Shown in pieces: positions 1 through 42,711 of a stretch of DNA of 42,711 bases. The first letter of the stretch is position 1. Every line of letters starts with the position of its first letter. Location of the stretch: assembly GCA_947463235.1 (NCBI GenBank), contig CANHST010000002.1, positions 1 to 42,711 of the forward strand. The letters run 5' to 3'. A model generated the notes under the pieces. It was not told the DNA's origin and made no database searches. It saw nothing but the letters and a program-made list of their open reading frames with translations. Source of the DNA: Acidimicrobiaceae bacterium. Its GTDB lineage: Bacteria > Actinomycetota > Acidimicrobiia > Acidimicrobiales > Ilumatobacteraceae. The position numbers and the translations under genes were made by a program.

Positions 1-2385
1 AACCAGGTGATCGAGCGCTGGGCGCCCGCGCCCATCGAACCGCACTTCATCGACGCCACGGCCACCGCAGACCGCACCGTCGATCACGTGGCCGTCACCA
101 ACCTCACCGACGACGAACTGCAGTCATTGAGCCGCGAACGAGGTCTCAGCCTCGACCTCGCCGAACTGCAAGCCATCGCCACCCATTACCGCGGCGTGGG
201 CCGCGAGCCCACCGATGTGGAACTGGAGACGCTGGCGCAGACCTGGAGTGAGCACTGCAGCCACAAGACGTTTCGGGCGCACATCACCACTCCCGACGGC
301 ACCGAGATCACGCCGCTGTTGAAGCAACTGCGCAACTGCACCGACCGCATCGATGCGCCCTTCGTGGTGAGCTCGTTCGTCGGCAACGCCGGCATCGTCC
401 GCTACTCCCCCGGCGTCACGCTGGCGGTGAAGGCCGAGACCCACAACCATCCGTCGGCCATCGAACCGTTCGGTGGTGCGAACACCGGCGTGGGTGGCGT
501 CATCCGCGACGTGATGGGTGCGGCGCATCACCCCATCGCCGTCACCGACATCCTCTGCTTTGGGCCCACCGACCTGCCAGCCGATCAACTGCCCGAAGGC
601 GTGCTGCACCCTCGCCTCATCGAGAGCGGCGTCATCGCCGGTGTCGCCGACTACGGCAACAAGATCGGTCTGCCCAACGTGGCCGGTGCGGTGCTGTACG
701 ACCCCGGCTACATCGCCAACCCACTGGTGTACGCCGGGTGCATCGGTATCGCTGCCGACGTACCCGAACTGCCCGGCCCGCAGCCCGGCGACCTGGTCGT
801 GGTGATCGGCGGGCGAACGGGCCGAGACGGGCTGCGTGGTGCCACGTTCAGCAGCGCCACGATGGACGCCACCACCGGCGACGTGGCGGGCGCCAGCGTG
901 CAGATCGGCGACCCGATCGTGGAGAAGTTGGTCATTGACGCCATGGCCGAATGCCACGGTCTCTACAGCGCCGTCACCGACTGCGGCGCTGGCGGCCTGT
1001 CGAGCGCCGTCGGCGAGATGGCCGAGGGCGTCGGCGCCGATGTCGACGTGACGCTGGCGCCGCTGAAGTATCCCGGCCTACGCCCGTGGGAGATCTGGCT
1101 CAGCGAGGCACAGGAACGCATGGTGTTCGCCGTGCCACCCGCATACTGGCCATCGATGCAGGCCGTCTGCGCACGACACGGCGTGGAGGCCGTGAGCCTG
1201 GGCACCTTCACCGGCGACGGCGTGCTGCGCGTGCGCGCCGGCGACCTCACCGTGCTGGAACTCGACACGCACTTCCTGCACGACGGTCGGCCACAGCGGT
1301 CGATGGTGGCCACCCTGCCAACGCCCCACCGCGGCGATGCCGCCGCCCCCGAATGTGCGAACCCAACCGCCACGCTGCTGGCGTTGTTGGCACACCCCAA
1401 CATCGCCTCCAAGGAGCGCGTGATCCGCCGCTACGACCACGAGATTCGCGGCGCCACTGCAGTGCGTCCACTCGTTGGTGCGCACCACGATGGCCACGCC
1501 GATGGTGTGGTGCTAGCCGAGCCCACCGACACGCACGGATTCGCCGTGGGCATCGGCGTAAACCCGTGGTTCGGCCTGGCCGACCCCGAGCGCATGGCCC
1601 ACGCCGTCATCGACGAAGCCATCCGCAACGTGGTGGCCGTGGGCGCCGACCCCGACATGGTGGTGCTGCTCGACAACTTCAGCTGGGGCGACCCGCGACG
1701 CGAGACCACCTTGGGCGAATTGGTGATGGCCGTGCAGGGTTGCTGCGACGCTGCCGAACACCACGGGGCACCATTCGTGAGTGGCAAGGATTCGTTGAAC
1801 AACGAGTACCTCGGCAGCGACGGTCAGCGACACGCTGTGCCGCCCACGCTGGTGATCACTGCGATGGCGCACGTACCGAACGCCGATGCCACTGTCACCC
1901 CCGATCTGAAGCACGCCGGCAACGTGCTGGTGCAGGTGGGCGACACCGACGTGGAGTTCGCGGGTAGCCACTTCGCCAAACTCCACCCGGTTGGCCCGGC
2001 AGTGGTGCCGGCGCCGGTGGCCGATGCGCATGATCGCTATCGCCGCCTGCACCGCGCGCTGGAGAGCGGCCGAGTGTTGGCGTGCCACGACCTCAGCGAG
2101 GGCGGCCTTGCGGTGGCGTTGGCCGAGATGGCCATCGGCGGCCGAATGGGCGCAGAGATCCACACCCTCCCGCATGCCGACGCGACCACTGCATGGTTCA
2201 GCGAAAGCAACGGAAGGTTCGTGGTGGAACTCCGCCCCGGAGATCTCACATGGTTCACCGAACTGGTGGGCGGGCCCGTCCACGTGCTCGGCGAGACCAC
2301 CGCCCATGGCCGCTTCGAGGCACCCGGGATCTCCGCATCGGTGGAGCAACTCGTCGCCGCATTCCGCCAGGAGGCGGCGCGATGA
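1..2385 (+). CDS. purL: Phosphoribosylformylglycinamidine synthase II (PurL), 5' end outside window; in-frame N-terminal residues NQVIERW resemble the C-terminus of PurS
   Basis: ORF open from base 1; motifs TWSEHCSHKTF, AETHNHPSAIEPFGGANTGVGGVIRD, VSGKDSLNNEY, CHDLSEGGLAVALAEMAI. Confidence 0.96.
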   Translation, partial: NQVIERWAPAPIEPHFIDATATADRTVDHVAVTNLTDDELQSLSRERGLSLDLAELQAIATHYRGVGREPTDVELETLAQTWSEHCSHKTFRAHITTPDGTEITPLLKQLRNCTDRIDAPFVVSSFVGNAGIVRYSPGVTLAVKAETHNHPSAIEPFGGANTGVGGVIRDVMGAAHHPIAVTDILCFGPTDLPADQLPEGVLHPRLIESGVIAGVADYGNKIGLPNVAGAVLYDPGYIANPLVYAGCIGIAADVPELPGPQPGDLVVVIGGRTGRDGLRGATFSSATMDATTGDVAGASVQIGDPIVEKLVIDAMAECHGLYSAVTDCGAGGLSSAVGEMAEGVGADVDVTLAPLKYPGLRPWEIWLSEAQERMVFAVPPAYWPSMQAVCARHGVEAVSLGTFTGDGVLRVRAGDLTVLELDTHFLHDGRPQRSMVATLPTPHRGDAAAPECANPTATLLALLAHPNIASKERVIRRYDHEIRGATAVRPLVGAHHDGHADGVVLAEPTDTHGFAVGIGVNPWFGLADPERMAHAVIDEAIRNVVAVGADPDMVVLLDNFSWGDPRRETTLGELVMAVQGCCDAAEHHGAPFVSGKDSLNNEYLGSDGQRHAVPPTLVITAMAHVPNADATVTPDLKHAGNVLVQVGDTDVEFAGSHFAKLHPVGPAVVPAPVADAHDRYRRLHRALESGRVLACHDLSEGGLAVALAEMAIGGRMGAEIHTLPHADATTAWFSESNGRFVVELRPGDLTWFTELVGGPVHVLGETTAHGRFEAPGISASVEQLVAAFRQEAAR

Positions 2386-3092
2386 GCAACCCCACCGCCA
2401 TCGTGCTCGCCGCACCGGGCACCAACCGCGACCACGACGTCTCGTTCGCACTGGAACTCGCAGGTGCCTCGCCACGCATCGTGCTGCTGGCCGAACTACT
2501 GGACGACCCGTCGGTGCTCGGCGCAGCACAGATGCTGGTGGTGGCCGGAGGTTTCAGTTACGCCGATGCACTCGGCGCCGGTCGCATGTGGAGCCTGGAG
2601 CTCTCGCACGGCGTAGGCGATGCCCTCACCGGGTTCGTGGCGGCGGGCAAGCCCGTCATCGGCATCTGCAACGGCTTTCAGGTGCTCACCCGAACCGGCC
2701 TGTTGCCCGGCTCGCTCGGCCACAACGAGAGCGGTCACTTCCAGTGCGATTGGGTGCGCCTCGAGGCGCCACCGAGCAAGAGCATCTGGACCGCCGGGCT
2801 CGAACCCATCGAATGCCCCATCGCCCACGGCGAAGGCCGCTACGTGCACCCCGACGTGGCAGCGCTCACCGCCGCCGGACAGGTGGCGCTGCGCTACAGC
2901 GGCACGAACCCCAACGGCTCGCTCGATGCCATTGCCGGCGTGTGCGACGAGAGCGGCGTGGTGCTGGGCCTCATGCCCCACCCGGAGAACCACGTGCTGG
3001 CTCGCCAACACCCGCGCCGCACGCGGGGCACACAGCACGGCCTCGGCCTGCAGTTGTTCGAACAGGGCGTGCGACACGCCCGGGGGATGTGA
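2382..3092 (+). CDS. purQ: Phosphoribosylformylglycinamidine synthase I, glutamine amidotransferase subunit
   Basis: ATGA overlap with purL; GICNGFQVL nucleophile region, GLMPHPE. Confidence 0.95.
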   Translation: MSNPTAIVLAAPGTNRDHDVSFALELAGASPRIVLLAELLDDPSVLGAAQMLVVAGGFSYADALGAGRMWSLELSHGVGDALTGFVAAGKPVIGICNGFQVLTRTGLLPGSLGHNESGHFQCDWVRLEAPPSKSIWTAGLEPIECPIAHGEGRYVHPDVAALTAAGQVALRYSGTNPNGSLDAIAGVCDESGVVLGLMPHPENHVLARQHPRRTRGTQHGLGLQLFEQGVRHARGM

Positions 3093-3100
3093 GGCACCAG

Positions 3101-4063
3101 ATGACCACCCCGATTGCTCCGTTCCTCGACATCGACCTGTCGCTGCCGGACCGGCGCGATGGGAAGGTACGTGTCTCCTACGAACTGCCACCCGGCAACG
3201 ACGGCGAAGGACGCCGACTGTTCGTCACCACCGATCGCCTGTCGGCGTTCGACCGCATCATCGCTGGAGTGCCGTACAAGGGGCAGGTGCTGAACCAGTT
3301 GGCGGCATGGTGGTTCGCAGAGACCGCCGACATCGTGCCCAACCACGTGCTGTCGGTACCCGATCCGAACCTGCTCGTCGCCCGCTCCGCCACACCGCTG
3401 CCGGTGGAAGTGATCGTGCGCGGCTACATCACCGGCGTCACCTCCACTTCGCTGTGGCAGCAGTACGCCGACGGCGCTCGCGAGATCTACGGTCACCGCT
3501 TCCCCGATGGGTTGCTGAAGAACACCGAGCTTCCAGCAGCACTGGTGACACCCACCACCAAAGGCACCGAGGGCGTGCACGACGTACCCCTCACCGTGGC
3601 CGAGGTGGCGCAGCGCGGCCTGGTCGGGCACCGCCGCTGGGGCGAGGTGGTGGAGGCAGCGCTGCTGCTGTTTCGCCGCGGCCAACAGAAGGCGGCCGAA
3701 GCGGGCCTCATCCTGGCCGACACGAAGTACGAGTTCGGCACCGCTGCCGACGGCAGCCTGCTGGTGATCGACGAGATGCACACCCCCGACTCCTCGCGCT
3801 ATTGGGTGGCGGAGAGCTACGAGCAACGCCTCGCTGCCGGCGACGAACCCGAGAGCCTCGACAAAGAAGTGGTGCGCCGCGCCCTCCTCGCCGCTGGGTA
3901 CCGCGGCGATGGCGAACCACCCACGCTGGCCGACGACGTGTGGGCCGAGACCACGCGTCGCTACATCCACGCCTTCGAACGCCTCACGGGCACCACGTTC
4001 GAACCCGGCGCCTACCCCGTGCCGCCCCGCATCCAGGAGCAACTGCGCGATGTTTCCCTCTGA
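3101..4063 (+). CDS. purC: Phosphoribosylaminoimidazole-succinocarboxamide synthase (SAICAR synthetase)
   Basis: MTTPIAPFLDIDLSLPDRRDGKVR...; TTDRLSAFDRII, VEVIVRGYITG, LADTKYEFG, IDEMHTPDSSRYW. Confidence 0.95.
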   Translation: MTTPIAPFLDIDLSLPDRRDGKVRVSYELPPGNDGEGRRLFVTTDRLSAFDRIIAGVPYKGQVLNQLAAWWFAETADIVPNHVLSVPDPNLLVARSATPLPVEVIVRGYITGVTSTSLWQQYADGAREIYGHRFPDGLLKNTELPAALVTPTTKGTEGVHDVPLTVAEVAQRGLVGHRRWGEVVEAALLLFRRGQQKAAEAGLILADTKYEFGTAADGSLLVIDEMHTPDSSRYWVAESYEQRLAAGDEPESLDKEVVRRALLAAGYRGDGEPPTLADDVWAETTRRYIHAFERLTGTTFEPGAYPVPPRIQEQLRDVSL

Positions 4064-5534
4064 CGAAATCTGGCACACCGACTCGACGTCCGGTGCCGAC
4101 CACGAGTGCTACGACGACAAACCGCATGAGGAATGCGGTGTGTTCGGTGCATCCACCCCACTGGGTGAAGGCCTCGGGCAACTCGCCTTCTTTGGTCTCT
4201 TCGCGTTGCAGCATCGCGGCCAGGAAGCCGCCGGTATCGCCATCAGCGACGGCTCGCGCGTGCGTGTGCACAAGGACTCCGGCCTGGTGAGCAACGTGTT
4301 CACCCCGGCCACGATGGCGGGTCTCACCGGCTACCACGCCATTGGCCACACCCGCTACAGCACCACCGGCGGCAACTCCCACAAGAACATCCAGCCGTTC
4401 GTGGTGGAGACCATGCATGGCCCGCTGGCCGTGGCCCACAACGGCAATCTGGTGAACGCCGCGGCGCTGCGCGACGAGTTGCTGTCGCGAGGCTTCGGAC
4501 TCACCGCCACCAGCGATACCGAGGTGATCACGCTGATGCTGGCGGCTGCCGGCGGTCGCACCTGGGAAGACCGTGTGGAGCGCACCCTGCCTGCCTGGAA
4601 GGGCGCCTTCTCGTTGGTGATGCTGGTGAACGATCGGGTGATCGCCGTGCGCGACCCGTGGGGTTTTCGACCAATGCATGTCGGCCGTCTGCCGCACGGT
4701 GGCTACGCCGTCGCCTCAGAGACCTGCGCCCTGAACACCTTGGGCTGCCTGGAGATCGACGAAGTACGACCCGGCGAAATCGTCACGCTGCAAGGCGCAG
4801 AGATGCACCGGCGTCAGGCCCTCACGCCAGCCGCCACCCCGGCACGCTGCACGTTCGAGTTCGTCTACTTCAGCCGCCCCGACAGCAACTGGGCGGGCCA
4901 CAACGTGCACCACGTTCGTCAGCGCCTCGGTGAGCAGTTGGCGATGGAGAGCGGGGTGGATGCCGACGTGGTGATTCCGGTGCCCGACAGCTCCATCCCT
5001 GCGGCCATCGGCTACAGCCGTCAGAGCGGTATCCCCCACAACGACGGCCTGATCAAGAACCGCTACATCGGCCGCACGTTCATCGAACCCACCCAAGATC
5101 TACGCGAGCGCGGCGTGGCGTTGAAGTTCAACGCTCTCAGCGAGAACCTTGCCGGCAAACGAGTGGTGATGATCGACGACTCGCTGGTGCGTGGCACCAC
5201 CGCTGGGCCGCTCGTGAAGTTGCTCCGCGATGCCGGTGCCACCGAGGTGCACCTTCGGATCACCTGCCCACCCATCACTGATGCGTGCCACTTCGGCGTC
5301 GACATGGGCCACGACGGCGATCTGATGGCGGCTCGCCTCACCGTGGAGGAGATGCGCGAACTGATCGGCGCCGACTCACTGCACTTCCTCTCGCTGGAAG
5401 GAATGATGACCGCCATCGAGCCAGCCAGCGGAGGGGCCAGCACCGGCTACTGCAACGGCTGCTTCACCGGTCAGTACCCGATGCCCGTCGACGAAGCCCC
5501 GCCCAAGCTGCGCTTCGAAGGCGCCTTGGCATGA
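4050..5534 (+). CDS. purF: Amidophosphoribosyltransferase
   Basis: CGVFGA N-terminal nucleophile after a short propeptide; ALQHRGQEAAGIA; PRPP-binding VVMIDDSLVRGTT; 14-bp overlap with purC. Confidence 0.96.
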   Translation: MFPSDEIWHTDSTSGADHECYDDKPHEECGVFGASTPLGEGLGQLAFFGLFALQHRGQEAAGIAISDGSRVRVHKDSGLVSNVFTPATMAGLTGYHAIGHTRYSTTGGNSHKNIQPFVVETMHGPLAVAHNGNLVNAAALRDELLSRGFGLTATSDTEVITLMLAAAGGRTWEDRVERTLPAWKGAFSLVMLVNDRVIAVRDPWGFRPMHVGRLPHGGYAVASETCALNTLGCLEIDEVRPGEIVTLQGAEMHRRQALTPAATPARCTFEFVYFSRPDSNWAGHNVHHVRQRLGEQLAMESGVDADVVIPVPDSSIPAAIGYSRQSGIPHNDGLIKNRYIGRTFIEPTQDLRERGVALKFNALSENLAGKRVVMIDDSLVRGTTAGPLVKLLRDAGATEVHLRITCPPITDACHFGVDMGHDGDLMAARLTVEEMRELIGADSLHFLSLEGMMTAIEPASGGASTGYCNGCFTGQYPMPVDEAPPKLRFEGALA

Positions 5535-7699
5535 ACGTGCTCGTCATCGGGTCGGGTGGGCGCGAGGCCGCCATTGCGTGGGCCTGCGCGCGGCACGGAC
5601 ACGCCGTGCGAACCGCTGCCGATCTACCCACGCCCATCGATGCCGACGTGGTGATCGTCGGCCCCGAGGCAGCCCTCGTGGCCGGCGTGGCCGACCGCTG
5701 CGCCGACGCCGGTGTGCCGTGCTTCGGCCCCACCGCCGGACTCGCCAAGTTGGAGAGCAGCAAGGGTTTCACCCGCACGCTGGCGCACAGCCTCGGGCTT
5801 CCGTCGCCCGCCTTCCACCTGTCGTCGTCGGCCGACGACGCACTGGCGTGGTGGAGGGCGTTCGGGCGACCCATCGTGGTGAAGCTCGACGGTCTCGCTG
5901 CCGGCAAGGGCGTGATCGTGCCCGATGGTGCCGAGGCCACCGAGGCTGCCATCCGCGAACTGCTCGAGCAGGGCCCCATCGTGCTGGAAGAACGCCTCAC
6001 CGGCCCGGAGTGCAGCCTGATGGCCATGTGCGATGGCACCGTGGCCCGCCCCCTGCCCATCGCCCAAGACCACAAGCGCATCGGCGAGGGCGACACCGGC
6101 CCGAACACGGGCGGCATGGGCGCCTACGCCCCGGCACCGGTGCCCTACGACCCCGACGAACTCACCGCCACCTTCATCCAGCCCGTCATCGACTATCTGG
6201 CCGAGGTGGGCGCCCCCTACATCGGCGTGCTCTACGCCGGGCTGATGTGCACCCCAGATGGCCCGAAGTTGCTGGAGTTCAACTGCCGCTTCGGCGACCC
6301 CGAAGCGCAGACGGTGCTTCCACTGGTCACCGACGACCTCGCCGAGTTGGCACTGGCCTGCTGCAACGGCTCGCTCGGCGAACGACACATCGCATACGAA
6401 GGTGCCGCTTGCACCGTCGTGGCAGCCGCCCCGGGCTACCCGGCAGCGCCGATCGCGGGTGCCACCATCGACTTCGGCAGCGACAGCGCCGATGCGCTGC
6501 TGTTCCGTGCCGGCACCGACGGCAACGTGGTCACCGGCGGGCGCGTGCTGGCTGTCACCGGCATCGGCGCCGATCTGACTACCGCCCGATCCCGCGCCTA
6601 CGAGCGGATGGCATCGGTCGCGTTCGATGGCCGTCAGATTCGGCGCGACATCGGCTGGCGCAGCATCGGTGCGCAGCTCACCTCGTATGCCGCCGCAGGT
6701 GTCGACATCGACGAAGGCACCCGTGCAGTGGAACAGATGAAGGCCGCCGTCGAGCGCACACACGGCGAGGCTGTTCTGCGCGGAGTCGGCAGTTTCGGAG
6801 GCGTGTTCAGCCTCGCCGCCATCAAGCAGATGGACGATCCCCTCCTGGTGGCCAGCACCGATGGCGTGGGCACGAAGGTGGAGCTGGCGGCCCGCCTCGG
6901 GAAGTACCGCGGTGTGGGCATGGACATCGTGAATCACTGCATCGACGACGTGCTGGTGCAGGGTGCTCGTCCGCTGTTCTTTCTCGACTACGTGGCCAGC
7001 AGCAAGCTGCACGCCGAGCATGTGGCCGAGGTGGTCACCGGCATGGCGGAAGCCTGTGAGGTGTCGGGGTGCGCGCTGCTCGGCGGCGAGACCGCCGAAA
7101 TGCCGGGCGTCTACGCCGAAGGAGCGTTCGACATCGCCGGCACGTTGGTGGGCGTAGTGGATCGCGCCGACCTCCTGCCTGCCGGCGTGTTGGAGGCGGG
7201 CGACGTGTTGATCGGCGTCGCCAGCAACGGACCGCACACCAACGGCTACTCGCTGCTGCGCAAGGTGTTCGATTGGCTGCCGATGGACAGCACCCCTCCA
7301 GGGTTCGACGCCACACTCGGCGACACCCTGCTGCGCCCGCACCGCAACTACCTTCCGGTGCTCGATGCAGCACTGCAGCACCGGCAGGTGAAGGCACTGG
7401 CCCACATCACCGGCGGTGGTCTGCCCGAGAACGTGCCCCGCGTGCTGCCCGATGGCATCGATGCGCACATCGATCTCACCTCGTGGCCGGTGCCGCCGCT
7501 GTTCCGACTGGTGCGCGAACTCACACCCGGCATGCCCACCGAGGAGTTGTACCGCACCCTCAACATGGGCATCGGCATGGTCATCATCTGCAGCCCGGAA
7601 CACGCCGACGGCGTGCAGGCGCTGATCGACGAGCCCACCTGGCGAATCGGCACGCTCGTGACCGCACTCGGCGACGGCCGAAAGGTGCATCTCGGATGA
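5531..7699 (+). CDS. Fused phosphoribosylamine-glycine ligase / phosphoribosylformylglycinamidine cyclo-ligase (PurD-PurM)
   Basis: Single 722-aa ORF. N-terminal GARS (MNVLVIGSGGREAAIAWA, FGRPIVVKLDGLAAGKGV, GPNTGGMGAYAP, FNCRFGDPEAQTVLPL); C-terminal AIRS (YAAAGVDIDEGTRAVEQMK, VASTDGVGTKVELA, GGETAEMPGVY, HITGGGLPENVPRVLP). ATGA overlap with purF. Confidence 0.95.
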   Translation: MNVLVIGSGGREAAIAWACARHGHAVRTAADLPTPIDADVVIVGPEAALVAGVADRCADAGVPCFGPTAGLAKLESSKGFTRTLAHSLGLPSPAFHLSSSADDALAWWRAFGRPIVVKLDGLAAGKGVIVPDGAEATEAAIRELLEQGPIVLEERLTGPECSLMAMCDGTVARPLPIAQDHKRIGEGDTGPNTGGMGAYAPAPVPYDPDELTATFIQPVIDYLAEVGAPYIGVLYAGLMCTPDGPKLLEFNCRFGDPEAQTVLPLVTDDLAELALACCNGSLGERHIAYEGAACTVVAAAPGYPAAPIAGATIDFGSDSADALLFRAGTDGNVVTGGRVLAVTGIGADLTTARSRAYERMASVAFDGRQIRRDIGWRSIGAQLTSYAAAGVDIDEGTRAVEQMKAAVERTHGEAVLRGVGSFGGVFSLAAIKQMDDPLLVASTDGVGTKVELAARLGKYRGVGMDIVNHCIDDVLVQGARPLFFLDYVASSKLHAEHVAEVVTGMAEACEVSGCALLGGETAEMPGVYAEGAFDIAGTLVGVVDRADLLPAGVLEAGDVLIGVASNGPHTNGYSLLRKVFDWLPMDSTPPGFDATLGDTLLRPHRNYLPVLDAALQHRQVKALAHITGGGLPENVPRVLPDGIDAHIDLTSWPVPPLFRLVRELTPGMPTEELYRTLNMGIGMVIICSPEHADGVQALIDEPTWRIGTLVTALGDGRKVHLG

Positions 7700-8307
7700 A
7701 GCGCCTCGTGGTGATGGCATCCGGTAACGGTTCGAACCTTCAGGCGATCATCGATGCCTGCGCAGAGGCTCGCATCCCTGCCGTGGTCACGGCGGTCATC
7801 AGCGACAACAGCGACGCCTTCGCCCTCCGCCGCGCCGACGCAGCAGGCATTCCCGCCGTCCACATCGGCCGTCGCCCTGGCGAGAGCCGCGCCGACTACG
7901 ACGCCCGACTCGCCGACCTCGTGAGCGGCTTCGATCCCGACTGGGTGGTGCTGGCCGGCTGGATGCGATTGCTCACGATGAACTTCCTGGGCTGGTTCCC
8001 GGGCATGGTGGTGAACCTGCATCCGGCGCTCCCCGGCGAACTGCCCGGCACCCACGCCATCGAGCGAGCGTTCGACGAGTCACGCACCGGCACGCGCACG
8101 TCGTCCGGCGTGATGGTGCATCTCGTCGCCGATGAGGGCGTGGACGACGGCCCGGTCTTGGCCACCGCCGTAGTGCCGATCCTCGCCACCGACACGCTCG
8201 ACGACTTCGAGACCAGAATGCACACCGCGGAGCACACCCTGCTCGTGTCGGCATTGCATGCACTGTGCAGCCAGATCCACCCCATCACCCACGGAGCAAC
8301 CGCATGA
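7696..8307 (+). CDS. purN: Phosphoribosylglycinamide formyltransferase
   Basis: [57 protein letters not shown] overlap with purDM. Confidence 0.94.
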
Positions 8308-9809
8308 GCAACGACGACCTGTTCGACCGCTTCGAAGCACTCACCTTCGACGACGTGGTGATCGTGCCCGGCTACAGCGATGTGCTGCCCGACACCGTGG
8401 ACACCGCCGCCACCTTCGCCGCCGACATCGTGCTGCAGGTGCCCATCGTGAGCGCTGCGATGGACAAGGTGACCGAGGCCCGCATGGCGATCGCCATGGC
8501 CCGTGAGGGCGGCATCGGCGTGATCCACCGCAACCTGTCCATCGCCGATCAGGCCGCCGAGGTGCAGAAGGTGAAGCGCAGCCAGAGCGGGATGATCACC
8601 GACCCCGTCACCCTTCCGCCTACCGCCACCCTGGCCGACGCCGAGGAACTGATGAGCCGCTTCAAGTTCAGCGGCATGCCCATCACCGACGCCGACAACC
8701 GTTTGGTGGGCATCCTCACCAACCGCGACATGCGGTTCTGCGAACCCTCCGACTATCGGCGACTGGTCACCGAGTTCATGACCAGCGAGCGTCTCATCAC
8801 GGCCAGGCTCGGCACCACCCTGCACGAGGCCAAGGCCATCCTGCAGAAGTACCGGATCGAGAAGCTGCCCCTGGTCGACGACGACGGTCACCTCACCGGC
8901 CTGATCACGGTGAAAGACATCCAGAAGAGCCAGGAGTTTCCGAACGCCACGCAGGACAGCGGCGGGCGACTGCGTTGCGCCGCTGCTGTCGGGGTGGGTG
9001 CCGAACTCGAGGAGCGTGTGGAGGCATTGGTCGCCATGGGCGTCGATGCCGTCGCACTCGACACGGCGCACGGTCACTCGGCCGGTGTGATCAAGGCCAT
9101 CGAACGCATTCGTGGCTCGTGGCCCGATCTGCCGATCGTGGCGGGCAACGTGGTCACCGAAGACGGCGTGGAAGCGCTCCACAAGGCCGGAGCCGCCGCC
9201 GTGAAGGTGGGCGTGGGTGCCGGTTCCATCTGCACCACTCGCGTGGTCAGCGGTGCAGGAATGCCGCAGCTGTCGGCCATCTACTTCGCCGCCCAGCACG
9301 CTCGGCGCCGAGGCATTCCCATCATCGGCGACGGTGGCATCACGTACTCGGGCGACGTGGTGAAGGCCATCGCGGCGGGCGCCGATTGCGTGATGCTGGG
9401 GTCGTTGCTGGCCGGCACCGATGAAGCCCCAGGCGAGCTGGAATTGTTCGAAGGCCGGCGCTACAAGAGCTACCGCGGCATGGGCTCGATGGGCGCCATG
9501 CAGGGCCTGGGCGCCGACCGCTACGCCACGGCACAGTCCAGCGGTTCACAAAGCCAGGTGGCCGGGCAGTCGCGCAAGCTGGTGCCCGAGGGCATCGAAG
9601 GTCGCGTGCCCTACGCCGGCACGCTGGGCGACGTGGTCTACCAGCTCGTGGGTGGCCTGCGCAGCGGCATGGGCTACGCGGGTGCAGCCACCTTGCCGGC
9701 GTTGCGCAGCGGCGCCAGGTTCATGCGGGTCACCACGGCTGGCCGCAACGAGAGCCACCCCCACGACGTGACCATCACCAAAGAAGCCCCCAACTACCAA
9801 CGCACCTGA
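8304..9809 (+). CDS. guaB: IMP dehydrogenase with tandem CBS domains
   Basis: [20 protein letters not shown] region [21 protein letters not shown]...; catalytic loop [36 protein letters not shown] overlap with purN. Confidence 0.96.
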
Positions 9810-9843
9810 TCCCCTCGCCCCCTATGGGTGCCGTCGCGCCCAC

Positions 9844-9917
9844 GGGCGCGAAGTGACCCGGAGGCAGGAGGTTGCGCTCCCGTGGGCGCGAAGTGACCCG
9901 GATGCGGGAGGTTGCGC
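9844..9917. repeat. Two near-identical 34-bp direct repeats, 40-bp period
   Basis: gggcgcgaagtgacccggaggcaggaggttgcgc (9844-9877) and gggcgcgaagtgacccggatgcgggaggttgcgc (9884-9917), two mismatches. Confidence 0.9.
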
Positions 9918-9974
9918 GCGCCGGAGGTTTGGCTCACAACGGACCCACGGGTGGGCAATGCGCCATGGGTGGCG

Positions 9975-10000
9975 CGTTTCGGACCCGTGGGTCCGAAACG
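9975..10000. terminator. 12-bp perfect-stem hairpin between convergent guaB and the VWA gene (bidirectional terminator or REP-like element)
   Basis: cgtttcggaccc-gt-gggtccgaaacg, 2 bp from the VWA stop codon. Confidence 0.6.
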
Positions 10001-10002
10001 GG

Positions 10003-11439
10003 TCAGGCGAGCTTCTCGACGAAGCCTTCGAGTTGGCGCAGGTTGCGGCACTCGTAGACGCCGTCGGTGTGGGTTCCGTAGTCGCCCACGATGGAATCGC
10101 CGGTGTTCCAGTAGCTCTTCGGCTCGGGGTTCAGCCAGTACACGTGACGTGCCTTCTGGCGGATCTCCTTGATCACCCAAGCCTGCGATGCGTGATAGTT
10201 GTTGCGAGCATCGCCCAGCAGCAGCACCGTGGTCTTCGGGCCGACGTCCTTGCCGTAGCGCTCCCAGAACACCTCGAACGCATGGCCGTAGTCGCTATGG
10301 CCGTCCACCCACACCACGTCGGCTTCGGTGTTCACGCGATGGATGGCGTTGGCGATGTCTTCCTCGCCGCGGAAGTAGTCGGTGACCTCGTCGATGCCGT
10401 CGATGAACACGAACGACCGCACCTTGGAGAACTGTCCCTGGATGGCGTACACGAGCATCAAGGTGAAGCGAGCGAACGCGGCCACTGAACCAGAGATGTC
10501 GGCGATCACCATCAGTTCCGGCTTGGCCGGGCGCGGGTACTTGAACTTCGGCTCGGCAGGCACGCCGCCGTAGCTGAGGCTGTGCCGCACGGTGTTGCGG
10601 AAGTCGAGCGGGCCCTTGCGACCGTGACGACGCTTGCGTGCCAGACGCGCCGCGAGCTTGCGGGTGAGCGGCTGCAGTGCCTTCTTCAGGTTCTGCATCT
10701 CGTCGCGCGACGCATGCATGAACTCCACGTCTTCGGGCAGCGGCTTGCGCAGCGTCTTGGCCATGGCCTCTGCGCCTCGGTCGGCGACGAGGCGTCGACG
10801 GATCTCGGCCTCGATCTCCTTCTTGAACTGCTCGATGCGATCGTTGTACTCGTCGTGCTCGAGGCGTTCCTCGAGCGGGGTGAGCTCGCCGCCCACTTCC
10901 TCGCGGCTCTTCTCCATGAGCTTGTCGAGCATGCCATCGAGATCAAGGTTCCGGAGCGTGCGGTACAGGTAGTAGGTGCCGCCCACCGGCCGGCCCGGCT
11001 CCATGCCCGCGAACCGCTGCACGGCCTGGCGAGCCAGCGCGCGCATCATCGCCTGATCGCCGTTCATCAACGCCGACATCAGCATCTGGGCGAGCTCTTC
11101 GGGCGTGAGCTGATCCATCGACCCGCCCTGCGCTCCACGGTTGTCGCCCTGGCGCATCTGCTCTTGCATCTCGCGCCACATCTCGTCGAGATCCGTGTCG
11201 CCGTCGGCAATGTTGTACTCGGGGCCGCGCATCGAGAAGTAGACCTCGAATACGGTCTCGAACGCCCGCCAGTGCGCGTTGTTCTTCACCATCGTTGCGC
11301 CGAGTGCGTACTTGAACGCGTCGCGGTCTTCGATGGGGATGTGTTGCACCGCCTCCATGGCGTCGAGGTTCTCGGTGAGCGACACCGGGAGCCCCGCGTT
11401 GCGGAGTTCGGTCACGAAACCGGCAAGCAGGTCGAGCAT
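10003..11439 (-). CDS. CoxE-like von Willebrand factor A domain protein
   Basis: MIDAS-like ADISGSVAAFARFTLMLVYAIQ, FVFIDGIDEVTD, DGHSDYGHAFEVF, LLLGDARNNYH; next to a MoxR ATPase. Confidence 0.88.
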   Translation of the reverse strand: MLDLLAGFVTELRNAGLPVSLTENLDAMEAVQHIPIEDRDAFKYALGATMVKNNAHWRAFETVFEVYFSMRGPEYNIADGDTDLDEMWREMQEQMRQGDNRGAQGGSMDQLTPEELAQMLMSALMNGDQAMMRALARQAVQRFAGMEPGRPVGGTYYLYRTLRNLDLDGMLDKLMEKSREEVGGELTPLEERLEHDEYNDRIEQFKKEIEAEIRRRLVADRGAEAMAKTLRKPLPEDVEFMHASRDEMQNLKKALQPLTRKLAARLARKRRHGRKGPLDFRNTVRHSLSYGGVPAEPKFKYPRPAKPELMVIADISGSVAAFARFTLMLVYAIQGQFSKVRSFVFIDGIDEVTDYFRGEEDIANAIHRVNTEADVVWVDGHSDYGHAFEVFWERYGKDVGPKTTVLLLGDARNNYHASQAWVIKEIRQKARHVYWLNPEPKSYWNTGDSIVGDYGTHTDGVYECRNLRQLEGFVEKLA

Positions 11440-11452
11440 GAGCGGTGGCCGA

Positions 11453-12319
11453 CTACTTGTCGACGCTCAGTTCCTTGGCGGCCTTGGCGATGTCGGTCTG
11501 GTACTTCAGCAGGATGTGAAGGGTTTCCTTGGCCTGCTGCGCATCGATGCTCTCGATGCCGAGCAGCACGAGGGTGCGGGCCCAGTCGATGGTCTCGCTG
11601 ACGCTCGGCGCCTTCTTCAGATCGAGCTGGCGGATGCTGCGCACGATGCGAGCGATCTGGTCGGCGAGGTTGTCGCTCACCTCGGGCACGCGAGCGAGCA
11701 CGATTTCCTTCTCGCGGTCCATGCTCGGGTAGTCGACGTGGAGATACAGGCAGCGGCGCTTCAGCGCCTCGCTGAGCTCGCGGGTGTTGTTGGAGGTGAG
11801 GAACACCATCGGGATCTGCTTGGCCGTGATCGTGCCGAGCTCGGGGATGGACACCTGATACTCCGACAGGATCTCGAGCAGCAACGCCTCGGTCTCCACT
11901 TCCACGCGGTCGACTTCGTCGATCAGCAGCACCACGGGGTCGGGGGCGCTGATGGCCTCGAGCAGCGGGCGGGTGAGGAGGAACTCATCGCTGAAGATGT
12001 CGTCGTGCACATCGCTCCAGCTGTCGCTGTTCTTGTCGGCCTGGATGCGCAGCAGCTGCTTCTTGTAGTTCCACTCGTACAGCGCTTTGCTCTCGTCGAG
12101 GCCCTCGTAGCACTGCAGACGAATAAGGCGGCTGCCGGTGATCTCGGCGATGCTCTTGGCGAGCTGGGTCTTGCCGGTACCAGCCGGACCCTCCACCAGA
12201 ACAGGCTTACCGAGGCGATCGGCGAGGTAGGCGACGCCGGCGATACCGTCGTCGGCGAGGTAGTTGACGTCCTTCAGGCCCTGGCGGACCTGTGCGACGC
12301 TCTCGAAGCGATGAGCCAT
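11453..12319 (-). CDS. MoxR-family AAA+ ATPase (CoxD-like)
   Basis: Walker A VEGPAGTGKTQLA; Walker B VVLLIDEVDRVE; sensor LTSNNTRELSEALKRRC. Confidence 0.9.
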   Translation of the reverse strand: MAHRFESVAQVRQGLKDVNYLADDGIAGVAYLADRLGKPVLVEGPAGTGKTQLAKSIAEITGSRLIRLQCYEGLDESKALYEWNYKKQLLRIQADKNSDSWSDVHDDIFSDEFLLTRPLLEAISAPDPVVLLIDEVDRVEVETEALLLEILSEYQVSIPELGTITAKQIPMVFLTSNNTRELSEALKRRCLYLHVDYPSMDREKEIVLARVPEVSDNLADQIARIVRSIRQLDLKKAPSVSETIDWARTLVLLGIESIDAQQAKETLHILLKYQTDIAKAAKELSVDK

Positions 12320-12325
12320 ACGGGC

Positions 12326-12356
12326 ACCCTACTGGCCGTCTTGACCGGGAGGTCAA
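12326..12356 (-). promoter_or_regulatory. Candidate promoter for the moxR-vwa unit: TTGACC-N19-TAGGGT, 6 nt from ATG (leaderless configuration)
   Basis: Minus strand: TTGACCtcccggtcaagacggccagTAGGGTgcccgtATG. Confidence 0.5.
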
Positions 12357-12410
12357 TTGGACGCCACCGGCACCGGCTCGTGGTCACCCCAACACGCTCC
12401 GTAGTACCTG

Positions 12411-12439
12411 TTTTCAAGGCCTTGCCGCTGATCTAGGGT
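12411..12439 (+). promoter_or_regulatory. Candidate promoter for the S8 peptidase: TTTTCA-N17-TAGGGT
   Basis: ttttcaaggccttgccgctgatctagggt; the S8 ORF is preceded by an SD-like ggagga. Confidence 0.4.
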
Positions 12440-12487
12440 GCCGCCATCCGCTCTACGGGGGGCGGTTTCAGACGGAGGATTCCACGC

Positions 12488-15400
12488 ATGAAACGCGCCA
12501 TTGCCACCGGCGTCGCGTTGCTCACTGCTGTCGGCTTCGCGGCTTCCACCGCGGCGCAGGCACCGGCTTCGGGGCACGCTCGATTCACCCAACGGCCCAT
12601 CCCCAAGGAGTTCGACCTTTCGAACCTGCCCAGCCAGGCAGATCCGAACAAGGTGGTCTCTGCAGTCGTGATGCTGAGCGCCGATTCGGTGAGCGGGAAG
12701 AAGGTGCAGGCCGACCAGGCAGGCGCGGCCTTCGACCGCAAGGCCGCCGAGCGCCAAGTGCGCGCGTCGCAGGCCTCGGTGCTCCCGGCATTGCGCGCCG
12801 CTGGCGCCAAGGTGGGCACCTCCACCTACACCGTGCTCAACGCCGTCACCGTCCGGGCCACAGTGAAGGACCTTCGGGCCATCGCGTCGATCGCTGGTGT
12901 GTCGGGCGTGCATGTGTCGCGTCCCATCACTCGCGACAACGCCCACTCGAACGCCTACACCGGCGTACCCCAGGTGTGGCAGGCCCTCGGCCTCACCGGC
13001 AAGGGCATGACCGTCGGCATCATCGATGACGGCATCGACTACTACCACGCCGATTTCGGCGGCACCGACGGCGCAGCCAAGTACGCCGCCGACGACCCCA
13101 CCATCATCGAGCCCGGCACCTTCCCCACCGCCAAGGTGGTGGGCGGTTACGACTTCGTGGGCGACGCCTACGACGCCGACCCGGGTCCAGGCGAGACCGA
13201 CGTGCCCGCACCCGACGCCGACCCACTGGCCTGCGGCGAGCACGGCACCCACGTGTCGGGCACCGCTGCCGGCGCCGGCGTGCTGGCCGACGGCACCGCC
13301 TTCACCGGCCCCTACAACGCCACCACGCTCACCGACCATTCGTTCTCGGTGGCGCCCGGTAGCGCACCCGAAGCATCGATCCGCATGTACAAGGTGTTCG
13401 GCTGCGATGGCAGCGTGAACGACGACATCATCCTCGCCGCCATCGACAAGGCCGTCGCCGACGGTGTGAGCGTCCTCAGCATGTCGCTCGGCAGCACCTG
13501 GGGCACCGGCACGGGTGTGGAAGAACTCGCCCTCGACAACGCCACCAAGCTCGGCGTGCTCAGCGTGGTGGCCGCCGGTAACTCTGGCCCCAGCGCCTAC
13601 CTGGTCGGTTCGCCGTCCACCGCCAGCAGCGTGCTCTCCGTCGCCGCTGCCGATACGTCGGAAGCGACGCTGCCCGAGGTGGCCATCACCGGCGATCTCG
13701 CTCTGTCGGGTCAGAACTCGAACCTGTTCGACTTCGCCGGCGGCTCGGTGTCGGGCACCACGGTGGATGTTGGCCTCGGCTGCGATGCCGCCGACTACGA
13801 CGGCCTCGCCGGCATGATCGCGGTCACCCATCGTGGCGTCTGCGACCGAGTGGCCCGAGCCATCCTCGGCTCGGCCGCCGGTGTCGCCGCCGTGATCTTC
13901 GTGAACAACGCCGACGGATTCCCGCCGGTCGAAGGTGCCATCCCCGGCGCGACGGTGCCGTTCGTGGGCGTGCCCAAGTCGGTGAACATCGCCAACGGCA
14001 CCAACCTCACGTTGGCCGCCGGTGCCGGCATTCCCAACCCGGCGTACACCAACTTCGCCAGCTTCACCTCCAACGGCCTCCGCCTCGACAACGCTCCCAA
14101 GCCCGACATCACGGCACCCGGCGTGAGCATCCTGTCGGCGTTCGCGGGCAGCGGCGATCAGGGTGTGCCGCTCTCGGGCACCTCCATGGCCACCCCGCAC
14201 ATGTCGGGTATCGCTCTGCTCGTGCGCCAGGCTCACCCCACCTGGGGCCCGATCGCCGTGAAGGGTGCCCTAATGAGCACCGCCGACCCGTCTCGGGTGG
14301 GCGACTGGAACGTCGTTCGTGGCGGCGTCGGCATGGTGACCGCACCTGCGGCCGTCGATGCCGTCACCTACCTCTCCACGGCGAACGGCGCCAACCATCT
14401 TGCCTTCGGCTTCAAGGACATCACCGAGAACTACGAAGCGAGCCGCACCATCACGCTGACGAACACCTCGAGCAAGGCCATCACCTACGACCTTGCCACG
14501 GAACTCGACAGCCTTGGCCTCACCAGGTTCAGCGCCACGGTGAACCCGAGCAGCACGAAGGTGAACGCTCGCAGCAGCAAGGTGATCACCGTCACGCTCA
14601 AGATCCGCGACCCGCAGAACCTTCCTGAGGCATCGATCAACACGGCGGGCACCCAGCTGAGCATCAATGGTCTGCTCGTGGCCACGCCTCGCGGCACCAC
14701 CGCCGGCGTGCACACTCTGCGGGCACCGTTGGTGCTCGTGCCCTACGGCGCCAGCGACATCCGCGCTCGCGCCAAGGCCACGGCTGGCACCACCAGCAGC
14801 ATTGCGCTGGCCAACCGCGGGGTGCACACCGGCACCGTGGATACCTACCAGTGGATCGCCACCGACGATGCCGGCGACACCACGTCGCCGTTGGTGCCCG
14901 ACGTCCGCGACGTCGGTGTGCAGCAGTTCGACATAGGCGGCGACGACCTGCTGGTGTTCGCCATCAGCTCGAACAACCGGGTCACGAGTGCAGCGACCGC
15001 CGAGTACGACGTGTTCATCGACACCAACAACGACGGCGATCCCGACTTCTGGATCCTGGCGGCCGACTTCGGACTGCTCGCTTTCGGAGACCCCACGGGC
15101 GACATCGCGGCGTTCACCATCGATCTGGCGACGTTCGACATCGTTGATGTCGAGAGCGTCTTCGCACCGAACAACGGGAGCGTCGTGGCAGTGCCTGTCC
15201 TCGCCTCGGCGCTCGGTGCCACCGGCCCGATGGGAGTCTCGGTGAGCACGAACACGGTGATGGAACTCGCAATGAGCGACGACGTGGCAACGGGCTACTA
15301 CGACCCCACCCGCCCCGCCGTCAGCAACGGCGACTTCTTCGCGCTCGACCCGCTGGCTTCGGCGAATCTGCCCACCTCGGTGGATGCCGAGGCTGCCGCC

Positions 15401-15496
15401 CAGCAGGGTGCCCTCGGTTGGCTGGTCGTGTCGGTGGATGATGCCGCCGGCTCGCGGGAAGCCGACCGGGTGCCGCTGCACCCCGTGCGCGACTGA
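12488..15496 (+). CDS. Secreted S8 (subtilisin-like) serine peptidase with PA-like insert and long C-terminal region
   Basis: N-terminal signal peptide; triad regions VGIIDDGIDYYHADF, GEHGTHVSGTAAG, GTSMATPHMSGIA; AAGNSGPSAY; PA-like insert AVTHRGVCDRVARAILGSAAGVAAVIFVNN; Ca-loop-like DTNNDGDPD. Confidence 0.92.
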   Translation: MKRAIATGVALLTAVGFAASTAAQAPASGHARFTQRPIPKEFDLSNLPSQADPNKVVSAVVMLSADSVSGKKVQADQAGAAFDRKAAERQVRASQASVLPALRAAGAKVGTSTYTVLNAVTVRATVKDLRAIASIAGVSGVHVSRPITRDNAHSNAYTGVPQVWQALGLTGKGMTVGIIDDGIDYYHADFGGTDGAAKYAADDPTIIEPGTFPTAKVVGGYDFVGDAYDADPGPGETDVPAPDADPLACGEHGTHVSGTAAGAGVLADGTAFTGPYNATTLTDHSFSVAPGSAPEASIRMYKVFGCDGSVNDDIILAAIDKAVADGVSVLSMSLGSTWGTGTGVEELALDNATKLGVLSVVAAGNSGPSAYLVGSPSTASSVLSVAAADTSEATLPEVAITGDLALSGQNSNLFDFAGGSVSGTTVDVGLGCDAADYDGLAGMIAVTHRGVCDRVARAILGSAAGVAAVIFVNNADGFPPVEGAIPGATVPFVGVPKSVNIANGTNLTLAAGAGIPNPAYTNFASFTSNGLRLDNAPKPDITAPGVSILSAFAGSGDQGVPLSGTSMATPHMSGIALLVRQAHPTWGPIAVKGALMSTADPSRVGDWNVVRGGVGMVTAPAAVDAVTYLSTANGANHLAFGFKDITENYEASRTITLTNTSSKAITYDLATELDSLGLTRFSATVNPSSTKVNARSSKVITVTLKIRDPQNLPEASINTAGTQLSINGLLVATPRGTTAGVHTLRAPLVLVPYGASDIRARAKATAGTTSSIALANRGVHTGTVDTYQWIATDDAGDTTSPLVPDVRDVGVQQFDIGGDDLLVFAISSNNRVTSAATAEYDVFIDTNNDGDPDFWILAADFGLLAFGDPTGDIAAFTIDLATFDIVDVESVFAPNNGSVVAVPVLASALGATGPMGVSVSTNTVMELAMSDDVATGYYDPTRPAVSNGDFFALDPLASANLPTSVDAEAAAQQGALGWLVVSVDDAAGSREADRVPLHPVRD

Positions 15497-15510
15497 CGCA
15501 GCAATGAGTC

Positions 15511-15554
15511 GATGGTGCCGTCCGGCCTGGGCAACCTCGCCGGACGGCACCATC
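15511..15554 (+). terminator. 15-bp perfect-stem hairpin between the S8 gene and murJ
   Basis: gatggtgccgtccgg (15511-15525) / ccggacggcaccatc (15540-15554), 14-nt loop; no strong T tract. Confidence 0.6.
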
Positions 15555-15571
15555 CGACTACCCTTTCGCAC

Positions 15572-17155
15572 GTGAGCAGCCTGCTGAAGTCGAACGTGGC
15601 GGTTGCCACCGGCACGGCGCTCTCCAGAGTCACCGGCCTCGCTCGCGTGGCAGTGCTGGGTGCGGTGCTCGGCACCCCTAGCGCCGTTGCCGATGCCTAC
15701 GACCTGGCGAATGGCACGCCGAACATGATCTACGAGCTGCTCATCGGCGGCGTGCTCAGTAGTTCGCTCGTTCCCCTCTTCACTCGTCTGCACGACGATG
15801 ACGACGAGGAGGGCACCAGCGCGGTGATCACCGTGGCAGCGATCGCAATGGTGGTGATCACGCTCGCCGCCGTGGTCTTGGCGCCGCTGATCTTCCACCT
15901 GTACTCGATGCTCACCTCGGCAAATGTGGATGCCGATCGGTATCGACAGGTGGGTACGGCGTTGGCCCGCCTCTTCCTGGTGCAGATCTTCTTCTACGGC
16001 CTCAACGCGCTCGCGTCGGCGTTGCTCAATGCGCGCCGACGCTTCTTCGCCGCAGCGTGGGTACCCGTGCTCTCGAACATCGTCATCATCGCCTCACTGC
16101 TACTGGTGCCCACCGTGACCGACGGCAAGGTGCCCACCCTCGACGACGTACTGAACAACGCGCAACTGAAGTGGTTGCTCGGTGGTGGCGCCACACTCGG
16201 CATCGCCGTGATGGCGCTCGCGTTGCTGCCGGCATTGGCGGCAGCCAAGGTGCGCGTGCAGTTCCGACCCGACTTCCATCATCCTGCCGTGCGCACGCTA
16301 CGCAACCTGTCGGGCTGGGCGCTGGGCTACGTGGTGGCCAACCAGGTCGCGGTGGTGGTGATTCGCAACCTCTTGCGCGGCGGCGACGGCGCCCAGTTCG
16401 CGTACTCACGCGCCTACCTGTGGTTCGTTCTGCCCCACGGCTTGCTCGCGGTGAGTATCGCCACCACGTTCCTGCCCGAGATGAGCAGTGCCATCAACCG
16501 AGGCGATCGCACTCGCCTGATCGATCGCACCTCGCTCGGCATCCGGCTCATCGCATTGGTCACGCTGCCCGCCGGGTTCGGGCTGTTCGTGTTGCGCCGC
16601 TCGATCATCGGCGCCGCCTTTCAGCACGGCAACGTCACCGCGCAAGATGCCCTGAACACCTCACGAGCCCTGGGCGGGTTTGCGTTGGGCCTCGTGGGCT
16701 TCTCGATCTACCTGTTCGTGCTGCGTGTCTTCTATGCACATCGCGACGCCCGCACGCCTTTCGTCATCAACCTCTTCGAGAACGCCATCAACATCGTGGT
16801 GGCACTGTTCCTCGTGGCGCGCTATGGGCTACTCGGCCTTGGCATCTCCTTCGCAGTCGCCTACCTGCTGAGCGCAGTGTGGGCGATGCAGGTGGCGAGT
16901 TACAAGGTGCCCGGGTTCGAACTGCGCGGCATCCTGCTCGCACTCAGTCGAATGTTGCTGGCCTCGGTGGTGATGGCCGAAGCGGTATGGATCGTGGCCC
17001 GATCCGTGGGCGGCAACGTCGGCGCCGCTGCGGTCGTTCGGGTCGTTGCCGGCACGACCGTGGGCGCGGTCGTCTACCTGGGCATGTTGTTGGCGCTGCG
17101 GGCACCCGAACTCGACCAATTACGGGCGCGGTTCAGCCGTCGCTCGGCCGCCTAG
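15572..17155 (+). CDS. murJ: Lipid II flippase MurJ / MviN-like integral membrane protein
   Basis: GTG start VSSLLKSNVAVATGTALSRVTGLARVAVLGAVLG; repeated TM segments; typical MviN N-terminus. Confidence 0.88.
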   Translation: MSSLLKSNVAVATGTALSRVTGLARVAVLGAVLGTPSAVADAYDLANGTPNMIYELLIGGVLSSSLVPLFTRLHDDDDEEGTSAVITVAAIAMVVITLAAVVLAPLIFHLYSMLTSANVDADRYRQVGTALARLFLVQIFFYGLNALASALLNARRRFFAAAWVPVLSNIVIIASLLLVPTVTDGKVPTLDDVLNNAQLKWLLGGGATLGIAVMALALLPALAAAKVRVQFRPDFHHPAVRTLRNLSGWALGYVVANQVAVVVIRNLLRGGDGAQFAYSRAYLWFVLPHGLLAVSIATTFLPEMSSAINRGDRTRLIDRTSLGIRLIALVTLPAGFGLFVLRRSIIGAAFQHGNVTAQDALNTSRALGGFALGLVGFSIYLFVLRVFYAHRDARTPFVINLFENAINIVVALFLVARYGLLGLGISFAVAYLLSAVWAMQVASYKVPGFELRGILLALSRMLLASVVMAEAVWIVARSVGGNVGAAAVVRVVAGTTVGAVVYLGMLLALRAPELDQLRARFSRRSAA

Positions 17156-18252
17156 CCCGGCGAGGGCGAGGCCAGCACCATCAGGTCGTCGCGGTGGATG
17201 GCTTCGTGCGCCACCGTGGCCGGCAGGTCGGTGGTGCGCCGACCCTTCACTTCGCGCATCGTGTCGGCATCGACGAGCACCATGCCACGAGCGATGACCA
17301 TGCCCTGCACATCGCGCACCTCCACAACATCGCCCACATCGAATTGCCCGATCACGTCGGTGACACCCGCCGGCAGCAACGACGTACCCCGCTCGAGCAA
17401 CGCCCGCCGAGCACCGTCGTCGACCACCAACGCGCCCTCCACGTTCGTGGCAAAGCCGATCCAGAGCTTGCGAGCCGGAAGGTTGCGGTCGCTGGGAAGG
17501 AACGTGGTGCCCACGCTGGCCCCGTTCACGGCATCGACGAGCACATCGGGCCTGGCCGAACTGGCGATGACCGCACGCACACCAGCCCACGACGCCATCC
17601 GCGCCGCCGAGAGCTTGGAGGCCATGCCGCCGCTACCTCTGGTGCTGCCACTGGCGGTGGCGGCCACCGACAGCAACGGGTCGTCGGCATCCACCGTGTC
17701 GATCAAGGTGGCAGTGGCATCGGTGCGCGGGTCGGAGGTGTACAGGCCCGGCATGTCGGTGAGCAGCACCAGCAGATCGGCAGCCACGTTGTGCGCCACC
17801 AGTGTGGCGATTCGGTCGTTGTCGCCGAAGCGAAGTTCGTCGGCTGCGATGGCATCGTTCTCGTTCACGATGGGCACACAGCCCAGTTCCATCAGGCGCA
17901 GCAGCGTCTGGCGGGCATGAAGGTATTGTCGCCGGTCGACAAAGTCGTGCGGCACCAGCAACACCTGCGCAGCCACCAGACCGTGCCGATCGAGCGAACG
18001 GTTGTAAGTCTCCATCAACCGACTCTGCCCGGCTGCGGAGATGGCCTGCAGTGTGGGCATGTCGGTGGGCCGCGAGCCAAGGCCAAGAGCCGACACGCCC
18101 GCCGACACCGCTCCGGAGCTGACCAAGATCACCTCGTGGCCATCGGCGCGCAGCGCAGCCAACTGGTCGCACATCGCATCGATCACCGCAGTGGAGATCA
18201 CACCCAAGTGGTCGGTGATCGACGACGTGCCGATCTTCGCGACGACCCGCAT
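17152..18252 (-). CDS. proB: Glutamate 5-kinase with C-terminal PUA domain
   Basis: MRVVAKIGTSSIT, VILVSSGAVSAGV, VPIVNENDAI, FGDNDRIATLVA, LTDMPGLYTSDP, STRGSGGMASKLSAARMA; C-terminal PUA-like region. Confidence 0.95.
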   Translation of the reverse strand: MRVVAKIGTSSITDHLGVISTAVIDAMCDQLAALRADGHEVILVSSGAVSAGVSALGLGSRPTDMPTLQAISAAGQSRLMETYNRSLDRHGLVAAQVLLVPHDFVDRRQYLHARQTLLRLMELGCVPIVNENDAIAADELRFGDNDRIATLVAHNVAADLLVLLTDMPGLYTSDPRTDATATLIDTVDADDPLLSVAATASGSTRGSGGMASKLSAARMASWAGVRAVIASSARPDVLVDAVNGASVGTTFLPSDRNLPARKLWIGFATNVEGALVVDDGARRALLERGTSLLPAGVTDVIGQFDVGDVVEVRDVQGMVIARGMVLVDADTMREVKGRRTTDLPATVAHEAIHRDDLMVLASPSPG

Positions 18253-18254
18253 GA

Positions 18255-19496
18255 TCAGGCTTCTTCCTGGTACTCGAAACTGAAGCTGGCGATCCAGACG
18301 ATGTCGCCGTCGCGAGCGCCAGCACGAGCCAGCATTCGGGGCACGCCGAGCCGCTTCAACGCGTAGTCGATGTAGGTGAGTGCCTCAGGAGTGGTGACGT
18401 CGTTCAACGCAACGATGCGCTCGACCTGGCGACCCTGGAGGCGGAATTCGTTGTCGCCGAGGCGCTCAACCATGGCGCCCTCTTGCTCGGGACGGATGAT
18501 GACGATGCCTTCGTTGGCCGGCTGCGATTGACGCGCCTCGAACACCAACTCCGAGAGTTTCGACACCAGCTCGCGGATGCCCTGCTGGGTGATCGACGAG
18601 ATCATTTCGCCGTCCCAGTCGAAGATGGCAGAGTCGCTCTTGGTGCCCACCACCAGGCGCGGGCGCTCCAGCAGTTCGGGCTGATACTCGCCCAGCTCGT
18701 GCAGCAGAATGCGCACCTGCTCTTCCGGCGGCGGTCCTTCGATGTCTTCGAGATCGACCATGATGCACAACACTCGGGCGCGTTCGATGTGCTTGAGGAA
18801 CTGGTGGCCCAAGCCCTTGCCCTCACTGGCACCTTCGATGAGGCCGGGGATGTCGGCAACCACGAACTCGGTGAGGCCCGGGTAGCGAACCACACCGAGG
18901 TTGGGTTCGAGCGTGGTGAATGGGTAGTTGGCGATCTTTGGCTTTGCTGCACTGATGACGCTGATCAGCGTGCTCTTGCCGACGTTCGGAAACCCGACAA
19001 GCGCCACGTCGGCCATCAGCTTCAGTTCCAGCTTCAGCCACTTCTCTTCACCGTGCTCGCCCTGCTCGGCGAAGGTTGGGGCGCGGCGGCGGTTCGAGGC
19101 GAACTTGGCGTTGCCGCGACCCCCGCGACCACCACCGGCACACATCCAGCGGTCGCCATGGTTGGCCAGGTCGGCCAACAGTTCCCCGGTGTACAGATCG
19201 GTGACCACGGTGCCTTCGGGCACATGAACCTCGAGGTCCTTGCCACGGCGACCGTGCATGTCTTTGCCCTGCCCGTGCACGCCACTCTCGGCCTTGCGGT
19301 GCGGGTGGTCCTTGAAGGCGAGCAGCGACGCGACGTTGCGGTCGGCGATGAGCCAGATGTCGCCACCTTTGCCGCCGTCACCGCCGTTCGGACCGCCAAA
19401 GGCCACCGGACCCTCGCGACGGAACGACACACAGCCGGCGCCACCATCACCGGCTTGAACGTTCAGTTGCGCTTCGTCGACAAATCCGCTGCTCAT
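18255..19496 (-). CDS. obgE: GTPase ObgE/CgtA
   Basis: MSSGFVDEAQLNVQAGDGGAGCVSFRRE Obg fold; VGFPNVGKSTLISVISAAKPKIANYPFTTLEPNLG; OCT-like C-terminal domain. Confidence 0.96.
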   Translation of the reverse strand: MSSGFVDEAQLNVQAGDGGAGCVSFRREGPVAFGGPNGGDGGKGGDIWLIADRNVASLLAFKDHPHRKAESGVHGQGKDMHGRRGKDLEVHVPEGTVVTDLYTGELLADLANHGDRWMCAGGGRGGRGNAKFASNRRRAPTFAEQGEHGEEKWLKLELKLMADVALVGFPNVGKSTLISVISAAKPKIANYPFTTLEPNLGVVRYPGLTEFVVADIPGLIEGASEGKGLGHQFLKHIERARVLCIMVDLEDIEGPPPEEQVRILLHELGEYQPELLERPRLVVGTKSDSAIFDWDGEMISSITQQGIRELVSKLSELVFEARQSQPANEGIVIIRPEQEGAMVERLGDNEFRLQGRQVERIVALNDVTTPEALTYIDYALKRLGVPRMLARAGARDGDIVWIASFSFEYQEEA

Positions 19497-19533
19497 AGGA
19501 CCCCATGAGGCTACCGGGACACGGGCGGTGGGG

Positions 19534-19551
19534 GTCGGTAGGGTTACCGAC
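19534..19551 (+). promoter_or_regulatory. 7-bp perfect inverted repeat overlapping a TAGGGT -10 element and abutting the dgt start codon (candidate operator)
   Basis: GTCGGTA-gggt-TACCGAC followed by g-ATG at 19553; -10 TAGGGT at 19539-19544. Confidence 0.45.
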
Positions 19552-19552
19552 G

Positions 19553-20677
19553 ATGAGCGGAATGGACGAACGAGCCGAGAAGTGGGCCTCCACAATGGCC
19601 GGTCACGCCGCGCCCGCCGGCATCCATCTGGCCCATGCCGATTCGTGGGCCGGCAGCGGCAGCAACCTGCTGCTCCCCCGCTTGGCCCGTGAGGAACGCG
19701 AGGCCGGGCAACTCGCCACCCTCGCGACGCGCAGCTTCGGCGGTGGCAACCGCGTCGTCGAGGAAGCCGCCGACCCCTGGCGCACCTGCTTCGAACGCGA
19801 CCGCGACCGCATCCTGCACGCCGCGGCCTTCCGACGACTCGCCGGCAAGACGCAGGTGTTCGTGTTCCCCGACGACCACCAGCGCACCCGCCTCACCCAT
19901 GCGCTCGAGGTGGCCCAGGTGGCGGTCAGCGTGGCGCGAGCCCTCGGTCTCAACATCGCGCTCACCGAGGCCATCGCACTGGGGCACGACTGCGGGCATG
20001 GCCCCGGCGGCCACGCCAGCGAGGATGCCCTCAGCCCCTACGTGCCGGGCGGCTTCGATCACGCCACGTGGGGCGCCGACGTCACCCTTACCTCGCTGAA
20101 CCTGTGCAACGAGACGCTCGATGGCATTCGCAACCACAGCTGGAGCCGACCGGCACCCGGCACACCAGAAGGCGAAGTGGTGAGCTGGGCCGACCGCATT
20201 GCCTACGTGTGCCACGACTTCGAAGATGCCGTCGCCTCCGGCGTGGTCAGCGAAGAGCAGTTGCCCGCGCTGGTCCGTGACCGCTGCGGCACCGCCCGCC
20301 GAGAGCAGCTCGGTGCCTTCATCTACGGCATGATCGACGCCGCCGCCGAGACCGGCCGGATCGGCATGACAGCCCGCCAGGCCGAAGCACTGGCGGCATT
20401 CCGCAAGTTCAACTACGAAAACATCTACCTGCGCGCCGAGAGCCGGGCCCAGGCAAGCTCGGTCATCAGCCTGCTGCGCGCCCTGGTGGAGCACTTCGCG
20501 CAGCACCCGGCCGACCTACCCGACACGGTGGCGGCCGATCCTGGCGACGCCCAGGCCCTGCACGAGGCGGTCACCTACGTGGGTGGCATGACCGACCGGT
20601 TCGCCTGCCGCCAGGCGGTGGCGCTGCTCGGCTGGTCGCTCGACCAGCTGCCCCGCGGCATCGACACCCCCGTCTGA
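19553..20677 (+). CDS. dGTPase-like HD-domain deoxynucleotide triphosphohydrolase
   Basis: DRILHAAAFRRLAGKTQVF, RTRLTHALEVAQVA, ALGHDCGHGPGGHASEDAL, VSWADRIAYVCHDFEDAV. Confidence 0.92.
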   Translation: MSGMDERAEKWASTMAGHAAPAGIHLAHADSWAGSGSNLLLPRLAREEREAGQLATLATRSFGGGNRVVEEAADPWRTCFERDRDRILHAAAFRRLAGKTQVFVFPDDHQRTRLTHALEVAQVAVSVARALGLNIALTEAIALGHDCGHGPGGHASEDALSPYVPGGFDHATWGADVTLTSLNLCNETLDGIRNHSWSRPAPGTPEGEVVSWADRIAYVCHDFEDAVASGVVSEEQLPALVRDRCGTARREQLGAFIYGMIDAAAETGRIGMTARQAEALAAFRKFNYENIYLRAESRAQASSVISLLRALVEHFAQHPADLPDTVAADPGDAQALHEAVTYVGGMTDRFACRQAVALLGWSLDQLPRGIDTPV

Positions 20678-20699
20678 CCGACCGCTGGCATCGGTTCCG

Positions 20700-20736
20700 G
20701 GTGGCGTGATTCCCGGTTTCCGGGAATCACACCACC
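20700..20736. terminator. 16-bp stem (one mismatch) hairpin downstream of dgt
   Basis: ggtgg-c-gtgattcccgg ttt ccgggaatcac-a-ccacc. Confidence 0.65.
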
Positions 20737-20825
20737 GAGAAGCACTTTTGGGAAGCATCACGCCGAGAAGCCATGGCGAACCGACGCGGGCTCGGCGGGT
20801 TCGGTGGGCTCGGTGGCAGAAAACG

Positions 20826-20859
20826 ACGAAGGCCCGGTCCGTGCGGACCGGGCCTTCGT
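20826..20859 (-). terminator. Intrinsic terminator of rplU-rpmA
   Basis: acgaaggcccggtcc-gtgc-ggaccgggccttcgt, 15-bp perfect stem; followed on the minus strand by cgttttct. Confidence 0.85.
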
Positions 20860-20874
20860 GCAGATCTGGGTTCG

Positions 20875-21129
20875 TCAGGCGACGGGTTCGATGTCGATGA
20901 CGCGGCGACCCTTGCGCTCGCCGAACTTCACCTGACCGTCGGTGAGGGCGAACAGGGTGTCGTCGCCACCGATGCCGACGTTGCGACCCGGGTGGAACCG
21001 GGTGCCGCGCTGGCGGACGAGGATGGCGCCGGCGGTGACAGTGGTGCCACCGAAGGCCTTCACGCCGAGGCGCTGTGCGTTGCTGTCGCGGCCGTTACGA
21101 GTTGAGCCGCCGCCCTTAGTCTTCGACAT
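20875..21129 (-). CDS. rpmA: 50S ribosomal protein L27
   Basis: [48 protein letters not shown]. Confidence 0.97.
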
Positions 21130-21135
21130 TTTCGG

Positions 21136-21447
21136 TCAGCCCTTCTTGATGGAGGTGATCTCGACGACGTGGTACTTCTGACGGTGACCGTAACGGCGAC
21201 GCTGGTTGGTGCGACGCTTGTAGGTGAAACCATCGATCTTGGGGCCCTTGGCCCAGCCCACCACCTTGGCGGTGACGGTGGCGCCCTTCAGTTGGTCGGG
21301 CGTGGCGAGCACGGACTCGCCGTCGACCAGGAGGACGGGGGTGAGGGAAACATCGGAGCCCTGTTCGGCGTCGAGCAGTTCCACATGGATCTGCTGACCT
21401 TCCTCGACTCGTGCTTGTTTCCCACCGGAAGCGATCACTGCGTACAT
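21136..21447 (-). CDS. rplU: 50S ribosomal protein L21
   Basis: MYAVIASGGKQARVEEGQQIHVELLDAE...KRRTNQRRRYGHRQKYHVVEITSI. Confidence 0.97.
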   Translation of the reverse strand: MYAVIASGGKQARVEEGQQIHVELLDAEQGSDVSLTPVLLVDGESVLATPDQLKGATVTAKVVGWAKGPKIDGFTYKRRTNQRRRYGHRQKYHVVEITSIKKG

Positions 21448-21602
21448 AGCCCTTCGATCCTAACGGCTCGACCGCCGTGGTCCCACCCCGCGCCGCCGAG
21501 AAAACCCGATCAACGGCCCCGGGCGACCCGATCAGCGGCGTGGCGCGGATCTGCAAGGATTCCCAGGGCGCCGAATGGCACCCCCACGGAAGGAACTCAG
21601 GT

Positions 21603-22130
21603 ATGGACGCGACCACGCTGAAGGAAGTCCAAGGTCCGTTGAAGGCCCGTTACTTGGATGACCCCACCGCTGCAATGGTCACCCTGCAGGCCACCGGATC
21701 GGTGGACGGCGAGGGTGTGACCTGCAAGATCGACACCGGCCGGGCCCTGGCCACCGCAGGCCTGCATCCTGCCACGGGCGGGAGCGGACTCGAGCTCTGC
21801 TCCGGCGACATGCTGCTGGAAGCGTTGGTCGCCTGCGCAGGCGTCACATTGAAAGCGGTAGCCACCTCGCTCGACATTCCGATCAAGGGCGGCACGGTGA
21901 CCGCCGAGGGCGATCTCGATTTTCGCGGCACGCTCAGCGTGTCGCGCGACGCTCCCGTTGGCTTCGTGCGAATCGGCTTGCAGTTCGATCTGGACACCGA
22001 TGCCGATGACGACCAACTGAGCACGCTGCTTCGGCTCACCGAGCGTTATTGCGTCGTGCTGCAGACCATCCGGTCGGCCGCACCCACGACGGCAACGGTT
22101 CGACGAGGTGGTCAGTCCAACATTGCGTGA
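21603..22130 (+). CDS. OsmC family protein
   Basis: ELCSGDMLLEALVACAGVTLKAVATSLDI, LTERYCVVLQTI; SD-like ggaagga upstream of ATG. Confidence 0.85.
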   Translation: MDATTLKEVQGPLKARYLDDPTAAMVTLQATGSVDGEGVTCKIDTGRALATAGLHPATGGSGLELCSGDMLLEALVACAGVTLKAVATSLDIPIKGGTVTAEGDLDFRGTLSVSRDAPVGFVRIGLQFDLDTDADDDQLSTLLRLTERYCVVLQTIRSAAPTTATVRRGGQSNIA

Positions 22131-24289
22131 TCGATGACCAGGCCACGGCCCTCGCAGTTGGGGCACTGGTCGGCGAAGTTCACCAACAGACCCTCCCCGA
22201 TGCGCTTGCGGGTCATCTCCACCAGGCCCAGTTCGCTGATGTCGAACACCTGCGTGCGGGTCTTGTCGCGAGCCAAGGCGCTGCGGAACGAATCCACCAC
22301 CTTGCGGCGGTTGTCCTTGATCTCCATGTCGATGAAGTCGATCACCACGATGCCGCCGATGTCGCGCAGGCGCAGCTGCTTGGCCACCTCTTCGGCCGCC
22401 TCGAGGTTGTTGCGGAAGACGGTCTCTTCGAGGTTCGACGTACCGACGTTCTTGCCGGTGTTCACGTCGATCACCGTGAGCGCTTCGGTGTGCTCGATGA
22501 TCAGCGAACCACCACTCGGCAGCCACACCTTGCGGTCGAGCGCCTTGTGGAGCTGCTCATGGATGTGGAATCGCTCGTACATCGGCAGGCCCTCTTCGGC
22601 CGCGTCGTAGAACTCCACGCGGTCGGCAAGTTCGGGGTTGAACGCCGACACGTAGTCCTTCACGTCGTCGTGCAGGCGCTGGTCGTCGATGACCACGCCG
22701 CGATACTCGGCGTTGAACTCCTCGCGGATGACGCGCACGGCCAGCTCGGGCTCGCGGTACAGCAGCGCCGGACCCTGGGCCTTCTTGGCCTTGGCCTCGA
22801 TGGCGTTCCACTGGTCGAGCAAGCGGGTCATGTCGGCCCGCAATTCGTGTTCGGTGGCGTTCTCCGCGGCAGTACGCACGATGAGACCGTGCTCGGCCGG
22901 CTTCACCCGGTCGAGGATGTTGCGCAGACGCTTGCGCACATCGTCGGGCAGGCGCTTGGAGATGCCGTAGGTCTTCGAGTTCGGGATGAGCACCACGAAC
23001 CGGCCGGGCAGCGACACCTCCTGGGTGAGGCGAGCACCCTTGGCCCCGATGGGGTTCTTGGTGACCTGACACACGATGAGCTGCTTGGCCCGCAACATCT
23101 GCTCGATGCGCGGCTGGGCCGAGTTCTTCTCGACGATGTCCTCGGCGTCGTACTGCACGTCGCCGCGATAGAGCACCGCATTCTTCGGGGTGCCGATGTC
23201 GACGAACGCAGCCTCCATACCGGGCAGCACGTTCTGCACCTTGCCCACGTAGATGTTGCCGTGGATCTGACTCACGTCGTCGGCAGGGCGGCTGACGTAG
23301 TGCTCGATGAGGTTGCGACCCTCCAACACGGCCACCTGAGTGAGCGTGGGGCGAACCTGCACGCACATGAGATACCGACCGATGGGGCGACCGTTGCGCT
23401 CGCGGCCGCGCCGACGCTCGAGCACATCGGGGTCCATCTCCGACAAACCACTGTCGGGACGACCCTGAGTGCCGGCGCCCGTGCCCGCACCCCGGCCCTT
23501 ACCGCCGCGGCGACGCTTCTTCTTGGCGCCCTCGCCCTCGGGACGCGGTTCGCGAGGAGTGTCGCTCTTGGGCGGTGCGGCGACCTGACCGGACTGGTTC
23601 CCCTGCCCGCCCTGAGCGCTCTTCGCGCCACCCTGCTTGTTCCGATTGCGGCTGTTCTGCTGGCCGGCCTGGCCCTGCGGTGCTGCCGACGCAGCGGGCG
23701 CGGCGGGCGACGGCCGGGTGTCGCCGATGGACGGCCGGGTGTCGCCGATCTGCGGGCGGCGCACGAGCGCCTGCTCGGCAGCGGCAACCGACGGACGGTT
23801 CTCGCCGATCCGATCCGGGAGTTCGGGATGCTCGTCGCCGGCCCGACCGGTGACGTCGTGATGGCCGTGCTCGCCACCCTCACCGTCGTCGGCGAAACCA
23901 TCCTGTGCGTCGGCGTCATCATCGTCATCGCCGCCGTCGAGGTCGCCCTCCACTTCGCTGCCCGGTTCGCCAGCGGGACGCGGCGGCCGCTTGCGGTTCT
24001 TTCCGCCACGCGAACCGCGACGGCGCTTCTTGGCAGCACCGGCAGCGGTGGTCACATTCGGATCGGCGATGGTGTCATCGTCCTGATCGTCCGCGTCGTG
24101 GTCGTCCGCGTCCTGATCGTCCGCGTCCTGATCGTCCGCGTCCTGATCGTCTACGTCCGAGACAACCGAATGGGGTTCAGCAGGCGGTGCTGCTGCCATC
24201 GGATCGGCAGAGGGTGCCTCGGCCGCCGCTGATGCAGTGGGTTCCGGTGCGCCGGAAGGCGCCGCCGTGTCGAAGTCGGATGTGTCCAT
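22112..24289 (-). CDS. rne: Ribonuclease E/G with long N-terminal low-complexity region
   Basis: S1-like HGNIYVGKVQNVLPGMEAAFVDIG; VIDVNTGKNVG; GGIVVIDFIDME; CPNCEGRG. Confidence 0.94.
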   Translation of the reverse strand: MDTSDFDTAAPSGAPEPTASAAAEAPSADPMAAAPPAEPHSVVSDVDDQDADDQDADDQDADDHDADDQDDDTIADPNVTTAAGAAKKRRRGSRGGKNRKRPPRPAGEPGSEVEGDLDGGDDDDDADAQDGFADDGEGGEHGHHDVTGRAGDEHPELPDRIGENRPSVAAAEQALVRRPQIGDTRPSIGDTRPSPAAPAASAAPQGQAGQQNSRNRNKQGGAKSAQGGQGNQSGQVAAPPKSDTPREPRPEGEGAKKKRRRGGKGRGAGTGAGTQGRPDSGLSEMDPDVLERRRGRERNGRPIGRYLMCVQVRPTLTQVAVLEGRNLIEHYVSRPADDVSQIHGNIYVGKVQNVLPGMEAAFVDIGTPKNAVLYRGDVQYDAEDIVEKNSAQPRIEQMLRAKQLIVCQVTKNPIGAKGARLTQEVSLPGRFVVLIPNSKTYGISKRLPDDVRKRLRNILDRVKPAEHGLIVRTAAENATEHELRADMTRLLDQWNAIEAKAKKAQGPALLYREPELAVRVIREEFNAEYRGVVIDDQRLHDDVKDYVSAFNPELADRVEFYDAAEEGLPMYERFHIHEQLHKALDRKVWLPSGGSLIIEHTEALTVIDVNTGKNVGTSNLEETVFRNNLEAAEEVAKQLRLRDIGGIVVIDFIDMEIKDNRRKVVDSFRSALARDKTRTQVFDISELGLVEMTRKRIGEGLLVNFADQCPNCEGRGLVIDHAMLD
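24080..24154. repeat. Five tandem 15-bp units in rne encoding the acidic repeat (DADDQ/H)n
   Basis: gtcctgatcgtccgc-type units at 24080, 24095, 24110, 24125, 24140. Confidence 0.9.
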
Positions 24290-24304
24290 GGGTGGGGTCC
24301 CTTC

Positions 24305-25036
24305 TCATGCGCACTCCACTGGGGTGCGCGTCGCGAACGGCACGGCGGGGATGATTTCCCGGCGCAAGCCATCGCGCTCGATCCATTGCTGTGTGCGCAA
24401 CACCCGCGCGGCCGTGTCGACCGGGTCGAGTGCAGGGAACATGGCGGCCAGCAGTTCGACCGGCCGAAGTCCCCGTCCGTTGGTGGCCAACATCGCGCAC
24501 AGATGTGGCCGCGGGTCGTCGGTGGAGGGTGCCACCGACAGGTCCAAGATGGCAGGCCGCACGTCGTCGGTGCTGCGCTGCCCCTTGCGTTCGCGGTCGA
24601 CCATCAGCGAGGGCACGGCCAGCGTGCGCTCGATGGTGTCCCGCAGTTCGTGGGCTTCCACACCCTCGAGGGTGAGGACCCAGGTGCAGGCCACGACATC
24701 CTCCTGCAGCGAGGGCACGCTGTCGGCGTCGCGGGCCACCACGTGGGTGACCTCGTAGCCGACCGGCAGCTCGGCGCTGAAGCGCACGGCCAGATCGGCG
24801 AGATCGATGTCGGGACCAGCCTCGGGGGCCAGTTCCATGTCGAGATACTCAGCCAGGCTCTCGGCACCCGTGGGTAGCGCCAAACCAAACGACATGCGCG
24901 GCCGCGGGGTGAACCCGGCCGAGTACGCCAACGGCACCTGCGCCTTGCGCACCGCACGCTCCCAGTGGCGAGCCGTGTCGCGATGACTGGTGAAGCGGAT
25001 CTTGCCGAGCTTCGTGTGACGCAGGCGCAGCTTCAC
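24305..25036 (-). CDS. DUF2344 / TIGR03936-family protein
   Basis: VKLRLRHTKLGKIRFTSHRDTARHWERAVRKAQVPLAYSAGFTPRPRMSFGLALPTGAES; GTGA overlap with the upstream radical SAM gene. Confidence 0.85.
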   Translation of the reverse strand: MKLRLRHTKLGKIRFTSHRDTARHWERAVRKAQVPLAYSAGFTPRPRMSFGLALPTGAESLAEYLDMELAPEAGPDIDLADLAVRFSAELPVGYEVTHVVARDADSVPSLQEDVVACTWVLTLEGVEAHELRDTIERTLAVPSLMVDRERKGQRSTDDVRPAILDLSVAPSTDDPRPHLCAMLATNGRGLRPVELLAAMFPALDPVDTAARVLRTQQWIERDGLRREIIPAVPFATRTPVECA

Positions 25037-27057
25037 GACACGCCCTCGCTGTCGCTCGCTGGCACGACGACCGGCACGACGGCACGGTCGGTCGCTGGCT
25101 CGGAGGTGTGCTCCCGGCGACGCGGTAGCAGCGCCACGGGAATTTCTCCGCCGCGGCTGAGATCTTGGCCGGTCCCCTGGCTGCCACCGGCAGGGGGAAC
25201 GGGCGAGGCCACGATGTGTTCGATGCCGTAACCGGTGCACACGCCGCAGTCGTAACAAGGGGTCCAGCGGCAGTCGGGCAGACCGTGCTCGGCCAGCGCC
25301 TCTTTCCAGTCGAGCCACAGGAAGTCCTTGTGGAGCCCTGCCGACAGGTGGTCCCACGGCAGCACTTCATGCTCGTCGCGGTGCCGATGCACGTACCACT
25401 CGATCGAGAGACCTTCGGCGGCCATCGCATCTTCCCAGCGGCCCAGTCGGAAAAACTCGCTCCACTCCTGGAAGATGCCGCCGGCTCGCCAAACCCGCTC
25501 CATCACGGCTCCGATGCGCCGGTCGCCGCGGGCGGCGATGCCTTCGGCCAGCGTCGCGGAAGGGTCGTGCCACTTCACGTTCACGCCCTTGGCGCGCCCA
25601 CTGGCCTCGCGCACCAGTTGCACCTTGCGGCGCAGTTCGTCGTTGGTGTTCTGACCGAACCACTGGAACGGGGTGTGCGGCTTGGGTACAAACCCGCCGA
25701 GGCTGACGGTGACGCTGGCCCGGTTGGTGTGCTTGCGTCCGATCTGCACGCAGTTGCGGGCAAGGTCGATGATGCCCAGCGTGTCGGCGTCGGTCTCGGT
25801 GGGCAGGCCCGTGAGGAAGTACAACTTCGCCCGATACCAGCCCTGCGAGAACGCACTCTCCACGGCGCCGTAGAGGTCTTCTTCGGTGATGAGCTTGTTG
25901 ATCACCTGGCGAAGGCGCCAACTACCAGCCTCGGGGGCGAACGTGAGGCCACTGCGACGACCGCCCGCCACCTGGCCCGCAAGGCCGACGGTGAAGGCAT
26001 CCACCCGCAGCGACGGCAGCGAGATGGAAATGGTGTCGGAGGTGCCGCAACCCGCCGGGTTGATGGCCTGCGTGACCTGCTCGATGCCGCTGAAGTCGGC
26101 GGTGCTCAGCGAGGTGAGGCTCACTTCGTCGTATCCGGTGCGGCGCAGCCCGTTCTGGATCATGGTGCGCACCTGATCCGCGGGCCGTTCACGCACGGGC
26201 CGGGTGATCATTCCCGCCTGACAGAAGCGGCAACCACGGGTGCAGCCACGGAACACCTCGACCGCGAGGCGATCGTGCACCACTTCGGTGAGCGGAGCCA
26301 GCGGGCTCTTCGGGTACGGCCACTCCCCCAGGTCGGCCACCGTGCGCTTGTGCACCACGGCAGGCACGTCGGCGTACTTCGGGGTGACCGCACGCAATGC
26401 AGGCCCGTCGTACTCCACGTCGTACATCGCCGGTGCATAGACACCGGGAATCTTGGAGAGCTCGCGCAGCACGCCGTCGCGGCTGCCGGGTGTCTGACCG
26501 GACGCCTTCCATTCGCGCACCACCTCGGTGATGTCGCCGATCACCTCTTCGCCCTCGCCGAGCACGACCAGGTCGACGTAGTCGGCCAGCGGTTCGGGGT
26601 TGAAGGCGCAGTGGCCGCCGAGCACGATCAGCGGGTCGGTGGTCTCGCGGTGCGCCGATCTCACGGCCACGCCGGCGAGATCGATCATGTTGATCACGTT
26701 CGTGTAGACCAACTCGGCGGCCAGGCTGAACGCCAACAGGTCGAAATCGCCTGCCGCCCGGTGCGTATCGACCGAGAACAGCGGCACGTTGCGCTCGCGC
26801 ATCAAGGCTTCGAGGTCGTGCCATGGCGCGTACGTACGCTCTGCGACGGCATCGTCGCGCTCGTTCAGAATTTCGTTGAGGATCTGGAGCCCCTGGTTGG
26901 GCAAGCCAATTTCGTACGTGTCGGGGTAGGCGAGCAGCCAGGACACCTTGCCGGGCGCATGCCGGGGGGTGATGGCGCCGTCCTCGCACCCGATGTAACG
27001 GGCTGGTTTTTGTACCCGGGCCAGGAGCGGTTCGACCCGCGCCCAGAGAGAAGTCAT
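25033..27057 (-). CDS. TIGR03960-family B12-binding-like radical SAM protein
   Basis: EVFRGCTRGCRFCQAGMITRPVRER (CxxxCxxC); PARYIGCEDGAI N-terminus; C-terminal CYDCGVC. Confidence 0.9.
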   Translation of the reverse strand: MTSLWARVEPLLARVQKPARYIGCEDGAITPRHAPGKVSWLLAYPDTYEIGLPNQGLQILNEILNERDDAVAERTYAPWHDLEALMRERNVPLFSVDTHRAAGDFDLLAFSLAAELVYTNVINMIDLAGVAVRSAHRETTDPLIVLGGHCAFNPEPLADYVDLVVLGEGEEVIGDITEVVREWKASGQTPGSRDGVLRELSKIPGVYAPAMYDVEYDGPALRAVTPKYADVPAVVHKRTVADLGEWPYPKSPLAPLTEVVHDRLAVEVFRGCTRGCRFCQAGMITRPVRERPADQVRTMIQNGLRRTGYDEVSLTSLSTADFSGIEQVTQAINPAGCGTSDTISISLPSLRVDAFTVGLAGQVAGGRRSGLTFAPEAGSWRLRQVINKLITEEDLYGAVESAFSQGWYRAKLYFLTGLPTETDADTLGIIDLARNCVQIGRKHTNRASVTVSLGGFVPKPHTPFQWFGQNTNDELRRKVQLVREASGRAKGVNVKWHDPSATLAEGIAARGDRRIGAVMERVWRAGGIFQEWSEFFRLGRWEDAMAAEGLSIEWYVHRHRDEHEVLPWDHLSAGLHKDFLWLDWKEALAEHGLPDCRWTPCYDCGVCTGYGIEHIVASPVPPAGGSQGTGQDLSRGGEIPVALLPRRREHTSEPATDRAVVPVVVPASDSEGVS

Positions 27058-27119
27058 GTTCCCTGCAGTGTACAAGAGATTCTCGCCGAGTTTCGGGATG
27101 CGCGCGAACAGTGGTCGGT

Positions 27120-28292
27120 TCAGCGGTATCTGCGCATGTGCACGTTCTGCACCAGACCCAGGAGGGCGAAGAAGGTCACGATGCCCGACCCCCCGTAACT
27201 GATGAACGGCAACGGAAGACCGGTGATGGGCATGATGCCCAGGGTCATGGCGATGTTCTGGAACGCCTGCCAGAGCAGCATCGAGAACACCCCGACGCAC
27301 AGATAGGTGCCCAGCAGGTCGCGCGACAGGTGGGCGATGCGCCACACCCTCAGCAACACCAACGCGTAGAGGCCCACCACCACGGCGCATCCGATCAAAC
27401 CGAACTGCTCGCCCACCGCCGAGAAGGGGAAGTCGGCCCACTGCACCGGAATGTCGTTCTTCGCGTTCGTGATCGGACCCTGCAGCCAACCCTTGCCGGT
27501 GATGCCGCCCGTGGCGAGGGCCCGGATGGCGTTGCGTCCCTGGTAGAGCACGTCCTTCAGGTTCACGTCCTTGGAGTTCTGGTTGAAGAACGCCGTGAAT
27601 CGTCGGAGTTGGTACTCATTCACCACCCGCGTCACCACGGCGGCGCCCACGGTGGCCAGCGACAGCACCGTGATCATCAGGATGTAGCGAGCCTTGGCGC
27701 CGGCCACCAGCATGATGCCCATGGCCATCGCCACCAGCACGCTGGCCGAACCGAGGTCGGGCTGGATGATGATGAGTGCCGTCGGGGCACCCACGATCAT
27801 CAGACCCACGATGAAGCGGTGATAGGGCAGGTCGTCGGCGCGATCTTCGGCCAGGTACGACGCCACCATCAACAGTGTCGTGAACTTGGCGAACTCGGCG
27901 GGTTGCAGGTTCAGTGGGCCGAGGTCGAAACTCAGCACGGTGGCGTTACCGCGCACGTGCAGCAGGTTCATCAAGGTGATCAGCGTCAGCAGCATCAGCG
28001 CAACGCCGTAGAGGAACCTGGCGTGGTCCTTCCACCAGTCGTAGTCGACCGACATCACCACCACCATCGTCACCACCGCGCCGATGAGGAAGACCTCCTG
28101 GCGGGTGACGAACAGGAACGGGTCGGGGAACTTCGTGTGCGACGCCGAGTAGATCACCAGCAGGCCGATGATCGACAGGGCGCCCTGTGCGAAGAGCAGC
28201 ACGTAGTCGATGTTGCGGCCAGGTGCCGATGGGCTGGCATGGATGTTGCCGAGACCGGAGTCCGGCTTGCGCTGCATGAAGCTCAATGCCAT
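27120..28292 (-). CDS. rodA: Rod-shape SEDS peptidoglycan polymerase RodA
   Basis: Multi-TM SEDS; LQPAEFAKFTTLL, QPDLGSASVL, FPFSAVGEQFGLIG, GLPLPFISYGGSGIV; ATG MALSF chosen, GTG 30 nt upstream is an alternative. Confidence 0.93.
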   Translation of the reverse strand: MALSFMQRKPDSGLGNIHASPSAPGRNIDYVLLFAQGALSIIGLLVIYSASHTKFPDPFLFVTRQEVFLIGAVVTMVVVMSVDYDWWKDHARFLYGVALMLLTLITLMNLLHVRGNATVLSFDLGPLNLQPAEFAKFTTLLMVASYLAEDRADDLPYHRFIVGLMIVGAPTALIIIQPDLGSASVLVAMAMGIMLVAGAKARYILMITVLSLATVGAAVVTRVVNEYQLRRFTAFFNQNSKDVNLKDVLYQGRNAIRALATGGITGKGWLQGPITNAKNDIPVQWADFPFSAVGEQFGLIGCAVVVGLYALVLLRVWRIAHLSRDLLGTYLCVGVFSMLLWQAFQNIAMTLGIMPITGLPLPFISYGGSGIVTFFALLGLVQNVHMRRYR

Positions 28293-28296
28293 GTCG

Positions 28297-30609
28297 TCAC
28301 CCTCGACCGAGGTCCCCGCCACCGGACACGCCGAGGCACGTCGAATCCGTGAGGGTCTGCGGCAGGGCGGCCACCGTGGAGTTCAGGTCGAGCGGGTCGC
28401 TGGCGAACACCGGGTCGGTGGTGGCCTGCCCGGCCAATGCCAGGAACATGCACTTGGTGACGGGTGCCGCGGCCTTCGAGCCGTAGCCGCTCTTCTCCAG
28501 GTAGCTCACCACCGTGTAGGGCAGTTCGGGTACTTCGCTGTAGGCGCCGAACGCTGAGGAGTCGTTCCACGGCAGCGTTGCGGCGCCCTGCGCCGTGCCG
28601 GTCTTGCCCGAGATGTTCACGGGGAAACCCTTGAACAGGATCTCGCCGGTCGTGGAGTGGTAGATCCCGAACTTGACGCCCTGGCCATGCACCACGCGAT
28701 GCAGGCCGTCCTTGATGGGCCCGAGAATCTCCGGCGGCATCTCCAGGATGTCCTTCACCACCGGAGCGTCGAACGACTGGCGCACCTCGCTCGCAAGCAG
28801 GTCGGCAACCCCGGGGCTGGAATCGGGGGTGAGTGGCGCATAGATGGCCTTCACGATGCTGGGCTGCAGGCGGAAGCCATCGTTGGCGATCGTGGCGTAG
28901 GCGTCGGTGATCTGCAGCGGGGTTGCAGCCATCAGGCCTTGACCGATGGCCACCTGCACGTTGTCACCCACCACGAGGCGCGGCACCTCACCCTTTGCCA
29001 ACACACCCTTGTCGACCAGTGCCTTCTTCACGGCGTCATCGGGCACACGGCCCTTCCATTCGAACGGCAACTGCACGCCCGTCTTGGTGCCGAACCCGAA
29101 CCGCTGCAGGTCTTCCTTCAACAGGCTCTTCTGGTCGGGCAGGTTCTCACTGAGCTGCCAGAACTGCTCGCCCAAGTGGTAGAAGAACGTGTCGCTGCTC
29201 ACGGCCAGCGCATCGCTGACGGTGAGTGGGCCATAGACGGCAGGCAGTTGGGTGGCCTTGCTGGTGGCGTTCTTGAAGATGCAGCGGGCGATGCCACCGT
29301 TCTGCTGACAGTCGCTGGGGTCGATCGATTGAAGGGTGTAGGTGCCCTGGTCTTGCCACACGGTGTTGGCGTCGATGAGACCCGAGTGCATGGCCGCCCA
29401 CGCCACGAACGGTTTGATGGTGGAGCCAAGGTTGTAGTTGCCCTGCACTGCCCGGTTCACCAGGATCGACTGGTCGGGGTCGATGGGCGTCACGCCGTCG
29501 GCTTGCACGCTGGGGAACAGCTGCCGGTACTTGTCGATCCCGATACCGCTTTCCATCCAGCGGTTGTCGAAGGTGGGGTAACTGGCCATCGCGATGATCT
29601 GGCCGTTGTCGTGATTCATCACCACCACGGAGCCCGCTGGTGCTTTGTGCTGCACCCACTCCGGGTAGTCCTCCTTGCTCCCATCGGACAACGTGCGGCG
29701 ATAGACGCGGGTCTTGCAGTTGGTCTTCAGATCGCACGGGTTGTGCGGTGCGGAGTCGCGCTGGGTGATGTCGGTGGCCAGGTTGCGACGGTTGCGGAGT
29801 TCGGTCTGCAACGCCTGCTCGGCGTACTGCTGCATGTCGAGGTCGATGCTCAACTGCACATCGAAGCCCGCCACCGGCTCGACGCGCTGATCGATCAGTT
29901 CGCGCACGATGGCGCCCGAAGCGTCGACCTCGTAGACCCGCTTGCCCCACTGGCCGTGGAGCTCGCGTTCCATGCTGCTCTCCACACCGAACTGGCCGAC
30001 GCGTTCGTTGCGCTTGTAGCCCTGAGCGAGATAGCTCTTCAAGTTGTCGGCATTGATCGACCCCATGAAGCCCACGACATGCGAGGCCAGCGGCGCATAC
30101 GGGTACACCCGTCGCCATTGCTCCACCACATCCACGCCCGGGTAGTCCTCGCTGCGCTCCTTGAGGAAGTTCACCACCGACTCGTCGACGTCTTCCTTCA
30201 ATGGCAACGGCAACAACGAGTCGAACCGCTGGCTCTTTCCGCACGAGCCCGACTTGGCGGGGTAGCACGGCTCGTAGCGGCGCATGAGATCGTCGACCGG
30301 TGTCTTCAGCGGCCCCGACAGACGCTCGAACAGTGCCAGTCGGTTCTTTGCTTTGCGCAGCACGTTCCAGTCGACCGTCACCGTGAGGATGCGCTGGTTG
30401 TCGGCAACCACTCGCCCTTTGGCGTCGAAGATGCGACCACGTTCGGGGGCGACGAACACCTCGCGCACCTTGGCTGCTTCCACGGTGGCCTGGTAGTCGG
30501 CGCTCTTCACTCCCTGCAGGAACCAGAGGCGTGCGCCGAGGAGGCCGATGAGCAGCAACGAGACCGTGGCGAGGACGCCCAGGCGGGCGGAGCGCTTGTC
30601 AACGGCCAT
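28297..30609 (-). CDS. mrdA: Penicillin-binding protein 2 (transpeptidase)
   Basis: N-terminal TM; GSTIKPF (SxxK), SSDTFFYHLG, SGKTGTAQ (KTG); paired with rodA. Confidence 0.93.
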   Translation of the reverse strand: MAVDKRSARLGVLATVSLLLIGLLGARLWFLQGVKSADYQATVEAAKVREVFVAPERGRIFDAKGRVVADNQRILTVTVDWNVLRKAKNRLALFERLSGPLKTPVDDLMRRYEPCYPAKSGSCGKSQRFDSLLPLPLKEDVDESVVNFLKERSEDYPGVDVVEQWRRVYPYAPLASHVVGFMGSINADNLKSYLAQGYKRNERVGQFGVESSMERELHGQWGKRVYEVDASGAIVRELIDQRVEPVAGFDVQLSIDLDMQQYAEQALQTELRNRRNLATDITQRDSAPHNPCDLKTNCKTRVYRRTLSDGSKEDYPEWVQHKAPAGSVVVMNHDNGQIIAMASYPTFDNRWMESGIGIDKYRQLFPSVQADGVTPIDPDQSILVNRAVQGNYNLGSTIKPFVAWAAMHSGLIDANTVWQDQGTYTLQSIDPSDCQQNGGIARCIFKNATSKATQLPAVYGPLTVSDALAVSSDTFFYHLGEQFWQLSENLPDQKSLLKEDLQRFGFGTKTGVQLPFEWKGRVPDDAVKKALVDKGVLAKGEVPRLVVGDNVQVAIGQGLMAATPLQITDAYATIANDGFRLQPSIVKAIYAPLTPDSSPGVADLLASEVRQSFDAPVVKDILEMPPEILGPIKDGLHRVVHGQGVKFGIYHSTTGEILFKGFPVNISGKTGTAQGAATLPWNDSSAFGAYSEVPELPYTVVSYLEKSGYGSKAAAPVTKCMFLALAGQATTDPVFASDPLDLNSTVAALPQTLTDSTCLGVSGGGDLGRG

Positions 30610-30681
30610 TGCAGCATTCTTGTCGATCTGATGACGGAAGTGGCCGCGCGCGACAGTCGGACGCGGCGGTCGAACCAGCGA

Positions 30682-31206
30682 TCATTCGAGCATCGCCTTC
30701 CACTTCTTGCGCTTCACACCCATCATCCAGCGACCCACCGGCATCAGCGGCGGACACGCCAGCGCAGCGAAGCCGGCCACCAGTGGAATCGTGATGCGCA
30801 CGTCCGAGGTGATCCACCCACTCTGACCGGTGATCACCTCGGCCAAGGGAATCGCGATCTCCCCCACTGCCGCCCCGAAGAAAGCGAAGATCGAAGCCAG
30901 CCACCACTGCGGGTCCGGGGTGAAGCTGTGCACGTAGCCAGCGGTCATTCCGGCCAAGCCATACGACAGGGCCATCAGGCCGAGCGGCGTGTTACCGCTG
31001 GCGTCGTAGAGCAGACCGAGCACGAACCCGGCAACCGCACCTCGATCCGCACCGCCTCCGGCACCGGCCGCCACCACCAACGCCAGCACAAACTGCAGCT
31101 TCACGCCGTAGATCGGGTGTGCGCCGAAGACCACACGCTGGATGGACAACGCGACCAGACCGACGGGAACGAGGCGAAGCAGTGGGCCGAGAATGATGTT
31201 CCGCAC
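30682..31206 (-). CDS. mreD: Rod shape-determining protein MreD
   Basis: Short multi-TM protein between mreC and mrdA; GAVAGFVLGLLYDASGNTPLGL. Confidence 0.85.
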   Translation of the reverse strand: MRNIILGPLLRLVPVGLVALSIQRVVFGAHPIYGVKLQFVLALVVAAGAGGGADRGAVAGFVLGLLYDASGNTPLGLMALSYGLAGMTAGYVHSFTPDPQWWLASIFAFFGAAVGEIAIPLAEVITGQSGWITSDVRITIPLVAGFAALACPPLMPVGRWMMGVKRKKWKAMLE

Positions 31207-31208
31207 GG

Positions 31209-32291
31209 TTACTTACCGATGGCGTCCTGGTTGGAGACGTACAGCACCACAGCCACGAAGTTCAGACTCTTCAGGTTCGCATTCGGGGTGACCTCCACGA
31301 GCGCGCTGCTGCTACCGGTCTGTCGCTCGATGTGCGTGATGATGCCGATGGGAATACCTTGCGGCGCATTGCTGCTGGTGCCGCCGGCGGTGTCCACCAC
31401 AGCACCAACCTTCACACTGGTGACGGCCGAGGTGGTGTCGACGAAGCGCAGCAACATCGGCTGATCCGCACCCTGGCCCTGCAGCGTGCCGGTCTCGCGC
31501 ACCACCGGCGGCAGCGTGGTGGAGGTGGGTACGGCCACTGCGGTGGACGTGGTGACGCCCGGCACCAACGGCACCACCGTGGTGGTGGTGTCGATCGGCT
31601 GCAGTTCGGGCGGCAACGGTTGCGTGGTCGTGGTGGTGGTCGTGGAAGTGGTGCTACTGGTGAGGTCGCTCACCGGCTGACCGTTCAACAGCGTGCTCTC
31701 GGTGGGAGTGGTGGTGCCGGTGCCGGGCGAATCGGACGACGACAGCACCTGTGCCGCGATGGAGTAGCCCGGGTCGGTCACCAACAGCACGATGCTGCGG
31801 TCGGCGAACACCTTCGTGATGCGACCGATCAGACCCGCACCGTCGGTGACGGGCATACCGACCGCCACACCCTGGCGGCCACCCACGTTGATCTCGACGG
31901 TGTTCTGGAAGTTGCTCGGCGACTCACCCACCACCTGCGCCTTCACGGTGTCGAATTGGAACTTCGACGTGAGCTGGCTGATCTTCAGCAACTCTCGGTA
32001 CTGCAGCACTGCGGAGCGGGCCTCCACGTCGTTGCCGCGCATGTGCTCGAGTTGGTCACGCAGCGCCTCGTTCTCGCTCTGCACGTCATCGAAGTTGACG
32101 ATGCCGTCCCATACCCGCTCGATCGGCAGCATCAACGCCTGAGTGGCAGTGTCGATGGGCTGGACCACACGAGCGAAGAGACTGCGCGCTCGATCGATGA
32201 CGGCGTTGCCGCGCTTATCCAGCGTGATGAGCAGCACACACGTGAGCACCACGAGCAGAAGGACTCTGCGGCGGCTGAGGCCCGAGAACAT
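31209..32291 (-). CDS. mreC: Rod shape-determining protein MreC with Thr/Pro-rich insertion
   Basis: N-terminal TM, coiled-coil, QNTVEINVGGRQGVAVGMPVTDGAGLIGRI; position after mreB. Confidence 0.92.
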   Translation of the reverse strand: MFSGLSRRRVLLLVVLTCVLLITLDKRGNAVIDRARSLFARVVQPIDTATQALMLPIERVWDGIVNFDDVQSENEALRDQLEHMRGNDVEARSAVLQYRELLKISQLTSKFQFDTVKAQVVGESPSNFQNTVEINVGGRQGVAVGMPVTDGAGLIGRITKVFADRSIVLLVTDPGYSIAAQVLSSSDSPGTGTTTPTESTLLNGQPVSDLTSSTTSTTTTTTTQPLPPELQPIDTTTTVVPLVPGVTTSTAVAVPTSTTLPPVVRETGTLQGQGADQPMLLRFVDTTSAVTSVKVGAVVDTAGGTSSNAPQGIPIGIITHIERQTGSSSALVEVTPNANLKSLNFVAVVLYVSNQDAIGK

Positions 32292-32309
32292 GGTGGGTCC
32301 CGCCGTGGC

Positions 32310-33344
32310 TTATTCGTCGCCACCGAGCGACATGAGCCCCCGCATCGCATCGATGTTCTCGAGCGCACGGCCGGAGCCGATGACCACACTGAACAGCGGG
32401 TCGCGCGCGATGTTGATGGGCATGCCGGTCTCGTGCGACAGGCGGCGGTCGAGGCCGGCGAGCAGGGCGCCACCACCGGTGATCATGATGCCCTGTTCCA
32501 TGATGTCGGCCGCCAGTTCGGGCGGCGTGCGGTCGAGCGTGGTCTTCACGGCATCGACAATGGCAGACACCGGCTCGGCAAGGGCTTCGCGCACCTGTTC
32601 GGTGGTGAGGGGAATGGTGCGGGGCAGGCCGGAGATCAGGTCGCGACCGCGGATGTCGGCGGTGAGTTCCTCGTCGAGCGGCCACGCCGAACCCATGTGG
32701 ATCTTGATTTCTTCGGCGGTGCGGTCGCCGATGGCCAGCGAGAATTCCTTCTTCACGTACTGCATCACGGCATCGTCGAGTTCGTCGCCGGCCACGCGCA
32801 CCGACTGCGCTGTCACGATCCCGCCGAGCGAGATGACGGCCACCTCCGTGGTGCCACCGCCGATGTCGACGATCATGTTGCCGCTGGGCTCGTGCACCGG
32901 CATGTCGGCACCGATGGCTGCCGCCATGGGCTCTTCGATGATGTGGACCGGCTTGCGGGCCCCCGCGTACTCGGCAGCATCCTGCACGGCGCGCTGCTCG
33001 ACGCCCGTGATGCCGGACGGCACGCAGATCACCATGCGCGGCTTGCTCCAACGACTGGCGTGCACCTTCTGGATGAAGTAGCGCAGCATCTTCTCGCAGA
33101 CCTCGAAGTCGGCGATGACGCCGTCCTTGAGGGGGCGGATGGTCTTGATTCGACCGGGGGTGCGGCCCATCATCCGCTTCGCTTCCAACCCTACCGCGAC
33201 GGGCCGGCCGTCGGTGATGTCGATGGCCACGACCGAGGGCTCGTTCAAGACGACGCCCTGGCCGCGGGCATAGATGAGGGTGTTGGCGGTTCCGAGGTCG
33301 ATCGCAAGATCGCGGCCCAGGGCCAGCGGATTGCTACGGGCCAT
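32310..33344 (-). CDS. mreB: Actin-like rod shape-determining protein MreB
   Basis: LAIDLGTANTLIYARGQGVVLNEPSVVAI, IVDIGGGTTEVAVISLGGIV. Confidence 0.97.
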   Translation of the reverse strand: MARSNPLALGRDLAIDLGTANTLIYARGQGVVLNEPSVVAIDITDGRPVAVGLEAKRMMGRTPGRIKTIRPLKDGVIADFEVCEKMLRYFIQKVHASRWSKPRMVICVPSGITGVEQRAVQDAAEYAGARKPVHIIEEPMAAAIGADMPVHEPSGNMIVDIGGGTTEVAVISLGGIVTAQSVRVAGDELDDAVMQYVKKEFSLAIGDRTAEEIKIHMGSAWPLDEELTADIRGRDLISGLPRTIPLTTEQVREALAEPVSAIVDAVKTTLDRTPPELAADIMEQGIMITGGGALLAGLDRRLSHETGMPINIARDPLFSVVIGSGRALENIDAMRGLMSLGGDE

Positions 33345-33403
33345 CAGTGGCCTCCTCGACTCGGCGTGAACATGACGGGCCAGTGTAGCGGCCCATCGGA
33401 TTG

Positions 33404-33814
33404 TTACAGATTCGGGAAGAAGATCCCGATTTCACGCTGCGCAGACTCCAGCGAGTCGCTGCCGTGGATGAGGTTCTCGGTGAACGAGGCGCTGAGGTCG
33501 CCACGGATGGTGCCGCCGGCGGCCTTCCGCGAGTTGGTGGCGCCCATGAGCGTGCGCATGACTTCCCACGTGTCTTCGGGACCCTCGACCACCATGGCCA
33601 CCACGGGGCCACTGCTCATGAAGGACACGAGGTCGGCGTAGAAGCCCTTGCCGACATGCTCGGCGTAGTGCTGCGAGAGCGTTGCCTCGTCGAGCTGGCG
33701 GAGGTCCATGGCGACGATGTCGAGACCCTTGGCCTCGATACGGGCGATGATCTGGCCGGCGAGCTTGCGCTGGACGGCATCGGGCTTGAGGAGAACGAGG
33801 GTACGGTCGGACAT
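33404..33814 (-). CDS. ndk: Nucleoside diphosphate kinase
   Basis: MSDRTLVLLKPDAVQRKLAGQIIARIE, NLIHGSDSLESAQREI. Confidence 0.97.
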   Translation of the reverse strand: MSDRTLVLLKPDAVQRKLAGQIIARIEAKGLDIVAMDLRQLDEATLSQHYAEHVGKGFYADLVSFMSSGPVVAMVVEGPEDTWEVMRTLMGATNSRKAAGGTIRGDLSASFTENLIHGSDSLESAQREIGIFFPNL

Positions 33815-33822
33815 GGCGAGCA

Positions 33823-33828
33823 AGGCTA
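33823..33828 (-). promoter_or_regulatory. Candidate -10 element (TAGCCT), 8 nt from the ndk ATG
   Basis: Minus strand gaTAGCCTtgctcgccATG; no SD in the 8-nt gap. Confidence 0.4.
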
Positions 33829-33887
33829 TCGACCCTTCGTCGCTCACCGTCTCGATCCTTCGCGAACTTACGCCCGCGCCAAGGTGA

Positions 33888-35183
33888 TCAGTTGATGACC
33901 TTACGGAGATACGGGCGAGCAGCGCCCACGATGTAGAGCGACCCGGTGACGACGATCGCGTCCTCGGCCATGGAGTCGGCGCGAGCCATGTCGATGGCTT
34001 CTTCCACCGTCTCGGCCTGCACCACGTCGTCGCAGCCCAACTCGCGGGCAGCGATGGACAGTTCCTCGGCCGGCAAACCACGGGGGCTGGGCGCAGTGCA
34101 GGTGATGACCACGTCGAACTCGTCGGCACGCAATGCCGCCAACATCTCGCGCGGGTCGCGACCGCGTAGACATCCGACCACGAGCAGCCGTCGGCCCTCG
34201 GGTTCGAAGTCGTCGAAGAACACCGTTGCACACGAGTCGGCGCCTGCCGGGTTGTGGGCGCCGTCCACGATGACGAGCGGCTGGTGGCCCATCACCTCGA
34301 ACCGGCCCGGCATCTTCACGTCGGCGAACCCCTCCGCCACGATCTCACCGGGGACCGGCGATGCGAAGAACGCCTCCACTGCCGTGAGCGCAACCGCCGC
34401 GTTGTCGGCCTGATGGCGACCGTGCAGCGGCACGAAGATCTCGGGGTAGACGGTGGTGGGCGTGCGCACATCGATGAGGCGGCCGCCGAGCGCAAGTTGC
34501 TGTTCGAGCACATCGAACTCTTCGCCGCGCACGAAGTACGACGCCCCGCCGGCTTCGCGGAACACCTGCACCAGCTCGGGATCGGACTCGCCGATCACCA
34601 CGGCACTGGTGCTCTTGATGATGCCGGCCTTCTCCGCAGCGATGTGGGCTCGGGTGGGGCCGGCGAACTCGGTGTGATCCAGCCCGATGTTGGTGACCAC
34701 CGCCACCTGCGACTCGCACACGTTCGTGGCATCCCACCGACCGAGCAAACCCACCTCGATGACGGCTACATCCACCGCTACGTCGGCGAACCAGCGATAG
34801 GCGGCTGCGGTGAGCGCTTCGAAGTACGAAGGACGCGCCCCGGTGAGCACCTCGAGATTGGCGATCGCGGCGATCTGTTCGGCGAAATCGTCGTCGGGGA
34901 TCGGTTCGCAGTTCACGCTGATGCGTTCGTTCAAGCGCTCGAGATGCGGGCTGGTGTAGGTACCCACGGTGAGTCCGTGCGCCATCAGCAACCGAGTGAT
35001 CATCTGGGTGGTGGAACCCTTGCCGTTCGTACCCGTGATGTGAATGACGGGGTACGACAGCTGCGGGTCGCCCATGGCGGCCACGAGGGTGCGCATGCGG
35101 TCGAGCGTGGGCGACTCGATGCGGCCCGTGGTCTCGTAGCTCGCGTGCGCGTCGAGATAGTCGAGTGCGTCCTGGTAGGTCAT
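33888..35183 (-). CDS. folC: Folylpolyglutamate synthase / dihydrofolate synthase
   Basis: VIHITGTNGKGSTTQMITRLL, YTSPHLERLNERI, VVTNIGLDHTEFAG, VIVDGAHNPAG. Confidence 0.94.
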   Translation of the reverse strand: MTYQDALDYLDAHASYETTGRIESPTLDRMRTLVAAMGDPQLSYPVIHITGTNGKGSTTQMITRLLMAHGLTVGTYTSPHLERLNERISVNCEPIPDDDFAEQIAAIANLEVLTGARPSYFEALTAAAYRWFADVAVDVAVIEVGLLGRWDATNVCESQVAVVTNIGLDHTEFAGPTRAHIAAEKAGIIKSTSAVVIGESDPELVQVFREAGGASYFVRGEEFDVLEQQLALGGRLIDVRTPTTVYPEIFVPLHGRHQADNAAVALTAVEAFFASPVPGEIVAEGFADVKMPGRFEVMGHQPLVIVDGAHNPAGADSCATVFFDDFEPEGRRLLVVGCLRGRDPREMLAALRADEFDVVITCTAPSPRGLPAEELSIAARELGCDDVVQAETVEEAIDMARADSMAEDAIVVTGSLYIVGAARPYLRKVIN

Positions 35184-35214
35184 CGCAATGGCTGCATCGC
35201 TGAGCGAAGCAGGA

Positions 35215-36495
35215 TCAGCTCGCCTGCCGACGCGGCCGCTTGGTGACGGGCTCGCGTGGCGTGAGGGTGGGCATGACCTTGGAGGCCACGGTGTCGGCAT
35301 CGATGACCACGGTGCCCACATCGGCGCGACCGGGCAGCTCGTACATCGTGTTCAACAGCACCTCTTCGAGGATGGCGCGCAGGCCGCGAGCACCCGTGCC
35401 GCGGGTGAGCGCCTGCTCGGCAATCGCGTCGAGTGCCTCGCGAGTGAACTCCAGATCCACGTCCTCGAACTCGAACATCTTGCGGTACTGCTTCACCAAC
35501 GAGTTCTTCGGTTCGACGAGGATCTTCACCAACGCCTCGCGGTCGAGACTGCTGACCGCACCGATCATCGGCAGACGGCCGATGAACTCGGGAATCATGC
35601 CGAACTTCAACAGGTCTTCCGGCTGCACCTGGGTGAACAGTTCGCCGGGGTCGCGGTCGGCCTTGCTGCGCACGCTGCCGTTGAAGCCCATGCCGCGGTG
35701 ACCGATGCGGCCTTCGATGATCTGGTCGAGGCCTGCAAATGCGCCACCGCAGATGAACAGCACGTTGGTGGTGTCGATCTGGATGAACTCCTGGTGCGGG
35801 TGCTTACGACCGCCCTGCGGCGGCACGGAGGCAACGGTGCCTTCCAAGATCTTCAGCAGTGCTTGCTGCACGCCCTCGCCCGAGACGTCGCGGGTGATGG
35901 AGGGGTTCTCGCTCTTGCGGGCGATCTTGTCGATCTCGTCGATGTAGATGATGCCGGTCTCGGCCTTCTTCACGTCAAAGTCGGCGGCCTGGATGAGCTT
36001 GAGGAGGATGTTCTCCACGTCTTCGCCCACATAGCCGGCCTCGGTGAGCGCGGTGGCGTCGGCCACGGCGAACGGCACGTTGAGGAGACGGGCCAACGTC
36101 TGGGCGAGGTGGGTCTTGCCGCAACCCGTGGGGCCGAGCAGCAGGATGTTGCTCTTCTGCAGTTCCACCTCGTCGCGCCGGCCGACGGAGTTGTTCTGCT
36201 GGTACTGAATGCGCCGGTAGTGGTTGTACACCGCTACGGCGAGGATCTTTTTCGCCGCCTCTTGGCCGACCACGTAGTCGTCGAGGAACGTGCGGATCTC
36301 GCGCGGGGTGGGCAGTTCGTCGAAGCGCAGTTCACCCGTGTCGGTGAGCTCTTCCTCGATGATCTCGTTGCAAAGGTCGATGCACTCGTCGCAGATGTAC
36401 ACGCCCGGGCCAGCAATGAGCTTCTTCACCTGCTTCTGCGACTTGCCGCAGAACGAGCACTTCAGCAGCTCACCGGTGTCGCCGAATTTCGCCAC
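35215..36495 (-). CDS. clpX: ATP-dependent Clp protease ATP-binding subunit ClpX
   Basis: Zinc-finger [66 protein letters not shown]. Confidence 0.97.
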
Positions 36496-36549
36496 TGCGT
36501 TCTCCTCAGAACTAAGCCTCTACGAGGACTGATGTCGAGATCGAGGCGA

Positions 36550-37188
36550 TCAGCGGATCGGACCGGTGCGGTCGACCATTTCACGCGACGAGATGACATC
36601 ATCGATGATGCCATACGCGAGGGCCTCGGATGCTTCCATCACGAAGTCTCGGTCGGTATCGGCGTGGATCCGCTCGATGGGCTGACCGGTGTGCTGGGCC
36701 AACATCTCCTCGAGCAGATCGCGCATCCGCAGGATTTCCTTGGCAGCGAGCTCGAGATCGGTGACCTGGCCGTAGCCCACCTGACCGTACGGCTGGTGCA
36801 GCAGGATGCGGCTGTGCGGCAGTGCAAGGCGCTTGCCCTTGGTGCCTGCAGCGAGCAACACGGCGGCCGCAGAGGCGGCCTGGCCGAGGCAGATCGTGGC
36901 CACGTCGTTCTTGATGAACTGGATCGTGTCGTAGATCGCGAACAGCGCGGTGATGTCGCCACCGGGGCTATTGATGTAGATGCTGATGTCCTTGTCGGGG
37001 TTCTCGCTCTCGAGATACACCAACTTGGCGCAGGTGAGGCTGGCGGACGCATCGTCGATCGGCGTGTCGAGCCAGATGATGTTGTCGCGCAGGAGACGGC
37101 TGTAGAGGTCGTAGCTGCGCTCGCCGCGGCTGGTCTGCTCGACCACACCCGGGATCTGGTAGCCCGACATCATCTGGAAATCGTTCAC
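36550..37188 (-). CDS. clpP: ATP-dependent Clp protease proteolytic subunit (ClpP2-like)
   Basis: [57 protein letters not shown] start with GAGGAG overlapping the tig stop. Confidence 0.93.
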
Positions 37189-37198
37189 GCGTCGCTCC

Positions 37199-38704
37199 TC
37201 AGTGCTGGTGGTCGTGGTGGTCGTGATCGTGATCGTGGTCGTGATCGTGATCGTGATCGTGGTCGTGGTCGTGGTCGTGATCGTTGTTGCCGAGCAGCAG
37301 CGTGCGGTCGATGGCCGCACCCTTGTCGTCCACCACTTCCACGTGCTCGAGCAGCCAGTCGAGGGCCTTGGTCTTCTTCAACTGGGCGGCGAGGTCGGTG
37401 ACCGCGTCGTTGTCCTCGTAGGCCCTCTTCACCTGGCTGGCCTTCTGACGCACCTGCACGGCGATGCGCACGTACTCGAGGTCGAGGTCCTCCTCGGACA
37501 CGTCGAGGCCTTCAGCGGCAGCCACGGCACGCAGGGCGAGATCCACCCGCACGGCCTTCTCGCTCTGCACGCGCAATGCGCCCACGAACGAGTTGGCGTC
37601 CTGACCCGTGGCTTGCAGCCACTGGTCGATGTTGATGCCCTGCTGCTGGAACTGTTGCACCGTGTTCTGCACGCGAGCCTGCAGGTCGCCCTGCACCATG
37701 CTCTCGGGCACGGCGTCCTCCACCAGTTCGGCCAACGCCGAGGTGGTGCGCTCGACGAACAGGTTGCGTGCCTGGTTCAGCTTGGCGGTGCCGATGCGCT
37801 CGGCCACAGCGCCGCGCCACGCTTCCACCGTGTCGTGCTCGCCGAGGTTGTCGGCGACCCACTCGTCGGTGATCTCGGGCAGCTGCATCTCCTGCACATT
37901 GGTGACGGTGACGGCGAAGTCGGCCGGCTCGTCGGTGCCGCTGGGGTTCGCGGTGAACGCAAGGTCGGCACCCTTGGAAGTGCCGATGATCTGATCGTCG
38001 AAACCTTCGGCGACCCAACCCTTGCCCACTTCGTAGAGCCAATCCTCGGTGTTGAGGCCGGGAACCGGCTCGCCGTCGCGGCTGGCTGCCAGCGTGAGGG
38101 TGACATGGTCGCCGGCGGCTGCCGGACGATCCACATCGACGAGGCTGCCCTGGCGGCGACGCTCGGCATCCACCGCTTCGTCGATCTCTTCTTCGGAGGC
38201 CACCGGGCTGGGCAACTCCACGCGGAGACCGCCGTAGCCGGGCACCGTGATGACGGGGCGCACTTCACAGATGGCCTCGAACGACACCGGGCCGCTCTCC
38301 GTGCCACCGGTGATGTCGAGCTCGGGGGTGGCGATCAGGTCGATGTCGTGCTCGCGCACTGCCTTGGCGAGGTACACCGGCAGGGCGTCGCGCAACGCTT
38401 CTTCACGAGCAGCGGCCAGACCGATACGGGCCTCGAGCACCTTGCGCGGCACCTTGCCCGCACGGAAGCCGGGCAGCCGGGCCTCTTTGCCGATCTTGCG
38501 GAACGCCCGATCGATGTCGTGGTCGAACTCGTCCTCGTCGATCGTGACGTCGAGCTTCACCAGTTGGCGGGGGGCGGGGGCAACGACTTCGCCGCCGTCG
38601 AACGCCTCAATGGCGTCGTCGTCGGTGGTCTCGGGAGCATCGTCGTCGATCTCCTCGAGGACGTAGGCGGGCGTGTCGTCGAACGGTGCAATCGTGCTTT
38701 TCAC
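37199..38704 (-). CDS. tig: Trigger factor with acidic N-terminal extension and poly(Asp-His) C-terminal tail
   Basis: [21 protein letters not shown] signature; adjacent to clpP-clpX; ends DHDH...HDHQH. Confidence 0.93.
37202..37282. repeat. 6-bp-period simple repeat encoding the trigger factor Asp-His tail
   Basis: gtgatc/gtggtc alternation; minus strand reads (DH)11-H-D-H-Q-H. Confidence 0.95.
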
Positions 38705-38713
38705 AGAGCGTCG

Positions 38714-38719
38714 ACTCTA
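38714..38719 (-). promoter_or_regulatory. Candidate -10 element (TAGAGT), 9 nt from the tig GTG start
   Basis: Minus strand ggTAGAGTcgacgctctGTG; no SD. Confidence 0.4.
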
Positions 38720-38783
38720 CCGGGCACCTCAGCAATCCTGCCGAATGCCCAACTTGGGAGTCGCATCGGGCAGAATGGTGGCC

Positions 38784-39050
38784 ATGACGTTCTGGAAGCC
38801 GCACGCCCTGGCAAAGCCCCATGCGAACCAGCTCGACCTGCGCATTGGCGACAAGGTGAAGAGCACTGTCGATCTCGACGGAGTCCCGTGCTGCACCGAG
38901 GGCAAGGTCCTGCTGGCCAACGGCTTCAACTGGCAGCGCTACCGCGTGTTGTTCGTGAACGGTGTGGAGATGGGCGACCTCGACCATCGCAACATCGAGC
39001 CCTCGGGCCGCACCGCCAAGCGCCTCGCCAAAGCCGCCAAGCGCCCCTGA
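38784..39050 (+). CDS. Small uncharacterised protein (88 aa), possible SH3/KOW-like fold
   Basis: MTFWKPHALAKPHANQLDLRIGDKVKSTVDLDGVPCCTEGKVLLANGFNWQRYRVLFVNGVEMGDLDHRNIEPSGRTAKRLAKAAKRP; divergent from tig; ATG at 38775 is an alternative. Confidence 0.7.
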   Translation: MTFWKPHALAKPHANQLDLRIGDKVKSTVDLDGVPCCTEGKVLLANGFNWQRYRVLFVNGVEMGDLDHRNIEPSGRTAKRLAKAAKRP

Positions 39051-39157
39051 CCCCCTCCCCTGCCCCACGCGGGCAGGAATTCGTGCACCCAGGGCAGGAT
39101 TTCCTGGCCACGTGCAGGGTGGGTCGCTCAGGGTGGAGTGTGGCAGGCTCTACGCCC

Positions 39158-40327
39158 ATGTCCTTCATCTCGCTGCGTCATCGATTCCCCGGCTGCTCCG
39201 ACGGGTGGGCCCGATTCGACGGCCCCGCCGGCACCCAGGTCGTGGACTCCGCCATCACGGCGATGACCACGTGGCTCACCGACGGATCCAACGGTTGCGG
39301 TGGCGGCTACTTCTCTGCAGCGATCAAGGCCGACGAACTGGTGGATCGCACTCGCGCCACGGTGGGTCGACTGTTCAACGCCGATCCGAACGGTGTGACC
39401 TTCGGACCGAACATGACCACGCTCACCTTCGCCTTCTCCCGTGCCATCGGCTCCACCCTGCAGCCCGGCGATCGCATCGTGGGCACTCGCCTCGACCACG
39501 ACGCCAACGTGAGCACCTGGATGCGCGCTGCGCAGACCGCCGGCGCAGAGCATGTGCTGGCCCCGTTCGACCCGATCACCGGCACCCTGCCGCCCGAGAA
39601 CGTGATCGCCCTCATCGACGAGCGCACCAAGTGGGTGACGCTGCCCGGCGCCAGCAACCTGCTGGGCACGGCCCCCGACCTGAAGCCCATCATCGACGCC
39701 GCCCATGCGGCGGGCGCCAAGGTGTTCATTGATGCCGTGGCGCTCGCGCCGCACCAGCAGATCGACATCACGGCACTCGACTGCGATGCCCTGGTGAGCT
39801 CGCCCTACAAGTGGTACGCCCCGCACTCGGGAATGCTGTGGTGCCGTCCCGAACTGCTGCAGGCGCTGCCGGTGTTCAAGGTGCGCCCGTCGCACGACGA
39901 GGGCCCGTCGCGGTTCGAGACCGGCATGCCGAACTTCGAAGCCATCGCCGGCATCGAAGCCACCGCACGTTTCCTCATGGAAGAGGGCATGAGCAACGTA
40001 GAGGCCGCCGAGCGCGAACTGTTCGCTCCTCTGCTGCATGGCCTGCAGGGAATGCCCGGCGTCACGGTGTACGGCGTGCAGGGCCTCGAAGGCCGCACCC
40101 CCACCGCAGCGTTCACGGTGCAGGGCCACACACCCGCAGCCGTGGCCGAGGCATTGGCCAACGCCAAGGTGGCGGTGTGGGACGGCCACAACTACGCCAT
40201 TGAGGTGGTCGGCCAGCTCGGCCTCGCCGACACCGGTGGTGTGGTCCGGGCAGGCATCTCCCGTTACCTCGAGCCGAGCGACGTCGATCGCTTGCTGAAC
40301 GTGGTGGAAGGTCTCGCTGCGCGCTGA
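39158..40327 (+). CDS. Class-V aminotransferase / cysteine desulfurase-like PLP enzyme
   Basis: FDGPAGTQVVDSAI, GPNMTTLTFAFSRAIG, FIDAVALAPHQQIDI, DALVSSPYKWYAPHSGMLW (PLP lysine region). Confidence 0.88.
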   Translation: MSFISLRHRFPGCSDGWARFDGPAGTQVVDSAITAMTTWLTDGSNGCGGGYFSAAIKADELVDRTRATVGRLFNADPNGVTFGPNMTTLTFAFSRAIGSTLQPGDRIVGTRLDHDANVSTWMRAAQTAGAEHVLAPFDPITGTLPPENVIALIDERTKWVTLPGASNLLGTAPDLKPIIDAAHAAGAKVFIDAVALAPHQQIDITALDCDALVSSPYKWYAPHSGMLWCRPELLQALPVFKVRPSHDEGPSRFETGMPNFEAIAGIEATARFLMEEGMSNVEAAERELFAPLLHGLQGMPGVTVYGVQGLEGRTPTAAFTVQGHTPAAVAEALANAKVAVWDGHNYAIEVVGQLGLADTGGVVRAGISRYLEPSDVDRLLNVVEGLAAR

Positions 40328-40336
40328 CCCGCGACG

Positions 40337-40358
40337 CGTTGGGACTTTGGTCCCAGCG
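40337..40358 (+). terminator. Short hairpin downstream of the aminotransferase gene
   Basis: cgttgggac-tttg-gtcccagcg, 9-bp stem with one G-T wobble. Confidence 0.5.
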
Positions 40359-40412
40359 GCCGCACCCTTCCTGCCCTACTGACTCCTCGACACAGCCAGC
40401 ACGCTGGCAGCC

Positions 40413-41789
40413 ATGAGCAAGGATGACCGGTCAGTACTCAGTTGGCTCGCGTTCGTGGCAGCACTTGCTGCCCTGTGCGTGGCGATCTTCGGCCTCAAGG
40501 ACAACGGAAGTTCGTCCGGCAGCGCCGCAGGTGGTGGTGGAGGCGCCAAGCCCACCGTCAACGTCACGTTGAAGGACTTCGTGTTCGACCCTGCCACGAT
40601 CACCATCCCCACGGGTGGCGCCACGCTGCACCTGATGAACGGTGGAGCGACGATCCACAACTTCAAGGTGGCCGAACTCGGCATCACCAGCATCGACATC
40701 GCCGCCGGTGCCTCGTACGACCTCAACATCCCCGCCACCCCGGCAGGCACGTACAAGGTGATCTGCCCGCAGCCCGGCCATGAGGGCGCCGGCATGGTGG
40801 GTTCGCTGGTGGTCAGCGACTCGGCCAGCGGCGACGGCGGCAGCGCAGGTGGCACCCCCACCACGACGCCCGTCGACGCGGGCCACGATGCTTCATCGAA
40901 CTCGGCAATGGATGCCCGCATGCTGGCCGCAGCGCAGCTGTACCCGGCCAAGACCGCCGGCCACGGTGGCGATCTGGCCACCTTCACCGTCGCCGCCGAT
41001 GGCTACAAGGAGTTCGTGGTCGAGGCGAAGATCGTCGACTGGGAAGTGGAGCCGGGCAAGATCGTCAAGGCCTGGACCTACAACGGCGTGGTGCCCGCCC
41101 CGGAGATCCATGTGAGCTCGGGCGACAAGGTGCGCATCATCTTCAAGAACGCCCTACCGCAGACCACCTCGCTGCACTTCCACGGCATCAGGGTGCCGAA
41201 CGTGATGGACGGTGTGGACCCGTACACCGAGGCCCCCACCACGCCGGGCGGCGAGCACATCTACGAGTTCACGGCAAAGGGCCCGGCCGTGGGCATCTAC
41301 CACTCGCACCACAATGCGCAGGAGCAGATCCCGAACGGCATGTTCGGCGCCCTCACCATCGATGAGATCCCCACCCCGCAGGTGCTCATCGACAAGGGCT
41401 ATCCCGAGAAGCCCACCAAGAGCGTGAACATGGTGCTCAACGACGCCGGCGTGATCGGCCTCAGCCTCAACGGCAAGAGCTTCCCCGCCACCGAGCCGTA
41501 CACCATCCGAGTCGGCCAGACGATGCTGGTGAACTACATGAACGAGGGCCTGCTGGTGCACCCCATGCACATGCACCAGCCGCTCGGATGGATCATCGCC
41601 AAAGATGGCGTGCCGCTGATCACCCCGATGCCCACCGACACGCTGCTCATCGCCCCAGGCGAGCGCTACACGGTGCTCTACATGGGCACCGACCCCGGCG
41701 TGTGGGCGTGGCACTGCCACATCCTCACCCACGCCGAGACCGCCGATGGCATGCGCTACATGGTGACGGCCCTCATCGTGGAGCGATGA
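40413..41789 (+). CDS. Membrane-anchored cupredoxin fused to a two-domain multicopper oxidase
   Basis: N-terminal TM; cupredoxin IHNF...CPQPGHEGAGM; MCO motifs SLHFHGIRVP, GIYHSHHNAQEQ, HPMHMHQPLG, WAWHCHILTHAETADGM. Confidence 0.9.
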   Translation: MSKDDRSVLSWLAFVAALAALCVAIFGLKDNGSSSGSAAGGGGGAKPTVNVTLKDFVFDPATITIPTGGATLHLMNGGATIHNFKVAELGITSIDIAAGASYDLNIPATPAGTYKVICPQPGHEGAGMVGSLVVSDSASGDGGSAGGTPTTTPVDAGHDASSNSAMDARMLAAAQLYPAKTAGHGGDLATFTVAADGYKEFVVEAKIVDWEVEPGKIVKAWTYNGVVPAPEIHVSSGDKVRIIFKNALPQTTSLHFHGIRVPNVMDGVDPYTEAPTTPGGEHIYEFTAKGPAVGIYHSHHNAQEQIPNGMFGALTIDEIPTPQVLIDKGYPEKPTKSVNMVLNDAGVIGLSLNGKSFPATEPYTIRVGQTMLVNYMNEGLLVHPMHMHQPLGWIIAKDGVPLITPMPTDTLLIAPGERYTVLYMGTDPGVWAWHCHILTHAETADGMRYMVTALIVER

Positions 41790-41793
41790 GCGC

Positions 41794-42693
41794 ATGACCC
41801 CCCGGGCGACACGGCTCATCGTCGGTGTGGACGGCACCGAAGGTTCGGTGGAGGCACTGCGGTGGGCTGCTCATGCAGCCGCCCGCCGCGGCGCTCCGCT
41901 GCATGTGATGACGTGCGCCGAACTGCCCGTCGCCGTTGAGGCCAGCCTCATTGGCGGTGCTGTCACGACCGGCGAAGCGTTCGACGGTGTCGTCGCCGAG
42001 CACGAAGCCGTGAACCAACGGGCCGTCGCACTCGCCCGCTCGATCGGACCCGACATCATGGTCACCGGCGACACCGTGCTGGGCGCCCCCGCCTACGCGA
42101 TGGTCGGAGCATCCCACGACGACGACATCATCGTCGTGGGCGCCACGTCGCACCCCGGTCGACTCACCGAAGTACTCGGCTCCGTGGCCACCGTGGTGAC
42201 GCACCGAGCCCACTGCCCAGTGGTGGTGGTGCACGGCACCGATCGCAAGGACGCCAGCGTGGGCCGGATCGCAGTGGGGGTCGACGGCTCGGAGTGCGGC
42301 GACCAGGCCCTCATGTGGGCCATCGAGGAAGCGACGCTCTGCGGAGCGGAACTGCTGCTGGTGCATGGCTGGACCTACCCGTATCAGGGCCCGCGTACCG
42401 GAATCACCGAATCGCGCGAGGACATGAAGCTCGACGCGATGCGCACCCTCGAGGCCTGCGCACACAAGGTACGCAGCGTGGCACCCGCACTGCGGTGCCA
42501 TTCGATCATCAGCGAGGACAGCCCCGCCAAAGCCATCATCGATGCTGGCAAGGAAGCCGACTTGCTGGTGGTGGGGTGTCGCGGACACGGCGGGTTCGCT
42601 GCGCTGCTCCTGGGCTCGGTGAGCCGCACGGTGCTGCAGCATGCGTCGGTGCCCGTCGTGGTCGTTCGACATCAGTCCGCTGAGCGCCGCTAG
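41794..42693 (+). CDS. Tandem universal stress protein (UspA x2)
   Basis: Two UspA domains starting RLIVGVDGTEGSVEALRWA and RIAVGVDGSECGDQALMWA; second retains GCRGHGGFAALLLGSVS. Confidence 0.93.
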   Translation: MTPRATRLIVGVDGTEGSVEALRWAAHAAARRGAPLHVMTCAELPVAVEASLIGGAVTTGEAFDGVVAEHEAVNQRAVALARSIGPDIMVTGDTVLGAPAYAMVGASHDDDIIVVGATSHPGRLTEVLGSVATVVTHRAHCPVVVVHGTDRKDASVGRIAVGVDGSECGDQALMWAIEEATLCGAELLLVHGWTYPYQGPRTGITESREDMKLDAMRTLEACAHKVRSVAPALRCHSIISEDSPAKAIIDAGKEADLLVVGCRGHGGFAALLLGSVSRTVLQHASVPVVVVRHQSAERR

Positions 42694-42711
42694 GCTCCCG
42701 GGCGCCGGGGA

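Follow-up and report, generated by a model that had tools for sequence, protein, structure and literature searches.

Why should a chaperone that works at the ribosome end in a run of alternating aspartates and histidines? The question is raised by tig, the trigger factor gene in a 42,711-nucleotide stretch of contig CANHST010000002.1 from an Acidimicrobiaceae bacterium (Ilumatobacteraceae in the GTDB lineage; assembly GCA_947463235.1), which we call the window. Trigger factor is an abundant chaperone that docks at the tunnel exit of the ribosome and is the first chaperone met by most bacterial nascent chains. A first-pass annotation, made from the DNA letters, had read the last 27 residues of the tig product as (DH)11-HDHQH with 14 His and 12 Asp, and the open reading frame and its codons bear this out.

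The core of the protein is that of an ordinary trigger factor, with a ribosome-binding domain, an FKBP-like domain with an eroded pocket and a C-terminal chaperone body (Table 1). In profile searches the product scores 296 bits with TIGR00115, against a cut-off of 180, both the Trigger_N and Trigger_C domains are over their Pfam cut-offs, and tig is the sole Trigger_N match in the window's genome. Six of the eight positions of the docking signature GFRAGKVP are invariant among 20 aligned sequences, the exceptions being residues 82 and 85. The AlphaFold2 model (mean pLDDT 83.6) has a confident core and two stretches predicted to be disordered, the D/H tail itself (residues 475-501, pLDDT < 50) and an acidic insert near the N-terminus. 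Its closest PDB structures are those of E. coli trigger factor, 2vrh and 1w26 (E about 1e-23), and the low whole-chain TM values of 0.40-0.44 probably reflect domain arrangement. The E. coli protein 1w26 shares the overall fold, domain order and docking signature, but it lacks both the D/H tail and the acidic insert and its FKBP pocket is complete. Aligned with 1w26, the present protein has other residues in place of F168 and F177 and a shorter Y221 loop but retains F198 and F233, and its FKBP_C match, at 16.1 bits, is under the Pfam cut-off of 21.1. Judged from these residues, the peptidyl-prolyl isomerase activity may be weak or lost. Several pocket residues are missing across the family alignment as well. 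The acidic insert, which adjoins the ribosome-binding domain, is present in the genus and a few relatives and is absent from most other aligned family members.

Table 1. Features of the trigger factor locus, with positions in the window
Feature	Position	Strand	Remarks
tig, trigger factor	37199..38704	minus	GTG start, 501 aa; TIGR00115, Trigger_N, Trigger_C
Acidic insert, second disordered segment	38576..38674	minus	residues 11-43 (about 33 residues); pLDDT < 50
Ribosome-docking signature GFRAGKVP	38447..38470	minus	residues 79-86; fits GFRxGKxP
FKBP-like PPIase domain	37868..38128	minus	residues 193-279; pocket residues changed or missing
Trigger_C domain	37346..37831	minus	residues 292-453; Pfam PF05698, 87.8 bits
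C-terminal D/H tail	37202..37282	minus	27 residues, (DH)11-HDHQH after GNN; predicted disordered
GGAG, probable ribosome-binding site of clpP	37195..37198	minus	directly 3' of the tig stop codon; from sequence
clpP	36550..37188	minus	probable GTG start at 37188; named from sequence

The gene order is tig-clpP-clpX, all on one strand, with clpP and clpX named from sequence and not by profile; a longer listed clpP open reading frame extends out of frame into the D/H repeat. No metal-homeostasis gene was recognised within the tig-clpP-clpX run. About 1.7 kb from tig, an open reading frame at 40413-41789 on the plus strand resembles by eye a multicopper oxidase or copper nitrite reductase, and its N-terminal region looks cupredoxin-like.

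The DNA encoding the tail is repetitive yet imperfect. Tandem Repeats Finder reports a repeat at 37217-37284 with a period of 6 or 18 and 91% or 90% matches; the Asp codons mix GAC and GAT (6 of 12 are GAT) and all 14 His codons are CAC. The first-pass annotation was thus right that this is not a perfect microsatellite, and the scattered synonymous codons indicate a DNA repeat that is old and imperfect. Its expectation that slippage would alter tail length in frame also agrees with the nearest relative, a 94% identical protein from a separate assembly, whose 24-residue tail, NN(DH)6QH(DH)4QH, compares with 27 residues here. The window's tail contains four non-overlapping HxHxH units. Within the 3.12 Mb assembly, CAYGAYCAYGAYCAYGAY gives eight overlapping matches, all inside the trigger factor tail, and none for the reversed-pattern control; no HDHDHD string, (HD)3, was found elsewhere in that assembly. 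General D/H tagging of proteins was rejected on this ground and because the genome's three other FKBPs lack His-rich tails. An assembly artefact was dismissed since like tails occur in many separate assemblies, including single-contig genomes. A function of the repeat at the RNA level was discarded as well, its folding being no better than that of shuffles (z +0.64), and the terminator-like matches there are on the other strand and are produced by the repeat itself.

For a survey of relatives, trigger factor C-termini were found with the Trigger_C profile, which omits the tail and so leaves the survey unbiased towards tails; members of the genus were found by searching with the full-length protein. 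A D/H tail was counted where a C-terminus had 4 or more His and 3 or more HD/DH steps. Among distinct C-termini chosen for reading within Actinomycetota, which are not a random sample, the tail is found in the window's own genome (1/1), in 12/12 from the rest of the genus and in 42 of the 69 from the rest of the family; it is rare beyond the family, with 4/36 in the rest of the order (all four in one family), 3/51 in the rest of the class and 0/68 in the rest of the phylum. Among close relatives, whose C-termini the first-pass annotation had proposed to align, the tail is present throughout the genus (13/13, a count that omits G014, a genus member with no trigger factor match). One sequence from the genus, L027, matches L015 exactly in its C-terminus. 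In most C-termini read from outside the family the extension is absent.

In a C-domain tree from which the tail was left out, all family members fall into one clade (SH-aLRT 100) whose basal branches bear tails. The trait changes 12 times in total on this tree, a count that cannot separate gain from loss. The tail is absent in the clade of genera g8 and g21, and in genus g4 it falls to 2-4 His. The simplest reading of these sequences would be a single gain in the ancestor of the family, followed by losses in g8 and g21 and a few others and a weakening in g4; outside the family, the tail would have arisen separately in f8, a second family, and in three further lineages of the class. The tail appears to date back to the family's ancestor, with at least one loss inside the family and a few gains outside it, and its loss in g8 and g21 and reduction in g4 show that it is dispensable. 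The commoner state in the phylum is an acidic C-terminal tail without His. Since relatives without His mostly keep acidic tails (D+E about 30-36% of tail residues), an acidic disordered tail is the likely ancestral state and starting point of the D/H tail.

In family members that bear the tail, 21.5% of its residues are His, whereas in tail-less relatives beyond the family the His share is 0.3-0.8%; Asn, which a single transition separates from Asp, accounts for 2.8%, and Tyr for none. An acidic neighbour flanks 651 of the 731 His residues in the tails read, and HH pairs number 23, against 245 +/- 10 in shuffles. Synonymous sites vary across tails while the D/H pattern holds, and the alternation is kept in relatives at protein identities of only 55-70%. 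A compositional artefact was rejected because the locus GC of tail-bearing genera spans about 0.45 to 0.69, and a bare microsatellite was rejected because of the synonymous codon variation and the conservation across the family. Evolution has kept the D/H tail, and selection acts on the protein, as the first-pass annotation had surmised from the codons: synonymous scatter, family-wide conservation and a preference for His over all other one-step substitutions all point the same way.

The nearest measured precedents for the tail are a zinc motif and a copper-binding tail, both from mycobacteria. The PacL1 peptide W-DLHDHDH binds Zn 1:1 with an apparent KD of about 6 uM and does not bind Mn, and the DLHDHDH motif matters at high zinc only (PMC9374683). 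PacL1 resembles the present case in being an actinobacterial, chaperone-like carrier with a disordered C-terminus of alternating Asp and His (PMC9374683), but it is a small membrane protein that partners a P-type ATPase, and its motif has seven residues as against 27 on a ribosome chaperone here. GroEL1, also a chaperone of actinobacteria, has a C-terminus that is short and rich in D and H, DHDHHHGHAH, for which Cu(II) binding was measured on peptides (PMC10170517); GroEL1 differs in being a chaperonin with a tail that is shorter and more His-rich. The FKBP-type chaperone SlyD of E. coli and H. pylori has a disordered C-terminal tail that binds several Ni or Zn ions with KD values in the micromolar range (PMC7055735). 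In SlyD, however, the tail contains Cys and Glu as well as His and Asp, and it is linked to the maturation of [NiFe] hydrogenase. To our knowledge, SlyD has neither a ribosome-docking domain nor a Trigger_C domain. H. pylori HspA, a GroES, likewise assists folding and carries a His-rich extension at its C-terminus that is specific to its lineage, but that extension contains His and Cys and sequesters nickel in a Ni-dependent organism (cited in PMC7840056).

By analogy with these systems, the trigger factor tail probably binds metal, and the identity of the metal and a buffering role can be argued in the same way. The start would have been the acidic, disordered C-terminus that actinobacterial trigger factors commonly have, and in an ancestor of the family, probably Ilumatobacteraceae, His would have become interleaved with Asp into repeated HxHxH sites. 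Such sites would have micromolar affinity for Zn(II) and likewise for Cu(II) or Ni(II), so that the tail, with about four sites per chain here, may take up Zn when it is in excess. As trigger factor is abundant and located at the ribosome exit, the most likely role of the tail would be that of a low-affinity metal buffer or store. We give an even chance to the full proposal, namely that the tail is a low-affinity buffer, most likely for Zn, on an abundant ribosome-bound chaperone.

The analogy to SlyD and HspA was also the basis on which the first-pass annotation had brought in nickel, and here its argument divides: D/H-type tails of PacL1, GroEL1 and SlyD do bind metal, but a nickel role does not follow. 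Were the tail a nickel store or chaperone serving Ni enzymes, the raw counts across 148 family genomes would fit, urease-like genes and hydrogenases being commoner in tail-bearing genomes (Fisher p 0.0017 and 0.013). The link vanishes, however, in phylogenetically independent pairs, which number 7 and hence have little power, and 20 tail-bearing genomes have none of the three enzymes surveyed (urease, hydrogenase and Ni-SOD). Genus g4, in which Ni-SOD is general, has weak His tails, and in the window's genome, which is 94.8% complete, urease, [NiFe] hydrogenase, Ni-SOD and HypB, the last sought in this genome, all have no match over cut-off. Nickel is thus unlikely to be the purpose of the tail in this organism, and we regard a nickel store of the SlyD or HspA type as very improbable. 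One genus member (G007) encodes a LarC-like nickel-insertion protein (L016) with an internal D/H-rich stretch.

Slippage of the 6-bp GACCAC unit, acting neutrally and with no function for its product, would account for the period of the repeat and for the small steps in length between relatives, and it may well be what determines the length of the tail. It gives no reason, though, for the tail to be retained, and the scattered synonymous codons, the excess of His over Asn and Tyr and the persistence of the alternation at such low protein identity make a purely neutral origin the least probable of the readings weighed here. A stronger contender, though still an unlikely one, is that the tail is a charged disordered extension for solubility, spacing or the tuning of ribosome or client binding, to which any metal binding is incidental. 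That tail-less relatives keep acidic tails is in its favour, as is a charge that depends on pH (with a His pKa of 6.5, about -12 at pH 7.6 and about -2 at pH 6), and because acidic His-less tails are the commoner kind in the phylum, part of the tail's function may be charge alone. A charge role by itself leaves unexplained why, on several occasions, it was His that came to alternate with Asp, and why the result resembles known metal motifs. We consider it quite unlikely that the tail passes Zn to nascent metalloproteins at the ribosome: the position of trigger factor at the tunnel exit, its conserved docking signature and the D/H tails that four relatives carry on uL22, another tunnel-exit protein, are consistent with such co-translational metallation, but those uL22 tails occur in only 4 of roughly 70 genomes read and the window's genome has none.

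The uL22 stretches lie in a C-terminal extension of the protein (L338 and L017 in G004, L336 in G009, L337 in G012 and L318 in G094), as in K(DH)10-GDEAAA of G004. As a general rule a uL22 D/H tail was rejected, the stretch being absent from nearly all other genomes read. In many genomes the extension ends in the module IKGN..SMLYHEPGSRYY..T.AEVWFDT.E.AEAAGFS.P (L334, L339, L342, L348 and others, and L333 of the window's own genome). A wider form of the metal-buffer proposal, in which the tunnel exit has a metal buffer of its own, with trigger factor and sometimes uL22 holding Zn and either loading metalloproteins or shielding nascent chains from mis-binding, seems to us slightly less likely still than co-translational metallation.

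His-rich tails were already known on GroES, GroEL1 and SlyD, and our search of the open-access literature turned up no account of such a tail on trigger factor. If the tail binds metal in cells, the ribosome exit would be endowed with a considerable capacity for binding metal, and whether some metalloproteins are metallated during their synthesis would become a testable question, for which the gains, losses and graded tails of this family, from 0 to 20 His, are a ready comparative set.
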